In this document: piece by piece, positions 1-64,000 of the stretch
Numbering within the stretch: the first letter of the stretch is position 1
How the letters are laid out: each line of letters starts with the position of its first letter
Assembly: GCA_030425705.1 (NCBI GenBank)
Contig: JAUHZU010000007.1
Coordinates: 62,001 to 126,000, forward strand
Origin: Phycisphaerae bacterium
Lineage (GTDB): Bacteria; Planctomycetota; Phycisphaerae; Phycisphaerales; Phycisphaeraceae
Reading direction: 5' to 3'
DNA length: 64,000 nucleotides
The notes under the pieces: generated by a model
The model's database searches: none
Seen by the model: only the letters and a program-made list of their open reading frames with translations
Told to the model about the DNA's origin: nothing
Position numbers and translations under genes: made by a program

Positions 1-583
1 TGGTCTGCAACTCGTCGAGCACGAAGCGGGGCACGATCACGACGCCCTGCAAGACCTGTGTGTCGATGATGTCCAGCACCCGGCCATCGACGATGACGGA
101 GGTATCGAGGATGACCGGCCGGTTCCCGCGGACCTGCTTGGCAAACTCGACGTAGGGGATGATGAAGCGGAAGTCGTCCTTGGTCTGCAGCACCAGGGAG
201 ATGCAGATATAGCAGGTGATAACGCCGAGGATGACCTTGACGCCCAGCAGCAGGTTGTCGCGGGCGGCGATCAGGTCGGGGTCGCTGGGCCGGGTGAGCA
301 CGCCGACCAGGTCGACGACATAGGCGAGTGGGAGCAAGACGACCAGACCGGCGATGAGCCCGAGAAACACGCCCGAGATCGCTGACAGCTTCTTCTTCGG
401 CGAGAATGAGTCGGCAAAGATGACGAGCCCTGCCCCGCCCATGGCCAGGATGAGCAGGAGCATGAATTGGGCAAACCCGATGCCGCCCTGTTCCTGATTG
501 GCGAGCAGGTATCCGACGCTGATGGCCGCGACGATCACCACGACCAGCCCGCGCAGGATGAATAGGATGATGTTGTGCCCCAT
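1..583 (-). CDS. PIN/TRAM-domain membrane protein (YacL-like), C-terminus beyond window
   Basis: The frame is open from an ATG at 583 down to the window edge, giving about 194 residues. It begins with four hydrophobic segments (roughly residues 5-25, 36-55, 66-90 and 110-130). A cytoplasmic domain follows with the run VILDTSVIVDGRVLDII, the first acidic motif of a PIN nuclease fold. This layout matches the YacL family of membrane-anchored PIN/TRAM proteins, whose remaining PIN part and TRAM domain would lie outside the window. Family members are thought to act on RNA, but their substrate is not established. The gene is divergent from the SRP RNA/dnaX unit. No clear Shine-Dalgarno sequence precedes the ATG. 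Confidence 0.85.
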   Translation of the reverse strand, partial: MGHNIILFILRGLVVVIVAAISVGYLLANQEQGGIGFAQFMLLLILAMGGAGLVIFADSFSPKKKLSAISGVFLGLIAGLVVLLPLAYVVDLVGVLTRPSDPDLIAARDNLLLGVKVILGVITCYICISLVLQTKDDFRFIIPYVEFAKQVRGNRPVILDTSVIVDGRVLDIIDTQVLQGVVIVPRFVLDELQT

Positions 584-738
584 GTTGGCCCCGCTTTTTG
601 ATAAAGGTATATGGATAAAGAAGCTGGGGACTTCTCCCCAAGGATACGGGCTGGGCGTCGAGGTGCCAAGCGGCTTGCCGAAACGCGGGGCAGGGGGTAT
701 CCTCGCCCGGCTTGGCGGATATCTATGCCGTAGAGGTG

Positions 739-744
739 TAGGAT
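739..744 (+). promoter_or_regulatory. ffs: possible -10 box of the SRP RNA
   Basis: TAGGAT lies about ten bases before the start of the long SRP RNA helix, where a -10 element for that RNA should be. No good -35 sits 17 bases upstream. A second candidate further up, TTGCCG (675-680), 17 bases, TATCCT (698-703), would give a longer primary transcript. Which is used cannot be decided by eye. Confidence 0.3.
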
Positions 745-753
745 GACCGCCAC

Positions 754-880
754 GCCGCGGAGACAGGCGGCTGGGCCCGGTGCACGGGTGGGCTCGCGAA
801 CCGGGTCAGGCCTTGATCGGAGCAGCCCTAAGTGACGTTCGCCCGGTGCCGTCGGTGTCCTGGCCGTCTGTCTCCGCGGC
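754..880 (+). ncRNA. ffs: signal recognition particle RNA (4.5S/SRP RNA)
   Basis: The plus strand folds into one long hairpin. Its ends, 754-766 and 868-880, pair perfectly over 13 bases. GCGAAC (795-800) pairs with GTTCGC (837-842), and GCAC/GGG (782-788) pairs with CCCGGTGC (842-849) around a bulged C. At the tip is the signature of SRP RNA helix 8: GGGTCAGG on the 5' side and AGCAGCCC on the 3' side, the asymmetric loop that Ffh binds. The RNA would pair with Ffh to target nascent membrane proteins. SRP RNA just upstream of dnaX is a known arrangement in many bacteria. The tip reads CCTTGATCGG, not the usual GGAA-type tetraloop. Ends are estimated from the helix. Confidence 0.85.
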
Positions 881-990
881 GGGAAGCGGCGATGCCGCGA
901 AGGACTGAGGCTTGAGTCTTGAGTTTCAGGCCCGAACCGTATCCGGGTGTGGTTGACCTCAGGCCTCACCGCTCAAGCCTCTGACCTCCC

Positions 991-2706
991 ATGGCCTACA
1001 CCGTCCTAGCCCGACGCTACCGCAGCCAGTCCTTCGGCGACGTCGTCGGGCAGGGACCGATCGCCGACACCCTGCGGAACGCCATCCGCTCCGGCCGCGT
1101 CGCCCACGCGTACCTGTTTACCGGCACTCGCGGCGTGGGCAAGACGTCCATGGCCCGGCTGTTCGCCCGCGCACTCAACGCGCCCGACACCGTCCCCGAC
1201 GCCCCGAAGCCCGAAGACGACGACTACGCCTACCCCGAGGCGGATGTCCAGCAGCGTATGGCCGAGGCGATCATGCGCGGCGACGACCTGAACGTCATCG
1301 AGATCGACGGCGCGAGCCACCGCGGCATCGACGACGCGCGGGACATCATCGCGAAGGCCGGGCTCAGCCCGACCGACAACGCGCGCTACAAGGTTTACCT
1401 CATTGACGAGGTCCACATGCTCACGAAGGAGGCGTTCAACGCGCTCCTGAAGATCATGGAGGAGCCGCCGTCGCACGTGAAGTTCATCCTCGCGACGACC
1501 GAGCCGCACAAGATCCCCGCGACGATCCACTCGCGCTGCCAGCGGTTCGACTTCAAGAACATCCCGGCTGCGCAGATCAAGCAGCACCTCGCGGGGGTCT
1601 TGGCCGGCGAGTCGATCGAGGCCGACGACGAGGTGCTGTACCAGGTCGCGGTGCTGGGCAACGGCTCGATGCGCGACGCGCTCTCGCTGCTGGACCGGCT
1701 GACCGCGTCCGAGGTTCGGCCGCTGAGCGTCAAGCTGCTGGAGGACATGCTCGGTCTCCCGCCGCGCGAGCGGGTCGTGTCGCTGGTCGACGCGATGGCG
1801 GACGGCGATATCCCCAAGACGCTCGCCGAGATCGACGGGCTGCTCGCCTCGGGGATCGGCCAGGAGCAGGTCATCGATGTGCTGGTCGAACGCCTGCGGC
1901 AGCTCATGCTGATCGCGGCGTGCGGCGCGGACTCGGAACTGGTCGAGCTGTCGCCCGAGTCGCGGGCCCGCGCGGCGGAGCAGGCCAAGCGGTTTGATGC
2001 GCCGGGGCTGGTCCACATGATCGCGCTGTGTGACGGCCTGAGCCGGGCGGGCAAGAACGCCTCGAACCCGCGGGCGCTGTTGGACGCGGCGATGGTCCGG
2101 CTGGCCCTGGCCGAGAAGATGGCGGACGTGACAGCGTTGCTCGCCGGCGGCGGGGCGGTCGCGATCGACGAAAAAAAAAAGCTAGCGCCCGCTAGGTCCG
2201 ACCCGACACCCGCAGAGGCCGCACCCCAGCCCGGGGCGAGCACGGCCGCGCCGCCAATCACCGGAACGCCACAGCAGGGCACACCCGACGCGCCCCCCGA
2301 GGCGGTGATCGATATCAGCGACCCCCAGCAGGTCTGGCAGGCGCTGCACGACCGGCTGGGCAACGTCTCTTCGTTCGCCTGGGTGGACAAGGTCACCCTC
2401 GCTAAGCTTGATGCCGAGCAGGGCGTCTGCGTCCTCGAACCCCGCACCGGACAGCGCGATATCACGCGGTTCGCCGGCCAACGCCAACGCGAACGACTCG
2501 CGCTGGAACTCACCAAGCTGACTGCGAAGCGGTTCCGCGTCGAGCTCGCGCTCTCTCCACCACACCATCCCGCCCCGACCACCGAAGAGGCGGGCGGGAA
2601 CCGCGCCCAGGACCGCCAGAAGGCGCTCGGGCTGCCGCTCGTGCGCGATGTGCTGGACGTTTTCCCCGACGCCGTGCTGATCGATACCCGGCCCCGCAAG
2701 TCTTGA
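991..2706 (+). CDS. dnaX: DNA polymerase III subunits tau/gamma
   Basis: The protein (571 aa) is the clamp-loader ATPase of the replisome. Visible motifs are Walker A GTRGVGKT (45-52), Walker B VYLIDE (135-140), sensor-1 ATTEP (168-172) and the SRC motif with the arginine finger (181-183). Domain III follows to about residue 370, then a Pro/Ala-rich linker and a tau-type C-terminal domain (about 440-570). Two things are odd. The four zinc-binding cysteines that normally follow Walker A are gone: residues 64-99 hold an acidic, Cys-free stretch. And at codons 394-397 a run of ten A creates a slippage site that would yield a short gamma form. The SRP RNA lies upstream, and the AsmA-like gene and ebfC downstream, close to the usual dnaX-ebfC order. 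No Shine-Dalgarno is evident at the ATG. Confidence 0.96.
   Translation: MAYTVLARRYRSQSFGDVVGQGPIADTLRNAIRSGRVAHAYLFTGTRGVGKTSMARLFARALNAPDTVPDAPKPEDDDYAYPEADVQQRMAEAIMRGDDLNVIEIDGASHRGIDDARDIIAKAGLSPTDNARYKVYLIDEVHMLTKEAFNALLKIMEEPPSHVKFILATTEPHKIPATIHSRCQRFDFKNIPAAQIKQHLAGVLAGESIEADDEVLYQVAVLGNGSMRDALSLLDRLTASEVRPLSVKLLEDMLGLPPRERVVSLVDAMADGDIPKTLAEIDGLLASGIGQEQVIDVLVERLRQLMLIAACGADSELVELSPESRARAAEQAKRFDAPGLVHMIALCDGLSRAGKNASNPRALLDAAMVRLALAEKMADVTALLAGGGAVAIDEKKKLAPARSDPTPAEAAPQPGASTAAPPITGTPQQGTPDAPPEAVIDISDPQQVWQALHDRLGNVSSFAWVDKVTLAKLDAEQGVCVLEPRTGQRDITRFAGQRQRERLALELTKLTAKRFRVELALSPPHHPAPTTEEAGGNRAQDRQKALGLPLVRDVLDVFPDAVLIDTRPRKS
2171..2195 (+). promoter_or_regulatory. dnaX: programmed slippage/frameshift site in dnaX
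   Basis: Ten consecutive A (2171-2180) followed by G contain the heptamer A AAA AAG in the reading frame, the same one used by E. coli dnaX. Directly downstream is the palindrome CTAGCG CC CGCTAG (2182-2195). A -1 shift (or one extra A in the mRNA) reads Ala-Ser-Ala-Arg and stops at TAG 2193-2195. A +1 shift stops at TAG 2183-2185. Either route gives a protein of about 397-401 residues, the size and domain content expected of gamma. The palindrome starts immediately after the heptamer, closer than the usual spacing for ribosomal frameshifting. That and the run length favour transcriptional slippage as in Thermus dnaX; this last step is inference. Confidence 0.75.
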
Positions 2707-2739
2707 GCGAAAACTCACAACCGCCACACGCCGCGGGCC

Positions 2740-2745
2740 TATGAT
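2740..2745 (+). promoter_or_regulatory. -10 box, leaderless type
   Basis: TATGAT ends seven bases before the ATG at 2753, so transcription would begin at or beside the start codon. The ATG inside the box (2741) is therefore unlikely to be the start of the AsmA-like gene. Confidence 0.55.
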
Positions 2746-2752
2746 CACGCGT

Positions 2753-4498
2753 ATGCCAATCACAAAAAAACGGGTTTTGTCGGTCCTGATCGTGGTTGCC
2801 TTGTTGCTGCTGGGGCTGGGTGGCGCGGGGTACGCGATCCTCGGCGGGGCCGGTTCCTCCGCCCTCGAACAATACATCGGCGAGCAGGTCAAACGCACGG
2901 TCAATGGCTACCTGACGCCGGAACTCGCCTTTGAGGGCCTGGACTACCAGGCCCCGAAGACGGTCGTTCTGCAAGACGTCCGCCTGATCGCGCCAGACCC
3001 GGACAACCCCGGCACACGGATCGACATCTTCGAGGCCGAGTCGGTCCGCATCGAGCTCGGGGAGTTGCCGCGGCCCGGCAAGCCGATCGTCATCCAGTCG
3101 ATCACGCTGAACGCGCCGACCGCTCGGCTGATCCTCGCCGCCGACGGGAAAGCCATCGGCTACAGCGAACTGGTCCAGGCCGAAGCGGAGGGTGATGCGC
3201 CGCCTTTGAGCGAGGTCTTGCAGCTCCGCCTGATCGAGCTGCGTGACGCCGCGGTCGTGCTGGACACCCGCGAACCCGGGACGGAGCCGACGCAGATCGA
3301 CGACATCTCAACCGACCTGCACATCGATCCGACCGACGGCGGGCGGTACCACCTGGCGCTGGAGCTCGACCGTGTGCCGGTAATGACGGCCAGCGTCGAT
3401 GCGGTGCTGGATATCGATAACATGAAGCTGGATGTCGCGGCCACCGGGCTCGAGTTGGCGATCAGCCGGGGCAACGACCAGTACCTCCCGCAATCGCTCC
3501 AGTCGCTGATCAAGTCCTACGACCTCACCGGTGACCTGACGATCGTCGCCGCGGGTAGGGTCGACCTGAACACCTGGGAAGAATCCGTGCTGCAAGCCAC
3601 CGTCGGGCTCACCGGCGGCAACGCGGTGGTCGGCGACTACCGCATCCCGATCAGCCGGCTGCACGTCGAGGCGGCGACGGCCGACCGGATCGCGACCCTG
3701 CCGACGATCGAGATCGACGCCCTGGGCGGGACGATCCGCGGCGAGGCGGCGGCCCGGCTGGACCGCGGCATGCCGTTCACCACCACACTCTCAGGCACCG
3801 CCCTGGCGGTTGAGCAGACCCTCAAGCCCAAGGACGACGGCACGCCGCCGCGCTACGCCGGGCAGGCCGGGTTTGAGGTCACCGCCGGCGGGCTCGTGAG
3901 CGAGTTGACCACACAGCTCCGGGGTGAGGGCACACTGACGCTGCGGGAGGGCCGGGTCGCGCGGATCGCCGTGCTCTCGGACCTGATCGACTTCATGGAA
4001 TCCAGCGGCGACCTGCGTCGGCCCGACGGCACGGTGCCGATGGGCCGGGACAAGGCCGACGTCGCCTTCCGGCTCCGCGGCGACAAGGTGTATCTGAGCC
4101 AGGCGGAGATCGTGGGGAGCTGGTTCGCGGTCCGCGGGCGGGGCAATGTGTTCTTCGACCAGCGGCTGAATGTGCAGGTCAATGCCGGCCCGCTCGAGAA
4201 GCTTCAGGACGCGCTTGGCGCGGTCGGCGACGTTCTGGGCGCGGTGACGGACTCGATCATGGCCTACCGCGTGGGTGGAACGGTCGAGAAGCCGGGCATC
4301 AATGTCGTGCCCTTCGGCGGGCTGCGCAGTGCGCCGGGCGACGACGACGACGACCTGCCCCCGATCTCCTTGGATGCCCCCGCTAACCCTGCGGACGAAG
4401 TGCCGTCCAACGACACGCCGGCGGAAGACCCGGAAGAAGTCGAGGAGACCGCTCCTGGCCCGAACGACCCGGACTGGGAGCCGGCGTACGATAGCTAG
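2753..4498 (+). CDS. AsmA-like membrane-anchored protein
   Basis: This 581-residue protein has a short basic N-terminus, one hydrophobic segment (about 8-28) and a long, beta-rich periplasmic part. Its C-terminal third holds the run LRGEGTLTLREGRV, then FAVRGRGNVFFDQRLNVQV and a final IMAYRVGGTVEKPGI, which resembles the C-terminal region of AsmA/TamB-type proteins. These take part in outer-membrane lipid or protein traffic, but no specific role can be given here. A proline- and acid-rich tail (about 530-580) ends the protein. The start at 2753 is preferred over the in-frame ATG at 2741, because the latter falls inside the TATGAT box. It sits between dnaX and ebfC, on the same strand. Confidence 0.65.
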   Translation: MPITKKRVLSVLIVVALLLLGLGGAGYAILGGAGSSALEQYIGEQVKRTVNGYLTPELAFEGLDYQAPKTVVLQDVRLIAPDPDNPGTRIDIFEAESVRIELGELPRPGKPIVIQSITLNAPTARLILAADGKAIGYSELVQAEAEGDAPPLSEVLQLRLIELRDAAVVLDTREPGTEPTQIDDISTDLHIDPTDGGRYHLALELDRVPVMTASVDAVLDIDNMKLDVAATGLELAISRGNDQYLPQSLQSLIKSYDLTGDLTIVAAGRVDLNTWEESVLQATVGLTGGNAVVGDYRIPISRLHVEAATADRIATLPTIEIDALGGTIRGEAAARLDRGMPFTTTLSGTALAVEQTLKPKDDGTPPRYAGQAGFEVTAGGLVSELTTQLRGEGTLTLREGRVARIAVLSDLIDFMESSGDLRRPDGTVPMGRDKADVAFRLRGDKVYLSQAEIVGSWFAVRGRGNVFFDQRLNVQVNAGPLEKLQDALGAVGDVLGAVTDSIMAYRVGGTVEKPGINVVPFGGLRSAPGDDDDDLPPISLDAPANPADEVPSNDTPAEDPEEVEETAPGPNDPDWEPAYDS

Positions 4499-4563
4499 TC
4501 CCGATGAATGACAGCCCACTCACGCCCACGGATGGCGTACAGCATGTACGGAGACCTGTACGG

Positions 4564-4914
4564 ATGTTTGATCAACTCAAGAACCTGAAGGATCTGGCCG
4601 GGATGATGGGGAATCTCGGCGAGATGAAGCAGAAGCTCGAAGCGGCGCAGCAGGCGCTGGCGGAGAAGACCGCCGAGGGCGAGGCCGGTGCCGGCGCGGT
4701 GCGCGTCGTGATGAACGGCAAGTTCGAGGTGCAGTCGGTCACGATCGACCCGGCGATGGTCGGCGCGTTGGCCGGCGCGGGCACGGACGCCGACCGCGCG
4801 ATGGTGGAGGAGTTGCTGGCCGAGGGCTTCAACAGCGCCGCGGAGAAGGTGCAGGAACTGATGAAGGACTCGCTGGGTGATGTCGCCGGGGGGCTGAACC
4901 TGCCGGGCATGTGA
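4564..4914 (+). CDS. ebfC: YbaB/EbfC-family nucleoid-associated protein
   Basis: The 116-residue product matches the YbaB/EbfC family of small dimeric DNA-binding proteins. It starts MFDQLKNLKDLAGMMGNLGEM, followed by an alpha-helix of about 25 residues, the core AVRVVMNGKFEVQSVTIDP and a C-terminal helix. The family coats DNA and is very often encoded next to dnaX, as here. GGAG (4550-4553) stands ten bases before ATG 4564. The longer frame from 4504 would add 20 residues foreign to the family, so it is rejected. recR, which usually follows, is not in the window. Confidence 0.9.
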   Translation: MFDQLKNLKDLAGMMGNLGEMKQKLEAAQQALAEKTAEGEAGAGAVRVVMNGKFEVQSVTIDPAMVGALAGAGTDADRAMVEELLAEGFNSAAEKVQELMKDSLGDVAGGLNLPGM

Positions 4915-4926
4915 GCGCAGAAAGAA

Positions 4927-4951
4927 GCCGGGCGACTGATCGTCGCCCGGC
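4927..4951. terminator. bidirectional hairpin between convergent genes
   Basis: GCCGGGCGAC (4927-4936) pairs perfectly with GTCGCCCGGC (4942-4951) around a five-base loop. On the minus strand the hairpin is followed by TTCTTTCTGC, so it is a better terminator for the VCBS gene than for ebfC. Confidence 0.6.
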
Positions 4952-4978
4952 CTCGGGGTTACATCGATACAAGCTGGG

Positions 4979-6172
4979 CTACTGCTGGAGGTACAGCCAG
5001 ACGAAGCCGGTGCTCTCTTCGAGGATGAACTCGGAGCGGCTCTGGTAGTGGGCCTGGTAGCGCTGCATGATCTCCTGGTAGGCCTCGCTCTGCGGGTCTT
5101 CCTGGGCCGCCTGGAGTTCGGCGATGATGGTCTGGGTGGTCTTGTCCCACTCGGCCTGGAGCGTTTGCGATTGCTCGCGGGTCATGCCTTCGGGGTAGGT
5201 GACGATGCGGGCCGTATCGCCGACGAGCAGGTCGAGCTTGCCGTCGCCGTTGATGTCGTCCACCCAGATGCGTGTCGATCCCGCCGGGGCGTTGGGGGTA
5301 TCCGCGCCGCCGGCCTGGGGGTAGCCGTTGGGCTCGATCAGGGTTTCAAAGGCCGCATAGACCGGGGCGCTTTTGGTGTCGGCCGTGTTTTCCGCCAGGT
5401 ACACGCCGCCCTGCGACGACCCGCTGAGCAGGTCCAGGTCGCCGTCGCCGTCCCAGTCCACGAGGAACGGGTCGCTGTGAGCGCCGGGGATACGCAGGGG
5501 CGCGTCATTGGCAAGGATCGGCTCGGGCTCGGGGGCGAACCCGCCGTTGCTTTCACCCTTGAACAGGTAGAACGTGCCGGAGAAGTTGCCGACCACCAGG
5601 TCCAGGTCGCCGTCGCCGTCCCAATCGACCGCGGTCGGTCGGGTGCAGATCTTCTCGGTGATGTTGTCGTCACCGGCGGGGATGATGAGGACGTCGTCGT
5701 CGGTCCCGGTCAGATCGACCGGTTTCTTGAACCCGTCGTCGCCGCCGTAGAGCACCTGGAAGGTGCCGGCCATGCCGCGCTCACGGTTGTTCCAGGAGTA
5801 GGAGCCGGAGAGGATGTCGTTGAAGCCGTCGTTGTTCAGGTCCACCAACTGTGGAGTGGAGCTGGTGCATCACCAGACGCCCGGGACGATCGCGGTCTCG
5901 CCCTCGGCCTGGAGGAACTCGCCGGCCGCAAGTGTGCCGTCGCCCTGGTTGCGGAAGACGTGGATCTTCCCGTCACGGAACTGCCCGACGAGCAGGTCCT
6001 TGTCGCCATCGCCGTCGATATCGTCCCAGCAGGGCGCGGCGTAGCCGGGGGCCTCCACCTTGATCGGTTCGCCGCCGGCCTCCATGCGGACCGGGTCGGC
6101 AAAGTCGGCGGCGCAGGCACCGCCCGCAACGCTCATACATGCAACCATCAATAACCGTCGTGTCGTCATCAT
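4979..6172 (-). pseudogene. secreted FG-GAP/VCBS-repeat protein with one in-frame TGA
   Basis: A single reading frame of 397 codons runs from ATG 6172 to the stop at 4979, apart from one TGA at 5872-5870 (codon 101). The start follows AGGGG with seven bases of spacing and encodes a signal peptide (MMTTRRLLMVACMSVAGGA). At least five FG-GAP calcium-loop repeats are visible, on both sides of the TGA: DIDGDGDKDLL before it, then DLNNDGFNDIL, DWDGDGDLDLV, DWDGDGDLDLL and DINGDGKLDLL. The protein would be exported and fold as a beta-propeller, with an acidic C-terminal helical tail. The TGA reads Trp-stop-Cys. It may be a recent nonsense mutation, a sequence error, or selenocysteine. Re-initiation at TTG 5848 would give only the downstream 289 residues without a signal peptide. 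Confidence 0.7.
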
Positions 6173-6338
6173 CACGCGACCCCTGTGTAGTAGGCGGGGC
6201 GGGTCGTCCAGCCACGCGCCGGGACCGCCCCTCGGACCGGTACCAGCATACAACGCCGGCACCCCATGTTACAGGGTGATACGGCTTTTCCTCGGCTCGG
6301 GTTCTCACGGTACCGGTGGCCTGATCCTTCGTCTGCCG

Positions 6339-6665
6339 TCACGCCGCCTGGATGCTGAACGGTTCGAGTTGGACACCCGCTGGGGGGCCGGGGGCGCGCA
6401 CGGCCGTGAGGCCGGTGTCTCCGCAATTAATGTAGGTGCCGGCGGTCTCGATGAAGTGCCGGGCCTGGTATCGGCCGGGGGTGAGTCGGACCGTGGTGTT
6501 CCAGCTCCCGCGTTGGCCGGGCACGGGCTGCATGGGCACCCAGCGTGAGGGCCCGCCATCGTCCAGCACAAGGTACACGCGGTCGGCAACGCCGGGCATC
6601 GCGGTAAACGTCCAGGTCTCGCTGGCGGGCGGGGTCGAGCCGGCGTTGGCGGGCGGGGTGTCCAT
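6339..6665 (-). CDS. small CBM48/isoamylase early-set domain protein
   Basis: The 108-residue product is a single beta-sandwich of the glycogen-binding type. The family pattern is visible as a run of strands: TWTFTAMPGVADRVYLVLDD, then GSWNTTVRLTPGRYQARHFI, and a Tyr-x-Asn-Cys turn (TYINCGD). It carries no catalytic domain, so it probably binds an alpha-glucan or acts as a regulatory add-on. GGGAGG ends six bases before ATG 6665, which fixes the start. It is the last gene of a minus-strand operon with two glycosyltransferases, 35 bases after the nearer one. A role in glucan or surface polysaccharide metabolism is an inference. Confidence 0.65.
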   Translation of the reverse strand: MDTPPANAGSTPPASETWTFTAMPGVADRVYLVLDDGGPSRWVPMQPVPGQRGSWNTTVRLTPGRYQARHFIETAGTYINCGDTGLTAVRAPGPPAGVQLEPFSIQAA

Positions 6666-6700
6666 GGTCATCCTCCCAACGGGGTGTGAGTCGTGAACGC

Positions 6701-8008
6701 TTACGCGGCTTGACGCTGGGCGATCCGCAGCGGTGCAGCGGGAGCTTGGTCGGCGGGGACTTCGGGGAAGACCTCTTCGATCGGGTGCAGGCCCTGCAGC
6801 AGGGTGTTGACCTGCATCGCCGCGGCGTCCCAGGTGTGACGTTCCTCGACCCAGGCGCGGGCCAGACGGCCGAGCGCCCGGGCGCGGGCCGGGGCGTGCC
6901 AGACCTTGTCCAACGCCTCGACCCAGGTCGATGCGCCGCGGCAGGTCAGCATCGGGGCCGGCTGGCTGCCGAAGTCCAAGCCGCGCTTGGCGCGGGTCGA
7001 CGCGAGGATGGGCATGCCCAGCGACGCGGCTTCGAGCAGGGTGTTGCTCGTACCGCGACCGCAGCGGGTGGGCACGATGACCGCGGCCTGCGACCGCACA
7101 AACGGCCGGATGTCCTTCACATCGGTGATCAGCTCGACGCCGGGCAGCTCGGCCAGGGCGCGGACCTCCGGCCGGGGCGAGCGGCCGAGGATCGTCCACG
7201 TCGCGTCGGGCCAGCGGTAGACGGCGTGGGGCCAGACCTTGCGGGCGAACCAGCACGCGGCCTGCGCGGTGGCTTCGGAGCCGAGGTTGCCGAAGAGGAT
7301 CGCCGTGCGCGGCGAGCGCACCGCGTCGGTGGGGTGGTAGTAGTCGGTATCGACACCGTTGACGACGGTGACCGCGCGGGTCCCGCCGAGACGGCCGAGC
7401 CAGCGCGACTCACCGGGGCTGTTGCCCACGATCGCGGACGTGCGGTGGGCGGGGTTGCCCCGGTTGAAGCAGGCCAGCGTCAACGCCTGCTGCAATGCGC
7501 GCTTACCGCGGCGGCCCAGCGCGGTGATGCCTTCCTGCTTGAGCAGCGACAGCTCCGCCGAGGCGGGCTCCTGATCGGCGACCCAGACCCGGGGGAGGGT
7601 CGGGTAGGCCCAGCTCAGGCCGCGCAGCAGCGCGGGGCCGTGTTCGCCGAGCGCGACGACCGCGCGGGGGCGGGACTGCTCGACCAGGGGCAGGATGCCG
7701 GCGAATTGGTTGGCGTTGAGCCCCTGAGCGCCCCCGAGCCGGTCGCGCAGGCCCATGAGTCTGCCGGACCAGCCGAGCGCGAAGCGTTTCAGGTCGCTGG
7801 GCATCGGTCGGGGCCAGTCGAGGGTCAGCTCCTGCAACCAGCCGGGCGTCTTGCGCTCGGCGTGCTGCAGTGAGGCGACGCCGACCTTCAGCCCGTGCTG
7901 GGCGAGGGTACGGGCGAGGTGCGCGCCGCGCACCCGGCTGCCGCGGTCCATCGGCCAGAGCGGCTGATCGCTGACGAACAGGATGTCCAGTGCGTAGTGG
8001 GTTCCCAT
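6701..8008 (-). CDS. GT4-type glycosyltransferase
   Basis: The 435-residue protein has the two-Rossmann-fold layout of GT-B retaining glycosyltransferases. Its N-terminal half opens with ILFVSDQPLWPMDRGSRVRG, a glycine/arginine-rich acceptor-site loop. The C-terminal half holds TAILFGNLGSEA, WTILGRSPRPEV and the nucleotide-sugar site VPTRCGRGTSNTLLEAASLG, equivalent to the EX7E region. It probably adds a sugar to a polysaccharide or lipid-linked precursor at the cytoplasmic face; the sugar cannot be read from sequence. GGGGAG precedes ATG 8008 by about nine bases. It is 30 bases downstream of a second GT4 gene, in one operon. Confidence 0.8.
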   Translation of the reverse strand: MGTHYALDILFVSDQPLWPMDRGSRVRGAHLARTLAQHGLKVGVASLQHAERKTPGWLQELTLDWPRPMPSDLKRFALGWSGRLMGLRDRLGGAQGLNANQFAGILPLVEQSRPRAVVALGEHGPALLRGLSWAYPTLPRVWVADQEPASAELSLLKQEGITALGRRGKRALQQALTLACFNRGNPAHRTSAIVGNSPGESRWLGRLGGTRAVTVVNGVDTDYYHPTDAVRSPRTAILFGNLGSEATAQAACWFARKVWPHAVYRWPDATWTILGRSPRPEVRALAELPGVELITDVKDIRPFVRSQAAVIVPTRCGRGTSNTLLEAASLGMPILASTRAKRGLDFGSQPAPMLTCRGASTWVEALDKVWHAPARARALGRLARAWVEERHTWDAAAMQVNTLLQGLHPIEEVFPEVPADQAPAAPLRIAQRQAA

Positions 8009-8038
8009 CGTGAATCTCCCCCCACAGTGTGGTGTGGG

Positions 8039-9181
8039 TCAGGCGGCCTGCTTGCGCCGCTTGCGTGGTTTGGTGATCGCTTCACACACGCGGGCGAAGT
8101 GGTCCGCCGCGCGTTCCCAGGTGAATTGCTCCAGGCGTTTCGTGCCCCGGCCGGCCAACTCGGCGCGGCGCATCGGGTCTTTCATCAAGGCGGTCATCGC
8201 CGACGCGAGCGCCGTCGGCCGCCCCGGGGGGACCAGCGACGCCGCATCGCCCGCGACCTCGGGCAAACTGCTCGTGTCCGACGTGATCACCGGCGTCGCG
8301 GATGCAAACGCCTCGAGCACCGGCAGGCCGAACCCCTCGGCCTTGCTCGGGTAGACCAGCACCGAGGCACAACTCATCAGCACCCGCAGTTCGCGCTCGG
8401 GCACGAAGCCGCACAGGCGGGTCTCGTCCGCCACGCCAAGCATCTGCGCGAGCGAGCCGAAGTCGGCGCGGGACCTGTCATCGAGCCCGACGATCAGCAG
8501 CCGCCAGTTCTGGCGGTAGCGCTTGCGGACCATCGCCCAGGCGGCGATCACGCCGCGCGTGTCCTTGCGTTCCTCGGCCGAGCCAAAGTGCAGCAGGAAG
8601 CCGCGGTCGATCCCCAGCGACGCGACGAGTTTCTCGGCCTGCGAGATGTCGACCTGTTCGTCGCAGAGCGTCGGGCCCCACGGGATCACGACCCCGCGCT
8701 TGGGGTTCATGCCGTGGGACGCGACCAGCCGGTCGCGGACGAAGCGGGTAGGGCTGGCGACGGCGTCGGCCTTGCGGGCGGCGTCGTGGACGGCCTGCTC
8801 GAACTGGTGGATCGCCCGGTGGCTGTGGCCCTGGGGGGTGTCCAGCGGGGTGAGGTCGTGGATGGTGACGACGGTCGGCACGGGCATCCAGCCGGGGCAG
8901 GCAGTGGCCGGGCAGTGCAGCGCATCCAAGCGGTCGGCGCGGACGGCGGCGGGCAGGCGGACCTGCGTCCAGGCATCGCTCACACCGCTATCGATCGACA
9001 GCCGTTCGGGGTGGAAGGTGCGGGGCAGGTCCACGGGCAGGGGGCCGTCGTGGTCGTGGTAGGCGACGACCTGCCACCCAGGCCGGGCGTCGGCGAGGTG
9101 GTGGTACAGCCGCATCGTGCTCTTGGCCACGCCGCGGGGCTGGTCGGTCATCAGCAGTCGTGCATCGAGTCCGAGGCGCAT
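8039..9181 (-). CDS. GT4-type glycosyltransferase (mannosyltransferase-like)
   Basis: This 380-residue enzyme is a second GT-B fold transferase, from a different subgroup than its neighbour. It opens MRLGLDARLL, has the donor-domain motif FLLHFGSAEERKDTRGVIAA and the catalytic region VYPSKAEGFGLPVLEAFASA, where the two glutamates of the EX7E motif are present, followed by TPVITSDTSSLPEVAGDAA. This pattern is typical of mannosyl- or glucosyltransferases of cell-surface polysaccharide loci. The C-terminus is basic (KPRKRRKQAA). It is the first gene of the operon. A GGGGGA stretch lies seven bases before ATG 9181. Confidence 0.85.
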   Translation of the reverse strand: MRLGLDARLLMTDQPRGVAKSTMRLYHHLADARPGWQVVAYHDHDGPLPVDLPRTFHPERLSIDSGVSDAWTQVRLPAAVRADRLDALHCPATACPGWMPVPTVVTIHDLTPLDTPQGHSHRAIHQFEQAVHDAARKADAVASPTRFVRDRLVASHGMNPKRGVVIPWGPTLCDEQVDISQAEKLVASLGIDRGFLLHFGSAEERKDTRGVIAAWAMVRKRYRQNWRLLIVGLDDRSRADFGSLAQMLGVADETRLCGFVPERELRVLMSCASVLVYPSKAEGFGLPVLEAFASATPVITSDTSSLPEVAGDAASLVPPGRPTALASAMTALMKDPMRRAELAGRGTKRLEQFTWERAADHFARVCEAITKPRKRRKQAA

Positions 9182-9367
9182 GGGTCATCCCCCAGGCCTG
9201 ACAACGGCCTGTACCCGTGCTATCGGCGGAATCGATCGGGGGGATTAGGCGGATTAGCCCTCTGATGACGATCCGCAGCGCCTCGTGGGCCGCTTGCCGG
9301 GCCCTTATCGAGCCCGTGGGCTCGCACCGATTTTGCAATCCGATGCCGGCTGCGGTCCAATACCGGT

Positions 9368-10870
9368 ATGAGCGATCACGCGGCAGCCGACCAACACGCC
9401 CACCCCGAAACCGCCAAACATGTCGTCATCATCGGGGACGGCCACGCCGGCGTCGCCGCGGCGGTCCGGCTGGCCGACCACGGCTGCCGGGTCACGATCG
9501 TCGAGTCCTCCGTCCACATGGGCGAGTCGCAGACCTCCCACGAGGCCACCGACTCCTCCCAGCACGCCCTCATGCGGCTGTGCACCAACCAGTGCGACCT
9601 CTACCGCCGGCTGGGCGTTATCCGCGACATCAAGTGGCAGAAGACCCTCTACCTCACCGGCGAGGACGGCATCATCGACGAGTTCACCGGCGACGACCTG
9701 CCCGCGCCGTTCCACCTCGCCCGCTCCCTGTTCAAGATGAAGCGGTTTACATGGGCGGAGAAACGCGACATTCTCCGCGGCTTCCTCTCGTGCATGCAGG
9801 TCAGCCGCTCCGCCCGCCGGCGACTCATCAACGAGAGCTTCCGCGACTGGCTGCTATCGATGAACCAACCGGTCCACGTCATCGACAAGTTCTGGGCCGC
9901 CATCATCGCCGGGGCCTGCAACCAGCTCCCCCGGCAGATCAGCGCGGCCTACGGTGTGCGGATCATCCAGGAGGGCTTCCTGCACAACAACACCGCCCAT
10001 CAGATCGGCTTCTCCAACATCAGCCGGGACGAGTTCCACCACCGCTGCCTGGAGGCCATCGCCAGGCACGGTGGCGAGCTGATCGAGGGCACCCGCGTCG
10101 ACCGTATCGACTACGACCCCGCGACGAAAGAAGTCACCGACGTGCACCTGACCGACGGCCGTCTCGTCACCGCGGATGCGTACATCACCTCGATCCCGTT
10201 CCGCCGTGTCGCCGAACTGGTGACCGACGAGATGGTCCGCGACGATGCCCGGCTGCGGCTGCTCGAACAGATCGAGGGGGTGCCGGTCATCGGGATCCAC
10301 TTCTTCGTCGACTCGCCGGACCACCACGACGTCATGACCCGCAGCCACCTGCTGTTTACCGACGGGCCGATCCGCTGGGTCTTTAACAAGGGCCGGGCCC
10401 GCGGGGAGTCGGAGGACGGCACGGCCTGGACTATCGGTGGGGTCGATGTGTCGGGCACCCACCACCTGCACGCGATTGTCGGCCACGCCGAGGACTACGC
10501 CGACCTGACCGACGAGCAGATTATCGAAGAGGCCTTCGCAGAGATGCGGTTGTGCATGCCATCGCTGACCGAGGACGTGTCCGTGGTCGAGGCCCACGTC
10601 GTCCGCGAGACCCGCGCCGCGTCCAGCCCGCGCCCCGGCGGCAGCCAGCTCCGCCCCCAGCCGGCGGGCGAGATCAAGAACCTCATCATCGCCGGCGGCT
10701 GGGCCAGCACCGGCTGGCCGACCACAATGGAGGGCGGTGTCCGCAGCGGCTACCGCGCCGCCGCGGCTGTGCTCGCGATGGGCCAACCCGACGACGAGCC
10801 GGTCAACTTCAACACGCTGCTGATCCCCGACGTCCAGCCGAGCAACCTGTATAAAGCCATGAGCGGATAG
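9368..10870 (+). CDS. hpnE: FAD-dependent oxidoreductase, hydroxysqualene dehydroxylase-like
   Basis: The 500-residue protein has an N-terminal dinucleotide-binding site (VVIIGDGHAGVAAAVRLA, residues 19-36) and the C-terminal FAD-binding signature AGGWASTGWPTTMEGGVRSG, which closely resembles that of HpnE. HpnE removes the hydroxyl of hydroxysqualene to give squalene, the step before hopanoids or sterols. The GxGxxG motif is intact, and the usual GGR after the first beta-alpha-beta unit is replaced by MGESQTSH. HpnC and HpnD partners are not nearby, so the substrate is inferred; a carotenoid or other polyene desaturase is the main alternative. Upstream 9182-9367 holds a small GAGCCC/GGGCTC hairpin (9309-9322) and no convincing promoter. 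Confidence 0.6.
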   Translation: MSDHAAADQHAHPETAKHVVIIGDGHAGVAAAVRLADHGCRVTIVESSVHMGESQTSHEATDSSQHALMRLCTNQCDLYRRLGVIRDIKWQKTLYLTGEDGIIDEFTGDDLPAPFHLARSLFKMKRFTWAEKRDILRGFLSCMQVSRSARRRLINESFRDWLLSMNQPVHVIDKFWAAIIAGACNQLPRQISAAYGVRIIQEGFLHNNTAHQIGFSNISRDEFHHRCLEAIARHGGELIEGTRVDRIDYDPATKEVTDVHLTDGRLVTADAYITSIPFRRVAELVTDEMVRDDARLRLLEQIEGVPVIGIHFFVDSPDHHDVMTRSHLLFTDGPIRWVFNKGRARGESEDGTAWTIGGVDVSGTHHLHAIVGHAEDYADLTDEQIIEEAFAEMRLCMPSLTEDVSVVEAHVVRETRAASSPRPGGSQLRPQPAGEIKNLIIAGGWASTGWPTTMEGGVRSGYRAAAAVLAMGQPDDEPVNFNTLLIPDVQPSNLYKAMSG

Positions 10871-10977
10871 CAATGCATTCGCTACCAACTGGCAGCCGAC
10901 GGACGCCCCGGTGGAGGAAGCGAGTCCGCGAGCGATACCCACTGAGTGCACTGCCCCGTAGGCCTCCGACGATCGGC

Positions 10978-10983
10978 TAGAAT
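10978..10983 (+). promoter_or_regulatory. -10 box, short-leader type
   Basis: TAGAAT ends nine bases before ATG 10993, which would give a 5' untranslated region of only a few bases. No Shine-Dalgarno is present. Confidence 0.45.
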
Positions 10984-10992
10984 CGCCGCACC

Positions 10993-12009
10993 ATGCCGGC
11001 GATCAGCGTCCAATCCCTCTCCAAGACCTACCACGTCGCCGACAAGCAGCCGGGGCTCGTGGGCACCGCACGGCACTTCCTCAACCGCAAGCACCGCCGG
11101 ATCGAGGCGGTCAAGGAGGTCTCCTTCGACATCGCGCCGGGCGAGATCGTCGGCTTCCTGGGCCCCAACGGCGCGGGCAAGACCACGACCCTCAAGATGC
11201 TCACCGGGCTTATCCACCCGAGCGCCGGCACGGTCGATGTGCTCGGCCATGAGCCCTTCAAACGCCGGGCCGATTACCTCCGGCAGATCACCCTGGTCAT
11301 GGGCAACAAGCAGCAGATGATCTGGGACCTGCCGCCGATGGACTCGCTGCAGGTCAACGCCGCGGTCTACAGCATCCCCGAGAAGGAGGCGCAGCAGCGG
11401 ATCGACGGCTTCGCCGAGTTGCTCGGGCTCAAGGAGGAACTCACCCAGCCGGTCCGCAAGCTCTCGCTGGGCCAGCGGATGAAGTGCGAGCTCGTCGCGG
11501 CGCTGCTGCACCACCCGAAGGTCTTGTTCCTCGATGAACCGACGCTCGGGCTGGACGTGAACGCGCAGACCGCCGTCCGCAAGTTCCTCAAGGAGTACAA
11601 CGACCAGCACCAGGCGAGCATCCTGCTGACCAGCCACTACATGGCCGACATCACCGCGCTGTGCAGGCGCGTCGTCGTGATCCACAAAGGCACGATCCTC
11701 TACGACGGTTCGCTGGACGGCGTCATCGAGCGTTTCGCGCCGCTGCGCGAGGTGAAGCTCGACCTGGCCGAGCCCGTCGATGACGCGGCGCTGCGGCCCT
11801 ACGGCGAGATCGAGTCCAACGACGGCCGGACCGCCCGCCTCCTCGTCCAACGCGAGCAACTGACCCAGACGGTGGGGCGGCTGCTCGGCGAACAACAGGT
11901 CGAAGACCTGACGGTGACCGACCCGCCGATCGAAGACGTAATCGCGCGGCTGTTCGAGTCGGGGGAGGAAGACGAAGAAGAAGAAGTAGCCACGGATGAA
12001 CACGGATAA
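10993..12009 (+). CDS. ABC-2 transporter ATP-binding protein
   Basis: The 338-residue ATPase has Walker A GPNGAGKT (about 57-64), a Q-loop at VMGNKQQ, a signature LSLGQRMKCELV and Walker B VLFLDEPTLGLD with an H-loop TSHYM. The N-terminal extension (HFLNRKHRRIEAVKEVSF) and the C-terminal beta domain after residue 240 place it in the group that works with two ABC-2 permeases of the DUF990 type, as found downstream. It would energise export of an unknown substrate. The acidic Glu-rich tail ends in VATDEHG, and those last codons are supplied by one arm of a dispersed repeat (11988-12017). Confidence 0.9.
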   Translation: MPAISVQSLSKTYHVADKQPGLVGTARHFLNRKHRRIEAVKEVSFDIAPGEIVGFLGPNGAGKTTTLKMLTGLIHPSAGTVDVLGHEPFKRRADYLRQITLVMGNKQQMIWDLPPMDSLQVNAAVYSIPEKEAQQRIDGFAELLGLKEELTQPVRKLSLGQRMKCELVAALLHHPKVLFLDEPTLGLDVNAQTAVRKFLKEYNDQHQASILLTSHYMADITALCRRVVVIHKGTILYDGSLDGVIERFAPLREVKLDLAEPVDDAALRPYGEIESNDGRTARLLVQREQLTQTVGRLLGEQQVEDLTVTDPPIEDVIARLFESGEEDEEEEVATDEHG

Positions 12010-12100
12010 ACACAGATCAAAATCTTTGGTCCGCAGGCCTCAGTGTCGGATGAGATGGACTCGTCCTTCTTCTGTGTTACCTATCCGTGTCCATCTGTGT
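11988..12100. repeat. imperfect inverted repeat of the CACGGAT-ACACGGAT type
   Basis: The left arm (11988-12017) is built from the units CACGGATGAA, CACGGATAAA and CACAGAT. The right arm (12071-12100) is its inverse complement apart from a three-base bulge and a few mismatches. The arms are separated by 53 bases and could form a long stem between the ATPase and the first permease. The left arm includes the last codons and stop of the ATPase gene. A related unit, ACACGGATGGACACGAT, forms the end of ribE at 39286-39302. Confidence 0.6.
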
Positions 12101-12126
12101 CAAACCATGGCAAAAAACTCCCTCCC

Positions 12127-12963
12127 ATGACCGCCCTCACCCCGCGCACCCTCCGTGTCTACCTCACGACGTTCTACGCGTTGATGGTCGAGTACCGCGC
12201 GGAGATCTTCCTCTGGGCAATCGCCACGTCGCTGCCGCTCATCATGATGGGCGTCTGGGTCGAGGCGGCCGGCAGCGAGTCGTTCCCCGGCTTTACGCCG
12301 CTCGACGCGGCGCGGTACTTCATCGCCGTCTTCGTCGTCCGGCAGATTACCATCTGCTGGGTCATCCATGACTTCGAGTGGCTCGTCGTCTCAGGCAAGC
12401 TCTCGCCCATGCTCCTGCACCCGATCGACCCGATCGTCCGATTCATCCTGGTCCACATCAGCGAGCACGGCGCGCGCCTGCCCTTCGGTGTGCTGCTGGT
12501 TGTCCTCTGCTTCGTCATCGTCCCCGACGCGCTGCTGGGAAACGAGCAGCAGCCCGGGGCCTGGGTCCCCGCGTGGTGGCGCATCCTGCTGGCCCTGGTC
12601 GCGAGCTACGGCGCGTTCCTCCTGCGTTTCATCATCCAGTACACCACCGCGCTCTGTGCCTTCTGGATCGAGCGCGTTTCGGCGCTCGACGGCATCAACT
12701 ACCTGCCCTACATCTTCCTCTCCGGCCTCACCGTCCCGATCCACCTGCTGCCCGACGGCGTGCAGCAGGTCATCCTCTGGACGCCGTTCCCCTACATGCT
12801 CTGGTTCCCGGCACAGCTCATCGCCGCGCCCGCGGAACAGATCACCGCCGGGTTCGTGATCCGCGGATTCGGTACGCTGGCCGGGTGGGGCGGGGCGGTC
12901 TTCCTCGTGAACCGCTGGCTCTGGAGACGCGGTCTGAAGCACTACTCGGCGATGGGAGCGTGA
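12127..12963 (+). CDS. ABC-2 family permease, subunit 1
   Basis: The 278-residue protein has six predicted membrane segments, beginning YLTTFYALMVEYRAEIFLWAIATSLPLIMMGVW when read in pieces, and ends with a short basic tail. It resembles the DUF990-type permeases paired with the ATPase just upstream. The start at 12127 gives the normal family N-terminus; the longer frame from 12043 would run through the inverted repeat, so it is rejected. No Shine-Dalgarno is visible, so translation may be coupled or depend on the repeat structure. The stop TGA overlaps the GTG start of the second permease. Confidence 0.8.
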   Translation: MTALTPRTLRVYLTTFYALMVEYRAEIFLWAIATSLPLIMMGVWVEAAGSESFPGFTPLDAARYFIAVFVVRQITICWVIHDFEWLVVSGKLSPMLLHPIDPIVRFILVHISEHGARLPFGVLLVVLCFVIVPDALLGNEQQPGAWVPAWWRILLALVASYGAFLLRFIIQYTTALCAFWIERVSALDGINYLPYIFLSGLTVPIHLLPDGVQQVILWTPFPYMLWFPAQLIAAPAEQITAGFVIRGFGTLAGWGGAVFLVNRWLWRRGLKHYSAMGA

Positions 12964-13754
12964 CCTTGACGCGATACCTCCGCACCCTCCGCCTGTTCTG
13001 GTCCGCCTCGCTCGCCGCCGAGATGGAGTACCGGTCCAACTTCGCCTTCGCCGCGCTCTCCTCCCTCGCGTCGCTGGCCGGCACGCTGTTCGTCCTGTGG
13101 TCGCTCATGCGCAGCGGCTACACCATGAACGGCTGGCCGTTCGACAAGGCCCTCGTCGTCGTCGGCGTCTACACCGTCCTCGACGGCGTCTCCCAGACCC
13201 TGCTCGCCCCCAACCGCCAGCAGGTCTCCGAGCTCGTCCGCGACGGCACGCTCGACTTCATCCTCCTCAAGCCCATGGACAGCCAGTTCTGGCTCAGCGT
13301 CCGCAAGCTCTCGGTCTGGGGCCTGCCTAACATCCTGCTCGGCTTCGGGCTGATCGTCTTCGCCGGGCTCCGCCTCGAACCCGCCGCATCTGTTGCCGAC
13401 TTCGCGCTGCTCCTGCCGCCGCTGGCCGTCGGGCTGGCGATCCTCTACGCCCTGGGCTACCTGCTCTCGACGCTCACGATCTGGTTCACCAAGCTCTACA
13501 ACATCACCATCGCGATGCAGGCCCTCCTCGAGGCCGGCCGGTACCCCATCCCCGCCTACCCGACCGCGCACCGCATCTTCTTCACGTTCGTGCTCCCCGT
13601 CGCGTTCATGACGACCGTCCCCGCCCAGGCCCTCATGGGCGAGGCCGCCTGGGCCGCGCTCGGCGCGGCCGTGCTCACGGCAGGGGTGCTGTTTATCCTC
13701 TCCCGGCTGTTCTGGCGATACGCCCTGCGCTACTACACTAGCGCAAGTAGTTGA
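12960..13754 (+). CDS. ABC-2 family permease, subunit 2
   Basis: This 264-residue protein begins at GTG 12960, overlapping the previous stop by four bases (GTGA), which is typical of translational coupling. It has six hydrophobic segments and the conserved loop GTLDFILLKPMDSQFWLSVR that DUF990-type permeases carry after the second segment; subunit 1 has the matching LSPMLLHPIDPIVRF. The two permeases are therefore distant paralogues that would form a heterodimeric channel with the ATPase dimer. The exported substrate is unknown. Confidence 0.8.
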   Translation: MTLTRYLRTLRLFWSASLAAEMEYRSNFAFAALSSLASLAGTLFVLWSLMRSGYTMNGWPFDKALVVVGVYTVLDGVSQTLLAPNRQQVSELVRDGTLDFILLKPMDSQFWLSVRKLSVWGLPNILLGFGLIVFAGLRLEPAASVADFALLLPPLAVGLAILYALGYLLSTLTIWFTKLYNITIAMQALLEAGRYPIPAYPTAHRIFFTFVLPVAFMTTVPAQALMGEAAWAALGAAVLTAGVLFILSRLFWRYALRYYTSASS

Positions 13755-13781
13755 TTCGATCCCACGTTCCGGAGCGGCACT

Positions 13782-14267
13782 ATGGACTTATCTCCCATCG
13801 TGATTATCTTGCTGATAGTCCTCGCGCTCGTGCTTCTCGTAACGCTCTTGTGGGTGGTCCTGTCCGCGTACTTCGGCCTGTCGGATCGGCGTTACGTTTC
13901 ACCGATCAATGCATCCCGCCGGGTGATTGAACCCGCCTGCGGGAAATGTGGCTACCCCGCGCGCGGCATCGGTTCGCTGGAGTGCCCCGAATGCGGCGCG
14001 GACCTGCGGGAAGCCGGCATCATCACCCCCGCACTCATCGAGGCCGTGGGCGGGGGGACCACCGGCTGCGCCCTGCCCCTGGCCTGGACCCTCGGGCTCA
14101 TCGCCACGGGGTTTCTCTTTGATCAACTCATCGCCCCCCGGCTGCCACTGCAGTGGATGCAGGGCGGGTGGTACGAGTTCCTGCTGTTCATCCTCGCCTT
14201 TGGGCTTTGGCTTGCTGGGCTGATCTTCTTCTCCGCCACACCCAAACAAACCACAAATAAAAATTGA
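13782..14267 (+). CDS. zinc-ribbon membrane protein of unknown function
   Basis: The 161-residue product has an N-terminal membrane segment (about 5-30) and a zinc ribbon, CGKCGYPARGIGSLECPECG (residues about 49-68), with four cysteines in two CxxC pairs. Two further membrane segments follow (about 95-115 and 130-150). Small proteins of this layout are common in Phycisphaerae-type genomes, but no function is assigned. GGAG lies nine bases before the ATG. The last bases hold an A-rich stretch just before the recA promoter. Confidence 0.75.
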   Translation: MDLSPIVIILLIVLALVLLVTLLWVVLSAYFGLSDRRYVSPINASRRVIEPACGKCGYPARGIGSLECPECGADLREAGIITPALIEAVGGGTTGCALPLAWTLGLIATGFLFDQLIAPRLPLQWMQGGWYEFLLFILAFGLWLAGLIFFSATPKQTTNKN

Positions 14268-14276
14268 ACCTATCCC

Positions 14277-14304
14277 TTGACAGGTTCCGAACAAAGACTA
14301 TCCT
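14277..14304 (+). promoter_or_regulatory. recA: recA promoter
   Basis: TTGACA (14277-14282), a 16-base spacer and TATCCT (14299-14304) form the best sigma-70-like promoter in the window. The spacer contains the palindrome GTTC C GAAC (14284-14292), and about 25 bases downstream is CGAAC GTGG GTACA (14325-14338), a partial match to the CGAAC-N4-GTTCG LexA box known from Gram-positives. Either could be an SOS operator; this is not certain. Confidence 0.65.
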
Positions 14305-14355
14305 GAGCCCATCCAGTCAAAACCCGAACGTGGGTACAGCCAAGGAGACGCTACG

Positions 14356-15543
<1,188 letters not shown>

Positions 15544-15604
15544 GAGGTCGCGTGTCCGCGTGATGGCCTGAAGCCCACCGCGGTCCTCGGCCGATATCCC
15601 CGGT

Positions 15605-15856
15605 ATGCCCGGCCCGGACTACATCCTCGATATCGACGGTCTCACGCCAGTACAGGCGGAGCCGCCCACAGCGGGTGCCAGCGGAAGTGGCCGGCCTTGG
15701 ATCGCGGTCAAGTGGACGTGCTGCTCGGTCTACTCCCGCATCTACCGGCACCGCGACGGCGACCGCTACGAGGGCCGCTGCCCCAAGTGCATGAAGCAGG
15801 CCACCGCCCGCGTCGGCCCCGGCGGCACCAGCCGACGGTTCTTCGAGGCGGGGTGA
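15605..15856 (+). CDS. small cysteine-containing protein, unknown function
   Basis: The 83-residue product has a flexible N-terminus and a compact C-terminal domain: WIAVKWTCCSVYSRIYR, then YEGRCPKCMKQATARVGPGG and a closing RRFFEA. The Cys-Cys pair and the CxxC form a plausible zinc site. This gives it the look of a small zinc-ribbon protein. I believe related short proteins occur in other planctomycetes, but no function is known to me. It stands alone between recA and the antiporters, with no clear promoter or Shine-Dalgarno. The 112 bases after it hold nothing I can identify. Confidence 0.65.
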   Translation: MPGPDYILDIDGLTPVQAEPPTAGASGSGRPWIAVKWTCCSVYSRIYRHRDGDRYEGRCPKCMKQATARVGPGGTSRRFFEAG

Positions 15857-15968
15857 GGATGCCCTGGCATGCCACAACATTGCTGCGTTCGGCTTGGACA
15901 GTTGGTTATTCATGTCGTGTGTATGCAGCCGTGTGTGAGGCCCAAACCGGCTGGAGCAAAACAGATCG

Positions 15969-17792
15969 CTACGCCCCCAGCGTCTCGTCATCGTGGTGGT
16001 GGCTGGCGGTCTCTTCTGCGGCGGCTTGGTTGAGTACGGCGCGCAGCTCGGTCGCGCCCTCGGCGGCGAGGCAGCGGGCGCGGACGGTGTCGCTGTCGAA
16101 GGTCTTAGCGACCAGGGACAGCAGCTCGAGCTGCGTCTCGGGCTGGTCGGTCGGGGTGAGCAGCAGGAAGATCAGTCGGGCGTTCATGCCGTCGGCCGCG
16201 TCGAAGTCCACCCCCCGGTGGGAGCGGGCGAGGATGACCGTGGGCCGGGTGAGCTTGTCCAGCCGGGCGTGGGGCACGGCCAGCCCGTTGGGCAACGCGG
16301 TGTGCATGACGCGCTCACGCGACCAGACCTCCTGGAAGATATCCTCGGCGTCGAGGCCGGTGACCTCCGCACCGCGCTCGGACATCTCGCGGATCAGGGC
16401 CTCGATCTCGACGGCCTGGGGCTCCATCATGATCTGCCGATCGGTAAGCATGTCGTTGAGGTGACGCTGGGTCTTGAGTTGCAGGATGCGCTGCATGACC
16501 GGACCGGCGAGCATCGAAGTGCCCAGCGCCATGATGACGATGGCAACCATCAGTTCCTCGCTGATGAGCTGGGCCTGGAACGCGAGCTGACCGAGGATGA
16601 TGCCGACCGCCCCCTGTGCGGCCATGCCGAACCCGACGGCCGCGCTCTCGCGCTGGCTGAGCCCGGCGAGCTTCGCGCCGAAGAAGCAGCCGCTGACCTT
16701 GCCCACCAGCGCGATCGCACAGACGATCAGGACGGTGTGGACCTGGAAGGCGTCGATGAAGTTGATCGTCAGGCCGATCGACGCGAAGAAGATCGGCGCG
16801 AAAATGTTCATGACGAACTGGTGGATGGTGTCGCGGGTGCGTTGGCGGAGGTGGTGGGAGTCGCCGATCGCGACGCCGGCGATGAAGGCGCCGAAGATCG
16901 AGTGGATGCCGAGGTACTCGGTGAGCGCCGCACAGGACATCGCGATGACGAAGGCGAAGCTGATGACCCCGCCGGGCCAGGACCAGCGGGCCTGGACGTA
17001 GGGCAGGGCCTTGTGCATGAACAGCCGCCCGAGCGTGAGCATGAACGCGAGGAAGGCGAGGGTGGCGAGGATCGTGCCGGTGACGCCGAGGTGCGCCCCG
17101 GAGGTAGCGGGCGCGTCGCCGGACATCGCGGCGGCGGGGAGCAGCGCGAGGACCACGGCAAACCCGATCCAGCCGACCAGGTCGTTGCACATCGCCGAGC
17201 TGATGACCAGGACGCCCATGTCCGACCGGGAAAGGTTCAGGTCGATGAGGATCTTCGCGATGACGGGCAGCGCGGTGATCGACATCGCCAGCCCACAGAA
17301 GATCTCGAAGGGCAGTGAGTTGTCGGCCGCGCGTGCCCCGGCCCCGAGGTAGGCCTCGAGGAAATACGCGGCGGTGAATCCGAGAGTGAATGGAACAACA
17401 ATCCCCATCGCGCTGACCAAGAGCATGGCTTTGCCCTGCCGGACGACGGCGGAGAGATCGACCTCGAGCCCGACGACAAACAGCAGCAGCGCCGCGGACA
17501 GGGTGATGAAGCCCTCCTCGGCGATCCAGGCGGCGCTGCCGTCGACCTGCTGCGGAAAGAGGAAGGTGTAGACGCCCGGGGCGATCGCGCCGAGCAGGGT
17601 TGGGCCGAGCAGGACGCCGGCAAGGATCTCGCCGAGGACGGCGGGCTGGTGGAACTTGCGGCAGAGCTCGCCGAGCAGGCGTGCGAGGCCGAGCAGCACG
17701 GCGATCGCGAGCAGGAGGGTGGTGATGTCGGCCGCGGGGAGCGCGGCTTCACCGCCGGCGGCGAGGGTGATCGTGGGGCCGTTCAGGGGCAT
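15969..17792 (-). CDS. CPA2 cation/proton antiporter with C-terminal EIIA-like domain
   Basis: This 607-residue protein joins a Kef/NapA-type antiporter (12-13 membrane segments, about residues 20-430) to a PTS EIIA-like domain (about 445-600). Family motifs are visible: GEILAGVLLGPTLLG in the first helices, VVGLEVDLS, the cross-over helix SITALPVIAKILIDLNL and MCNDLVGWI with its Asn-Asp pair. The EIIA part has GLAVPHARL with His508 at the phosphorylated position, so transport could be tuned by a phosphorelay. It would exchange Na+ or K+ for protons. It follows a paralogue 127 bases upstream. No Shine-Dalgarno is clear before ATG 17792. Confidence 0.85.
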   Translation of the reverse strand: MPLNGPTITLAAGGEAALPAADITTLLLAIAVLLGLARLLGELCRKFHQPAVLGEILAGVLLGPTLLGAIAPGVYTFLFPQQVDGSAAWIAEEGFITLSAALLLFVVGLEVDLSAVVRQGKAMLLVSAMGIVVPFTLGFTAAYFLEAYLGAGARAADNSLPFEIFCGLAMSITALPVIAKILIDLNLSRSDMGVLVISSAMCNDLVGWIGFAVVLALLPAAAMSGDAPATSGAHLGVTGTILATLAFLAFMLTLGRLFMHKALPYVQARWSWPGGVISFAFVIAMSCAALTEYLGIHSIFGAFIAGVAIGDSHHLRQRTRDTIHQFVMNIFAPIFFASIGLTINFIDAFQVHTVLIVCAIALVGKVSGCFFGAKLAGLSQRESAAVGFGMAAQGAVGIILGQLAFQAQLISEELMVAIVIMALGTSMLAGPVMQRILQLKTQRHLNDMLTDRQIMMEPQAVEIEALIREMSERGAEVTGLDAEDIFQEVWSRERVMHTALPNGLAVPHARLDKLTRPTVILARSHRGVDFDAADGMNARLIFLLLTPTDQPETQLELLSLVAKTFDSDTVRARCLAAEGATELRAVLNQAAAEETASHHHDDETLGA

Positions 17793-17919
17793 GCGGAAGA
17801 AAGCGGTCGTCGGGGAGTTTGCACGGATCGTGAGCGATTCGGGGCGCGTTGAGTGTAACCGTGCCGGTGATCAACGGCGAATCTGAAACGGCCGGCTCAT
17901 AGCCCGTGGGTGATCCCGA

Positions 17920-19788
17920 TCAGTGTGCCTCTGAAGCCGCGGAGCCGATCGACAAGGCGGCGCGGAACTGCGTGTAGCCCTGCGCTTCGACGGCGGAGCG
18001 TCGCGTCGCGCGTTCCTGGAACGCCTCGGCGACCATGCGGAGCAACTCGATCTGGCTGCGCTGGTCGTCCTCGGGCGTGAGCAGCAGGCAGATGATCTCG
18101 GCGGGCTGGCCGTCGGCCGCCTCGAAATCGATGCCCGGCGGGCTGATGCCGATGAAGACGGCGGGTTCGTCGAGCGTCGCGAGGCGGGCGTGGGGCACCG
18201 CGATGCCGTCGGCCAGGCCGGTGGAGACGACACGCTCGCGCGCGATCGCGGCGTCGCCGATCGTGTCTGCGTCTTTGCCGAGGACGCCGGCGGCGTGGGC
18301 TGACAGCTCTCGGATCGCCGCGTCACGCGTGCCGGCCTTGAGCGGGCCCAGGAAGTTCTTGCTGCCCAGCACGTCGAGCAGCCGCTTGCCCTGCTTGAGG
18401 CCCAGGGCTTTCTGCATGAGCGGGCCGGCGATGACGCTCGTGACGATCGCCATAACCACGATGGCGACGAACAGCTTGTCGGTGATGAGCCCGAAGTTGA
18501 GCGCGATCTGGCCGAGGATGATCTCCATCGCGCCGCGGGCGGACATGCCGAAGCCGACCGCCCAGGACTCGCGTTTGGTCATGCCGGCCCACTTAGCCCC
18601 GGCGTAGCAGCCCAGTGCCTTGCCGGCGATCGCGATCACCAGCACCAATACGACAGCGACTACGTCAAAGTTGTTCAGGAAGTCCACCCGTAGCGCGACC
18701 CCCGCGAAGAAGATCGGCGCGAAGATATAGGTGACAATCTGTTCGATGGTCCGTCGGGTCTGCGGCTTGAGGTGCTTGGAATCGCCCAGCGCGACGCCGG
18801 CGAGAAAGGCCCCAAAGATCGCGTGGATGCCGATCCACTCGGTGAGCGCCGCGCAGAGCAGCGCGACCGTAAACACGAAGCCGAGGATGCCGCCCGGGAA
18901 CGACGAGTGGGCCTGGACCCAGGGGATCGCACGGTCGGCGAGCCACCGGCCGACCGTGAGGATGAGCCCGACGAAGACCAGCGTCGCGGGGATCACAAAG
19001 TGCAGCGGGATCGCCGACTCCCCCGGCGGGAGGATCAGCGAGAGCACGATGGCGAAGCCGATCCACCCGAGAAGGTCGTTGATCATCGCCGAGGACATGA
19101 TGAGCATGCCCATGTCCGAGCGGAACATCTTGAGGTCCATCAGGACCTTGGCGATCACCGGCAGCGCGGTGATCGACATGGCAATGCCCAGAAACAGCGC
19201 AAACGGCACAAGCTTGCCGGAGGTCGGGTCGTAGCCGATGAGTGTCGGCACCGCGAATGCGAGCCCGCAGCCGAAGGCGAGCGGGACGACCATGCCGGTG
19301 ATGCTGACCAGCGCAGCGGCCTTGCCCTGCTTGGTCACGATCGACAGGTCGACTTCAAGCCCCGCGATGAGCAGTAGCAGGCAGACGCAGAGCACCGAGA
19401 ACGCGTCGAGCCCGACAAGGACCAGACTCGGCGCGGGCTCGCCCTTCGATTCGGTGTAGAGCAGTTCCCCCGTCTCCGGGTCGGTGACCGCTTCGTAGAT
19501 GATCTCGTCGGTCTCGGCGTCGACCTTGTCGTAGAAGACCTGCTCGCCAGAGGCGTGGTCGTACAGGTACTTGGGGAACAGATAGTCGTAGGCGGGGGGG
19601 TAGACGTTGGCGAGCACGGTCGCGCCCAGCAGCACGCCGGCGAGGATCTCTCCAAGCACGGCGGGCTGCCCGAAGCGCCGGGCGATCTCGCCGAGCAGGC
19701 GTGCGGTCCCCAGCAGCACCGCGAGGGCCAGGAGGAAGACCGTGATTTCCTTCGGGGTCAGCGCCCCGGCGGCGAGTGTGATTGACAT
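17920..19788 (-). CDS. CPA2 cation/proton antiporter with C-terminal EIIA-like domain (paralogue)
   Basis: The 622-residue protein is a tandem paralogue of the next gene, with the same order of domains. It has GEILAGVLLGATVL, IAGLEVDLS, MSITALPVIAKVLMDLKM and AMINDLLGWI in the antiporter part, and GIAVPHARLATL with His533 in the EIIA-like part. It differs by a charged insertion of about 50 residues after the second helix (residues 70-120, DHASGEQVFYDKVDAETDE), facing outside. ATG 19788 is chosen because residues line up with the paralogue there; the frame upstream to 20148 is antisense to the plus-strand gene and has no family sequence. Confidence 0.85.
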   Translation of the reverse strand: MSITLAAGALTPKEITVFLLALAVLLGTARLLGEIARRFGQPAVLGEILAGVLLGATVLANVYPPAYDYLFPKYLYDHASGEQVFYDKVDAETDEIIYEAVTDPETGELLYTESKGEPAPSLVLVGLDAFSVLCVCLLLLIAGLEVDLSIVTKQGKAAALVSITGMVVPLAFGCGLAFAVPTLIGYDPTSGKLVPFALFLGIAMSITALPVIAKVLMDLKMFRSDMGMLIMSSAMINDLLGWIGFAIVLSLILPPGESAIPLHFVIPATLVFVGLILTVGRWLADRAIPWVQAHSSFPGGILGFVFTVALLCAALTEWIGIHAIFGAFLAGVALGDSKHLKPQTRRTIEQIVTYIFAPIFFAGVALRVDFLNNFDVVAVVLVLVIAIAGKALGCYAGAKWAGMTKRESWAVGFGMSARGAMEIILGQIALNFGLITDKLFVAIVVMAIVTSVIAGPLMQKALGLKQGKRLLDVLGSKNFLGPLKAGTRDAAIRELSAHAAGVLGKDADTIGDAAIARERVVSTGLADGIAVPHARLATLDEPAVFIGISPPGIDFEAADGQPAEIICLLLTPEDDQRSQIELLRMVAEAFQERATRRSAVEAQGYTQFRAALSIGSAASEAH

Positions 19789-19869
19789 GTCGGGTCCGTC
19801 CGTGGTCCTCGTGAGCGCGGTTCTGGCATAGTTTAGCCGTGGCGGTGCCTCCGGACCGGTGACACCGGC

Positions 19870-19897
19870 TTGGTTCGTGCCATCCGTGGGGTACAAT
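19870..19897 (+). promoter_or_regulatory. promoter, leaderless type
   Basis: TTGGTT (19870-19875), 16 bases, TACAAT (19892-19897), then six bases to ATG 19904. Transcription would begin at the A of the start codon. It should drive the receiver-like gene and the diguanylate cyclase behind it. Confidence 0.65.
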
Positions 19898-19903
19898 TTA
19901 TGC

Positions 19904-20629
19904 ATGCCTGATGGCGCAGAGAACGATCCCGCGCGCGTACCGTCGGCCGAGCCGTCCGGCCGGTGTGTCGTGCTGTCTCCGCAGGGCGGGGCGTTGCTCG
20001 GGCTGCTGCTGCCGGCGCTGACCGGGCGGTGGCGAGCGGTGGCGGTGATCGCGGACGAGCCGGGTGTGATGGAGGAGCTAGCGGATGGCGGGGTGACGAC
20101 GCTCGTCGTCGTCGAGCCGGGCCACTGGGCGCACCTGGCACAGCTCACCGACGCGGTCGAGCATTACTATCCAACTATCGCGTGCTTGGCCTACCAGGTC
20201 GAACCCGACAATGAGGCCCCGCGGATCGTTTCGCTCCAACCGGGACGCACGCAGGCCGCCCCCGAAGCAGGAGACGCTATCGGAAACCTGCTGCCTGCCC
20301 CCGCCCCGGCATTGGGCAGCGCCGCCGCGGTCGCAGCCGAGGTCGAGGCGGACGCCCGGCAGCAGGCCGGCCTGCCCTCCACCTCACCGCCAGCCACGCC
20401 GATCGATGCGGCGCATGGACATCACGGGACCGCAACACCTGCCGTCAACGGCGTCTATGCTATCCCCGGGCCGCCCGGCATCGCCCCGACGGCCCGGCGG
20501 CAGCGTGTGGACAAGCTCGCGGTGCGGGTTGATCCTCCCGAGCCCGATGAAGATGACCCCCACGAGGCGCTGATTACTGAGGACGAACTGACCATGCTTC
20601 TGGGCCCGGGCCCGGGCGAGGTGGCGTAA
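19904..20629 (+). CDS. receiver-like protein of unknown function
   Basis: The 241-residue product opens with a beta-alpha fold: CVVLSPQGGALLGLLLPAL, then AVAVIADEPGVMEEL, TTLVVVEPGHW and YPTIACLAYQ. It resembles a degenerate response-regulator receiver without a recognisable phospho-acceptor. After residue 100 it becomes Pro/Ala-rich and disordered, and closes with an acidic stretch (EPDEDDPHEALITEDELTML). ATG 19904 is chosen over 19859 because the promoter lies between them. It ends four bases before the diguanylate cyclase, whose N-terminus is a similar receiver-like domain. The pair probably works in one signalling unit. Confidence 0.7.
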   Translation: MPDGAENDPARVPSAEPSGRCVVLSPQGGALLGLLLPALTGRWRAVAVIADEPGVMEELADGGVTTLVVVEPGHWAHLAQLTDAVEHYYPTIACLAYQVEPDNEAPRIVSLQPGRTQAAPEAGDAIGNLLPAPAPALGSAAAVAAEVEADARQQAGLPSTSPPATPIDAAHGHHGTATPAVNGVYAIPGPPGIAPTARRQRVDKLAVRVDPPEPDEDDPHEALITEDELTMLLGPGPGEVA

Positions 20630-20632
20630 ACG

Positions 20633-22045
20633 ATGATGCCAGAGTCACAACATCCCGCGGGCCTGTCGCCCGACCACGGCGAGACCGCAGCGCCCGGCGC
20701 TCCGCGGTCGGTGCTCGTGGTCCGCAGCGGCGAACTGCGAGAGCGCGTCGGTGCGGCGCTCGCGGGTGCCGGGGTGACCGCGACCGTCGAGGCGTCGCCC
20801 AGCTACCTCTCCGCGATGGGGCGTCTGGTCAACGAGAAGCCGGACGTCATCATCGGCCCGATCGCCGCGATGACCGGGATGGTCTCTTCTACGGTCCGTG
20901 CGCTGCGCAAGCTCTGCCCGGCCGCGCGGCTGGTGGCTGTTGCCGAGCCGCACGAGCGTGCCGAGGCGAACGCGGCGCGTGCCGCGGGGTTTGACCAGTG
21001 CATCTTTGAGCCCGCCGAGGCCACCGCGATCCTCTCGGCTCTGGGCGTCGATTTGGGCAGCACCGCAACCACCCCCAGCACGCCGCCGTTCGATCCGCCG
21101 ATCCCGCAGGACGTAGAAGAACGGGATGCGATTCCGCAACCAGAGCGCCACGAGGACCGGGCCGATCTGGCCAGCGAATCGGATGACCACGAGGTGCTTG
21201 GCGATATCGACCTGGTCGAGTCGCTGCTGGCCGACGACCACTCCCTGGGCGAGCGTTCGACGCGCCTGATCGCATCGCAGTCCGGCATCCGAGGCGTCGC
21301 CCTCGCGCGCTCGGCCGACCAGGTGCCGCAGGGCAACGCCGTCGTCGCCGTCCAACACCAGGGCCAGCCGCTCGGGCTGCTGCACGCGCCGTCACCGGCA
21401 CGCTCGGCCGACCTCCTGCCCTGGGCGGACTGGCTGTCACGCTGGCTCGCGCTGGAGCAGCAGGTCACGGACCTGCGCAAGCTCGCGATGACCGACGAAC
21501 TGACCGGGGTCTGGAACCGCCGGTACTTCCAGCGCTTCCTCGAACGCCGGCTGCAGGAAGCCGCGAGCGAACGCCAGCAGGTCACGCTGCTTGTTTTCGA
21601 TATCGACGACTTCAAGTCCTACAACGACCGGTTCGGGCACCCGGCCGGCGACGAGATCCTCCGCGAGACCGCCCGGCTGATCCAGTCGCTGGTCCGCGAC
21701 CACGACGTCGTCGCCCGCATCGGCGGCGACGAGTTCGCGGTCGTGTTCTGGGATAAGGGCGAGCCCCGCCACCTGGGCAGCCAGCACCCGGACAACGTGA
21801 TCGCCATCGCCCGACGGTTCCAGAAAGCGATCTGCGAGCACAAGTTCCCGAAGCTCGGCAAAGAAGCCGTCGGCCGACTCACCGTCAGCGGCGGCCTCGC
21901 GGGCTTCCCGTGGGACGGGCGGAACCCCGAGGAGCTGATTGCCCAGGCCGACGCCATGGCTCTGCAGTCCAAACGCAACGGCAAGAACGCCGTGTGCTTC
22001 GGCCCCGGCGCTGCGCCCAACGGCAACGGTAACGGCGCGCACTAA
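20633..22045 (+). CDS. diguanylate cyclase (GGDEF) with receiver-like N-terminus
   Basis: The 470-residue protein makes the second messenger cyclic di-GMP from two GTP. Its catalytic domain (about 300-465) has MTDELTGVWNRRYF, FDIDDFKSYNDRFGH and an intact GGDEF active site at 364-368. An inhibitory I-site RxxD (RDHD, 355-358) is exactly five residues before it, so product feedback is expected. Residues 25-130 form a receiver-like domain lacking a clear phosphorylation aspartate; 180-290 may be a GAF-like sensor. It follows the receiver-like gene by four bases, and its stop overlaps the stop of the convergent cobB. The first Met codons are ATGATG with no Shine-Dalgarno. Confidence 0.92.
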   Translation: MMPESQHPAGLSPDHGETAAPGAPRSVLVVRSGELRERVGAALAGAGVTATVEASPSYLSAMGRLVNEKPDVIIGPIAAMTGMVSSTVRALRKLCPAARLVAVAEPHERAEANAARAAGFDQCIFEPAEATAILSALGVDLGSTATTPSTPPFDPPIPQDVEERDAIPQPERHEDRADLASESDDHEVLGDIDLVESLLADDHSLGERSTRLIASQSGIRGVALARSADQVPQGNAVVAVQHQGQPLGLLHAPSPARSADLLPWADWLSRWLALEQQVTDLRKLAMTDELTGVWNRRYFQRFLERRLQEAASERQQVTLLVFDIDDFKSYNDRFGHPAGDEILRETARLIQSLVRDHDVVARIGGDEFAVVFWDKGEPRHLGSQHPDNVIAIARRFQKAICEHKFPKLGKEAVGRLTVSGGLAGFPWDGRNPEELIAQADAMALQSKRNGKNAVCFGPGAAPNGNGNGAH

Positions 22046-22758
22046 CCGGACCGGCCCACCCCTAATAGTTCATCCACCAGCACAGGCACGAGTGCCCCGG
22101 CCTTGCCATTACGGTGCTCGGCAAACCGGCTCGCCCCGGCGCTGGGCTCCAGGTTGACCTCGATCGTGTGCGCCTCACCGGCGTGCCGTACGTTGCTCAC
22201 GAAGCCCGCCGCGGGGTACACGCTCCCGCTTGTGCCGATCGAGACAAACAGGTCACAACGCGTCAGCCGGTCGTGGATCGCCTCCATCTCGAAGGGCATC
22301 TCGCCGAACCACACGATGTTGGGCCGGAGTGACGGGGCCTGTCCGCAGTTGGGGCAGCGCGACCGCTGGGTGCAGTCGTCGAGCCAGTGGTGCACCGTGT
22401 CGCAGCGGGTACAGCGGACCCGGCGCAACTCGCCGTGCATGTGGATCACGTCCCGCGACCCGGCGCGTTCGTGCAGGTCGTCGACGTTCTGCGTGACCAG
22501 GGTCACGCGCCCGTCGAATTCGCGCTCCAGCCGGGCGAGCGCCAAGTGGGCGGGATTCGGCGCGATGTGGTGGAGCTGGTTGCGGCGGAGGTTGTAGAAC
22601 CGCTGGACCAGGTTCGGGTCGCGGGCAAAGGCCTCGGAGGTGGCGACGTCCTCGACCCGGTGGTCCTCCCACAACCCGTTGTTGTCACGGAAAGTGCGGA
22701 CCCCGGACTCGGCAGATACGCCCGCGCCGGTCAGGATGACGATCTCACGGTACCGCAT
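22042..22758 (-). CDS. cobB: NAD-dependent protein deacylase (sirtuin)
   Basis: This 238-residue sirtuin removes acyl groups from lysines using NAD+. Motifs in order are the NAD site TGAGVSAESGVRTFR (10-24), TQNVDDLHERAG (89-100) and the catalytic His108 in HMHGE. A structural zinc site follows, with Cys116, 119, 135 and 138. Tyr55 and Arg58 (FYNLRR) are the pair that lets class III (SIRT5/CobB-type) enzymes take succinyl or malonyl groups. The start at 22758 gives the family N-terminus. GACAAT stands six bases upstream, suggesting a leaderless mRNA. Its TAG overlaps the TAA of the convergent diguanylate cyclase gene. Confidence 0.93.
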   Translation of the reverse strand: MRYREIVILTGAGVSAESGVRTFRDNNGLWEDHRVEDVATSEAFARDPNLVQRFYNLRRNQLHHIAPNPAHLALARLEREFDGRVTLVTQNVDDLHERAGSRDVIHMHGELRRVRCTRCDTVHHWLDDCTQRSRCPNCGQAPSLRPNIVWFGEMPFEMEAIHDRLTRCDLFVSIGTSGSVYPAAGFVSNVRHAGEAHTIEVNLEPSAGASRFAEHRNGKAGALVPVLVDELLGVGRSG

Positions 22759-22764
22759 GGTTCG

Positions 22765-22770
22765 ATTGTC
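22765..22770 (-). promoter_or_regulatory. cobB: possible -10 box, leaderless type
   Basis: GACAAT on the minus strand ends six bases before the cobB ATG. It differs from the TANNNT pattern only at its first base. Confidence 0.35.
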
Positions 22771-22894
22771 CCGGCGGGGAGGCCGTGCCGGGCCATGGAG
22801 GATCGAAAGGCCTAAGCCCGAACCGAACATCCGCTATGATGTGTGGTCCGGGCGGGAGGAGACAGCCCAACACACCCACGGAAGGATACCCGCG

Positions 22895-24871
22895 ATGTCG
22901 TTTGATTCCACGATCCACGCCAAGGCCGTGGACCTCGCCAAGCTCGCTTACGAGATGACCGCCGCCGCCAGCTCGGGCCACCCGACGACCGCCGCCTCGC
23001 TGGCGCACCTCACGGCCGTGCTCATGTACCAGCACATGCGTTACGAGCCGGCGAACCCCGGCCACCCCGCGTCCGACCGCCTGGTCCTCTCCGAGGGGCA
23101 CGCCGTCCCCATCGTCTACGCCGCCTGCGCGGACAAGGGCGTCGTCTTCGGCAAGCCCGGCGACAACCCCCGGCCGATGACCCGCGAGGACGCCAAGACC
23201 CTGCGCGCGATCGATTCGGCCATCGACGGCCACCCCAACCCGATCGAGGGCTTCCCCTTCTTCGACACCGCCACCGGCTCGCTGGGCCAGGGGCTGAGCA
23301 GCGCGGCCGGGCTCGCGCTCGCTGCACGGCTCGACGGGCTGGACAAGCGCATCTTCTGCATCATCGGCGACGGCGAATCCCGCGAGGGACAGGTCTGGGA
23401 AGCGGTCGACTTCCTGCGTGACCACGGCCTGCGCGCGGTCTGCCCGATCTTCAACTGCAACGCCTACGCACAGACCCAGCAGGTCAGCCCCCAGCAGTCT
23501 TGGGAGACGACCGCAAAGAAGCTGGAGGCCGCGGGGTTCGACGCGTTGGTGATCGACGGCCACAAACCCAGCGAGGTCCTCTCAGCGCTAGAGAAACATG
23601 CCGCGGCACAGGAAAACGCCGACGCCGCGCCGGTCGCGGTTGTCGCGAAGACGGTCAAGGGCTGGGGGGCCGAGTCGCAGCAGGGCAACGGGCACCACGG
23701 CACGGCGGTCAAGGGCGACGCGCTCCAAGCCGTGCTCGACGAGTTGGACGCCACGGGTCGCGCGATGGGTGCGATCGCGGACACACCGTTGAAGGTCGGC
23801 CAGATGTCGCCGCGCCCCGACCGGGCCAAGGCCGAGCCACGGAAACCCCTCGCCTTTGAGCAGGCGATGCAGGCCTTCGGCCAGGAGTCGGCCTTATCCA
23901 GTGGCAGGTTCGCCACCCGCAAGGCCTATGGCGTCGCGCTCCGCGCCATCGGCCACGCCTACCCGCAGGCGGTCGCGCTGGACGCGGATGTAAACAACTC
24001 CACCTTCACCGAGGCCTTTGTCAAGGACGGGGCGCTGGCGGACCGCTTCTTCGAGTGCCGGATCGCCGAACAAAACATGTTCAGCGTCGCGGCCGGGCTC
24101 GCCGCGGCGAGCAAGACCCCGTTCTGCTCGACCTTCGCCAAATTCGTCACCCGTGGCTACGACCAGATCGAGATGGCGGTCAACTCCGGCTGCCCGCTCA
24201 AGATCGCCGGCAGCCACGCGGGCGTCTCGCTCGGGGCCGATGGCCCGTCGCAGATGGCGCTGCCCGACGTCGCCTGGTTCAGCAGCTTCGCGACCATGCG
24301 GCACAACACCAACGGCGAACCCGGCTTCTACGTCCTCACGCCGTCGGACGCGTACTCGTGCTACGCACTGACCTGCGCGGCGGCCGAGCACGATGGCTCG
24401 GTCTACCTGCGGACGCTCCGCCCCGAGACCGAGTTCCTCTACGCCGCCGAGGACGAGTTCACCCTCGGCGGGCACCAGGTGCTGATGGAGGGCACCGACC
24501 TGCTGATCATCGCGAGCGGGTACATGGTGCACGAGGTCAACCGGGCGCTCGAGCAGCTCGACGACGCGAACATCGAGCCGATGGTCGTCGACCTCTACTC
24601 GCTGCCCTACGACGAGGACGCGATCCTTGACCTGGCCAACCAGTGCAACGGCCTGGTCCTGACGGTCGAGGACAACTACGGCAACGCGATGGGCGCCCAC
24701 GTCGCCAGCACAGTCGCGGCCAGCGGCGACGGCTTCAGCGTCGAGCAGATGTTCGTGAAACGTATCCCCAAATCCGGCAAGTCCCCCGACGACCTGATGC
24801 GGTACTGCGGGCTCAGTGCTGACGACATCGCGAAGAAGGCCATCGCCATGCTCGACGCGGCACCGGTGTAA
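22895..24871 (+). CDS. tkt: transketolase (animal-type sequence)
   Basis: Transketolase moves two-carbon units between sugar phosphates, using thiamine diphosphate, in the pentose phosphate pathway. The 658-residue protein shows the ThDP motif GDGESREGQVWEA, substrate residues in SSGHPTTAASLAHL, and the C-terminal catalytic Glu in FFECRIAEQNMFSVA. Several stretches (ATGSLGQGL, NSTFTEAF, FCSTFAKFVTRGYDQI, GSHAGVSLGADGPSQMAL) look like the animal enzyme more than E. coli TktA. GGAAGGA lies eight bases before ATG 22895, which excludes the longer frame from 22640. A TATGAT box at 22835-22840 could be its -10, with a leader of about 48 bases. Confidence 0.93.
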   Translation: MSFDSTIHAKAVDLAKLAYEMTAAASSGHPTTAASLAHLTAVLMYQHMRYEPANPGHPASDRLVLSEGHAVPIVYAACADKGVVFGKPGDNPRPMTREDAKTLRAIDSAIDGHPNPIEGFPFFDTATGSLGQGLSSAAGLALAARLDGLDKRIFCIIGDGESREGQVWEAVDFLRDHGLRAVCPIFNCNAYAQTQQVSPQQSWETTAKKLEAAGFDALVIDGHKPSEVLSALEKHAAAQENADAAPVAVVAKTVKGWGAESQQGNGHHGTAVKGDALQAVLDELDATGRAMGAIADTPLKVGQMSPRPDRAKAEPRKPLAFEQAMQAFGQESALSSGRFATRKAYGVALRAIGHAYPQAVALDADVNNSTFTEAFVKDGALADRFFECRIAEQNMFSVAAGLAAASKTPFCSTFAKFVTRGYDQIEMAVNSGCPLKIAGSHAGVSLGADGPSQMALPDVAWFSSFATMRHNTNGEPGFYVLTPSDAYSCYALTCAAAEHDGSVYLRTLRPETEFLYAAEDEFTLGGHQVLMEGTDLLIIASGYMVHEVNRALEQLDDANIEPMVVDLYSLPYDEDAILDLANQCNGLVLTVEDNYGNAMGAHVASTVAASGDGFSVEQMFVKRIPKSGKSPDDLMRYCGLSADDIAKKAIAMLDAAPV

Positions 24872-24912
24872 ACTCTGTGTCGACCAGGGATGTTCGATCC
24901 GTTGGGGTGTCC

Positions 24913-25551
24913 GTGGACCTGCTGATGCCAATGCCGCTCGCCCTCAGTTTTACCGAACTCATGGACCGCGGCGGGCCGGTGATGTGGCTGCTGCTGGCGG
25001 TCAGCGTGCTGTCGCTGACGCTGATCCTCGAGCGGGCGTGGTTCTTCGGCCGGACCAACAGCGGCGGCCGGCTGTGCCGGGTCGCGGAGGTCGCCCGCAT
25101 GCTCCGGCAGGGCGAACGCGAGCGGGCGGCGGTCTTCGCAAAGCAGGACCCGACGGTCTACGGGGACGCGGTCCGCCGCCTGCTCGACGAACCGCCCACC
25201 GAGGCCGGGGCCGTCGAAGTCGTCGAGCTGCAGCGTTCCCGGCTGGAGCGATTTATGCCGACGCTCTCGACCATCATCACCGCCGCACCGATGCTGGGCA
25301 TCCTCGGCACGGTGGTCGGCATCGTCCGCGCGTTCGAACGGCTCTCCGGCGACCGTGAGGCGCTGGACCTGAACCTCCTCTCCGGCGACATCGGCGAGGC
25401 GCTCATCACAACCGCCGCGGGCCTGGTCGTCGCCCTGGTCACGCTGTTCCCCTACAACCTCTTCCGGGGGCAGGTCGAGCGCTCGCTCTCCCGTCTCGAG
25501 TCGTTGGCCGCGAGCGGGCTGGCTAGCGGCAGCACTCAAGACAAGTCCTAA
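24913..25551 (+). CDS. MotA/TolQ/ExbB-type proton channel protein
   Basis: The roughly 212-residue protein has an N-terminal membrane segment (ELMDRGGPVMWLLLAVSVLSLTLILERAW in pieces), a cytoplasmic loop, and two C-terminal segments. The C-terminal pair carries the family signature: ITAAPMLGILGTVVGIVRAF and IGEALITTAAGLVVALV. Members form pentamers that use the proton gradient to drive TolR/ExbD-like partners; no such partner gene is adjacent, so its system is unknown. Start choice is uncertain: GTG 24913 follows GGGG, but GTG 24877 and ATG 24925 are also in frame. It lies just behind tkt. Confidence 0.82.
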   Translation: MDLLMPMPLALSFTELMDRGGPVMWLLLAVSVLSLTLILERAWFFGRTNSGGRLCRVAEVARMLRQGERERAAVFAKQDPTVYGDAVRRLLDEPPTEAGAVEVVELQRSRLERFMPTLSTIITAAPMLGILGTVVGIVRAFERLSGDREALDLNLLSGDIGEALITTAAGLVVALVTLFPYNLFRGQVERSLSRLESLAASGLASGSTQDKS

Positions 25552-25589
25552 CTGAACAGACACACCCCGGCGGCACGCCACCCGCGAGA

Positions 25590-25595
25590 TATACT
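25590..25595 (+). promoter_or_regulatory. possible -10 box of the phosphorylase gene
   Basis: TATACT stands 155 bases before the phosphorylase ATG, in the 198-base gap 25552-25749. It would give a leader of about 150 bases. I see no stable structure or riboswitch motif in that leader. Confidence 0.4.
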
Positions 25596-25749
25596 GTTTA
25601 TCCGTGGATACCGAGCCAACTTGCCCCGGGGAAATCAGCACCCGCCAGCGCTATGTGTCCCTGCTTTTCGCCCGACCGACGCCAGCCTTGGCCGTCACCC
25701 TGACTCTTCGCTGCCGGTCATCTCAAACCTCCGCACGAGAACCCCGCAC

Positions 25750-28365
25750 ATGCCCATCCCCCACGACGCGACAACCCTCCGGTACGAGGTCGAGCCGACG
25801 CTTCCCGGGGCCCTGCAGCCGTTGCAAACGATCGCGAACAACCTCTGGTGGTCCTGGCAAAGCGACGCGGTGTCGCTGTTCATCCGCCTCGACCCGGTGC
25901 TGTGGCGATCGACACGCCACAACCCGGTCCTGATGCTCAAGCGTGTCCCGCAGCAGCGGCTGGACGACCTGGCCAAGGACACACAGTACCTCTCCGATTT
26001 AGAAGAGGTGGCCGGCCGCCTCCAGCGTCACCGCGAACGCCCCGGCTGGTTCGCAGACGCCCACGCCGGTGATAGCACTGCGCCGAAAACCATCGCCTAC
26101 TTCTGTGCCGAGTTCGCGCTGACCGAGTCGCTGCGCATCTATTCCGGCGGCCTTGGTGTGCTGGCGGGCGACCACCTGAAGTCCGCCAGCGAGTTGGGCC
26201 TGCCGCTCATCGCGGTCGGGCTGCTCTACCGGCACGGCTACTTCCAGCAGTACCTCACGCCCGACGGCTGGCAGATGGAGGACCGCCCGACACAGGACTT
26301 TGACAAGCTGCCGGTGTCGCCCGTCCTCACCGAGGACGGCAAGCCTGTGCGTGTGTCGGTCCGCCTGCCGAAGCGCGATGTTACGGTCGCGCTCTGGCGT
26401 GCCGAGGTCGGGCGCGTCCCGCTCTACCTGCTGGATACCGACCTGCGGGAGAACACGCCCGAAGATCGAAGGATCACCGCGCAGCTCTACGGCGGGGACA
26501 TGGAGACCCGAATCCAGCAGGAGATGGTCCTGGGCATCGCCGGGGTCCGGGCCCTGGAGACGATCGGCATCCGGCCGGACGTCTGCCACATGAATGAAGG
26601 CCACTCCGCGTTCCTCTCGCTCGAGCGGATCCGCAACCTGATCGCCGAGCACGGGCTGACGTTTGATCAGGCACGGCAGGCGGCGATGGCCAGCCACGTG
26701 TTTACCACGCACACGCCGGTGCCCGCGGGCATCGACCGTTTCCCGGCGGAGCTGGTCCGGCAGTACCTGGCCGACTACCCCGAGGGGCTGAAGCTCGACA
26801 TGGAGGGGCTGCTCGCGCTCGGCCGAGACGACGTGTTCAATAAAGACGAGCCGTTCTCGATGGCGACACTCGCGATCCGTACCAGCGACTGGTGCAACGG
26901 GGTGTCGGCGCTGCACGGCGAGGTCTCGCGCGGAATGTGGCAGCGGATCTGGCCGAATGTCCCGCAGCGTGAGGTACCCATCGGCCATGTGACCAACGGT
27001 ATCCATGCGAACACCTGGCTCGCGCGGCCGCTGGCGGAGGCGATCGACACGCAACTCGGCGGCCGGGACCGGCACACCCGGCCCGAGGACCAGGAGGTGC
27101 TCGCCGCCGTACGCGACCTGCCCGACGAGCAGCTCTGGGCGATCCACGAAGACCGCCGACACAAGCTGATCGGATTCACCCAGCGGGAAGACCCCGCCCG
27201 ACCCGCTCGGCTCGGCCCGGTACGACACGCCGACAACGACCTGGACCCCGCCGCGCTGACGATCGGGTTCGCCCGCCGGTTCGCGACCTACAAACGCGGC
27301 AACCTGTTCCTCCGCGACGCGGACCGCCTGGTCCGCCTACTACGTGACGAGGACCGGCCGATCCAATTCATCATCGCGGGCAAGTCGCACCCGGCCGACG
27401 GCGGCGGCAAGGACCTCATCCAGCAGATCGTCCGCTTCACCCAGGCGCACGGCCTAGCGGGGCGCATCGTCTTCCTCGAGAACTACAACATGCACGTCGC
27501 CCGATACCTCGTGCAGGGCTGCGATGTCTGGCTGAACAATCCCCGGCGGGGTATGGAGGCGTCGGGCACCAGCGGCATGAAGGCCGCGCTCAACGGGGGG
27601 CTCAACTGCTCGATCCTCGACGGCTGGTGGGACGAGGCCTACAACGATCAGGTCGGCTGGGCCATCGGCTACCGCGAGGAACACAGCAGCCCCGACACCG
27701 CGGACGAGGTCGAGTCCCGCTCGCTGTATGCGCTGCTGGAGAACACCATCATCCCGATGTTCTACGACCGTGACGATCGGGGCATCCCCCGGCAGTGGGT
27801 CGGAATGATGAAGGAGTCGATCGCGCAGCTCGGCCCGGTCTACAACACCAACCGCATGGTCCGCCAGTACGCCGAGCAGTACTACCTGCCCGCCGCAGTC
27901 CGGCAGGCGAAGCTGAGCGAGGAGGGGTTGGCCGGGTCGGTCGCCCGCGCGGCGCAGATCGATGCGCTCCGCGCTGCCTGGCCCGGCGTCCGGTTTATCC
28001 ATGTCCAGCGCGACGGCGAAGGGCCGGTCCACCCGGGGGGTCGGCTGCGCATCGCCGCAGATGTGACGCTCAACGGACTGAGCACCGAGTCGGTGCGGGT
28101 CCAGGCGGTGCTCGGCCAGGTCGATGCCGACGGGGTGTGGCACGACGCGCGGGTGCTCGACCTCGTCGCCGAGGGGGCCGACAGCCACACGACGCGCTAC
28201 ACGCTCGACCACCCCGCGGCATCCTGCGGCGGGTTCGGGGTCGCGCTCCGTGTCGTGCCCGGCGGACCGATGGTGCAGGGGGTCACGGTGCCCGGCCTGA
28301 TCCGCTGGCACGGCGAACGGGCCACCGCCCCCGAGCCCGTCGATGTCCCCGAACCCGTCCTCTAG
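25750..28365 (+). CDS. glgP: alpha-glucan (glycogen) phosphorylase, short bacterial type
   Basis: The 871-residue enzyme releases glucose 1-phosphate from the ends of alpha-glucans using phosphate and pyridoxal phosphate. It has the N-terminal region of the alpha-glucan phosphorylase subgroup (NNLWWSWQSDAVSLF), AYFCAEFALTESLRIYSGGLG and ASHVFTTHTPVPAGIDRFP. The PLP-binding stretch is EASGTSGMKAALNGGLN with Lys611. The last 150 residues form an extra beta-rich domain normal for this subgroup. ATG 25750 gives the family start; the frame extends upstream to 25621 but the added residues fit no homologue. It probably serves glycogen breakdown, fitting the CBM48-like protein elsewhere in the window. 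Confidence 0.93.
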   Translation: MPIPHDATTLRYEVEPTLPGALQPLQTIANNLWWSWQSDAVSLFIRLDPVLWRSTRHNPVLMLKRVPQQRLDDLAKDTQYLSDLEEVAGRLQRHRERPGWFADAHAGDSTAPKTIAYFCAEFALTESLRIYSGGLGVLAGDHLKSASELGLPLIAVGLLYRHGYFQQYLTPDGWQMEDRPTQDFDKLPVSPVLTEDGKPVRVSVRLPKRDVTVALWRAEVGRVPLYLLDTDLRENTPEDRRITAQLYGGDMETRIQQEMVLGIAGVRALETIGIRPDVCHMNEGHSAFLSLERIRNLIAEHGLTFDQARQAAMASHVFTTHTPVPAGIDRFPAELVRQYLADYPEGLKLDMEGLLALGRDDVFNKDEPFSMATLAIRTSDWCNGVSALHGEVSRGMWQRIWPNVPQREVPIGHVTNGIHANTWLARPLAEAIDTQLGGRDRHTRPEDQEVLAAVRDLPDEQLWAIHEDRRHKLIGFTQREDPARPARLGPVRHADNDLDPAALTIGFARRFATYKRGNLFLRDADRLVRLLRDEDRPIQFIIAGKSHPADGGGKDLIQQIVRFTQAHGLAGRIVFLENYNMHVARYLVQGCDVWLNNPRRGMEASGTSGMKAALNGGLNCSILDGWWDEAYNDQVGWAIGYREEHSSPDTADEVESRSLYALLENTIIPMFYDRDDRGIPRQWVGMMKESIAQLGPVYNTNRMVRQYAEQYYLPAAVRQAKLSEEGLAGSVARAAQIDALRAAWPGVRFIHVQRDGEGPVHPGGRLRIAADVTLNGLSTESVRVQAVLGQVDADGVWHDARVLDLVAEGADSHTTRYTLDHPAASCGGFGVALRVVPGGPMVQGVTVPGLIRWHGERATAPEPVDVPEPVL

Positions 28366-28395
28366 TGACGCAACTCCCCCGATCCTTCCACCGCG

Positions 28396-28830
28396 ATGCC
28401 CGAACCGACCCTCTTCCCGACCAGCGACGACGACCTGCTCATCAGTGTCTACCAAAAGCAGGGACGGACGCTCGACGACCTGCCCTACACCGACGCCTTC
28501 GAGACGCTCTACACCTCGATGTATGGCGCGTCAGAAGACGGCACAAGTCAACCCTCACGGGCACAGGTGTTCCACCGCCTGCACAACCTGCGCAAGGCCG
28601 GCAAGCTGCCGCGCATGGGCCGCGCGGTCGGCGAACGCCCACGCATCGATAGCGAGCAGGAGCAGCTACTGATCGGGCTTGTGGAAGCGCAGGTCGGCGC
28701 GATCTCCAAACGCGACCAGCTCCTCTACACGCCCGGCTTCGAGACCGTGTGCACCGCCTTCAACGCCAAGGCCGGCCTGACCCTCAGCCACCACGCGATC
28801 TGGCGCCTGGTCGCCAAGCTCGCGAAGTAG
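28396..28830 (+). CDS. unknown helical protein made of two similar halves
   Basis: The 144-residue protein appears to be an internal duplication. The first half reads LLISVYQKQGRTLDDLPYTD then AFETLYTSMYG; the second reads LLIGLVEAQVGAISKRDQLL then YTPGFETVCTAFNA. Both share LLI, a D/R-rich turn, YTxxFET and a closing helix rich in Arg/Lys/Leu (RLHNLRKAGKL and RLVAKLAK). Each module looks like a three-helix or winged-helix unit, so nucleic-acid binding is possible but unproven. I recall similar short proteins in other planctomycetes. It lies 30 bases after glgP; no Shine-Dalgarno is visible. Confidence 0.7.
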   Translation: MPEPTLFPTSDDDLLISVYQKQGRTLDDLPYTDAFETLYTSMYGASEDGTSQPSRAQVFHRLHNLRKAGKLPRMGRAVGERPRIDSEQEQLLIGLVEAQVGAISKRDQLLYTPGFETVCTAFNAKAGLTLSHHAIWRLVAKLAK

Positions 28831-28911
28831 ACAGCTCACTGCTTTGGGGGATTCGGCTTATCCAGCCACTCTCGGTGCCAGGGTATGTCACCGACCCGCG
28901 GGGCGGTCGTC

Positions 28912-28917
28912 TACACT
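28912..28917 (+). promoter_or_regulatory. thiL: -10 box, leaderless type
   Basis: TACACT ends seven bases before GTG 28925, placing the transcription start at the thiL start codon. A -35 element is not obvious. Confidence 0.5.
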
Positions 28918-28924
28918 ATCCGGC

Positions 28925-29854
28925 GTGAAAGAGTTTGACTTGATTCAGTCAATCCTGGCGTGCAACGATCAACTGCCGCCGAACGTCCTGGTCCCGCCCG
29001 GGGACGACATGGCGGTCCTGCGCGTCGGCGGAGCGGACCTGCTTTTCGCGGCGGACCAAGTGATCGACGGCGTGCACATCGACCTGCGGACCACGCCGAT
29101 CGAGAAAGCTGGGCGGAAGGCGGTCTGCCGCAACCTGTCGGACGTCGCGGCGATGGCGGCAGCGCCCGTGGGGATGGTGTGCTGTGTCGCGCTGCCCAGA
29201 GGGATGGCTGGAGCGAAGGCAGAGCGCTTGCTTGAAGCAGTACGCTCGACCGGCGAGCGGTATGGCTGTCCGCTGGTCGGCGGCGACACCGGGATGCACG
29301 ACGGCCCATTGACACTGAGCGTGACCGTCCTCGCCGAGCCCGCGGGCATCGCGCCTGTGACGCGTGCCGGCGCGCGGCCGGGCCATGCGCTGTACGTCAC
29401 CGGCCCGCTTGGGGGGACGCAGATCGAGCACAACGGGACGACCCGACACCTCGACTTTGAACCACGCATCGAACTCGCGCGAGCACTCGCCGGGAGCGAC
29501 ACCACCCGCCCCTGTGCCATGATCGACCTGTCCGATGGGCTGGCCCGCGACCTGCGGCACCTGACGCCGCATGCACGCCTCCGAACCGAAGACCTGCCGA
29601 TCGCCGACGCCGCGGTCGCCGCGGCCGGGCTTTCGGGGTGGCCCGCCTACCGCCACGCGCTGGGCGACGGCGAGGACCACGAATTGCTCTTTGCGATCCC
29701 TGCGGACCGTGAGCCACACCTGGAAGCACTGGCCCCGCACTACCCGGGGCTGACGCGCATCGGCGAGGTGACCGAGGCCGGCGGGCTGGACATCACCCAC
29801 GCCGGACAACGCATCGACCTCGCCGGTCTGGGCTGGGAGCACGGCGATGGCTGA
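28925..29854 (+). CDS. thiL: thiamine-monophosphate kinase
   Basis: ThiL phosphorylates thiamine monophosphate to thiamine diphosphate, the cofactor that transketolase needs. The 309-residue protein has the PurM-like signatures: VPPGDDMAVLRV near the N-terminus, LSDVAAMAA, LVGGDTGMHDGPLTLSVTVL and MIDLSDGLARDLRHL, followed by DGEDHELLFAI. The start is the GTG at 28925 (read as MKEFDLIQ); the 27 upstream codons from 28844 do not resemble the family, and a -10 box intervenes. The gene overlaps tsaE by eight bases. Confidence 0.93.
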   Translation: MKEFDLIQSILACNDQLPPNVLVPPGDDMAVLRVGGADLLFAADQVIDGVHIDLRTTPIEKAGRKAVCRNLSDVAAMAAAPVGMVCCVALPRGMAGAKAERLLEAVRSTGERYGCPLVGGDTGMHDGPLTLSVTVLAEPAGIAPVTRAGARPGHALYVTGPLGGTQIEHNGTTRHLDFEPRIELARALAGSDTTRPCAMIDLSDGLARDLRHLTPHARLRTEDLPIADAAVAAAGLSGWPAYRHALGDGEDHELLFAIPADREPHLEALAPHYPGLTRIGEVTEAGGLDITHAGQRIDLAGLGWEHGDG

Positions 29855-30374
29855 CCACGCAACGCCGCTACGCATCGAGACCCGGTCCGCCGAAGAGACC
29901 ACCGCGGTCGGCCGTGTGGTCGGGGCGTGTTGTATGGCCGGTGATGTGATCGCCCTGGAAGGCGAGCTCGGCGCGGGCAAGACGCAGTTCGTACGCGGGC
30001 TGGCCGAGGGCCTCCGGCTCGACGCCCGGCAGGTCAGCAGCCCGACGTTTGTCATGGTGCAGGAGTACGACGTGCCGGCACACACACCGGCTAAACACGC
30101 TGACGACGGCGAGACCGTCCTGATCCACATCGACGCCTACCGCCTGCGCTCGGCCGACGACCGGGCCTCCATCGGCTGGGAAGGTGACGGCGCATCGATG
30201 CGCGAAGGCGCGGTCGTCGCGATCGAGTGGGCCTCACTCATGGGCGAGGCGTTGCCGGCCGACCGCCTGGACATCCGCATCGAGCACGAACCAGAGGGAC
30301 GGGCGATCACCCTCCTGGCCCAGGGCCGCTGGCGGGCTAGAATAGCGCAGGTTCGCCGAACGATCGCCCCGTAG
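29847..30374 (+). CDS. tsaE: tRNA threonylcarbamoyladenosine biosynthesis ATPase
   Basis: TsaE is the P-loop ATPase that works with TsaB and TsaD to make t6A at position 37 of ANN-decoding tRNAs. The 175-residue protein shows Walker A GELGAGKTQFVRG, the switch region VSSPTFVMVQEYD, the HIDAYRL motif and VAIEWAS, in the family order. An insertion of about 15 residues lies between EYD and HIDAYRL (PAHTPAKHADDGETV). It overlaps the end of thiL by eight bases, so the two are almost certainly translated together. Confidence 0.92.
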   Translation: MADHATPLRIETRSAEETTAVGRVVGACCMAGDVIALEGELGAGKTQFVRGLAEGLRLDARQVSSPTFVMVQEYDVPAHTPAKHADDGETVLIHIDAYRLRSADDRASIGWEGDGASMREGAVVAIEWASLMGEALPADRLDIRIEHEPEGRAITLLAQGRWRARIAQVRRTIAP

Positions 30375-30470
30375 GACAGGCGTTCCTGCCTGTCGCAGGC
30401 CGAAGGCCTGATGGAGTGGTCAGTGTTTTACTCGGGCTGCGCCCGATGACAGGCAGGCATGCCTGTCATC
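30375..30470. repeat. cluster of four hairpins, probably a dispersed palindromic element
   Basis: Four perfect stems follow one another: GACAGGC/GCCTGTC (30375-30381 with 30388-30394), CAGGCC/GGCCTG (30396-30401 with 30405-30410), TCGGGC/GCCCGA (30432-30437 with 30441-30446) and the 11-pair GATGACAGGCA/TGCCTGTCATC (30445-30455 with 30460-30470). The outer stems share the GACAGGC core, so the whole 96 bases can also close on itself. It starts at the tsaE stop and ends 20 bases before yacG. It could be a REP-like repeat or an mRNA processing or terminator structure. Confidence 0.6.
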
Positions 30471-30490
30471 CTTGTAGAAACAAGCCAACC

Positions 30491-30682
30491 ATGAAGAACG
30501 AGACCACCCGCCCGGTGAAGGCCCACTGCCCGATCTGCGAGCAGCACACCGACCCCAACAACCGGCACTACCCGTTCTGCTCGGAGCGCTGCAAGACGAT
30601 CGACCTCGGCCGGTGGGTCGATGAGAAATACAAGATCACCCGCCCGATCGAGCAGCGCGATTTGGAAGAAGGCGTGGACTGA
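30491..30682 (+). CDS. yacG: zinc-ribbon protein YacG (DNA gyrase inhibitor family)
   Basis: The 63-residue protein has the YacG four-cysteine zinc site: CPIC near residue 15 and CSERCKTIDLGRWVDEKY after about 16 residues, the hallmark of the family. In E. coli YacG binds and inhibits DNA gyrase. The start at ATG 30491 gives the normal length; the upstream frame runs through the hairpin cluster. It is separated from tsaE only by that element. Confidence 0.88.
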   Translation: MKNETTRPVKAHCPICEQHTDPNNRHYPFCSERCKTIDLGRWVDEKYKITRPIEQRDLEEGVD

Positions 30683-30735
30683 GTTGTGGCGACATGGCAG
30701 CGCCAGGTTCCATCAAAGTCATAACTCGGCCTCAC

Positions 30736-31287
30736 TCACTGCGAGTCAGCAGCGACAATCAGCATGTCCCCTTGCTGTGCAATCACGCGAATCGTAGACC
30801 CAACTGCGATCATTCCTAACTCTGTTTTCGCCTCGTACTGCTGCTCTTCTATCGTGACTCGACCGACCGGCCTTAGAGAGGTGGTCGCTACTCCTATCTG
30901 CCCAACCAGCGGGCTTACTTTCTCCTTTTTGTGACCGCCATAGTCTAACTCAGCGACCCCCTGACCCTCGGGGTCGGACTTGGTGCCCCATGCAATCCAC
31001 TGATAGAGCAGCAATGAAGGCAGACCCGTGAAGCTAAGCAGGCCAAAGAGGTCGAACGTAAACAAGGCAAGCCCTGCGATAATCACTAGTGGTACTGATG
31101 GGTTGATCCCTATCGGCAGGAAAACCACGCAAGCGACTGCAAAAACAACCAACAGACGAACAACGATGCCCAACATCCGCGGTTCGATTGGAGGGACCCG
31201 CTCGCTGCGCTCTGCTTTCGCAATCAGCCAGATGATTACACACATCATCGGGAAGAATGCGATCGTCGTCAGAAGATCAATCCACAT
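30736..31287 (-). CDS. NfeD-like membrane protein
   Basis: The 183-residue product has three or four hydrophobic segments (about 5-22, 40-60, 65-85 and 88-105) and a C-terminal beta-barrel. The barrel, VGQIGVATTSLRPVGRVTIE to GSTIRVIAQQGDMLIV, matches the OB-fold of NfeD proteins, which partner with flotillin-like or membrane protease proteins. Its base composition and codon use are clearly less GC-rich than the neighbours (many AT-ending codons), which may mean recent acquisition. No partner gene is adjacent. TTGACC lies a few bases before the ATG, and I cannot assign a promoter. Confidence 0.65.
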   Translation of the reverse strand: MWIDLLTTIAFFPMMCVIIWLIAKAERSERVPPIEPRMLGIVVRLLVVFAVACVVFLPIGINPSVPLVIIAGLALFTFDLFGLLSFTGLPSLLLYQWIAWGTKSDPEGQGVAELDYGGHKKEKVSPLVGQIGVATTSLRPVGRVTIEEQQYEAKTELGMIAVGSTIRVIAQQGDMLIVAADSQ

Positions 31288-31340
31288 GGGTGCAGGTCAA
31301 TCGGCGAAGTTTGTTACATTGCTTACAGGACCGTAGCTCA

Positions 31341-31868
31341 TCACCCCTCATCCCCGACTTCCGCCTGCTCGGTGGCTTTCGCCGCGGGGCTGGAGCCGTA
31401 GATCACAAAGCGGTGGCTGAGGGGGTCGTAGCCGTGCTCCTTGCAGACACGCTCCATCAGGGCGTTGAGCTCCTCGGTGGGGAACTCGATGATCTGGTTG
31501 GTCTCCATGCACACCAGGTGGCCGGTCGCCTTTCGTCCGAAGGCGAGCTGGTAGTGGGCACGCGACGAGTCGATCAGGACTTCCTTGATGATCTTCGCCT
31601 CGAGCAGGTGCTTGAGGGTGCGGTAGATCGTGGCCTTGGAGACGCGGTGCTCGGCGTCCTTCATCTCGGCCAACAACTCGTCGGCCTCGAAGACGCCCTG
31701 CTTGCTCAGCACCGCGTCGAGGATGAAGGCCCGCTCGGTGGTGAACTTCAGCCCCTGGCGTTTGAGGAACCGGCGGAAGATCGCGCACATCGGCTGGATC
31801 AGGCCGTCGTCCTCGCTCACGGCGGTGACGGGGTACGTGCCGGCGGGTCGTTCGCGGGCGTCGGTCAT
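31341..31868 (-). CDS. fur: Fur-family transcriptional regulator with degenerate metal sites
   Basis: The 175-residue protein has the Fur winged helix (TTERAFILDAVLSKQG, then HRVSKATIYRTLKHLLEAKI) and dimerisation domain (about 100-160). Metal ligands are partly missing. The usual His of the HxSAEEL-type motif is Phe60 (VFEADEL), the His-rich loop before the first zinc Cys is reduced to GHLVC (His117, Cys120), and the second Cys of that CxxC is Thr (METN). No C-terminal CxxC exists. It may sense iron in an altered way, or sense something else. TACAAT lies six bases before the ATG. Confidence 0.85.
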   Translation of the reverse strand: MTDARERPAGTYPVTAVSEDDGLIQPMCAIFRRFLKRQGLKFTTERAFILDAVLSKQGVFEADELLAEMKDAEHRVSKATIYRTLKHLLEAKIIKEVLIDSSRAHYQLAFGRKATGHLVCMETNQIIEFPTEELNALMERVCKEHGYDPLSHRFVIYGSSPAAKATEQAEVGDEG

Positions 31869-31874
31869 GCAGGC

Positions 31875-31880
31875 ATTGTA
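31875..31880 (-). promoter_or_regulatory. fur: -10 box, leaderless type
   Basis: TACAAT on the minus strand ends six bases before ATG 31868 of the Fur-family gene. No matching -35 is visible. Confidence 0.55.
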
Positions 31881-32009
31881 GGGGCCTGCGCCGCCATCGG
31901 CCGGCGACGCGAACGGCCGACCCTGCAGGCGCGGGCCTAGTTGCTATCTTGTGCGGTTTGGCCCGGCGGGTGAGCTGCCGGGCGTGACCCGAACCAAGGG
32001 AAGACCGCT

Positions 32010-33326
32010 TTGTCAGACAAGCCGCTGGGCATCGGGATGATCGGGCTGGGCACCGTCGGCCGGGGGGTCGCTGCGCTGCTGCGTGACGAGGCCGGGCTGT
32101 ATACGCAGCGCTGCGGGCGGGCCCTGGAGCTGCGTCGGGTGGTGGTCCGCGATGCTGCGAAAGCCGCCGCGGCCGGTGTGGTCAAGCCGAGCTTGGTCAC
32201 CACGGACATCACGGACCTTTTAAACGACGACGCGATCGACGTGGTCGTTGAGGTGGCCGGGGGGCTGGACCCGGTGGGGGGGTACGTCGAGCAGGCGCTC
32301 CGAGCGGGCAAGCACGTGGTGACGGCGAACAAGACGCTGCTGGCCGAGCGCGGCCCGGAGCTGTTTGCGTTGGCGCGTGCGAACGGTGTGGCGATCGCGT
32401 TCGAGGCGAGCTGCGGCGGGGGCATCCCCTGCGTCACCGCGCTTACGCAAGGCCTGATGGCCAACCGGATCGACGGGCTGTACGGCATCCTCAACGGCAC
32501 TTGCAACTACATCCTGACCGAGATGACCCGCGGCGGGAAGAGCTACACCGACGCGCTGGCCGAGGCACAGTCGGCCGGCTTCGCCGAGACGGACCCGGCG
32601 GCGGACGTCTCGGGCGCGGACGCGGCGCAGAAGCTGGCGGTGCTGGCGTCGCTGGCGTTCGGCGTGCGGATCACCGGCGGGCAGGTGCCGACGCGCGGGA
32701 TCGATGGTTTGTCGCTGAGCGATATCGAGCTCGCCGGCGAGTTGGGCTACGACATCAAGCTGCTGGCGACGGCCGAGCGCTGGCCGGGCCAGGACTGGGT
32801 CAACACCGAGGTCCAGCCGTGCTTTGTACGGAAGGACGAGCTGCTCGCGCAGGTGCACGGTCCTTACAACGCGCTGTCGGTGCACGGCCACGCGGTGGGC
32901 CACGTCCTGCTGTTCGGTCAGGGGGCCGGCCAGCTCCCGACCGCGAGCGCTGTGGTCGCGGACATCCTCGGCATCGCCAACGGCAGTGCGCCTGCCGCCT
33001 TCAGCCGGATGCGGATCACGCCGGACCTGGCCGAGCCCGCGCCGCTGGTGGACCCGGCCGATACCGAAAGCGCGTTCTACCTGCGGATGCAAACGGTCGA
33101 TCAGCCGGGCGTCATGGCACAGGTGACCCGGCTGCTCGGAGACCGAGGCATCTCGCTGGCCGCGGTCCTGCAGCATGAGTCACGGGCCGGCGAAGTCGTA
33201 TCGCTGGTCATCACCACCCACCTCGCCCGCCGCGGGGATGTGCAGGACGCCGCCGCCGAGATCGCTGCGCTCGACGCGATCCACGGCGAGCCCGTCGTGA
33301 TCCGTATCGTGGACCTGCCGGCCTGA
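32010..33326 (+). CDS. hom: homoserine dehydrogenase
   Basis: The enzyme reduces aspartate semialdehyde to homoserine, on the way to threonine, methionine and isoleucine. The 438-residue protein has the NAD(P) site GMIGLGTVGRGVAALL, the KHVVTANKTLLAE motif and the family signature with GILNGTCNYILTEM and FAETDPAADVSGADAAQKL, containing the catalytic Asp and Lys. A C-terminal ACT domain (about 350-430) allows feedback control by an amino acid. The start is a TTG at 32010, preceded by AAGGGAAG at a good distance. A TATCTT box at 31945-31950 could be the -10, leaving a leader of about 55 bases. Confidence 0.95.
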   Translation: MSDKPLGIGMIGLGTVGRGVAALLRDEAGLYTQRCGRALELRRVVVRDAAKAAAAGVVKPSLVTTDITDLLNDDAIDVVVEVAGGLDPVGGYVEQALRAGKHVVTANKTLLAERGPELFALARANGVAIAFEASCGGGIPCVTALTQGLMANRIDGLYGILNGTCNYILTEMTRGGKSYTDALAEAQSAGFAETDPAADVSGADAAQKLAVLASLAFGVRITGGQVPTRGIDGLSLSDIELAGELGYDIKLLATAERWPGQDWVNTEVQPCFVRKDELLAQVHGPYNALSVHGHAVGHVLLFGQGAGQLPTASAVVADILGIANGSAPAAFSRMRITPDLAEPAPLVDPADTESAFYLRMQTVDQPGVMAQVTRLLGDRGISLAAVLQHESRAGEVVSLVITTHLARRGDVQDAAAEIAALDAIHGEPVVIRIVDLPA

Positions 33327-33341
33327 TGGTTTTTTTGTCGA

Positions 33342-33725
33342 TCAGTCTCTGGTCGATGCGTCGGCAAGCTGTGTCAGCAACTCAGGCAGACTCGACGTAA
33401 ACGACCCGCGCGTCAGCACCGGGTCGGCCCCCGCCTCCTTCGCCGCCTTCAGCAGATCGACCAGCACATGCGGGCCCCAGGCGACGACCCGCGGCGGGTC
33501 GGCATGCGACCGGCACTGCGTAATCAGTGGCAACGCGGATTCACCCAGGTCCAGGTCGACCAGCACCGCCGACACACGTCCGTTGGGCTTGCCGTCGTCC
33601 ACCCGGTCCAGGCGATTCTGCAGCATTCCCGCGTCGCGGGCGGGGCGCGACACAAGGCCCAGCGCATCGCAGGTCCCTTTGATTTTGGTCGCGAAGATCA
33701 GGTCGGCGCAGCAGTACACAATCAT
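33342..33725 (-). CDS. receiver-like protein of unknown function
   Basis: The 127-residue product looks like a stand-alone, degenerate receiver fold. A hydrophobic first strand MIVYCCADLIFATKI is followed by SAVLVDLDLG, where the Asp pair sits near the place of a phospho-acceptor, and then RVVAWGPHV. The last third ends in a helix (SLPELLTQLADAS). The acidic pocket of a true response regulator is not complete. ATG 33725 is fixed by TACACT six bases upstream, and the long frame above it is antisense to gdh. It lies convergent to hom with only 15 bases between them, seven of which are T. Confidence 0.65.
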   Translation of the reverse strand: MIVYCCADLIFATKIKGTCDALGLVSRPARDAGMLQNRLDRVDDGKPNGRVSAVLVDLDLGESALPLITQCRSHADPPRVVAWGPHVLVDLLKAAKEAGADPVLTRGSFTSSLPELLTQLADASTRD

Positions 33726-33731
33726 GCCGGG

Positions 33732-33737
33732 AGTGTA
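33732..33737 (-). promoter_or_regulatory. -10 box, leaderless type
   Basis: TACACT on the minus strand ends six bases before ATG 33725 of the receiver-like gene. Confidence 0.55.
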
Positions 33738-33833
33738 GCGGTTTGCGGCCGCTCGACGCCGGGCGTTTACGGGATTATCCTGCCCGACCTCGCCCACCGT
33801 GGGCCGACCGTTCTCCGCGAAAGGATGCCGTGC

Positions 33834-35138
33834 ATGGCCGACTCTTCCCTCAGCGTGCTCTCGGAACTGGGTTTCCGCTACGACCCGTCGAACCTGTACC
33901 AGCAGGTCGCGACGCAGGTGCTCAACAGCTCCGCGCTGCTCGGGCTGCCCCGCCACCTGCAGATCATCCTGGCGCAGCCCAAGAACGAGATCATGGTCCA
34001 CTACCCCGTCCGCATGGACGACGGGACCTACCGGCTGTTCAAGGGCTACCGCGTCCAGCACAACAACCTGCTGGGCCCGTACAAGGGCGGCATCCGCTAC
34101 CACCAGGACGTCTCGCTGGATGACGTGAAGACGCTCGCGCTGCTGATGACCATGAAGTGTGCGCTCGTGCGTCTGCCGTTTGGCGGCGGGAAGGGCGGGG
34201 TGCAGGTCGACCCGCGCAAGCTCAGCGAAGACGAGTTGATGCGGATGACCCGGCGGTTCATCAGCGCGCTGGGCGACAACATCGGGCCCAGCTACGACAT
34301 CCCCGCGCCGGACGTCGGCACCAACGCGAAGATCATGGGCTGGATGGCCGACACCTACATCAACATCACCGGCCGGATCCAGCGGCGCGACGGCGTCGCG
34401 GTCGTCACCGGCAAGCCGCTCCCCTTCGGCGGGTCCGAGGGCCGAGAGAAGGCGACCGGCCAGGGGCTGGTCTACGTTGTCGAGGTGTTGTTGCCGGAGC
34501 TCGGCATCCAACTCGACAGCATGACGTACAGCGTCATCGGCTTCGGCAACGTGGGCTCGTGGACCGCCCGTCTGCTGCAGGAGCGGGGCTCGACCCTCAA
34601 GACCGTCATCGACCACACCGGCGCGATCCGCAACGACAACGGGATCGACGCTGAGAAGCTCGCGGCCTACGTCGCCAAGACCGGCGGGGTTTATGGCTAT
34701 GCTGAGGCCGACGCGATCAGCGAAGACGCGTTCTACAAGACCGAGGTCGACGTGATGGTCCCCGCCGCGCTGGAGCAGATGGTGGACGGCACGAAGGCCA
34801 AGATCATCAACGCGAAGGTGCTGGCCGAGGGCGCCAACGCCCCGAACACGCCCGACGGCGACCGCATCCTCGAAGAGCGGGGGATCCAGGTGCTGCCGGC
34901 GATCCTGTGCAACGCGGGCGGTGTCACCGTCAGCTACTTCGAGTGGAAGCAGAACCGCCAGGCCGAGCGCTGGGCCGCGGCCGACATCGACGACGAGCTG
35001 CGTCGCTACATGCACGCCGCCGCGGACCGGGTCAAGCAGATGGCGAGGAAACACAAGTGCGACATGCGCACCGCCGCCTTCAGCACCGCGCTCGAGCACA
35101 TCGGCGAGGTCTACGCCATCCGCGGCATCTTCCCCTAA
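33834..35138 (+). CDS. gdhA: Glu/Leu/Phe/Val dehydrogenase, probably glutamate dehydrogenase
   Basis: The 434-residue enzyme belongs to the family that deaminates glutamate (or branched amino acids) to the keto acid with NAD(P). It has the substrate motif GPYKGGIRYH, the catalytic region MTMKCALVRLPFGGGKGGV with the active Lys, and PAPDVGTNAKIMGWM. The Rossmann dinucleotide site is SVIGFGNVGSWTARLL. Overall length and the TGKPLPFGGSEGREKATGQG loop fit hexameric glutamate dehydrogenase of the archaeal/Gram-positive type. AAAGGA lies nine bases before ATG 33834; an ATG at 33825 in frame is an alternative. A TATCCT at 33776-33781 may be the -10. Confidence 0.93.
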   Translation: MADSSLSVLSELGFRYDPSNLYQQVATQVLNSSALLGLPRHLQIILAQPKNEIMVHYPVRMDDGTYRLFKGYRVQHNNLLGPYKGGIRYHQDVSLDDVKTLALLMTMKCALVRLPFGGGKGGVQVDPRKLSEDELMRMTRRFISALGDNIGPSYDIPAPDVGTNAKIMGWMADTYINITGRIQRRDGVAVVTGKPLPFGGSEGREKATGQGLVYVVEVLLPELGIQLDSMTYSVIGFGNVGSWTARLLQERGSTLKTVIDHTGAIRNDNGIDAEKLAAYVAKTGGVYGYAEADAISEDAFYKTEVDVMVPAALEQMVDGTKAKIINAKVLAEGANAPNTPDGDRILEERGIQVLPAILCNAGGVTVSYFEWKQNRQAERWAAADIDDELRRYMHAAADRVKQMARKHKCDMRTAAFSTALEHIGEVYAIRGIFP

Positions 35139-35150
35139 CCCGCGGGCCGG

Positions 35151-36602
35151 CTATTCCAGCACGACCGGGATACGGACCGGGAACGCGTAGTTCCAGTCGC
35201 CCCGGCGGACGAGCGTCTCCAGCTGCGTGCCGCCGTGGCGCTCGACGCGGCCAGTGAAGACTGTTTCGCCGTTGCACGTCACGGTGACGGGGCGGTCGAG
35301 GTCCAGCATCGCGTCGTTGAGCAGCACCGAGACCGTCGCGCCGGTGAGTGGCGTGGCTTCCGCAACCTCCTCGCCGACCTGCGTCGGGTCACCGCCGGCG
35401 GTTTCCGCTGCACCCTGCAGCGCGGTCAGCGTGACTCGGTTGGCCTCGCGGTCGAGCGTTGCCGTGATCCGGATCGTGCCCCGCAGGTCTTCGCCGTTCA
35501 GCTCGACCCAGTAGAGCGAGGCCCGGCGTCGGCCGTCCTGCACCTTGCTCGTCCAGACCACGGTGTCGGGGTGGGGGTTGCGGGTGTACTGGGCGATCCA
35601 GGGCGCGCCGGGTCGGTAGTCGATGCCGTGGCCGCGGCCGGGCTGGAGGTCGAGCAGGTGGATGTAGCCGCCGGGGTCCTGGGCGTGGAGCTCGTCCAGG
35701 CGTTCGTGGAACGCGACCGCGTGTGGGGCACGGTCAAACATCGTGTCGTTCTCGCCGACCCCGGTGAAGCATGGCAGGTTGCGGAGGTTCTCCGCCGGGT
35801 TGCCCAGCCCCACGCCTGCGGCCATCGGATTGATCCCGGCGAAGAGGTCGGGCATGAACGCCCCCAGGATCGCCGAGGCAAAACCCCCCTGCGAGATGCC
35901 GAGCTTGTAGACACGGTTGGGGTCCACGCCCCAGAACAGGATCGCGTGCCGGATGACCCACTCGAACTGGTCCTGATGGTGGGCGTGCCGCCAGCGTCCC
36001 AGCCGGTCGTCGGCCATGCGCGGGACGAAGTACAGGCCTTCGGGCTCATAGAGCTGAACGGCGAACTGGGTCTGTGTCTGCCATTCGCGGGTATTCACGT
36101 TCCAGTCATGCGGCCCGCCGGCGTTGCCGTTCTGACCGCCGCCGTGGGTGCAGATGAACAGCGGGCGGCCGGCTTCGGGCACCCCGGAGGGCTCACGGCG
36201 GATCAGCGTGAACGGCATCACAAAATCGCCCAGCGGCATCGCGCGGGCTTCAATGTTCAGCCGGCCGTTGCGCGACTGCTGGATCAGTTCTGCCATCGCT
36301 GGCGGCAGTTCACCCAACGCGCCGTCCTGCAGCGATGCTGCCTGCACCACGCCCGCCTTGTACGCCTCCCACAACTCATCAGCCAGCGCCTCGCTCTGCT
36401 CGTGCGACAGGCCTGTTGGCAGGTCCAGCTCGGTGCTGAACGACTTGAGGGCTTCCAGCGAGCCGGCCGAGGCCGCCACCGCGTCCCGGACCGCCTCGGC
36501 CTGCCCCTGTGTCAGGATCTCAGCCCCCGCAAGCGGACCCACCAGCCAGGACAGGGCCAGAACAAGAGGCAACAGTGCCGCACGGGATCGGGGGTGGTTC
36601 AT
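35151..36602 (-). CDS. secreted alpha/beta-hydrolase (esterase-like)
   Basis: The 483-residue protein starts with a signal peptide (LLPLVLALSWLVGPLAGA, cleaved after about residue 27) and a helical spacer (30-115). The alpha/beta-hydrolase core holds an oxyanion-hole motif THGGGQNG, the nucleophile elbow GISQGGFAS (catalytic Ser in GxSxGG) and a likely catalytic His in PGRGHGIDYR. A C-terminal beta domain (about 360-483) follows. The layout resembles extracellular PHB-depolymerase/feruloyl-esterase-like enzymes. Its substrate cannot be named. It lies 13 bases after the convergent gdh stop. No Shine-Dalgarno is evident. Confidence 0.75.
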   Translation of the reverse strand: MNHPRSRAALLPLVLALSWLVGPLAGAEILTQGQAEAVRDAVAASAGSLEALKSFSTELDLPTGLSHEQSEALADELWEAYKAGVVQAASLQDGALGELPPAMAELIQQSRNGRLNIEARAMPLGDFVMPFTLIRREPSGVPEAGRPLFICTHGGGQNGNAGGPHDWNVNTREWQTQTQFAVQLYEPEGLYFVPRMADDRLGRWRHAHHQDQFEWVIRHAILFWGVDPNRVYKLGISQGGFASAILGAFMPDLFAGINPMAAGVGLGNPAENLRNLPCFTGVGENDTMFDRAPHAVAFHERLDELHAQDPGGYIHLLDLQPGRGHGIDYRPGAPWIAQYTRNPHPDTVVWTSKVQDGRRRASLYWVELNGEDLRGTIRITATLDREANRVTLTALQGAAETAGGDPTQVGEEVAEATPLTGATVSVLLNDAMLDLDRPVTVTCNGETVFTGRVERHGGTQLETLVRRGDWNYAFPVRIPVVLE

Positions 36603-36629
36603 GAGCGGGGGGTCTCAGCGGGTGAAATC

Positions 36630-38420
36630 TCAACCGACCGGCGCGGCCTTCTGCGGCAGCACGGTGCGCAGGTGCAGCTCCTGGAGCTGCGCGGGGTCGA
36701 CCTCGGACGGGGCCTGGGTCATCAGGTCGGCACCGACCTGGGTCTTGGGGAACGCGATCACGTCGCGGATGTTGGTCGTGTCGCACAGGTGCATCACGAT
36801 CCGGTCCAGGCCGAACGCGATCCCGCCGTGGGGCGGGGCCCCGTAGCTCAGCGCGTCGAGCAGGAAGCCGAACTTCGCCTTCGCCTCCTGCTCGTCGATG
36901 CCCAGGAGCTTGAAGACCTTGGACTGCACGTCCTGGCGATGGATACGGATCGACCCGCCGCCGAGTTCGCTGCCGTTGACGACCAGGTCGTAGGCGTCGG
37001 ACTTGATCGACGCGATGGCCGCCTTGTCCGTGCTGTCGAGCTTGTCGAGGTCGGCCGCGGTCGGCGCGGTAAACGGGTGGTGCAGGGACTTCCACCGGCC
37101 GGCGGCCTCGTCCCACTCGACCATCGGGAAGTCCACGATCCAGACCCACGCCCACTGCCCGGGCTCGATCAGCCCCAGGTCGTGCGCGAGTCTCACTCGC
37201 AGCTCGCCCAGCACCCGGTGGACCGTCTCCTTCTTCGCGTCCACCCCGAAGCAGATCAGGTCGCCGTCCTCGGCACCGAGCGCGGCGACCAGTTCCCCGG
37301 CCACGCCCTCGATGAACTTCCCGATGCCCGTTGCGCAGCCGCCGCCCTCGACCTTGGTGATCGGCAGGCCGCCGGCCCCGAACTGCTTGGCGAACTCGGT
37401 GAGCGCGTCGGTCTGCTTGCGTGTCAGCGACGCGCCGCCGGGCACGCGGATCGCCTTGACGCACCCGCCCGCCTCGAGCGCGCCGGTGAAAACCTTGAAG
37501 TCGGTCTTGCCGACGATCCCGGAGACATCCACCAGTTCCATCCCGAACCGCAGGTCCGGCCGGTCGCTGCCGAAACGCTCCATCGCCTCGTCGTAGGTCA
37601 TGTGCGGGATCGGATCGGGGATCTCGATGCCCGCCACGTCCTTCCAGACCTTGCGGATCATGCCCTCGTTGATCCGGAGCACGTCCTCCTGGCTGACGAA
37701 GCTCATCTCCATGTCGAGCTGGGTGAACTCGGCCTGCCGGTCGGCGCGGGGGTCTTCGTCGCGGAAGCAGCGGACGATCTGGAAGTACTTCTCGATGCCG
37801 CCGACCATGCAGATCTGCTTGAAGATCTGCGGGCTCTGGGGCAGGGCGTAGAACTCGCCGGGCTGCTGGCGCGAGGGCACGAGGAAGTCGCGCGCCCCCT
37901 CGGGCGTCGATCGGCAGAGGAAGGGCGTCTCGATCTCGTAGAAGCCCTGCGCATCGTAGTAGTCGCGCATCGCCTTGGTCACGCGGTGGCGGGTCTTGAG
38001 GATCTCTAGCTGGCGCGGCCGACGCATGTCGATGTACCGGTACCGCAGCCGGGTCTCTTCGCCGACCTTGTGCGCATCGTCAGGAGTGAACGGGGGGGTC
38101 TTGGCGTCGGCGAGCACCTCGAGGGCCACGGCATCAACTTCGACCTCACCGGTCGCGAGCTTGGGGTTCTTGCCGCCCTCTCGGACGACGACCTTGCCGG
38201 TCACGCAGACGACGTCCTCGTGCCGCAGCTTCTGCGCAGCGGCGTGGGCGTCCTTGGCCTCGGGGTGGAAGACGATCTGGGTCAGCCCCTCGCGGTCGCG
38301 GAGGTCGATGAAGCGGACCCCGCCGTGGTCGCGGTAGTTGTTGACCCAGCCGGCGAGGGTGACGGTCTGGCCGACGTGTTCAGTGCGGATGGCGCTGCAG
38401 TGGTGGGTGCGTGGGGTCAT
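36630..38420 (-). CDS. aspS: aspartyl-tRNA synthetase
   Basis: The 596-residue class II synthetase charges tRNA-Asp, and possibly also tRNA-Asn. It has the N-terminal OB-fold anticodon domain (HVGQTVTLAGWVNNYRDHGG to about residue 110), motif 2 in FRDEDPRADRQAEFTQLDMEM, the bacterial GAD insertion (about 290-420) and motif 3 GGIAFGLDRIVMHL. ATG 38420 gives the usual N-terminus; the longer frame to 38522 has a basic stretch unlike the family. TATCAT on the minus strand at 38502-38497 may be its -10, with a leader of about 70 bases. Whether it is discriminating depends on the anticodon-domain His/Leu position, which I have not resolved. Confidence 0.96.
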   Translation of the reverse strand: MTPRTHHCSAIRTEHVGQTVTLAGWVNNYRDHGGVRFIDLRDREGLTQIVFHPEAKDAHAAAQKLRHEDVVCVTGKVVVREGGKNPKLATGEVEVDAVALEVLADAKTPPFTPDDAHKVGEETRLRYRYIDMRRPRQLEILKTRHRVTKAMRDYYDAQGFYEIETPFLCRSTPEGARDFLVPSRQQPGEFYALPQSPQIFKQICMVGGIEKYFQIVRCFRDEDPRADRQAEFTQLDMEMSFVSQEDVLRINEGMIRKVWKDVAGIEIPDPIPHMTYDEAMERFGSDRPDLRFGMELVDVSGIVGKTDFKVFTGALEAGGCVKAIRVPGGASLTRKQTDALTEFAKQFGAGGLPITKVEGGGCATGIGKFIEGVAGELVAALGAEDGDLICFGVDAKKETVHRVLGELRVRLAHDLGLIEPGQWAWVWIVDFPMVEWDEAAGRWKSLHHPFTAPTAADLDKLDSTDKAAIASIKSDAYDLVVNGSELGGGSIRIHRQDVQSKVFKLLGIDEQEAKAKFGFLLDALSYGAPPHGGIAFGLDRIVMHLCDTTNIRDVIAFPKTQVGADLMTQAPSEVDPAQLQELHLRTVLPQKAAPVG

Positions 38421-38612
38421 GGGTCGGGTTTCGGGGCTGGGGTCTCGGGTCTGGGGCTCGAACCATCCGGGCCGGCGACGCCGTTTTGAGCCGGGCATGA
38501 TACCATCCCGCTGGCGACTCAATTCTCACCAACCTCACCCTTTGCGTGGCTTGTGGGCAGAACAATGCCCCGGTCTTCGCCGCCCGTGACCCCGGCCCGG
38601 AACCCGACCCGC

Positions 38613-39305
38613 ATGTTCACCGGCATCGTCCAGACCACCGCCGCGATCCTCGCCTCCGACGCCACCCCGACCGGCCGTCGGCTAACCGTCGAGCGTGCCG
38701 GGCTCCGCGGCGACATCGCGCACGGCGATTCAGTTTGTGTCTCGGGCGTCTGCCTGACCGCGGTCGAGATCGCCGGCGACCATTTGGCCTTCGACGTCAT
38801 CCACGAAACGCTGATGAAGACCTCCATCGGCAGCCGCAGCGTCGGCGACCGGGTCAACCTCGAGACTGCGGTCACCCCGAACCAGCCGCTGGGGGGGCAC
38901 TTCATGCAGGGGCACGTCGATGGGCTTGCCGATGTGGCCGCGATCCATTCCAGCGACGGCGGCTACCGCCTGGCGCTCACGCCCCAGCCGGGCTACGAGG
39001 GGCTGATGGACGCGATCATCCCGCGCGGATCGGTCGCGATCGACGGCGTGTCGCTGACGCTCGCAAGGGTGCATCCCGCATCCTTCGAGGTCGCGCTGAT
39101 CCCCGAGACGCTGGAGCGGACCACGCTCGGCCGGCTCACCGTCGGCGAGGCCGTAAACATCGAGGCCGATATCCTCGCGAAGACCGTGGTGCATCAGCTC
39201 ACACGGATGCAGGGCAGCGGAGCGAACGCACAAAAGCCCGGGTTCACGATGGACCTGCTGCACAAAGCCGGGTTCGTGTCGGCTGACACGGATGGACACG
39301 ATTAG
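38613..39305 (+). CDS. ribE: riboflavin synthase, alpha chain
   Basis: Riboflavin synthase joins two dimethyl-ribityllumazines into riboflavin. The 230-residue protein shows the two repeated lumazine-binding barrels, each starting with the MFTGIVQ / GHFMQGHVDGLADV type of motif. The first barrel ends in GDSVCVSGVCLTAVEI and the second has GSVAIDGVSLTL, both normal. ATG 38613 is the family start; the frame from 38553 adds an unrelated basic peptide. The C-terminal SADTDGHD is encoded by a copy of the CACGGAT repeat unit. The stop TAG overlaps the stop of the convergent coiled-coil gene. No other rib gene is nearby and no FMN riboswitch is seen. Confidence 0.95.
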   Translation: MFTGIVQTTAAILASDATPTGRRLTVERAGLRGDIAHGDSVCVSGVCLTAVEIAGDHLAFDVIHETLMKTSIGSRSVGDRVNLETAVTPNQPLGGHFMQGHVDGLADVAAIHSSDGGYRLALTPQPGYEGLMDAIIPRGSVAIDGVSLTLARVHPASFEVALIPETLERTTLGRLTVGEAVNIEADILAKTVVHQLTRMQGSGANAQKPGFTMDLLHKAGFVSADTDGHD

Positions 39306-39970
39306 CCGTCGCCGCTGATGCTGCGGAGTTGGTCCAACACGTCGCCGAAGATGGCGTCCGTGTTGCTTTCTGACGGAGAGTCCGTCGCCGTCGGCGTGTC
39401 CGCAAGTGGTGGCGGGGGGATGCTCGGGGTCTTGTGCGGGGTCGCGGGCAGGTCCGACGCGGTGGGAGCGCCGCCATCGGCAGGGCCCGGCATCCCAAGC
39501 ACGGCCTCCATCAAGCGGTGCGTCTCCTGCAGCAACTCACCCGCCTGGGTCAGCATCTGCTCCATCGCACCGCGAGCGTCCGCGACCTCCTGCTCCACAC
39601 GGTCCAGCCGGCCGCTGATCCGCTCCATCGCCTTGGTGAAGCCCTCGTCGATCCGGCCCATCCACTGGTCGTAGGTCTGCAGCGAACTGGCCACGTCCTC
39701 CCGGACCTCTTCGCGGAGCTTGTCCTGTTCCTTGCGGACCTGGCCGAGCAGGTCCTGGTGCCGCTCCAGCCGGGCCTCGGCGGCCTGGAAGAGCTGCTGG
39801 CCGAGCTTGACGCGTTGCTCCGCCTGCTGCTGGACCTTCTGCAGGGCCGCCAGCTGCTGCTCGGGGGTCATCGCCCGGCGGGGCACCTTGGCCAGCAACT
39901 GGGCGGGCGTCGGCCCGGGGCGGACGACGGTCGCCTGACGCGTGACGGGCTGTGGGCTGGGCTGGGACAT
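39302..39970 (-). CDS. coiled-coil protein of unknown function
   Basis: The 222-residue protein is mostly one long helix. Residues 35-165 are rich in Gln, Glu, Arg and Leu with heptad spacing (QLAALQKVQQQAEQRVKLGQ; LERHQDLLGQVRKEQDKLRE; RISGRLDRVEQEVADARGAM), so a parallel coiled coil is likely. The N-terminus is Pro/Gln-rich, and the C-terminal 60 residues are Pro/Thr/Ser-rich and disordered. No membrane segment or signal is present. AGGAAA lies seven bases before ATG 39970. It may be a structural or scaffold protein; no homologue is recognised. Confidence 0.65.
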   Translation of the reverse strand: MSQPSPQPVTRQATVVRPGPTPAQLLAKVPRRAMTPEQQLAALQKVQQQAEQRVKLGQQLFQAAEARLERHQDLLGQVRKEQDKLREEVREDVASSLQTYDQWMGRIDEGFTKAMERISGRLDRVEQEVADARGAMEQMLTQAGELLQETHRLMEAVLGMPGPADGGAPTASDLPATPHKTPSIPPPPLADTPTATDSPSESNTDAIFGDVLDQLRSISGDG

Positions 39971-40056
39971 GGCGGTTTCCTGGCCGGGTGGCCCCCTCTG
40001 ATGCAGCGGTTATCGGCACGCCACGGCCCGCCGCTGCAGAACCGGGCGGCCGGCCG

Positions 40057-40062
40057 TATCCT
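40057..40062 (+). promoter_or_regulatory. -10 box, leaderless type
   Basis: TATCCT ends six bases before ATG 40069 of the NIF3 gene. CTGCAG at 40034-40039 is a weak -35 candidate with 17 bases of spacing. Confidence 0.55.
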
Positions 40063-40068
40063 GCCCGC

Positions 40069-41286
40069 ATGAAGCTGGAAGGCGTTTTATCCGTACTCCG
40101 ATCCGTCGCCCCCGAGCACCTGGCCGAAGACTGGGACCAGGTCGGGCTCCACCTGGCGGGCGATCTTGGGGCCAACAAGCCGGTCCGCAAGGCGATGCTA
40201 TGCATCGACCTGACCCCCGCGGTGCTGGCCGAGGCGGTTGAGAAGAAGTGCCGGCTGATCGTGGCCTACCACCCGCCGATCTTCCACCCGCTCAAGCGGC
40301 TCGCCGACCGGGACTGGAAGGAGCAGATGCTGGCCGAGGCGGTGCGGCAGGGGATCGCCGTGTACTCGCCCCACACCGCGCTGGATGCGGCCCGGCCGGG
40401 GATGAACGACTGGCTGTGCGAGGGGCTGGGGAAGGCGAGTGTTCGGTGGTCAATCGGGGTTCCGAAGCACCAGCGCTCATACAGATACAAGGTCATTGTT
40501 TATGCCCCGCGCGCGCATGCAGAACGTCTGCGCAAGGTGATGTCAAAAGCCGGGGCGGGTGGCATCGGCTGGTACTCGGATTGCTCTTTCAATGTTGATG
40601 GCGTCGGCACATTCATGGGGATGAGAGGGACCAATCCCGCGGTGGGCGAGCCGGAACGTCTGGAAACCGTCGAGGAAACCCGGATCGAGATGATCTGCCC
40701 GAACTGCGACCTAGGCCGTGTAATCAAAGCGGTGCGCGAGGCACACCCCTATGAGGAGCCGGCGATCGATGTGTTCGAGCTGTATGGGGAGGTCGATCCC
40801 GAGGACGAGGAACAGACGCCGGGGCGGTGCCATCATCTGGTACGCCCTATCTCGGCGGAAGCACTGATCCGCCGGGTCAAAAAGCACCTTGGGCTGAGCA
40901 AGATTAAGGCCGCGGTCCCGCCCACATATGGTTACGAAGAGCCGGAATACCTCGGTACCTATGACGGCAAGCAGCACACACAAATCAAGAATGATCGTTA
41001 CACCGGAGGCCCGCCGAACAAGATCGAGTCGATCGCGGTCTGTGTAGGAGCAGGCGGGTCTCTATTCGAGAAGTATGGCACCGCCGACGCCTACATCACC
41101 GGCGAGATGCAGCACCACCAGGTGCTGGACCTGTACCAGCGGGGGAAGGTCGTGATCCTCGCCGGGCACACGAACACCGAGCGGCCGTTCCTGAAAAACT
41201 ACCGGGACAGGATCGTCGAGCAGGGCGGCGGCAAGGTGGAATGGCTCATCAGCGTGGCGGACCAGGTACCGATTGAGATTGTTTAG
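40069..41286 (+). CDS. NIF3-family dinuclear-metal protein
   Basis: The 405-residue protein is a NIF3/YqfO-type protein: a two-metal hydrolase-like fold interrupted by a CutA/PII-like domain. Metal-site motifs are EDWDQVGLHL, IVAYHPPIFHPLKRL and, near the end, YITGEMQHHQVLDLYQRG with GHTNTERPFL. The insertion (about 135-240) ends in EAHPYEEPAIDVFEL. Biochemical function is unsettled. Within the gene, bases 40440-41060, which code for this insertion and the following loop, are less GC-rich than the ends. ATG 40069 is set by the family start and the TATCCT box. Confidence 0.9.
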   Translation: MKLEGVLSVLRSVAPEHLAEDWDQVGLHLAGDLGANKPVRKAMLCIDLTPAVLAEAVEKKCRLIVAYHPPIFHPLKRLADRDWKEQMLAEAVRQGIAVYSPHTALDAARPGMNDWLCEGLGKASVRWSIGVPKHQRSYRYKVIVYAPRAHAERLRKVMSKAGAGGIGWYSDCSFNVDGVGTFMGMRGTNPAVGEPERLETVEETRIEMICPNCDLGRVIKAVREAHPYEEPAIDVFELYGEVDPEDEEQTPGRCHHLVRPISAEALIRRVKKHLGLSKIKAAVPPTYGYEEPEYLGTYDGKQHTQIKNDRYTGGPPNKIESIAVCVGAGGSLFEKYGTADAYITGEMQHHQVLDLYQRGKVVILAGHTNTERPFLKNYRDRIVEQGGGKVEWLISVADQVPIEIV

Positions 41287-41301
41287 GAAACTTGACGCAA
41301 G

Positions 41302-41625
41302 ATGACAATGATCAAGTGCCCGAGGCATGGACTACAACACGTTGTTATGTGTTGCGAGCACTTAGCAACTGCCCTCACCGAATCTGACCCCAACAAAACA
41401 CTATCGACAATTACTGCTTTAGTGTTTTGCATCGACATCAAGGATGACGGATCTGAATTGTTTCCCGAATGGTGCTGTCAAATCTGTGCCTCTAGGTACG
41501 ACATCACAGGTGGTCAGGCATTCCCATCGAACGCTTATGCGGATGTCGGTGTGGTGCCAGAAACCTTCCCCATCTGCAGTCAGTGTTGGAGTGAAACCGA
41601 ATTGCAGGGATCGGAAATGACATAG
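41302..41625 (+). CDS. small cysteine-rich protein, unknown function
   Basis: This 107-residue protein has cysteines in four clusters: CPRHG at the N-terminus, MCCEHLA, WCCQICASRY and CSQCW. That suggests one or two zinc sites. The opening (MTMIKCPRHGLQHVVMCCEH) is like that of small zinc-ribbon proteins found sporadically in unrelated bacteria; I know of no function. It begins 15 bases after the NIF3 stop and has low-GC codon use, like the middle of the NIF3 gene and the later gene at 42039. It may be a recent arrival. Confidence 0.6.
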   Translation: MTMIKCPRHGLQHVVMCCEHLATALTESDPNKTLSTITALVFCIDIKDDGSELFPEWCCQICASRYDITGGQAFPSNAYADVGVVPETFPICSQCWSETELQGSEMT

Positions 41626-41746
41626 GGCCACCACTGGCGTCCACCCCGGCCCCACGCTACACTACCCGGCTCGCACCGTCGCCCAGCGACCCCGGCCATG
41701 TGGCCGGACCCCGCCGGGCTCTCTAACCCATGACGGAGTCTCGAAG

Positions 41747-41989
41747 ATGTCCCAATTCACCGGATTCGGCCCAGGCAGCAACAAGAAGGTCGTCGTCCGC
41801 TCCAGCAACGGCACCCTCTACTGCGACTACAAGGAGGCCGAAGACCTCCGCCGCTTCCTCACGCCCAACGGTAAGATCCAGGGCCGCAAGAAGACCGGCC
41901 TGACCGCCCGTGAGCAGCGTGTCGCCGCCCAGGCCATCAAGCGCGCCCGCTACATGGGGCTCCTGCCGTACACGTCGGCGACGCTGTAG
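41747..41989 (+). CDS. rpsR: 30S ribosomal protein S18
   Basis: The 80-residue protein is S18 of the small-subunit platform. Its C-terminal half (RRFLTPNGKIQGRKKTGLTA, then EQRVAAQAIKRARYMGLLPY) is the conserved S18 core that contacts S6 and 16S rRNA. GGAG lies eight bases before the ATG, and TACACT at 41657-41662 is a possible -10. In most bacteria rpsR follows rpsF and ssb; here it stands alone between unrelated small genes. Confidence 0.95.
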   Translation: MSQFTGFGPGSNKKVVVRSSNGTLYCDYKEAEDLRRFLTPNGKIQGRKKTGLTAREQRVAAQAIKRARYMGLLPYTSATL

Positions 41990-42038
41990 GCACCATGTCT
42001 CGCATTCTCTCGTGTTCGATCGACTAACGCGAGATGTG

Positions 42039-42413
42039 ATGAAGATATTCCCGATATCAAGGCAAGGCCAGTCCTTAGAGGATTTCTATGGAAATGCTGT
42101 AACGTCGGACTCGCTGTACGGTCGGCGGACTGGCGAAGACATGCTTGCATTGCTCTCTCACCTTCAAACGATTGAAGGGCCAGAAGTGTGGGGTGTGACT
42201 TCACACTACGCCTTGAACTTGGTGTGTGGCGATGATTATCGATTGTTGACACTGGTCAGCATTCAGACTCATGGCGATGGCGTCTACCACATTGCTTGCC
42301 GGTTGCCGCTAGAGGCAACCCCGTGGCCAGAGGCGTATGTAACGGGTACGACACGCGAAGTCAGTATTGCGGCTGAGCGAATCCTGTGGGGCTTGGCGAA
42401 TGCTATAGAGTAG
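42039..42413 (+). CDS. unknown protein, low-GC
   Basis: The 124-residue product (MKIFPISRQGQSLEDFYGNA onward) has no recognisable domain. It has a mixed helix-strand pattern with YALNLVCGDDYRLLTLVSIQ and ends in a helix, ERILWGLANAI. No membrane segment or signal is present. Codon use is much less GC-rich than that of rpsR and terC beside it, and its size and composition recall small immunity-type proteins. That comparison is only an impression. Start 42039 follows a stop-free region, so upstream starts (from 41910, antisense to rpsR's end) are not excluded but unlikely. Confidence 0.5.
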   Translation: MKIFPISRQGQSLEDFYGNAVTSDSLYGRRTGEDMLALLSHLQTIEGPEVWGVTSHYALNLVCGDDYRLLTLVSIQTHGDGVYHIACRLPLEATPWPEAYVTGTTREVSIAAERILWGLANAIE

Positions 42414-42442
42414 CTTCGTGAGTTACGAATCTAGCTTTGTTT

Positions 42443-43231
42443 TTATCCGCGTCGCCTCACCTTCGCCGCGATGATCTTCAGGTTCAGCAGCTCGACCAGC
42501 AGCGAGAAGCCCATCGCGAAGTAGATGTACCCGCGCGGGATGTGCTGGTGCAGCCCCTCGGCCACCAGCACGACGCCGATCAGGAGCAGGAACGCCAACG
42601 CCAGCATCTTGAACGTCGGGTGCCGCTCGATGAAGCGCGACAGCGGGCCGGCGAACCCGAGCATCACCGCGATCGCGACGATGATCGCCGAGCTCATGAT
42701 GACCAGCGGCGGCCAGGGCACGCCCGTCAGCGGTACGGCCGCGCTGTGGTAGTCGTTGGGGTTCACCATCCCGACCGCCGTCAGCACCGAGTCGATCGAG
42801 AAGACCAGGTCCAGCAGGACGATCTGCGCGATGACCGCGCCGAACGTGGCGGTGCCGGTCGGCCTGACCGCGTCGGGGTTCCCGTGGGCCATCGCGGCCT
42901 CGATCTTGTGGTGGATCTCCCAGGTCGCCTTGCCGATCAGGAACACCCCGCCGAGGATCAGGATCAGGTCCTTGATCGTGATGTCGTGCCCGTAGGCGGT
43001 GAACAGTGTCGCCTTGTCCAGCGAGACGACCCACGCGATCCCGAACAGCAGGACCAGCCGGCCCGCCGCAGCCATGAGCAGCCCCGTCCGCTGCGCCATC
43101 GGCCGCTTCTCCTCGGGCAGCTTGCCAGAGAGGATCGAGATGAACACGAGGTTGTCGACACCGAGCACGACCTCCAGCGCGGTCAGCGTGAGGAACGCGA
43201 GAAGCGCCTGGGTCGTCAGCAGTTCAGCCAT
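42443..43231 (-). CDS. TerC-family integral membrane protein
   Basis: The 262-residue protein has about seven membrane segments and the TerC signatures: LEVVLGVDNLVFISIL in the first helix and LLDLVFSIDSVLTAVG in the middle, each with the conserved acidic residue. TerC proteins are linked to metal-ion (especially manganese) export and to metalation of secreted proteins. TAGAGT six bases before the ATG, with TTGCGA 17 bases further up, sets a leaderless start. A short minus-strand reading from 42423 to 43034 in another frame is a shadow. Confidence 0.9.
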   Translation of the reverse strand: MAELLTTQALLAFLTLTALEVVLGVDNLVFISILSGKLPEEKRPMAQRTGLLMAAAGRLVLLFGIAWVVSLDKATLFTAYGHDITIKDLILILGGVFLIGKATWEIHHKIEAAMAHGNPDAVRPTGTATFGAVIAQIVLLDLVFSIDSVLTAVGMVNPNDYHSAAVPLTGVPWPPLVIMSSAIIVAIAVMLGFAGPLSRFIERHPTFKMLALAFLLLIGVVLVAEGLHQHIPRGYIYFAMGFSLLVELLNLKIIAAKVRRRG

Positions 43232-43237
43232 GCACGG

Positions 43238-43266
43238 ACTCTAAAGGCACAGCCCATCCGTCGCAA
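43238..43266 (-). promoter_or_regulatory. terC promoter, leaderless type
   Basis: On the minus strand TTGCGA (43266-43261), 17 bases, TAGAGT (43243-43238), then six bases to ATG 43231. This is the clearest leaderless case together with a -35. Confidence 0.6.
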
Positions 43267-43302
43267 ACAACTGCAACCGCAGGCACGGACCGCGACGAAA
43301 CC

Positions 43303-44124
43303 CTATCCGGGGGTGGCGTACCGCCACAGCCGCGCCATCAGGTCGCCGCCGTCACAGTCCACCCCCTGCTTTTGGAAATAGGTACACACCCGGTCGACAT
43401 CGCGCTGCAGCAGGGCGAACGCGTTGGGGTGCTTTAGCGGGTCGACGGTCTGCGGCAGGTCGATGATGACCGGCTCGCCGTCGTCGTAGAGGATGTTATA
43501 GGCCGAGAGGTCGCCGTGGATCCGGCCGTAGGACAGCATCACCTCGAGGTTGTCTTCCAATCGCTTGTAGATACGCACGGCCTCGCTCACTTCCAGCCCG
43601 ACCTCGTGGAGCGTCGGCGCGGCGCGGTGCTCGTCGCCGATGTAGTCCATCATGATCGCGCGTTCGTTGATCGCGACGGGCTCGGGTACGTCACAGCCGG
43701 CATCGAAGAGCTGCTTGAGCGCGCCGTACTCGTGGTGGATCCACGACATCGAGCGGAACGCCTGCCCGATCTTGGTGCGTTTCGCCATGGCGCGTTGGGC
43801 ACGGTTGTCGCGGATGGCCTTGCCCTCACCGTCGACCTCCTCCCGCCCGATGCGGTACAGACCGTCGTTCTTCATCGCCCGGAACTGGCTGGGGCGGTAG
43901 ACCTTCGCGGCGAGCAGGTCGCGTCCGCTGTCGGGGTGGCACCGGCAGCAGTAGACGTTGGCCTCCTTGCCGCCCTTGACCTTGTAGAGGACGTCGGTGA
44001 TCAGCCGGTCGTCGAAGAACTCGCCGAGGGATTCCTCGATCCAGGCCTGCTCGTTGCGGGTGCCGGTGTAGGTGGTGTCGTGGGTGTCGTTGTCGCTGAA
44101 GAGATCGGTCGCGTCGTTGCGCAT
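43303..44124 (-). CDS. RIO-type serine/threonine protein kinase
   Basis: The 273-residue protein is a RIO1-like kinase. It shows the ATP-binding loop KVKGGKEANVYCC, the catalytic loop RIHGDLSAYNILYDDG with the Asp base and Asn, and the metal motif VIIDLPQTVD. RIO1 in archaea and eukaryotes releases 40S-type pre-ribosomes; bacterial members are rarer and of unclear role. Residues 1-40 are acidic and probably flexible. ATG 44124 begins the conserved part. The leader from a promoter at 44357-44330 is about 200 bases and holds a short ORF and a stable hairpin. Confidence 0.88.
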   Translation of the reverse strand: MRNDATDLFSDNDTHDTTYTGTRNEQAWIEESLGEFFDDRLITDVLYKVKGGKEANVYCCRCHPDSGRDLLAAKVYRPSQFRAMKNDGLYRIGREEVDGEGKAIRDNRAQRAMAKRTKIGQAFRSMSWIHHEYGALKQLFDAGCDVPEPVAINERAIMMDYIGDEHRAAPTLHEVGLEVSEAVRIYKRLEDNLEVMLSYGRIHGDLSAYNILYDDGEPVIIDLPQTVDPLKHPNAFALLQRDVDRVCTYFQKQGVDCDGGDLMARLWRYATPG

Positions 44125-44142
44125 GGGATAAGTCGCCAAACG

Positions 44143-44164
44143 GGGTTCAAGGGGGTTTGAACCC
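44143..44164 (-). promoter_or_regulatory. hairpin in the RIO-kinase leader
   Basis: GGGTTCAA and TTGAACCC (8 pairs, perfect) close a six-base loop, 18 bases upstream of the RIO start codon and just after the short upstream ORF. It could hide or expose the start region, or serve as an attenuator; no run of U follows. Confidence 0.55.
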
Positions 44165-44207
44165 GGCGGGCGGCGGCCGACGCTGCTACCAGAAAAGGGG
44201 GTAGGGC

Positions 44208-44273
44208 TCAGCGGCCCGGGCGCACCAAGACACCCGCCGGGACAACGTTCAGAATGGGGGCATGGACATGCAT
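44208..44273 (-). CDS. 21-codon upstream ORF with strong Shine-Dalgarno
   Basis: On the minus strand AAGGAG (44285-44280), six bases, and ATG 44273 form the most canonical ribosome-binding site in the neighbourhood. The frame reads 21 residues, from Met-His-Val-His-Ala-Pro to Val-Arg-Pro-Gly-Arg, then TGA at 44210-44208. It lies between the RIO-kinase promoter and its start codon, 84 bases ahead. A leader peptide that couples translation to the hairpin, or a true microprotein, are both possible. Confidence 0.45.
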   Translation of the reverse strand: MHVHAPILNVVPAGVLVRPGR

Positions 44274-44329
44274 CGTTGTCTCCTTGTGCTGGGGGCGTCG
44301 GTCGCCCGGAACATCCGGGGCGTGCCCAC

Positions 44330-44357
44330 AATGTATCGGCGTTCAACGGCCCGTCAA
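44330..44357 (-). promoter_or_regulatory. RIO-kinase promoter
   Basis: On the minus strand TTGACG (44357-44352), 16 bases, TACATT (44335-44330) is a good sigma-70-like promoter. Transcription would start about 44323, giving a leader of about 200 bases with a GC-rich hairpin (CCCGG/CCGGG, 44304-44318), the short ORF and a second hairpin. The intergenic stretch 44125-44452 is thus fully used. Confidence 0.6.
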
Positions 44358-44438
44358 CAAGAAAAACCTCCAACAAATCCATGAGTCGGGCTGATTTGTC
44401 CACTCATCCAGGCCCCAACAAAACCCATTCCGGGGGCC

Positions 44439-44444
44439 TACAAT
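44439..44444 (+). promoter_or_regulatory. uvrA: -10 box, short-leader type
   Basis: TACAAT ends eight bases before ATG 44453 of uvrA. No clear -35 is visible, and no LexA-like box. Confidence 0.5.
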
Positions 44445-44452
44445 CCTCGCCT

Positions 44453-47410
44453 ATGGCACTCACCGAAATCTCCATCCGCGGCGCCCGTGAGCACAACCTC
44501 AAGGGCATCGACCTCGACATCCCCCGCGACAAGCTGGTCGTCATCACCGGGCTCTCGGGCAGCGGCAAGTCCACCCTCGCCTTCGACACGATCTACGCCG
44601 AGGGACAGCGCAAGTACATGGAGTCGCTGAGCGCGTATGCGCGGCAGTTCCTCGACCAGATGCAGAAGCCCGATGTCGAGTCGATCGAGGGCCTGCCGCC
44701 GACCATCGCGATCGAGCAGCGGGGCGTCTCGCACAACCCCCGCTCGACCGTCGCGACGACCACGGAGATCTACGACTACCTGCGTCTGCTCTTCGCCCGG
44801 GCCGGGCAGCCGCGTTGCTGGCACGTCGATCCGAAGACGAAGAAGACCTGCGGGCTGCCCATCGAGTCGCAGTCCGCGACGATGATCATCGACCACGTCA
44901 TGGCCCTGCACGAGGGCACCCGGCTGATGGTCCTCGCCCCCGTCATCCGTGGCAAGAAAGGCCACCACAAAGAAGTCTTCGAGGCCATGCTCCGCCAGGG
45001 CTTCGTTCGTGCCCGGGTGGACGGCACGATCATGGACCTGCGCGAGATCACCGAGTCGAAAGCAGGCACCCCCTTCACCACGCAGAAGCAGCGCTACCAG
45101 AAGCACAGCATCGAAGCAGTGGTCGATCGCATTGTCATCCGGCCCGCGGAAGGCGACGTACGCGACCAGAAGGACGCCGACATCGACCCGCTGCGCCAGC
45201 GCGTGGCCGATGCGGTCGAGCTGTCCTTGAAACTTGCCGACGGCCTGGTCATCATCAGTTCGCAGGCCGCAGCCCCCGGCTGGTCCGATGCGCTCTTCAG
45301 CGAGAACTACGCCTGCACCGAGCACCCCGAGTGCTCGCTGGAGGACCTCGAGCCCCGGCTGTTCTCCTTCAACTCGCCCTACGGCGCGTGCCCGACCTGT
45401 GCCGGCCTCGGCACGGTGTTCGAGTTCGACCCGGACCTGGTGGTGCCCGACCCGACGCTGTCGATCGCGGACGGCGCGATCGCGGCCTGGCGGCAGAAGG
45501 GCAGCAAGCGGATGAACGTCTTCTACAGCCGGATGATCCGCAAGCTGTGCCGGAACTTCGACCTCGACAAGGACGTGCCGTTCAAGAAGCTGACCAAGCG
45601 GCAGCAGCGCATCGTCCTCGAAGGCACCAACGACCGCGACACCAAGGAGTTCGGAAAGACCTTCGAGGGCGTCATCCCCAACCTGCAGCGCCGCTTCGAG
45701 ACGACCGACAGCGACTGGGCCAAACAGTTCCTCTCAAGCTACCTCAGCGAATCGCCCTGCGAGACCTGCCACAAGGCCCGGCTGCGGCCCGCGGCGCTGA
45801 ACGTCTTCCTGGAGGCGGATCCGTCCGGCAAGCGCAGGAAGGCGACCCGGCACAACATCGCCGACGTCACCGCGATGACCATCGGAGACGCGGCCGACTT
45901 CTTCGACCGGCTCAGGCTCAATGCCGAGGGAACGCAGATCGCCGAGCCCATCCTCAAGGAGATCAAGGCCCGCCTGGGGTTCATGCTCTCCGTCGGGCTG
46001 GGCTACCTCAACCTCTCGCGTAACACCGGCTCGCTCTCCGGCGGCGAGTCGCAGCGGATCCGCCTCGCCACACAGGTCGGCTCCGGGCTGGTCGGCTGCT
46101 GCTACGTCCTCGACGAACCCACCATCGGACTGCACCAGCGCGACAACGAACGCCTCATCAGAACCCTCCGCCACCTCACCGACATCGGCAACACCGTCCT
46201 CGTCGTCGAGCACGATGAAGACACCATCAACGCCTCGGACTGGCTCATCGACATCGGCCCGGGGCCGGGCCGGCACGGAGGGACCGTCGTCGCGCACGGC
46301 CCGCTCAACGACGTCAAGCTCGACGCCGACTCCCTCACCGCCCGCTACCTCCGCGGCGATGAACAGGTCCACGTCCCCGAGCAGCGCCGCACGCTTAACC
46401 ACGACAAGCCCCTGGGCGTCCGCGGCGCCCGCCACAACAACCTCAAGGGCATCGACGTCGACTTCCCGCTCGGCGGGATCGTCACCGTCACCGGTGTGTC
46501 CGGCAGCGGCAAGTCCACCCTCGTCAACCAGGTCCTGCTCAAAGCCACCAAGAAGAAGCTGCTCGGCTCAAAGGTCCGTCCCGGTGCCCACGATAAGCTC
46601 GTCGGCTGGTCCAACATCGACCGCATCATCGAGGTCGACCAGTCGCCCATCGGCCGGACACCGCGCAGCAACCCCGCGACGTACACCGGCGTGTTCGACC
46701 TGATCCGCGACCTGTTCACGAAGACCAAGGAGTCCAAGATCCGCGGGTACAAGCCCGGCCGGTTCAGCTTCAATGTCAAGGGCGGCCGGTGCGAGGCCTG
46801 CCAGGGCCAGGGGGTCAAGAAGATCGAGATGCACTTCCTGCCGGACGTGTTCGTGCAGTGCGATGTCTGCAAGGGCAAGCGCTACAACCGTGAGACCCTC
46901 GAGATCACCTACCGCGGCAAGACCATCGCGGACGTGCTGGACATGACGATCGAAGAAGCGCTGTCGTTCTTCGACAGCTTCAGTGATGTGAAGCGCCTGC
47001 TCACCGCGCTCAACGATGTCGGCCTCTCTTATGTGCAGCTTGGCCAGGCCAGCACGACCCTGTCCGGGGGCGAGGCCCAGCGGGTGAAGCTCGCGACGGA
47101 GCTGGGCAAGCGCAGCACGGGCCACACGCTGTACGTGCTGGACGAGCCGACGACGGGCCTGCACTTCGCGGACGTGAAGAAGCTGGTGAGTGTGCTGGAC
47201 CGGCTGGCCGATCAGGGCAACACGGTGGTGCTGATCGAGCACAACATGGACGTGATCAAGTGCAGCGACTGGCTGATCGACCTGGGCCCCGAGGGCGGCG
47301 ACCGCGGCGGCACGATCGTGACAGCCGGCACGCCCGAGGACGTGGCGGAGTGTGAAGCGAGCTACACGGGCCAATATCTGCGCGAGCATCTGCCGGCGGT
47401 GGTGGGGTAG
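44453..47410 (+). CDS. uvrA: excinuclease ABC subunit A
   Basis: UvrA finds bulky DNA lesions and loads UvrB in nucleotide excision repair. The 985-residue protein has two ABC ATPase halves: Walker [10 protein letters not shown] (about residue 32) and GVSGSGKST in the second half, and signatures [12 protein letters not shown] and [12 protein letters not shown]. Zinc modules are visible as [19 protein letters not shown] and [11 protein letters not shown] with [12 protein letters not shown] 44453 gives the normal start [20 protein letters not shown]; the frame upstream to 44276 is non-coding leader. It is divergent from the RIO kinase gene. Confidence 0.98.
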
Positions 47411-47505
47411 TGTCGGCGATTCGTGCAGTTCCTGCACCCCCAAACTCCCTGTACCCGACCGACGTAGAGTAGGATAAGAGCTATCTCATCCTTGGAGCCC
47501 GCGCC

Positions 47506-48180
47506 ATGATCCTCACGCCTTCCGAACTGACCCGGCGTCGATTCCTCCGCTCCGCGACGGCGACGTGCGCGGCGCTCTATGCCCCTGGGGTGTTTGCGGA
47601 GCTGCTGACGCGGACGCCGGCGCAGACCGAGGGGCCGTTCTACCCCGACCGGATGCCACTGGACACCGACAACGACCTGCTGATCCTGAACGACAGCATC
47701 ACCCCTGCGGTCGGCGAGGTCACGCACCTGACCGGGCAGATCCTCGACGCCAACGGCGAGCCGATCCGCAACGCACTGGTCGAGATCTGGCAGACCGACA
47801 ACAACGGCATCTACCGCCACACCCGCGACCGCGACCAGGACAAGCGTGACGAAAACTTCCAGTCCTACGGCCGGTTCTCCACCGACCGGGAAGGACGGTA
47901 TTACTTCCGCACGATCAAACCTGTTCCGTACCCCGGCCGGACGCCGCACATCCACTACAAGGTCAGCAAAGGCGAGGACCACCTGCTGACGACGCAGTGC
48001 TACGTGCGTGGCCACGAGCTGAACGCGCGCGACGGCATCCTGCGCAGCATACGCGACGAGAAGCAGCGCGAATCCGTGCTGATCGACTTTGCCCCGATCG
48101 AAGATTCGGACACGGGCGAACTCGCGGCGAACTTCGATGTGGTCGTCGGCTGGACGCCCCCGGACGAGCACGAGCACTAG
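47506..48180 (+). CDS. Tat-exported intradiol ring-cleavage dioxygenase
   Basis: The 224-residue protein starts with a twin-arginine signal (TRRRFLRSA, residues 9-17). The mature part has the fold of protocatechuate/catechol intradiol dioxygenases, and the four iron ligands are all present: Tyr103 (NGIYRH), Tyr142 (PVPYPG), His148 and His150 (TPHIHY). It would open catechol-type rings between the two hydroxyls, using non-haem Fe(III). No downstream beta-ketoadipate genes are nearby, so it may act on extracellular aromatic or lignin-like compounds. GGAG lies nine bases before ATG; TAGGAT at 47470-47475 is a possible -10. Confidence 0.85.
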   Translation: MILTPSELTRRRFLRSATATCAALYAPGVFAELLTRTPAQTEGPFYPDRMPLDTDNDLLILNDSITPAVGEVTHLTGQILDANGEPIRNALVEIWQTDNNGIYRHTRDRDQDKRDENFQSYGRFSTDREGRYYFRTIKPVPYPGRTPHIHYKVSKGEDHLLTTQCYVRGHELNARDGILRSIRDEKQRESVLIDFAPIEDSDTGELAANFDVVVGWTPPDEHEH

Positions 48181-48350
48181 TTACGGCGAACCCAGCCGTA
48201 GCAGGGCCGGGTGTCCGGTCGAACCGGTCTGCCGGCTATCGGGTTTGGGTAGATTCGTCGTGGCGTTTGACACCCCCGGCGGCGGGTCTAACCTATGGGG
48301 CCCTATCGGGCGGACCGCCGCCCACCCCCGACCGACCCGGAGACGCCGAC

Positions 48351-48749
48351 GTGGCCAGCACTTTTAACTGCACCCTGACGACCCCCGAGCACGAGTTGTT
48401 CAGCCGGGAGGTCTCGTACGTCGATCTGCCGGCCCACGACGGGCAGGTCGGCATCCTCGCGAACCGGGCCCCGATGCTGGTCAAGCTGGGCTACGGCGCG
48501 CTGACGCTCAAGGACGCCTCGGGGGCCGAGACGGCGATGTTCATCGGCGGCGGGTTTGCACAGGTCAAGGGCGGGGGCGTCGAGGTGCTCACCGATGAGG
48601 CCCGCAAGCTGGACGAGTTGACCAAGGCGGAAGCCGACGAGGCCATGTCCAATGCGCAGGCGCTGGAGGGTGCGAGCCCGGCCGACGCGGCCCGCAAGCA
48701 GCGCGAGACCGAGCGTGCCCGCGCGATGCAGCGTCTGACCGCGGGCTGA
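48351..48749 (+). CDS. atpC: F-type ATP synthase epsilon subunit
   Basis: The 132-residue protein has the epsilon beta-sandwich (FNCTLTTPEHELFSREVSYV, LPAHDGQVGILANRAPMLV, GYGALTLKDASG, then FIGGGFAQVKGGGVEVLTD) and a C-terminal helical tail. It regulates and couples the F1 motor to the membrane ring. The start is a GTG at 48351, nine bases after GGAG; the frame further up belongs to the dioxygenase region. In most bacteria atpC follows atpD; here it stands alone between the dioxygenase and mrdA. Confidence 0.92.
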   Translation: MASTFNCTLTTPEHELFSREVSYVDLPAHDGQVGILANRAPMLVKLGYGALTLKDASGAETAMFIGGGFAQVKGGGVEVLTDEARKLDELTKAEADEAMSNAQALEGASPADAARKQRETERARAMQRLTAG

Positions 48750-48914
48750 TCCGACCGGCGGTCCCCTGCGATACAACCAACGATCCACCGCACGTCCCGC
48801 CAGCGCAACACCCGCTGCCGTCTTATGTCCTGCGCCCTAAGATATGCCCGATAATACACCGTCACCGGGCCCGGGGATACGGGCCGCCGGCGGCGACCGA
48901 GTTGAGCCGACCCG

Positions 48915-51239
48915 ATGCGTTCCACGCTGCGCGATGCCATCCCGAGCATGTTCCACCGCCGGCTCCTGCTGCTGGGGCTGACGGCAGTGGTCGTGATGGC
49001 GGTGCTGACCGGCGCGGCGACCCGGCTGACGACCGGGCGCTCCGCGGCCGAGGCCCGCGCGGCGTCCGAGGGCCGGCTGCAGACCACCCAACTCATCTCG
49101 ACCCGCCGCGGCGCGATCCTTGACCGTTACGGGCGGGTCCTGGCGCAGGACGAGCCGGGCTGGCAGGTCGCGGTGCATTTCAGCGTCATCACCGGTGAGT
49201 GGGCGACGACGCAGGCCAAGACCGACGCCCGACGGGACCGCCTGGCCTGGGAGGCGATGGGGGATGCCGAGCGCGAGCAGCGCGTCCGCGACCTGCGGGC
49301 CGAGTACCAGCGGCAGGTCGAGGAGATGTTCCGCACCCTGGCGGAGGTGTCCGGCGTTGGGCGTGACCGGGTGCGCCTTCGGCGGGACCGCATCATCCGC
49401 AGTGTCCACGACCTGCAGGCCTACCTCTGGCGGGTCTGGCAGCGGCAGGAAGAACAGCAGCGCGGCGAGCCCGTCGCGCTGGAGGAGGTCGCCCAGCCCA
49501 TCGGCGAGGAGACCGCGCACCACGTCATCGTCAGCGACCTGAACGAGGCCCAGCGCCTGCTTATCGAGGGCTTCATCGCCGAGGGCCGACAGCCCGGTGA
49601 CGCCTCGGGGCTGTCGGTGACCCAGCGGGTGTGGCGCGAGGTCGAGTTGCGTCGGCCGACCGTCCGGCGGTACCCGATGGAGACGATCCGGGTGAAGCTG
49701 GACCGGTCCACGCTGCCCAGCCCACTCGCGAGTGACGAGCCGGTGGAGATGGAAGTCAGCGGCGTCGGCCTGCATTTGATCGGGATGATGCGCGAGACGT
49801 GGCGTGAGGATGTCGCGCTGCAGCCATTCACCCGCCGCGGCGCGGAGCCGGACCTCTACGGCTACCGGGTGGGCGACCAGATGGGGCGGGCGGGGCTGGA
49901 ACTGTCGATGGAGCAGACGCTGCGCGGGGCACGCGGCATCCGCAGGATAAATGTCGATACCGGCGCGGTCGAGAGCGAGACCCTGCCGGTGCCCGGCGAG
50001 AACATCCTGTTGTCGATCGACATCCTGCTGCAGGCGCACATCCAGGCGCTGATGTCGCCGTCGTTCGGGCTCATGCGGACCCAGCCCTGGCACCTCGGCC
50101 CGGACGCGGACCCGACGCTGCTGGGCACGCCGCTCAACGGCGCGGCCGTCGTTATCGATATCGCGTCTGGCGATATCCTGGCCGCGGTGAGCATGCCCGC
50201 CGCCCCGCGGACGGTCCTGGAGGAAGACCCGGAACTGCTCTGGCGCGACCCGGTCAACCAGCCGATGGTCAACCGCGCGTTGGCCCGCCCCTACCAGCCG
50301 GGCTCGACGCTCAAGCCGCTGGCGCTGGTCGCCGCGGTGAGCGACGGCGTGCTCCACGAGGGCGAACTGGTCCACTGCGCCGGCCACCTCTGGCCCGACA
50401 AGCCGATGGTGTACCGCGACTGGTACTACAAGCTGACGGGCCTGCCCTTCGGTGATATCGACGGGGTCGAGGCCGTGGCACGCTCGTCCAACGTCTTCTT
50501 CGGGATCATGGCCCAGCGCCTCATGGACCGGATAGAGTTCGAACGCCTGCCCTGGTGGTACGACCGGTTCGGGCTCGGGCAGACGCACGACATCGCGCTG
50601 TCCGAGGAGTCGCCCGGCGCGCTGGGGCCCGGCAACCGCGACATCCAGCGCAGCGATATCGAGTTTATGGCTATCGGGCAGGGGCCGGTGTCCTGCACAC
50701 CGCTGCAGATCGTGACCGCGTATGCCCGGCTGGTCGGCGGCGACATGCGGCGCGAGCCCCGGCTGGTCGTCGCGCCCGAGCCGCCGCGCGGCGACGAGGT
50801 CTTCGAGCCCACGCCGCCCGGCCCCTCGCCGACCGCGGTCGCGATGGTGCTCGAGGGGATGCGCCAGGGGGCGAGCACCCGCGACGGGACGACGCACCAC
50901 ATCACCCACGACCCCAGCGGGATGCACTACGAGCCGATCTTCAACGTCGAGGGCGTCACGGTGATGGCCAAGTCCGGCACGGCCGACCCCGGCAGCCGGT
51001 GGATCGACCTGGACCTGGACGGCGAGGTCGACCGCCCCGACGAGATCGACAGCGCCCCCCGCGACCACGCCTGGGCGGTCGTCCTGGTTCAGCCCGATGG
51101 CGCACCCCGTCCGACGCACGCGGTCGCCGTCGTCGTGGAGTATGCGGGCTCAGGCGGGCGGGTGGCCGGGCCCGTCGCCAACCAGATCGTCCACGCGCTT
51201 AAGCTGCACCAGTACCTCCAGTGGCCGCCGGTCCGCTAG
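48915..51239 (+). CDS. mrdA: penicillin-binding protein 2 (elongation transpeptidase)
   Basis: This 774-residue protein is a class B PBP, anchored by one N-terminal segment (about 16-35). The N-terminal pedestal carries RRGAILDRYGRVLAQD. The transpeptidase domain has SxxK at Ser464-Lys467 (GSTLKPL), SxN at 524-526 (SSN) and the KTG-type motif as KSGT (686-689). It crosslinks lateral-wall peptidoglycan with RodA, whose gene is next. It is longer than E. coli PBP2 by about 140 residues, because of a charged, Arg/Glu-rich insertion (residues 90-200) in the pedestal. A peptidoglycan wall is therefore expected. Gene order mrdA-rodA is conserved. Confidence 0.93.
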   Translation: MRSTLRDAIPSMFHRRLLLLGLTAVVVMAVLTGAATRLTTGRSAAEARAASEGRLQTTQLISTRRGAILDRYGRVLAQDEPGWQVAVHFSVITGEWATTQAKTDARRDRLAWEAMGDAEREQRVRDLRAEYQRQVEEMFRTLAEVSGVGRDRVRLRRDRIIRSVHDLQAYLWRVWQRQEEQQRGEPVALEEVAQPIGEETAHHVIVSDLNEAQRLLIEGFIAEGRQPGDASGLSVTQRVWREVELRRPTVRRYPMETIRVKLDRSTLPSPLASDEPVEMEVSGVGLHLIGMMRETWREDVALQPFTRRGAEPDLYGYRVGDQMGRAGLELSMEQTLRGARGIRRINVDTGAVESETLPVPGENILLSIDILLQAHIQALMSPSFGLMRTQPWHLGPDADPTLLGTPLNGAAVVIDIASGDILAAVSMPAAPRTVLEEDPELLWRDPVNQPMVNRALARPYQPGSTLKPLALVAAVSDGVLHEGELVHCAGHLWPDKPMVYRDWYYKLTGLPFGDIDGVEAVARSSNVFFGIMAQRLMDRIEFERLPWWYDRFGLGQTHDIALSEESPGALGPGNRDIQRSDIEFMAIGQGPVSCTPLQIVTAYARLVGGDMRREPRLVVAPEPPRGDEVFEPTPPGPSPTAVAMVLEGMRQGASTRDGTTHHITHDPSGMHYEPIFNVEGVTVMAKSGTADPGSRWIDLDLDGEVDRPDEIDSAPRDHAWAVVLVQPDGAPRPTHAVAVVVEYAGSGGRVAGPVANQIVHALKLHQYLQWPPVR

Positions 51240-51264
51240 TCTGTCGCTGTTCGCCTACGCTCCC

Positions 51265-52491
51265 ATGCAGATCACCTTCCAGCAGTTCGTCGACCAGCTC
51301 AAGCTGCTCGCCCGGCCCAACCCCGCGTGGTACGCGCTGGGCGCGGCGGTCCTGCTCACCGTCGTTGGCGTGGCGGCGATCGGCACGGTCTCCGAACAGC
51401 ACGCCGGCATCCAGGGCCAACGCTGGCTCATCGTCGCGCTGATCGGCATGGCCTGCGCGATCCTGCCGCACCCCCGCTGGCTGGGGAACATGGCCTACCC
51501 GGCGATGGGGGTCGCCCTGGCGCTGCTGGTCTTCGTCATCCTCCCGTTCGCGCCGCGCTCCATCGTCCCGATCCGCAACGGCTCCACCGCCTGGATCAAC
51601 CTCGGGTTCATGATGTTCCAGCCCTCGGAGATGGCCAAGGTCTCGCTCATCCTCGCGATCGCCTGGTACCTCCGCCACCGCGAGACCCACCGCCGCCTGC
51701 TCGGGCTGCTCGTGCCGTTCGGCATCATGTTTGTCCCGCTCGCGCTGATCCTCAAGGAACCGGACCTCGGCTCGGCGCTGCTCCTGCCGCCCGCGCTGTT
51801 CGCCATGCTCGTCGCCGCCGGGGCGAAACTCCGCCACCTCGCAACGCTCCTGGGCATCGGGATCGCGGTCGTCGCGATCAACGCCGCCGTTGTGCTCTGG
51901 GCCCCCGATTCCGTGCAGGTCCTCAAGCCCCACCAGCGCGTCCGCATCGAGTCGCTCTACTACCAGGTCATCGGCGACGAACGCATGGTCCACGAGGAGG
52001 GCTACCAACAGGACGTCGCCATGCGCCTCGTCGCCGCGGGCGGGCTCACCGGCTACGGCAAGGAACGCGCCTCTACCATCATCGAGTACAACAAGCTCCC
52101 CTTCGACCACAACGACATGATTTTCCCGGTCATCGTCAACCGCTGGGGGCTGGTCGGGGCCTCCGGGGTCCTCGCGCTCTACCTGGTCCTCATCGGCTCG
52201 ATCCTCACGGTGGCGGCCCGGTCCAAGGACCCGTTCGCCCGATTATCCTGCGTCGGGTTCGCCGGGCTCATCTTCAGCCAGGCCACGATCAACATCGCGA
52301 TGACTCTCGGGCTCATGCCCATCACCGGCATCACCCTGCCGTTCATCTCCTACGGTGGTTCGTCGCTGCTGTTCACCTTCATCATGGTCGGGCTGGTCAT
52401 CAACTTCGCCAGCCGACGCCCGCAGCTCCTGTCCCGCCCGAGCTTCGAGTTCGACAAGGGCAAGGGGAAGGGCAAGGCGGTGTTGCAGTAG
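51265..52491 (+). CDS. rodA: rod-shape peptidoglycan polymerase RodA
   Basis: The 408-residue SEDS-family protein has about ten membrane segments and the family signatures: INLGFMMFQPSEMAKVSLIL with the conserved Glu, LILKEPDLGSALLLPP with the catalytic Asp, and ITLPFISYGGSSLLFTF. It polymerises glycan strands from lipid II together with PBP2. It follows mrdA by 25 bases. ATG 51265 is the family start; the frame upstream to 51097 overlaps mrdA. The C-terminus is a short Lys/Gly-rich tail (KGKGKGKAVLQ). Confidence 0.95.
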   Translation: MQITFQQFVDQLKLLARPNPAWYALGAAVLLTVVGVAAIGTVSEQHAGIQGQRWLIVALIGMACAILPHPRWLGNMAYPAMGVALALLVFVILPFAPRSIVPIRNGSTAWINLGFMMFQPSEMAKVSLILAIAWYLRHRETHRRLLGLLVPFGIMFVPLALILKEPDLGSALLLPPALFAMLVAAGAKLRHLATLLGIGIAVVAINAAVVLWAPDSVQVLKPHQRVRIESLYYQVIGDERMVHEEGYQQDVAMRLVAAGGLTGYGKERASTIIEYNKLPFDHNDMIFPVIVNRWGLVGASGVLALYLVLIGSILTVAARSKDPFARLSCVGFAGLIFSQATINIAMTLGLMPITGITLPFISYGGSSLLFTFIMVGLVINFASRRPQLLSRPSFEFDKGKGKGKAVLQ

Positions 52492-52518
52492 GGGCCGGTA
52501 GCCCAGCGACGGATGCCC

Positions 52519-52524
52519 TATGAT
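52519..52524 (+). promoter_or_regulatory. rsmG: -10 box, leaderless type
   Basis: TATGAT ends six bases before ATG 52531. The in-frame ATG at 52513 lies before the box and is not the start. Confidence 0.6.
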
Positions 52525-52530
52525 CCGCGC

Positions 52531-53262
52531 ATGGATATCCCCGACTTTGTCCACGACGACCTTGCCGAGTTGGAGATCGCACTGCGTGATGACCAGCTCG
52601 CGCAGCTCGCCGACTACCTCGCGCGTGTGCTCGATACGAACACGCATACAAACCTCACCGCGATCAAGGAGCCGGACGCGGCGTGGCGTCGGCTGATCAT
52701 CGATTCGCTGACGGTGCTGCCGGGCATCGACGACCTGCAGCCGGAGCCCGGCGGGCCGGTGCGCGTGATCGACATCGGCAGCGGGGCGGGCCTGCCGGGG
52801 ATGCCGCTGGCGATCGCCAGGCCGGACGTTCAGGTCACGATGCTGGAGACGACCGGGAAGAAGGCCGAGTTCATCCGCGGCAGTGTCACGGCGCTCGGGC
52901 TGAGCAACGCCCGGGTGATCCAGCAGCGGGCCGAGACACTCGGGCAGGAGGCGGGCCACCGCGGCATGTACGACGCGGCGGTCAGCCGGGCCGTCGGCAC
53001 GATGCCTCTGGTGCTGGAGTACTCGCTGCCCCTGGTGCGCGAGGGCGGGCGGGTGCTGGCCATGAAGGGCCCGCGTGTCGAGCAAGAGCTGGCCGAGTCT
53101 GGCGACGCGCTCGAGAAACTCGGGGCCGGGGAGTTGGCGGTCATCGAGGCCTACCCCGAGTCGTTCGGCAACGACCTGGTGATCGTCTCGATCATGAAGG
53201 ACCGCCCAACGCCCAAGGCCTATCCGCGCCAGCCGGGCATCCCCAAGAAGCAGCCGCTGTAG
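52531..53262 (+). CDS. rsmG: 16S rRNA m7G527 methyltransferase
   Basis: RsmG methylates N7 of G527 in 16S rRNA with S-adenosylmethionine. The 243-residue protein shows the N-terminal helical part with THTNLTAIKEPDAAWRRLIIDSL, the AdoMet site VIDIGSGAGLPGMPLAIARP, then LLET-type motif MLETTGKKAEFI and AVSRAVGTMPLVLE. ATG 52531 is set by the TATGAT box six bases upstream. It lies between rodA and the metallo-hydrolase, on the same strand. Confidence 0.94.
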   Translation: MDIPDFVHDDLAELEIALRDDQLAQLADYLARVLDTNTHTNLTAIKEPDAAWRRLIIDSLTVLPGIDDLQPEPGGPVRVIDIGSGAGLPGMPLAIARPDVQVTMLETTGKKAEFIRGSVTALGLSNARVIQQRAETLGQEAGHRGMYDAAVSRAVGTMPLVLEYSLPLVREGGRVLAMKGPRVEQELAESGDALEKLGAGELAVIEAYPESFGNDLVIVSIMKDRPTPKAYPRQPGIPKKQPL

Positions 53263-53286
53263 CACGGCTGCAAGGCACGCTTGCTC

Positions 53287-53292
53287 TACAAT
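53287..53292 (+). promoter_or_regulatory. -10 box, leaderless type
   Basis: TACAAT ends six bases before ATG 53299 of the metallo-hydrolase gene. Confidence 0.55.
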
Positions 53293-53298
53293 AGCGGG

Positions 53299-53958
53299 AT
53301 GAACGAAGCCGCCCCCGACCTCGCGATCCACGCCTTCGCCCTCGGACAGTGGCAGACCAACTGCTATGTGGTTGCGTCCGGGGGGAGTTGCTGGGTGGTC
53401 GACGCCGGGTTCGATCCCGCGCCGATGCTCGCCTTTATCGATGAACAAGGACTCCACGTCGAGCGGGTCGTGCTGACCCACGCCCACCTCGACCACATCG
53501 GCGGGCTGGAGCAGGTCCACGACCGCCACCCCGATGCCCCTATCCTGATCCACGCCGACGAAACGACCTTTCTCACGGACACCGCGCTGAACCTCAGCGC
53601 GATGGCGGGCGTCGGGCCCGTCGTCGCGCCGGAAGCGACCGGCACGCTCGCACACGGCGACGCGCTAACCCTCAGCGGCCACGAATTCGAGGTCCGCCAC
53701 ACCCCAGGCCATAGCCCCGGCGGCATCTCGCTGGTGAATATCGAGCAGGGCGTCGCGTTCGTCGGTGACACGCTCTTTGCGGGGTCGATCGGACGCTACG
53801 ATTTCCCGACGTCCGACGGCCCGACGCTCATGCGTTCGATCCGCGAACAGCTTATGGCCCTGCCCGATGCCATGCATGTCCTGCCCGGTCACGGCCCGGC
53901 GACGACCATCGGCGAAGAACGCAAGACCAACCCCTACCTGCTCCAGCCGCCGATGTAG
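53299..53958 (+). CDS. metallo-beta-lactamase-fold hydrolase (glyoxalase II-like)
   Basis: The 219-residue enzyme has the two-metal site of the MBL fold: HAHLDHIGG (HxHxDH), the HTPGHSPGGISL His, the Asp in FVGDTLFAGSIGR and the last His in PGHGPATTIGEE. This set is typical of YcbL/glyoxalase II-like enzymes that hydrolyse thioesters such as lactoylglutathione or similar. The true substrate is not known. ATG 53299 is chosen because the TACAAT box lies just before it; the frame from 53281 adds a short unrelated stretch. Confidence 0.88.
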   Translation: MNEAAPDLAIHAFALGQWQTNCYVVASGGSCWVVDAGFDPAPMLAFIDEQGLHVERVVLTHAHLDHIGGLEQVHDRHPDAPILIHADETTFLTDTALNLSAMAGVGPVVAPEATGTLAHGDALTLSGHEFEVRHTPGHSPGGISLVNIEQGVAFVGDTLFAGSIGRYDFPTSDGPTLMRSIREQLMALPDAMHVLPGHGPATTIGEERKTNPYLLQPPM

Positions 53959-53965
53959 CCCGGCG

Positions 53966-54919
53966 TCAGTCCCCGATGTCGTAGACCGCGCCGGTGGGGT
54001 AGTGGTCGCTGCCGCCGACCAGGCCCGGGTCGTTGATGATGAACGCGCTGCCCTCGACCAAGCGCGCAGCCAGGGCGGGCGAGGCGTAGACGTAATCGAA
54101 CGTCGCGGGCGGGTAGCGGTCGTCCCCGGGGATCGTGACCCGTTCTTCGTGGGACAGGCCTTCGTGGGCGTCGATGAGGAGGTGGCTGCCGTCCGGCTCG
54201 GCGGCACGGAGGAAAGCTGTTGCAGGCCAGTCGCGCTGCTGGCGGGGGTCGACCCAGTAGTTCGAGTTGAAGTCGCCCATCGCGAGGACGTAGGCCTCCG
54301 GGTCCTCGGCGAGCAGGCCGCGGATCAGCGACTTGACCATCATCGCCTCCGCCGTCCGCCAGAGCTTGGAGTTCTCGTCGCCGGGCCGGCTGCTGTTGCT
54401 CTTGAGGTGGAGGTTGAAGACGTGGACGGTTTCACCGTGGACCTCGAGGGTGATCTGCATCGCGTCCCGCGCGAAGCGCCAGGCCTGCCCCGGGGCGTCG
54501 GGGTGGGTCAGGTCGCGGAACCGGTGGCTGGTCAGCCGGGTGATCGGGAACCGGGAGATCACCCCCAGGTTGATGCCCCGCCCCGAGTTCGTGCGCTGCG
54601 CCGCGATGTAGGTGTACCCCTCGTCGGCGAGGAAGGTCTGAACCATCGCCTGCAGCAGGTACTCGTTCTCCAGTTCCTGGAACACCACGATGTCGGCGTC
54701 GGCCGACCGGATCGCGGCGGCGATGCGCTCGATCTCGTCGCGCCGCTTGATGTCCGTGCCCTCGTCGTCGGTGTAGGGATCGTCGAAGACATCAAACATG
54801 TTCTCGACGTTGTAGGTCATCACCGTGACGGGCTCGCCAAGCGCGGGCCGGGGACAGAGGATGGCCGTCACGACGAGGAGCAGGGGCAGGATGAGACAGG
54901 GGAACAGGCGTGTGTGCAT
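53966..54919 (-). CDS. secreted endonuclease/exonuclease/phosphatase-family protein
   Basis: The 317-residue protein begins with a signal peptide (LFPCLILPLLLVVTAILC) and then the EEP fold. Catalytic motifs are TYNVENMFDVFDD, VFQELENEYLLQAM (Glu ligand), VFNLHLKSNSSRP, AMGDFNSNYWVDP and the final SDHYPTGAVYDI. It is a metal-dependent phosphodiesterase or nuclease outside the cytoplasm. Nucleic acids or phospholipids are possible substrates. GGAG precedes ATG 54919 by seven bases, so the long frame reaching 55360 (antisense to asnB) is rejected. It is convergent with the metallo-hydrolase gene. Confidence 0.88.
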   Translation of the reverse strand: MHTRLFPCLILPLLLVVTAILCPRPALGEPVTVMTYNVENMFDVFDDPYTDDEGTDIKRRDEIERIAAAIRSADADIVVFQELENEYLLQAMVQTFLADEGYTYIAAQRTNSGRGINLGVISRFPITRLTSHRFRDLTHPDAPGQAWRFARDAMQITLEVHGETVHVFNLHLKSNSSRPGDENSKLWRTAEAMMVKSLIRGLLAEDPEAYVLAMGDFNSNYWVDPRQQRDWPATAFLRAAEPDGSHLLIDAHEGLSHEERVTIPGDDRYPPATFDYVYASPALAARLVEGSAFIINDPGLVGGSDHYPTGAVYDIGD

Positions 54920-54990
54920 GACGCACTCCAGGAGGGACAGATCGGCTGCGCATGGTATCCCGCCGGGCCGGTCCGCGTGTGAGCGTGGCG

Positions 54991-56859
54991 TTACCGCCCC
55001 AGCGAAAGCAGCCAGCGGTGCCAGATCGACAGCTGCAGCAGCGCAAACAGGCGGTGCGTATGGTCCGCCTCGCCGGCGATGTGCTCGGCACACATCCGCT
55101 CGGGCAGCTCGGGCCTGAAACCCAGCCGGTCCATGTACCCCGGGTCCAGCACACGCTCGCGCATCGGCTCGGCCAGGGTCGTGCGGAACCACCGGCCGAT
55201 CGGGACCGCGAACCCGCTCTTGCGACGCTTGGCGACCTGCGGCGGCAGGTACTTCTTCGCCAGCTCGCGCAACAGCCCCTTGGGCCGTCCACCCATCCGG
55301 AGCTGGTCTGTTGTCAGCCGGTCCGACAGCGCGAGCATGCCCGGTGACAGCATCGGGCAACGCACCTCCAGCGCCACCGCCATCGACGCGCGGTCCACCT
55401 TGCGCAGGATGTCGTAGGGCAGGTAGTGCTCGCGGTCCCAGGTCATCGCGTCGCGCACCGGGTCGCCGGTATCGGGCCAGTCGGGGACGCCCCGGCTATA
55501 GGGATCTAAATGACGCAGTGCAGGGACTAACGCGGTCGCCTGCGCATCATCGAATTGCTGGACCATCGACAGGTACTGCCTCGCCGGATCACCTTGGCGC
55601 GCGGCACGGACGAGCCGACCGAGCCGGGCGAGCTTCGACCGCTGCTCGGTATGTGTCGTGACAGGCAGCATGCGGAGCAGCCCACCGAAACGGGTGGTAA
55701 GGGCGAGTGCCTGGTACCGGTCGTACCCGCCGAACAACTCGTCACCCCCGTCGCCGGAGAGCGCGACCGTGACGTGCTCTCGCGCGGCCCGGCAGAGCCA
55801 GTAGGTCGGCAGCAGCGAACTGTCGTAAGTCGGCTCGCCGGTCAGCCGCATCAGCGTATCGAGATCGTCGAAGAGGTCGCCGGGAGTAATCTGCAGGGTG
55901 GTGTGATCCGTACCTAGCACCTTGGCGGTTGCCGCCGCCTCGGCCGACTCGTCGTAGAGCGACGCATCCATCGCGACACTAAAGGTTCGTAGCGGCGGAG
56001 CGTCGATCTTGCGAATGCTCTGTTGCGCAAAAGCTGCGATCAATGATGAATCGATCCCCGCCGAGAGAAAGCAGCCCAGCGAGACGTCGGCTGCCAGCCG
56101 TGCCCCAACGGCCTGTGAGAGCGTCGCTTCCACCTGCTCGAACGGGCTGGAGTTGGGTCTCGCTGTGGCCGTTTCCCGAAACGGGCCTAATCGTGATAGG
56201 GTGTGCGAATCGGGGAGGCGTGCCGGCGTCGTCCAGCACGATCGGGCGACCTCGGCGATGTCGCCGGACATCGCCGGCCCGGTGTTGTAGCCCAGCCGCA
56301 GGTAATCCAGCACGGCATCGGGCGTGCACGCCACGGCACCAGTATTCGCAGCCCCCTTGATCAACGCGGCGGGTGAGCTGGCGAACGCGACTTCATCTCC
56401 ATCGTCGCGCGACACAAACAACGGCTTCTGCCCCGCACGGTCCCTGCTGAGTAAGAGATCCTGTTTCTCCTCGTCCCAGATCGCGAAGGCCCACATGCCG
56501 TCCAGGCGGTCCATCATGGCCGTGCCCCACTGGCGGTATCCGTGGAGCAGGACCTCGGTGTCGCTGTGGTCGGTGACGAAGGTGTGGCCGAGTTGTTCGA
56601 GTTGAGCGCGTAACTCGGCGTGGTTGTAGATCTCGCCGTTGAAGACGACGGTCAGCGATCCGTCGGGCAGGGACATCGGCTGCGCGCCGTCCTGCTGGTC
56701 GATCACCGCGAGGCGCGTGTGCACCAGCGTGCACCGTCCGAGGTACGCGATGCCGTCGCCATCCGGCCCACGGTGCTTGAGCGCATCGCGCATCGCCTCG
56801 GCCCGCCTCGGGTCGATCGGCTCGTCATCAAAACGCAGGATGCCCGCGATACCGCACAT
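54991..56859 (-). CDS. asnB: glutamine-hydrolysing asparagine synthase
   Basis: The 622-residue enzyme transfers ammonia from glutamine to an acyl-adenylate, here probably aspartate. Start MCGIAGIL puts the nucleophile Cys at position 2 after Met removal, so the start must be 56859 and not the earlier ATG at 56868. Glutaminase motifs are LVHTRLAVID and FNGEIYNHAEL with SDTEVLLHGY; the synthase has a PP-loop FLSAGIDSSL (Ala in place of the usual Gly) and ALSGDGGDELFGGYDRY. TATCAT ends seven bases before this ATG. An exopolysaccharide-modifying amidotransferase is an alternative role. Confidence 0.92.
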   Translation of the reverse strand: MCGIAGILRFDDEPIDPRRAEAMRDALKHRGPDGDGIAYLGRCTLVHTRLAVIDQQDGAQPMSLPDGSLTVVFNGEIYNHAELRAQLEQLGHTFVTDHSDTEVLLHGYRQWGTAMMDRLDGMWAFAIWDEEKQDLLLSRDRAGQKPLFVSRDDGDEVAFASSPAALIKGAANTGAVACTPDAVLDYLRLGYNTGPAMSGDIAEVARSCWTTPARLPDSHTLSRLGPFRETATARPNSSPFEQVEATLSQAVGARLAADVSLGCFLSAGIDSSLIAAFAQQSIRKIDAPPLRTFSVAMDASLYDESAEAAATAKVLGTDHTTLQITPGDLFDDLDTLMRLTGEPTYDSSLLPTYWLCRAAREHVTVALSGDGGDELFGGYDRYQALALTTRFGGLLRMLPVTTHTEQRSKLARLGRLVRAARQGDPARQYLSMVQQFDDAQATALVPALRHLDPYSRGVPDWPDTGDPVRDAMTWDREHYLPYDILRKVDRASMAVALEVRCPMLSPGMLALSDRLTTDQLRMGGRPKGLLRELAKKYLPPQVAKRRKSGFAVPIGRWFRTTLAEPMRERVLDPGYMDRLGFRPELPERMCAEHIAGEADHTHRLFALLQLSIWHRWLLSLGR

Positions 56860-56866
56860 GGCCCGC

Positions 56867-56872
56867 ATGATA
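56867..56872 (-). promoter_or_regulatory. asnB: -10 box, leaderless type
   Basis: TATCAT on the minus strand ends seven bases before ATG 56859. Because Cys2 of the mature enzyme fixes that start independently, this is the best proof case for leaderless starts in the window. Confidence 0.6.
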
Positions 56873-56887
56873 GGGCAGGGCCGATGG

Positions 56888-57529
56888 CTATTCGCCCGGC
56901 GCCCGATACAAGCCGTGCTCGGCGATGTAGCACGCCACCGACGGGGCCACCAGGTCGTCGATCGGCTGCCCGCCCGCCACGCGCTGACGGACCCGTGTGG
57001 AGCTGACCCGCATCCGCGGCACCTCGATCAGTCGCGGCGCCCACGCCGTGCGGGCCGCATCATCCGGCAGGGCAGCGAGCAGCGACGTGGCGGTGTCCGG
57101 CGGACGGACCATTACCACCGGTTCGGCCAGCTCCACGATCCGCTCGGGATCGCGCCACTGGTCGAAGAGCCGGAGCTGGTCCCCGCCAAACAGCAGCCGC
57201 AACCGCGCGCCTTCGCCAAGGGACTTGTGCAGCCGTTCGAGCGTGTCCACTGTGTAGCTCGGCTCGTCCGGGCCGCGGTCGATCTCGTCGGTGAGGATCA
57301 GGGTGCCGGGCTCATCGGCCAGTGCCAGCCGCAGCATCGCCAGCCGGTGATGCGGGGCGGTCTGCTCCTGGTCCAGCTTGTGCGGTGCCCGCCCGGCCGG
57401 GAGGTACGCGACAACCTGCGCCCCGACGGCCTCCGCGACCTGCCGGGGCAACGCGACGTGCGCCCGGTGGGGCGGGTCGAAGCTGCCCCCGAAGAGCAAC
57501 GCGGAATCGTAGCAGGCAAGGGGGTGCAT
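56888..57529 (-). CDS. nadD: nicotinate-nucleotide adenylyltransferase
   Basis: NadD makes deamido-NAD+ from nicotinate mononucleotide and ATP. The 213-residue protein has the nucleotidyltransferase motif FGGSFDPPHRAHV with the HxGH-type His pair, LPAGRAPHK, the FGGDQLRLFDQWR region and the closing SSTRVRQRV (ISSTxxR motif). It lies 28 bases upstream of asnB on the same strand; the small gap contains the asnB TATCAT box, so the two have separate promoters. Confidence 0.93.
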   Translation of the reverse strand: MHPLACYDSALLFGGSFDPPHRAHVALPRQVAEAVGAQVVAYLPAGRAPHKLDQEQTAPHHRLAMLRLALADEPGTLILTDEIDRGPDEPSYTVDTLERLHKSLGEGARLRLLFGGDQLRLFDQWRDPERIVELAEPVVMVRPPDTATSLLAALPDDAARTAWAPRLIEVPRMRVSSTRVRQRVAGGQPIDDLVAPSVACYIAEHGLYRAPGE

Positions 57530-57600
57530 CGTCGTGAGCCATTGGGGTAGGTCGGACCAACATGACCGACAGGTGATCCTATCACGCTCGGCCGCCCCGG

Positions 57601-57630
57601 TTGGTCAGCGGGGCGGCGCGTCCGTATCAT
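57601..57630 (+). promoter_or_regulatory. promoter, leaderless type
   Basis: TTGGTC (57601-57606), 18 bases, TATCAT (57625-57630), then six bases to ATG 57637. It would serve the unknown protein and perhaps nuoC behind it. Confidence 0.6.
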
Positions 57631-57636
57631 GGGGCG

Positions 57637-58245
57637 ATGCCCGTAAAGATTGATGATCAGCCGGTGTCTCTGCAAGGCGGGTCGCTCCGCGCCCTCCTCG
57701 CGGCGGCGCGTGAACACCTCGCCCCCGAAGGCCGCATGGTCGTGCAGGTCCAGCTCGACGGCCAGCCCGTAGTTGAGGAAGCGCTCGATAGCGACCAGCC
57801 GACCGACTTCTCCGCGGTCGAAGTGCAGATGTACTCGGCGAGCCCGGCCGACCTCGCCGTGGGTGCGCTGGAGCAGGCCCGCGAGCAGATCGCCGGGGCG
57901 CGCGAGCTGCAGGAACAGGCGGCCGACCTGTTGCAGCAGGACGAGCCCGCCCAGGCGCTGAACAAGGTCGGGCATTCGATCGCCGGCTGGATCCAGGCCC
58001 AGCAGGCCGTGACCCAGGTCGCCGAGTTGCTCGGCCTGGACCTCACGACGATCCGCGTGGAGGGCGAACCCGTCGCCACGCGGACCCAGGCCCTGCTGAA
58101 CCGCCTGGTCGAACTCAAGGAACTGCTCGAAGCCAGCGATCATGTCGCCCTTGCCGACGCCCTCGCGTACGAATGGCCCGAGACCACCGAGCGGTGGGAC
58201 GCCGCGCTGGGCGCGATCGTGCAGCATATCGAAACCGCCGGCTAG
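57637..58245 (+). CDS. unknown protein, upstream of nuoC
   Basis: The 202-residue protein starts with a small beta-rich part (MPVKIDDQPVSLQGGSLRAL onward; about 1-75), and then is nearly all helical (80-200) with heptad-like Glu/Leu/Gln spacing (LEQAREQIAGARELQEQAAD). The last 50 residues repeat WAL-type aromatic/acidic patterns. No membrane segment is seen. I recall similar proteins near other genes in planctomycete genomes but know no function. It is leaderless by promoter position, and 20 bases before nuoC. Confidence 0.65.
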   Translation: MPVKIDDQPVSLQGGSLRALLAAAREHLAPEGRMVVQVQLDGQPVVEEALDSDQPTDFSAVEVQMYSASPADLAVGALEQAREQIAGARELQEQAADLLQQDEPAQALNKVGHSIAGWIQAQQAVTQVAELLGLDLTTIRVEGEPVATRTQALLNRLVELKELLEASDHVALADALAYEWPETTERWDAALGAIVQHIETAG

Positions 58246-58265
58246 CCATCCCGAGCCAGACCCCC

Positions 58266-58844
58266 ATGAACCTCGACCACCCGACCATCCCGCTGATCAA
58301 GGCCGCGTTCTCCGACCGCAAGCTCTTCGCCACCGAGTTCCGCGGCGAGACGACGGTGCTGGTCGAGCCGGCCGACGTGCACGACGTGCTCGAGTTCCTC
58401 AAGCGCAACGAGGCCTGCTGCTACGATTTTCTCAGCGATATCACGGCCGTGGACTACCTCAACTACCCCAAGCCGCGCAATGCGCCGGAGGGCCTGCCGA
58501 CCGGCCGCTTCGGGGTGATCTACAACCTCCTGGGCACCGGTCACCACGGGCCCGAGAGCAAACGTCTCTTCATCAAGACACTTCTCAACCCGACGCTGCC
58601 GACCGACGGGATCGAGGACGACCCCGCGCTGCACCTGCCGACCTGCACCGACCTCTGGGCCGGGGCCGAGTGGCTGGAGCGCGAGGTGTACGACATGTTC
58701 GGCATCCATTTCGACGGCCATCCCGACCACCGCCGGATCCTCACCTGGGAGAATTACCCCGCCCACCCGCTGCGCAAGGACTACCCCGTCAAGGGTCGCG
58801 GCGAACGCGAGGACTACCGCGTCATCGAACGCGACTCGGCTTAG
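58266..58844 (+). CDS. nuoC: NADH-quinone oxidoreductase subunit C
   Basis: The 192-residue protein is the 30-kDa subunit of complex I peripheral arm, next to the iron-sulfur chain. Its family signature is present: EREVYDMFGIHFDGHPDHRR, followed by ENYPAHPLRKDYP. The N-terminal half has FLSDITAVDYLNYPKP. No other nuo gene is adjacent, so this subunit is encoded away from the complex I operon, or the organism has a scattered complex. It is convergent with the Mrp operon, whose D and A subunits are related to complex I membrane subunits. Confidence 0.92.
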   Translation: MNLDHPTIPLIKAAFSDRKLFATEFRGETTVLVEPADVHDVLEFLKRNEACCYDFLSDITAVDYLNYPKPRNAPEGLPTGRFGVIYNLLGTGHHGPESKRLFIKTLLNPTLPTDGIEDDPALHLPTCTDLWAGAEWLEREVYDMFGIHFDGHPDHRRILTWENYPAHPLRKDYPVKGRGEREDYRVIERDSA

Positions 58845-58874
58845 TTTCGCTCAACCGTAAAAGTAGTGGAACAG

Positions 58875-59234
58875 CTAGCTGACGTTGCACGCGCCCTCGT
58901 CTTCGCAGTCCGCGAGTTCGTCGCTGAGCGTGCCCTTCCAGGGGCGGGCCTTGTCGCGGTGGGCGGCCTTCGCGAGCATGTGCGAGCCGACGGGTACCGC
59001 CACGAACGCGAACGCGATAACCGCGATCGACTTGGTGATGACCGTCAGCGTGCCGACGTGCAGCATCGCCGCGAGGACCAGACCCAGCAGGCCGAGTGTC
59101 GAGCACTTGCTGGCCGCGTGCAGGCGGTGGTACACGTCCGGCAACCGCACGACACCCACCGCACCGACCAGCATAAAAAACAGGCCCAGCGCGAGGCACG
59201 CGATCGCGGCGATGTCGAGGACGAGCTGCGTCAT
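58875..59234 (-). CDS. mrpG: Mrp Na+/H+ antiporter subunit G
   Basis: The 119-residue protein has three membrane segments (about 5-28, 45-63 and 65-85). The motif GAVGVVRLPDVYHRLHAASK is the MrpG signature. It ends with a soluble tail carrying two cysteines (DCEDEGACNVS). It is the last gene of the operon, overlapping mrpF by four bases (ATGA). The Mrp complex exchanges Na+ for protons across the membrane. Confidence 0.93.
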   Translation of the reverse strand: MTQLVLDIAAIACLALGLFFMLVGAVGVVRLPDVYHRLHAASKCSTLGLLGLVLAAMLHVGTLTVITKSIAVIAFAFVAVPVGSHMLAKAAHRDKARPWKGTLSDELADCEDEGACNVS

Positions 59235-59671
59235 TTCCCCGCCCTCCGCTCAAGCTCATCCGGCGTCGCGATCAGGCCGGGCTGGTTCTCCAGCTCCGCG
59301 GTGAGCGGGTCGTCGCTGGCCTTTTGCCGTGCGCCGATGTACTGCGCGAAGGCCACGGTGCTCGCGAACCCGAGGACCGACACCACGATGGCCGCGTCGT
59401 AGAACAGCGCGCTGTCCAGCTTGATCGCCAGGACGATAACCAGCCCCGCAACCAGCATCGCCATGGTGTCGCCCGCGAGCACACGGTCGGCCAGGTGGGG
59501 CCCTCGGATCATCCGCCAGAGGCAGAGCAGGATCGACAGGACCAGCAGCCCGACACCGACCTGCACCGACAGCATGAGCCAGGGCTCGGCCGCGCTGGGG
59601 GCCTGTTCCACAGCCGCGGAGTTCCCGTGGTCTGCCGCGGCGATCAGGATGGGGGCGAGGTCGGGGGTCAT
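59231..59671 (-). CDS. mrpF: Mrp Na+/H+ antiporter subunit F
   Basis: The 146-residue protein has three membrane segments: LSVQVGVGLLVLSILLCLW, TMAMLVAGLVIVLAIK and YDAAIVVSVLGFASTVAFA. MIRGPHLADRVLAGDT between the first two is the conserved MrpF loop. The N-terminal 30 residues before the first segment are an unusual extension (APILIAAADHGNSAAVEQAP). It overlaps mrpE and mrpG by four bases each. Confidence 0.92.
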   Translation of the reverse strand: MTPDLAPILIAAADHGNSAAVEQAPSAAEPWLMLSVQVGVGLLVLSILLCLWRMIRGPHLADRVLAGDTMAMLVAGLVIVLAIKLDSALFYDAAIVVSVLGFASTVAFAQYIGARQKASDDPLTAELENQPGLIATPDELERRAGK

Positions 59672-60243
59672 GTCGTCGGGGGGTCTTCCTGCGGGGTTTC
59701 ATCGGGCCGTCGGCCGAAGACCAGCCACAACAGGCGGCGCCGGAGCCCGTCCAGCTCGGCGATCGCGTCGTCGCGGCCCTCGGCATACATCGCGTGGATG
59801 TAGAGGTTCTGGCCGGACTCGTCGATATCCGCGCTCAGAGTGCCGGGCGTCAGGGTGATCGCGTTAGCAAGCGTGGTCACCTGTGCGCGGGTCAGGCCGG
59901 CCACGGGGTAGCGGATCATCCGCGGCTTCATGTGGAAGCCCGGCGTGATGATCTCCCACGCGACGTCGAGGTTCGCCTTGATCAGGATGTAGAGGAAGTA
60001 CACGCCGAACCGCAGCACATTGACCAGCCGCAACGCATAACCGACGACCGGGACGCTCGGCCGACTCGGCGAGGCGGCGGCAGAGGTGTCGGCCGTCTGG
60101 ACCGACCCGATGACGCGCGAGGCGAGCGTGATGATCAGCGCACTGATCACAAACCCCAGCACACCGTTGAGGAATGACGAGCTCTGCCAGAGCAGCAGCC
60201 AGAGCAGCGTAAACGCACAATTGAGCAGCAGGCGGATCATCAT
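59668..60243 (-). CDS. mrpE: Mrp Na+/H+ antiporter subunit E
   Basis: The 191-residue protein has two membrane helices near the N-terminus, a third about residue 75-95 (FGVYFLYILIKANLDVAWEI) and a soluble C-terminal domain. The latter shows TTLANAITLTPGTLSADIDE, the MrpE signature. An insertion of about 20 small and polar residues (residues 50-70) separates the second and third helices. It overlaps its neighbours by four bases on both sides. Confidence 0.92.
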   Translation of the reverse strand: MMIRLLLNCAFTLLWLLLWQSSSFLNGVLGFVISALIITLASRVIGSVQTADTSAAASPSRPSVPVVGYALRLVNVLRFGVYFLYILIKANLDVAWEIITPGFHMKPRMIRYPVAGLTRAQVTTLANAITLTPGTLSADIDESGQNLYIHAMYAEGRDDAIAELDGLRRRLLWLVFGRRPDETPQEDPPTT

Positions 60244-61952
60244 GGCGACACCTCCGCGGGGGCATGCGTGGCGACTTCAGCAAGGACCGGTGAACCGGCC
60301 CGCTCATCCGTTCTCACATCGGTTGTGGCGGGGCTGCCTTGCACAGAATCAACTTGTATCTCGGCGTGTTCCGCAGCCAGGGACTCGGCGGTGGCGTAGG
60401 CCTCGTCGCCCAGGACCGCGGTGATGTAGGCCTTCGGGTTTTCCAGTTGTTCACCCGCCTTGAAGGCGACGGTGTAGACCGGTTCGGCGCCGAAACCCAG
60501 GAACAGCGCGGCAAGGACGAGCATCGCGATCCCGAAGTAGGCCGGGCGATTACCCGCGATCACCGCCTTGGGCTCGGTCTGAACGGGGTAGCCATCTTTG
60601 GGCGTGGGGTTGCAGTAGCCGTAGCTCCAGATCTTGAGCATGGACAGCAGGGTCAGCGCACCGGTCACGAGGCCAACCACACCCAGGTACCAGTACCCTT
60701 CGCCGAAGCCCGAGCGGATGATGACCATCTTGCCGAAGAACCCTGACAGTGGAGGGAGCCCGACCAGCGACATCGCGGCGATGAAGAAGAGGACGCCCAG
60801 CTTCCAGTCTCGCTTGAGCAGCCCGCCGAGCTTGTCGAGGTCGTCGGTGCCGGCGTGCTTCTCCATCACGCCGCAGCAGAGGAACAGCGCGCACTTCACG
60901 ACCATGTGCTGGATCATGTAGAACGCACAGCCCGCCAGCGCGTTGCCGGACATCACGGCGATGCCGAAGACCATGTAGCCGACCTGGCTGATAACGTGGA
61001 TCGAGAGGATCCGCCGGACCTCGTGCTGCGAGACCGCGCCGAGGACGGCGAGGAACATCGTGAACGCCGCGGCGACGACGAGGATGACCTGGATCGTCAG
61101 CGATATTCCGCCCGCGCCGTCGGACGCGAAGATGAGCGGGAACAGCCGGGCGACCGTGTAGACGCCGACCTTGGTCAGCAGCCCGCCGAAGAGACCGGCC
61201 ACGGCGATGGGGATCGTGTAGTACGTGTCCGGCAGCCAGAACCACAGCGGGAAGAACGCGCCCTTGAGCCCGAACACCAGCAGGAACATCACCGCCAGCG
61301 CGGTGAACCCCGTCGGAAGCGAGCGGGCCGGGTCGGCCTCGATCTCGGCGACAATGCGTGCGAGGTCGGCGATATTGAGCGTGCCGAACATGCCGTAGAC
61401 CATGCCCGCCGCCATAAGGAAAATGGTCGACGCGAGGACATTGAGCAGGACGTACTTGTACGCCTGCCTCATCTGTTTCATACCCGTGCCGATGACCAGC
61501 AGCGAGTAGCTGGACATGAGCATGACCTCGAAGGCGACGAAAAGGTTGAACAGGTCGCCGGTGAGGAAGCTCATGTTCACGCCGAACAGCAGCATCTGCA
61601 TCAGCGGGTGGTAGTACCGCCGTTCCACGGCCGGGTCGAGGGTCGAGAAGCTGTGGATATAGCTGCCCAGGGCGACCGTCGCGGCCGCGGCGATCAGCAG
61701 GCCCGACAGCGAGTCGAAGACCATCGTGATGCCGAAGGGCGCCTTCCACCCGCCCATCTGCGAGACTAGGACCGAGTCCGCCCCGGTCAGCGGCGCGGTG
61801 TAGAGCAGGAAGTACATCGACAACGCGAGCACCGCGACGAAGCTCGCGATGCTGACGCAGCGCGACGCCGCCCGCTGGTTGATGAGGAAGACGTTCAGCA
61901 CGCCCGCCGCCAGCGGGATAACACACAGCAGGATGATCAGGTCGGTGTTCAT
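60240..61952 (-). CDS. mrpD: Mrp Na+/H+ antiporter subunit D
   Basis: The 570-residue protein is the NuoM/NuoN-like ion-translocating subunit, with about 14 membrane segments. Visible family sequence includes GDLFNLFVAFEVMLMSSYSL with the conserved Glu, FGLKGAFFPLWFWLPDTYYT with the conserved Lys, and SIHVISQVGYMVFGIAV. The C-terminal 60 residues after the last helix are a soluble, variable tail (AEHAEIQVDSVQGSPATTD). It overlaps mrpC and mrpE by four bases. Confidence 0.94.
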   Translation of the reverse strand: MNTDLIILLCVIPLAAGVLNVFLINQRAASRCVSIASFVAVLALSMYFLLYTAPLTGADSVLVSQMGGWKAPFGITMVFDSLSGLLIAAAATVALGSYIHSFSTLDPAVERRYYHPLMQMLLFGVNMSFLTGDLFNLFVAFEVMLMSSYSLLVIGTGMKQMRQAYKYVLLNVLASTIFLMAAGMVYGMFGTLNIADLARIVAEIEADPARSLPTGFTALAVMFLLVFGLKGAFFPLWFWLPDTYYTIPIAVAGLFGGLLTKVGVYTVARLFPLIFASDGAGGISLTIQVILVVAAAFTMFLAVLGAVSQHEVRRILSIHVISQVGYMVFGIAVMSGNALAGCAFYMIQHMVVKCALFLCCGVMEKHAGTDDLDKLGGLLKRDWKLGVLFFIAAMSLVGLPPLSGFFGKMVIIRSGFGEGYWYLGVVGLVTGALTLLSMLKIWSYGYCNPTPKDGYPVQTEPKAVIAGNRPAYFGIAMLVLAALFLGFGAEPVYTVAFKAGEQLENPKAYITAVLGDEAYATAESLAAEHAEIQVDSVQGSPATTDVRTDERAGSPVLAEVATHAPAEVSP

Positions 61953-62437
61953 GCCTGCGCGGGGCCTCCATCCGGCTCGGGGGCTGGTTCCTGCGCCAGC
62001 TCGGCGATCGCGAGGGTGTGCGTCCGCCGACTGGTGACAACCAGCAGGGTCAGCAGGAACGCCATCACGCCGAAACTGATCACGATGGCGGTCAGGATCA
62101 GCGCCTGCGGCAGCGGGTCGACGATCGTCGCGAGCGGGTCGGTCATCGGCTCGTGGTGTTCCAGCACCGGCGGCTGCTTGATGTTGACGCCTGTCATGAG
62201 CGGGTGCCGTTGCTCATCCAGGTGCTCAGAGATCGGCTCAAGCGTCGCTGGTGCACGGGATGCTTCCGCTCCGTGCGTGTGCAGGATCGGCGAGCCACTC
62301 ATCGCGATGATCGAGAGGTTGGCCGCGTGCCCAAGCAGGAACACGCCCATGGCGATGCCCTTCAGCTCACGGCCGAGCATCAGATAGATGCTGACACCGA
62401 ACGTCACCGCCACACAGATCGCGAGGACCATCGTCAT
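61949..62437 (-). CDS. mrpC: Mrp Na+/H+ antiporter subunit C
   Basis: The 162-residue protein is the NuoK-like subunit, with three membrane segments: AICVAVTFGVSIYLMLG, GVFLLGHAANLSIIAM and, after a long loop, LILTAIVISFGVMAFLLTLL. The loop between the second and third (about 48-105) is longer than usual and rich in His and Pro, a feature of periplasm-facing parts here. The conserved TDPLPQALILTAIVI is present as MTDPLATIVDPLPQALILTA. It overlaps its neighbours by four bases. Confidence 0.93.
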   Translation of the reverse strand: MTMVLAICVAVTFGVSIYLMLGRELKGIAMGVFLLGHAANLSIIAMSGSPILHTHGAEASRAPATLEPISEHLDEQRHPLMTGVNIKQPPVLEHHEPMTDPLATIVDPLPQALILTAIVISFGVMAFLLTLLVVTSRRTHTLAIAELAQEPAPEPDGGPAQA

Positions 62438-62856
62438 GCCGGGTCCACCTCCCCGCCGAGGCGGAAGATCATGCCCGCCGCCACGCCGACGACGACCATG
62501 AGCACACCGAGGTCGAAGAACAGCGCAGTCGGCACGTGGATCGCTTCGCCCAGCAGGTGCACATACGGTGCGCGTGAAGTAAGCAATGGGTGCCCGAACA
62601 AGAGCGGCACGACCCCGGTGACACCCGCCATCGCCAGCCCGCCGGCGATCAGCAGCCGCGGGTGGAAAGGCATCACCGACGCCATCACGTCCCGGCCGTG
62701 CGACATCCGCACCATCACCAGCGCGACCGCGGCGATGAGCCCGCCGATGAACCCGCCGCCCGGCTGGTTGTGCCCCTTGAGTGCCATATACACCGCAAAC
62801 AGCAGCGTGAGCGGGAAGATCAGCCCCATCGCGGTCCGGAGGATGGATGAACTCAT
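62434..62856 (-). CDS. mrpB: Mrp Na+/H+ antiporter subunit B
   Basis: The 140-residue protein has four membrane segments and the MrpB signature: LLFAVYMALKGHNQPGGGFI GGLIAAVALVM when read in two parts, then ALFFDLGVLMVVVGVAAGMI. It overlaps the end of mrpA and the start of mrpC by four bases. A separate MrpB besides the B-like domain fused to MrpA is the usual seven-gene Mrp arrangement. Confidence 0.93.
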   Translation of the reverse strand: MSSSILRTAMGLIFPLTLLFAVYMALKGHNQPGGGFIGGLIAAVALVMVRMSHGRDVMASVMPFHPRLLIAGGLAMAGVTGVVPLLFGHPLLTSRAPYVHLLGEAIHVPTALFFDLGVLMVVVGVAAGMIFRLGGEVDPA

Positions 62857-64000
62857 GCCGTCACCCCCGGTTGCTCGGTGTTGTTTGGTTTAGCGGTTCG
62901 GCCGTCGCGGCGTCGGCGGTGGGGCATCATGGACCAGACGCCCATCGCGGCGATGCCCAGGACAGTGATCTCGCCGAGCGTATCGAAGCCGCGGAAGTCG
63001 ACGAGGATGACGTTGACGACGTTGGTCCCGCCGCCGCCGCGCAGTTCCGGGCCGTCCGCACCTGCCATCGCGGTATCGAGCCCGTCTTTGTTGCCATAGC
63101 TGTGCTGGGCCATCGTCTTCCCGAGCGGGTATTTGCCGGGGTTGGTCGCCGAGCGGTCCGTGCTCGCGGCGATGAGCGTCATCCAGCCGAACACGCCGCC
63201 GACCACACATGACAGCACCAGCCGCCAGGCCTTGTTGCCCAGCTTGATCGTGTGCAGCTTCTCGCGCGGCAGCAGGCGGAGCACGATGACGAACAGGATC
63301 ACCGAGATGATCTCGAACATGAGCTGCGTCAGCGCGAGGTCCGGGGCCTGATACACCAGGTAGAGCCCGACCACCGCGAAGCCGCAGGCCCCCAGGAACA
63401 GCACACGGACGATCCGCACCTCGGTCATGGGGATCAGCACCGCCGTGAGACAGACGATCAGCCCCAGCAGGATGCCCGGCCAGTACTCGAACAGGTTGCC
63501 TGCCGTATCGCTTGACAGCGCCGCGAGCATGCCGCCGTCGTTGTCAGCGAGATCGACCTGCACCGCCCACGTGAACCCGAGCAGCAGCGCCCCGAGCACG
63601 AACAGCAGGTAGTGCTTGAGGTTGCCGGTCTGGATCAGGCGGAAGCACCGCCCGCCGCCGGTGACCGACAGCCAGTACATCGCGGGGTAGATGCGGTCGG
63701 CAAAGTCACCGATCGATCCGCGCAGGGGCTTGGCCAGCCCGACGATAACGCCCAGGACGATCGCGATCGCCGAACAGATCAGCGGCGTGCCGATGGACAG
63801 TTCGGTGAGGTTGGGGAGGCCACCGTAATGCGACGCGAAGTAGTTGTGCGCCGTCGCCGGCTGCTCGAACAGCCCGAGCATCCGGGACCAGGCGAGCTTG
63901 GGGAACACGCCGCCGACGAACTGCAGCGAGACGATAAGGGCCCCGGGCAGCCAGATGAGGTGGGCGAGCAGGCCGTGCTCGTGCGCGTGTTCGTGGTGGT
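62853..64000 (-). CDS. mrpA: Mrp Na+/H+ antiporter subunit A, C-terminal part
   Basis: The frame is open to the window edge; about 381 residues are present, and the NuoL-like main part lies beyond. A His-rich stretch (HHEHAHEHG) starts the visible part. Several membrane segments follow, with TPLICSAIAIVLGVIVGLAK and the DUF4040 region VLIPMTEVRIVRVLFLGACG then YQAPDLALTQLMFEIISVIL. It ends in the MbhE-like segment TLGEITVLGIAAMGVWSMMP. MrpA carries one of the ion paths. Its stop overlaps mrpB by four bases, so all six junctions of the operon are 4-base overlaps. Confidence 0.92.
   Translation of the reverse strand, partial: HHEHAHEHGLLAHLIWLPGALIVSLQFVGGVFPKLAWSRMLGLFEQPATAHNYFASHYGGLPNLTELSIGTPLICSAIAIVLGVIVGLAKPLRGSIGDFADRIYPAMYWLSVTGGGRCFRLIQTGNLKHYLLFVLGALLLGFTWAVQVDLADNDGGMLAALSSDTAGNLFEYWPGILLGLIVCLTAVLIPMTEVRIVRVLFLGACGFAVVGLYLVYQAPDLALTQLMFEIISVILFVIVLRLLPREKLHTIKLGNKAWRLVLSCVVGGVFGWMTLIAASTDRSATNPGKYPLGKTMAQHSYGNKDGLDTAMAGADGPELRGGGGTNVVNVILVDFRGFDTLGEITVLGIAAMGVWSMMPHRRRRDGRTAKPNNTEQPGVTA

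Follow-up and report, generated by a model that had tools for sequence, protein, structure and literature searches.

The window, a stretch of 64,000 nucleotides from a Phycisphaerae bacterium, carries dnaX on the forward strand at positions 991 to 2706, as one uninterrupted reading frame for a full-length tau of 571 amino acids (61.6 kDa). The product matches the Pfam models DNA_pol3_delta2, DNAX_ATPase_lid, and DNA_pol3_gamma3 and scores 361 bits against the NCBIfam model dnaX_nterm (cutoff, 250). The ATPase part and domain III, common to tau and gamma, occupy residues 1 to 379 (positions 991 to 2127), with PF13177 at residues 22 to 191 and PF12169 at residues 250 to 379. The C-terminal tau domain, which gamma lacks, spans approximately residues 430 to 571 (positions 2278 to 2703). 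It matches PF12362 weakly at residues 495 to 565 (25.2; cutoff, 30.2), and relatives carry a homologous stretch in their −1 frame. On the 3′ side of dnaX (positions 2741 to 4914), a 585-amino-acid open reading frame (ORF) with an N-terminal hydrophobic segment is followed by a ybaB/ebfC gene.

The segment that joins domain III to the tau domain carries, in the sense strand, a putative slippage run of 10 A's (A10; positions 2171 to 2180), which the tau frame crosses as GAA AAA AAA AAG CTA. The run includes, in frame, the heptamer A_AAA_AAG (positions 2175 to 2181), identical to the frameshift heptamer of Escherichia coli dnaX. Both alternative frames close almost immediately. The +1 frame ends at a TAG 2 nt past the run (positions 2183 to 2185) that would serve mRNA lacking one A or carrying two extra, and the −1 frame (GCT AGC GCC CGC TAG) ends at a TAG 12 nt past the run (positions 2193 to 2195) that would serve mRNA one A longer or ribosomes shifted by −1. 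The initial annotation had noted the heptamer, had described the run and both stops at exactly these positions, and had called the run conspicuous in a GC-rich gene. In a pattern search, only three sites of at least nine A's were found in the 4.1-Mb genome; the dnaX run is the sole A10 and the only such run within a gene, the other two being A9 and apparently intergenic. By chance, A9 would be expected 0.01 times in the window. The protein sequence does not dictate the run, as the lysine codons of dnaX outside the cassette are AAG in 21 cases and AAA in none; AAGAAGAAG is a synonymous alternative to the native A10.

The cassette is strictly conserved among five species of the genus. The sequence GAAAAAAAAAAGCTA is identical at 15 of 15 bases in all five, amid flanks that are only 31 to 44% identical (ungapped) and thus near saturation. 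All five carry A10 in the same phase, so the check proposed in the initial annotation, whether close relatives have lost the run, revealed no loss. A +1 stop (TAG or TAA) follows straight after the run in every one of the five species, and the −1 stop lies 9 nt past the run in the other four, compared with 12 nt in the window gene, making the +1-frame stop the most strictly placed one within the genus. The run itself is conserved across the genus, the family, and much of the class.

The palindrome noted earlier directly behind the run does exist (CTAGCGCCCGCTAG; 14 bases; positions 2182 to 2195). It stems from two CTAG motifs that contain the stops, and the 5-bp hairpin that it would form immediately past the run is no more stable than shuffled sequences (z = −0.61 over 35 nt and +0.53 over 60 nt), on a score that is weak for single genes and reaches only −0.53 for the E. 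coli dnaX control. Neither palindrome nor hairpin is conserved among the other four genus members, although the stops are. We therefore rejected the palindrome as a stimulator and judge it incidental.

The wider comparison covered 214 distinct dnaX loci, almost all of them from the window's class, plus 40 from other classes of the phylum; many of the relatives are metagenome assemblies. Run length is bimodal, with A7 in 59 genes and A9 or A10 in 127 (32 and 95, respectively), and other lengths, including A8 and A11 or longer, are nearly absent. The phase of A7 is A_AAA_AAA in 59 of 59 genes, whereas A9 and A10 runs are found in each of the three phases, as a polymerase blind to frame would permit. 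Of the 98 class genes that have at least A9 and encode tau in frame 0, 90% have a stop within 30 nt in each of the two alternative frames, compared with 7.5% at control codons farther downstream in the same genes; in genes with a GC content of at least 0.62, the proportions are 91% and 1.8%. Ribosomal frameshifting by −1 never enters the third (+1) frame. Stops in both wrong frames are needed only under two-way slippage, and their presence thus favors slippage. A third-frame stop within 30 nt is found in 95% of genes with at least A9 and in 9% of A7 genes (P of about 10−23, uncorrected for relatedness, which inflates raw P values). In phylogenetically independent pairs, the link between mechanism and third-frame stop had a count of 5.3 for and 0 against (median P = 0.06). 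The cutoffs (30 nt and the run length classes) were picked after the data were seen, although the separation is wide.

The two length classes also differ in the elements known to stimulate ribosomal frameshifting. Behind A7 runs, downstream RNA structure is unusually strong (mean z score, −2.06), and a Shine-Dalgarno-like sequence of at least 4 nt lies upstream in 58% of the genes, with a mean duplex energy of −6.8 kcal/mol (−7.2 kcal/mol in the E. coli dnaX control). In genes with A9 or longer runs, such structure is missing (z = −0.24 and −0.09), and Shine-Dalgarno matches are infrequent (16% and 7%). For the window gene, the downstream z score is +0.48, and no upstream Shine-Dalgarno stimulator of the E. 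coli type was found, the longest AGGAGG match being 2 nt; these values, together with A10, place it in the slippage group. In some relatives, the A-run is replaced by G_GGA_AAA (L048, L050 to L052, L056, L095, L167, L168, and L183) or C_CCA_AAA (L074), both classical −1 frameshift heptamers, and the frame-0 stop usually comes one codon later in these genes. Judged by sequence features, the A7 genes look like cases of −1 ribosomal frameshifting and the A9-A10 genes like cases of transcriptional slippage, so that two mechanisms appear to be in use within the class.

We consider it highly probable that the A10 run of the window gene is a programmed slippage site of the Thermus type, yielding both tau and gamma. 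RNA polymerase would slip on the weak rA:dT hybrid and produce mRNAs with 9, 10, 11, 12, or more A's. Transcripts with 10 or 13 A's would encode full-length tau, while any other number would lead into a frame that closes within 12 nt and would give a gamma of 397 to 402 amino acids, which would retain the ATPase and clamp-loader part without the C-terminal tau domain. The predicted products are 61.6 kDa for A10, 43.2 kDa for A11, and 42.8 kDa for A9 (42.8 to 43.4 kDa across A8, A9, A11, A12, and A14 mRNAs), in agreement with the two DnaX forms of about 62 and 43 kDa anticipated in the initial annotation. Its preference for slippage over ribosomal frameshifting is likewise favored by the conserved run, the two-way stops, and stimulators that are present in A7 genes but absent from A9-A10 genes. 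Slippage in this organism, its efficiency, and the role of gamma are what we infer from these features.

Tau is not always the frame-0 product in relatives. We assigned the tau frame with a tau-domain hidden Markov model (HMM), as assignment by the longest ORF had wrongly put 12 A7 genes in the +1 frame. With the HMM, tau is in frame 0 in 8 A7 genes, in the −1 frame in 48, and in the +1 frame in none; for genes with at least A9, the corresponding numbers are 99, 25, and 3 (L011, L057, and L200), and the last three cannot be served by −1 frameshifting. Where tau is out of frame in the A9 or longer group, frame 0 closes just past the run. In the window's family, frame 0 encodes tau in 20 of the 41 sampled genes, as it does in the window gene, and gamma in 21, with at least nine changes between the two states. 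In about half of the family, gamma thus occupies frame 0 and the tau domain the −1 frame of genes that share the window's A10, and these species would depend on slippage for tau. Tau is expected to be required, as a replicase subunit; if so, slippage on this run in the 21 genes with tau out of frame must be substantial. Reinitiation at a second start was considered as a source of a separate tau domain in such reversed genes and is unlikely as a rule: only 2 of 28 reversed genes with at least A9 and 8 of 48 with A7 have an ATG no more than 40 nt from the frame-0 stop (9 of 28 and 20 of 48 when GTG and TTG are counted too).

A tree of 191 class genes implies at least 10 changes of mechanism, 7 of them on well-supported branches, and at least 24 changes of the standard product, 12 of them on such branches. 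It seems likely that the dnaX cassettes of the Phycisphaerae amount to a natural experiment on decoding routes that can replace one another: at a single site of one gene, slippage and −1 frameshifting have been interchanged at least 7 times, and the standard product has flipped at least 12 times. If true, this reading would imply nearly balanced slippage and selection for having both products, not for the route to them. With similar amounts of both products, an indel near the run may change little, and the roles of the frames could drift.

As in E. coli, gamma might instead derive mostly from −1 ribosomal frameshifting on A_AAA_AAG, the longer run being incidental. The heptamer is in frame, the −1 stop lies 12 nt past the run, a G-rich stretch upstream allows weak anti-Shine-Dalgarno pairing (−6.0 kcal/mol), and relatives with A7, G_GGA_AAA, or C_CCA_AAA evidently employ this route. 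A pattern search also found a single tRNA-Lys gene in the genome, with anticodon UUU as in E. coli; frameshifting could therefore contribute some of the gamma. Out-of-frame tau in genes with at least A9 is nearly always in the −1 frame (25 of 28), as −1 frameshifting and insertion-biased slippage would both predict. However, by the measures used here, neither the window gene nor the A9 or longer genes as a group show a Shine-Dalgarno match or a stable downstream structure, the strictest stop within the genus guards the +1 frame, which this mechanism does not use, and A9 and A10 runs are found in every phase, including members with tau in the +1 frame. We regard −1 frameshifting as unlikely to be the main source of gamma and possibly a minor addition to slippage.

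That no programmed event takes place at all seems very improbable. Under this explanation, the run is a chance lysine stretch in a single DnaX, or gamma arises by proteolysis, as cited for Caulobacter in PMC5009743, and seven class members without a cassette (identified below) do have one full-length frame. This explanation is difficult to reconcile with a run that is invariant amid saturated flanks, with the rarity of AAA codons, with two-way stops far above the level of control codons, and with relatives unable to make tau without recoding. Homopolymers are mutable and the identity of frame 0 often differs between species, as expected of a phase variation site where replication slippage toggles tau between cells; the run lengths might also be assembly errors. 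Random indels or errors would scatter the lengths, yet these are tightly A9 or A10 in 127 genes, with A8 and A11 or longer nearly absent, stops guard both frames, and all five genus members have A10 in one phase. We give phase variation or assembly error hardly any credence, even less than the lack of a programmed event, and retain programmed slippage as the preferred explanation.

The kind of mechanism proposed here is already known, from slippage in Thermus, frameshifting in E. coli, and the reversed genes of Antonov 2013. According to PMC1088944 and PMC5009743, slippage on A9 is established for Thermus thermophilus dnaX (Larsen 2000), as is frameshifting for E. coli dnaX. The Thermus gene, as described in these papers, resembles the window gene in a sense-strand A-run that lies past the shared part and ahead of the tau-specific end, in having tau in frame 0 and close stops in both other frames, and in slipped mRNAs that yield gamma (predicted for the window gene). 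It differs in its shorter run (A9 and not A10), its phylum, and its experimental demonstration, slippage in the window gene being a prediction from sequence; the window gene also belongs to a class that appears to use ribosomal frameshifting and reversed roles in dnaX. E. coli dnaX shares with the window gene the in-frame A_AAA_AAG, a close −1 stop, and the same two products (again predicted for the window), but the window gene is without a Shine-Dalgarno stimulator or a conserved hairpin, its run is longer, and its +1 frame is guarded. In Antonov 2013 (PMC3711429), frameshifting in E. coli constructs grows with run length (10% for A7, 40% for A9, and 63% for A11), and reversed two-ORF dnaX genes, nine of them with A10, are predicted, with slippage inferred for several. 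Those genes have the architecture of half of the window's family, and several also share A10, whereas tau is the frame-0 product of the window gene and both architectures alternate within its family. Planctomycetes are not named among the reversed genes in the main text of that paper. No report of such a cassette in this lineage was found in the literature searched, in keeping with the initial annotation, which had been aware of none. What would be new to specialists is the repeated swap of mechanism and roles inside one class.

The importance and purpose of gamma were long disputed in E. coli. A two-product outcome that is kept while mechanism and frame change would argue strongly for selection on both products. 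Sister species that share A10 with opposite frame roles provide ready test cases, as do the recent switches from slippage to frameshifting in L018 and L030.

Runs of A8 to A10 that are closely followed by a stop in one or both wrong frames are also present in dnaX from other classes of the phylum (L267, L271, L273, L275, L279, L283, L286, and L291), and the cassette may therefore predate the class. Eight class members (L144, L145, L209, L214, L216, L221, L232, and L244) have neither an A-run of at least A7 nor an evident slippery heptamer and seem to have lost the two-product cassette; except in L244, the gene is one full-length frame that encodes tau in frame 0. No full dnaX match was found in the family genomes G027 (listed as 95% complete), G035, G006, G032, G283, G284, and G290. 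One family member (G288) has an in-frame TAG at about codon 105 of dnaX (L072/L260), within the conserved ATPase region; this probably reflects an error in the assembly or a degenerate gene copy. Finally, the titles of five metagenome-assembled genome records (L093, L094, L097, L124, and L146), which name Singulisphaera, Leptolyngbya, Vicinamibacteraceae, and Cyanobacteria, clash with their Phycisphaerae-like dnaX genes, and these records are probably mislabeled.

Follow-up and report, generated by a model that had tools for sequence, protein, structure and literature searches.

The TGA-containing gene and its product

In the window (the whole 64,000-nt stretch analysed), a minus-strand frame running from 6172 to 4979 consists of 100 codons, a TGA at 5872–5870, 296 further codons and a TAG (Table 1), with the local reading Val-Trp-TGA-Cys-Thr. 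The preliminary description had noted a single in-frame TGA with intact flanks in a Trp-TGA-Cys setting; the former was confirmed by read-through translation and the latter in the sequence. Within the window's first 18 kb, five of 12 genes terminate in TGA, which is therefore still a stop codon in this organism. Neighbouring genes (dnaX, ybaB and glycosyltransferase genes) give no functional clue. An overlapping plus-strand ORF (5048–6154) was considered and rejected as lacking support.

Table 1 Features of the interrupted FG-GAP gene, in window coordinates.
Feature	Position	Strand	Basis
Predicted selenoprotein gene, 397 residues, Sec at 101, stop TAG	4979..6172	-	Read-through translation; family alignment; FG-GAP_3 E=4.7e-25
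Predicted export signal peptide, ~residues 1-22: Arg-Arg, hydrophobic core, probable site ACA/ADF	6107..6172	-	Sequence reading; cleavage predicted
Propeller blade 1, residues 46-73	5954..6037	-	AlphaFold2 model
UGA codon predicted to be read as selenocysteine, residue 101	5870..5872	-	Family alignment; 93 distinct TGA contexts
Cys102, vicinal partner of Sec101	5867..5869	-	Conserved in 75/76 members
Putative SECIS core hairpin, stem UCCAC/GUGGA (5855-5851 with 5845-5841), loop AGUUG (5850-5846)	5841..5855	-	Conserved pairing, compensatory changes
Propeller blade 2, residues 108-141, directly after Sec-Cys pair	5750..5851	-	AlphaFold2 model
Propeller blade 3, residues 176-204, begins at Cys176	5561..5647	-	AlphaFold2 model
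His232, blade 4 equivalent of Cys176	5477..5479	-	34/35 GVW-UC type members
Propeller blade 4, residues 234-279	5336..5473	-	AlphaFold2 model
Propeller blade 5, residues 298-325; Arg301 invariant in GVW-UC subfamily	5198..5281	-	AlphaFold2 model; subfamily alignment
Helical hairpin inserted in blade 5, residues 332-381	5030..5179	-	AlphaFold2 model
Last strand, residues 384-394, likely closes blade 5	4991..5023	-	AlphaFold2 model; closure suggested by strand order

The read-through product contains five DxDGDG-type repeats and scores above the gathering thresholds of Pfam FG-GAP_3 (88.4 bits; threshold 26.9) and FG-GAP (54.9 bits; threshold 22.1). An AlphaFold2 model built with 42 family members (mean pLDDT 91.6, pTM 0.89; low confidence for residues 1–20) has five blades, as read from the strand list, plus a helical hairpin and, at the end, a strand likely to close blade 5. 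The best solved-structure matches in Foldseek are propellers (TM about 0.3–0.4), so that model and matches both give the beta-propeller fold characteristic of FG-GAP repeat proteins; the search for solved relatives returned generic FG-GAP proteins only. With a signal peptide read from the sequence and a fold taken from a confident model, the product is very probably an exported propeller.

Two subfamilies were distinguished around the TGA. Sec101, Cys102, Cys176 and Arg301 are invariant in the GVW-UC subfamily (35/35) and His232 has a single exception, while the SG/TG-UC subfamily keeps Sec-Cys together with His44, mostly Ala176, Arg299 and mostly Lys301. Cys176 (blade 3), His232 (blade 4) and residue 44 (blade 1) each lie three residues before the proline of their repeat, and W392 in the last strand is invariant in A1.

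Conservation of the TGA codon and the selenocysteine machinery

Matches were found in 32/397 genomes of the same class, each close match holding exactly one TGA, and a scan of genome contigs added members from Verrucomicrobiota, Lentisphaerota and other Planctomycetota. In a sample of the phylum the family occurs in 99/392 genomes and, among the matches listed, all but eight carry exactly one TGA; one of these eight lacks coverage of the site and two, unread, come from the same genus as inspected Cys forms. The TGA occupies the same codon in a 77% identical gene of a congener and in 93 distinct contexts from Planctomycetota, Verrucomicrobiota and Lentisphaerota, closed single-contig chromosomes included. 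Third codon positions are the most variable both upstream and downstream of the TGA, indicating that the downstream part is translated. Had an ordinary FG-GAP gene recently acquired a nonsense mutation, or had its sequence been misread or misassembled, just such a single in-frame TGA would be expected, but its sharing with the congener and across three phyla, closed chromosomes among them, and the coding-like evolution of the codons behind it reduce the probability of such an event to practically nil. The nonsense mutation entertained in the preliminary description is thereby ruled out, the TGA being conserved in many independent genomes.

In the aligned column TGA is present in 67/76 family members and is otherwise replaced by Cys (L042, L050, L106, L108, L166 and L168–L171) or, in one small clade, by Gly. 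Comparison of homologues at this codon had been proposed as a check; most TGA-less relatives have Cys here and none has Trp, giving the pattern by which bacterial selenoproteins are recognised, a UGA that homologues share or, as a rule, replace by Cys. Sec is the common state on the tree, where Cys occurs at four separate points and Gly at a single one; 5 changes suffice to account for the Sec/Cys/Gly labels. The Gly clade (L047, L055, L056 and L057) retains Cys102 and has extra nearby cysteines (CFPR); three of its four genomes are without selA. Four other members (L040, L043, L051 and L052) have an additional Cys two residues before Sec (VPCG-U-C), creating a Cys-Gly-Sec-Cys motif.

Targeted searches of the source genome (4.1 Mb, 98.7% complete) located selD, selB, selA and tRNA-Sec in one cluster on contig 14. 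Scores were 520 bits for selA, 345 bits in all for selB and 362 bits for selD, and the tRNA-Sec match (64.9 bits) was found independently by ARAGORN, with anticodon tca (UCA). All four genes that the preliminary description had listed for checking (selA, selB, selC and selD), the set expected in the genome of a bacterium encoding selenoproteins, are thus present and clustered. The selD gene (L026; G000:C14:658047-658976) has one in-frame TGA of its own and so is probably also a selenoprotein gene. Between selD and selB on contig 14 (L184:3589-7275), translations suggest genes for an ABC ATPase, two permeases and a binding protein of the PhnD type; this set, lying inside the sel cluster, is a candidate transporter for selenium uptake. 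Within the window itself, a 357-residue frame shows a weak SelD-like match at 28991-29422 (+) (48 bits, below cut-off), probably reflecting another enzyme of the same superfamily.

Presence of the TGA form follows that of selA, which was detected in 62/66 genomes with the TGA form versus 1/9 with other forms, against a class background of 147/397 genomes. A second, partly overlapping genome set gave 42/44 TGA genomes versus 1/7 others; it includes six near-complete genomes of one genus with the TGA-less form (four forms read, all Cys-Cys) and only sub-threshold selA matches. Over both sets selA was not found in six TGA genomes (G345, G360, those of L077 and L092, G639 and G745), which are mostly fragmented drafts, G345 being a single contig of 87% completeness.

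When the source genome and one congener (G000 and G395) were compared with 13 other genomes of the sampled family, selA and the FG-GAP Sec gene were found only in the window's genus. The window protein is sister to a Lentisphaerota sequence (support 100/99). Horizontal transfer with joint gain of selA and the FG-GAP Sec gene by this genus is possible, as is retention.

A conserved hairpin downstream of the UGA

With the T of TGA as position 0, the hairpin comprises pairs 17-31, 18-30, 19-29, 20-28 and 21-27 around a loop at 22–26. The stem, the loop and the G within its first two positions had been proposed from the window sequence and are borne out, with the loop starting 19 nt after the TGA and the G at position 2. 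Published bSECIS limits (loop 3–9 nt, stem 4–16 bp, spacing 16–37 nt, G in the first two loop positions) accommodate the window copy (loop 5, stem 5, spacing 19, G position 2), and the G rule holds in 66/68 family contexts, seven of these with a 3-nt loop. The energy of the enforced hairpin is at or below the bSECIS limit of -7.5 kcal/mol in 62/68 family contexts and is -6.4 kcal/mol in the window copy. Rfam gave no match for the SECIS of the FG-GAP family.

All 93 distinct contexts form the inner four pairs and 88 form the complete set of five, although several of the paired bases are also constrained by the protein sequence. Pair 20-28 is A-U in 78 contexts, G-C in 12 and G-U in three; the G-C form couples a Pro CCG codon with a Val-to-Ala change (CCA..GTG to CCG..GCG). 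One further context (L173) exchanges C-G for U-A at pair 21-27, with Val to Met. Register-shifted versions of the hairpin pair at 23–51%, compared with 98.8% for the true position. Under synonymous recoding with each gene's own codon usage, 1.5 +/- 1.2 of 68 family contexts would be expected to carry the 5-pair stem, whereas 64 do; for the window gene alone, recoded in the same way, the stem appears in 0.15% of draws, so that its hairpin is more than a chance product. Codon choice deviates accordingly at the paired positions: A as third base of Pro/Ser was observed 60 times versus 5.2 expected, G as third base of Val 61 versus 20.5 and T at position 17 64 versus 6.8. The stem is absent from all checked Cys and Gly forms with an aligned Cys102.

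A stronger competing stem had been described, and this stands for the window copy as naked RNA (-11.1 vs -6.4 kcal/mol) but not across the family, where the rival fold is unconserved. In 65/68 distinct family contexts, congener included, the conserved hairpin differs from the best fold by no more than 1.5 kcal/mol, and the RNA of the congener folds into it. A ribosome with UGA in its A site would cover roughly the first dozen downstream bases, which would disfavour the rival fold.

A frame open beyond the TGA would also be seen if UGA were decoded in some other way, whether by general reassignment of the codon to Trp or Gly, by a suppressor tRNA or by selenium-independent programmed read-through. 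Such decoding is very improbable given that TGA terminates nearby genes, that most TGA-less relatives have Cys at the aligned position and never Trp, and that presence of the TGA tracks both selA and the hairpin. Selenocysteine, the other option in the preliminary description, draws support from the Sec machinery, the conserved SECIS with compensatory changes and the Cys of TGA-less relatives, and the sequence comparisons make its insertion at 5872–5870 almost certain. Overall, an exported five-bladed FG-GAP selenoprotein with a Sec101-Cys102 pair is by far the best explanation of the locus.

Predicted decoding, active centre and relation to known selenoproteins

Taking the conserved parts together with the established bacterial pathway, SelB carrying Sec-tRNA(UCA) would bind the hairpin at positions 17–31 (first UGA base as 0), Sec would be inserted at residue 101 and translation would run on to the TAG at 4981–4979. 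Decoding of Sec-UGA and termination compete in general (PMC4513850), and a selenoprotein that doubles as a selenium switch, yielding a secreted 100-residue fragment or lower expression when selenium is low, can be envisaged. The upstream 100 residues show no sign of an independent domain, with one blade only in the model, and a switch of this kind appears improbable.

The Sec101-Cys102 pair is predicted to sit just before blade 2, where in the window subfamily it would be joined by the conserved aromatic residue 44, Cys176, His232 and Arg301 from other blades. The shared register of residue 44, Cys176 and His232 in the blade repeat suggests that the pair and its subfamily-specific neighbours ring one mouth of the propeller channel, at one face, as an active site. 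There the pair might cycle between two states, oxidised as a vicinal selenosulfide and reduced as selenol/thiol. Given the residue register, the export signal and general Sec chemistry, we infer an extracytoplasmic selenosulfide redox centre, probably engaged in the redox chemistry of thiols or peroxides; conservation and the model together moderately favour such a redox active site. Binding of a metal or ligand by the pair, or a structural role, without redox catalysis would suit its accompaniment by Cys176 and His232 in the GVW-UC subfamily and the fact that binding proteins (e.g. integrins, lectins) make up most of the FG-GAP propellers with solved structures. The SG/TG-UC subfamily replaces Cys176 and His232 yet keeps Sec-Cys, placing those ligands outside the common core, and Sec is rarely retained purely for structure, so that we regard this alternative as rather unlikely.

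Like other bSECIS selenoproteins, the window protein combines an in-frame UGA, a downstream hairpin within the published limits, selA/B/C/D and Cys homologues (PMC13188914). Most characterised selenoproteins are thioredoxin-like (PMC13188914), whereas this is a propeller with an adjacent Sec-Cys, and neither Pfam, the model nor Foldseek indicated a thioredoxin fold with UxxC or CxxU. It shares its repeats, Pfam families and fold, and profile matches, with FG-GAP/VCBS propellers (PF13517, PF01839; e.g. the integrin alpha head and Psathyrella velutina lectin), but differs in having five blades plus a helical hairpin, in reaching TM-scores of only about 0.3–0.4 against solved structures and in the Sec-Cys pair. 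An adjacent Cys-Cys vicinal disulfide in a propeller enzyme is known from PQQ-dependent methanol dehydrogenase, which has eight blades and PQQ; this serves as a lead only, and neither NCBIfam nor Pfam gave a match of the window protein to that family. SELENBP1 (selenium-binding protein 1, or methanethiol oxidase) is to our knowledge not Sec-encoded, and no sequence match to it was found. As a propeller also linked to selenium and thiols (PMC10362175), it provides a loose analogy.

A May 2026 review (PMC13188914) inventories prokaryotic selenoproteins in 119 families or subfamilies, among which there is no FG-GAP or VCBS repeat family. Nine members run against NCBIfam release 20 gave weak matches only, with no model reaching its cut-off. 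Nothing relevant was found in the literature on FG-GAP, VCBS or beta-propeller selenoproteins; a mention by Haft and colleagues or in the groundwater deep-Sep study is possible, although the 2026 review, which cites both, lists no FG-GAP family. The recoding is thus standard, while the protein family and fold are new to selenoproteins as far as the literature found shows. It is quite likely that these exported FG-GAP propellers, with five blades and an active centre of Sec and Cys, constitute an unrecorded but common family, present in a quarter of the sampled Planctomycetota genomes and in Verrucomicrobiota/Lentisphaerota, with a fold new among listed selenoprotein families.

This is a large family rather than a single odd gene, which is beyond the reach of single-sequence reading, and from its occurrence in the phylum sample it may be one of the more frequent selenoproteins in Planctomycetota. 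With it the selenoproteome gains a propeller fold and a centre in which Sec and Cys are adjacent. The family also represents a reason to retain the Sec machinery; standard gene callers will split its genes at the UGA. The four Cys lineages allow a natural comparison of Sec and Cys forms, through which to ask why an extracytoplasmic protein retains selenium. Among 105 ORFs around 28 homologues no shared partner was identified, and the gene neighbourhood therefore supplies no operon clue. DUF1573 proteins, which belong to another listed selenoprotein family, occur twice among these ORFs, possibly by chance.
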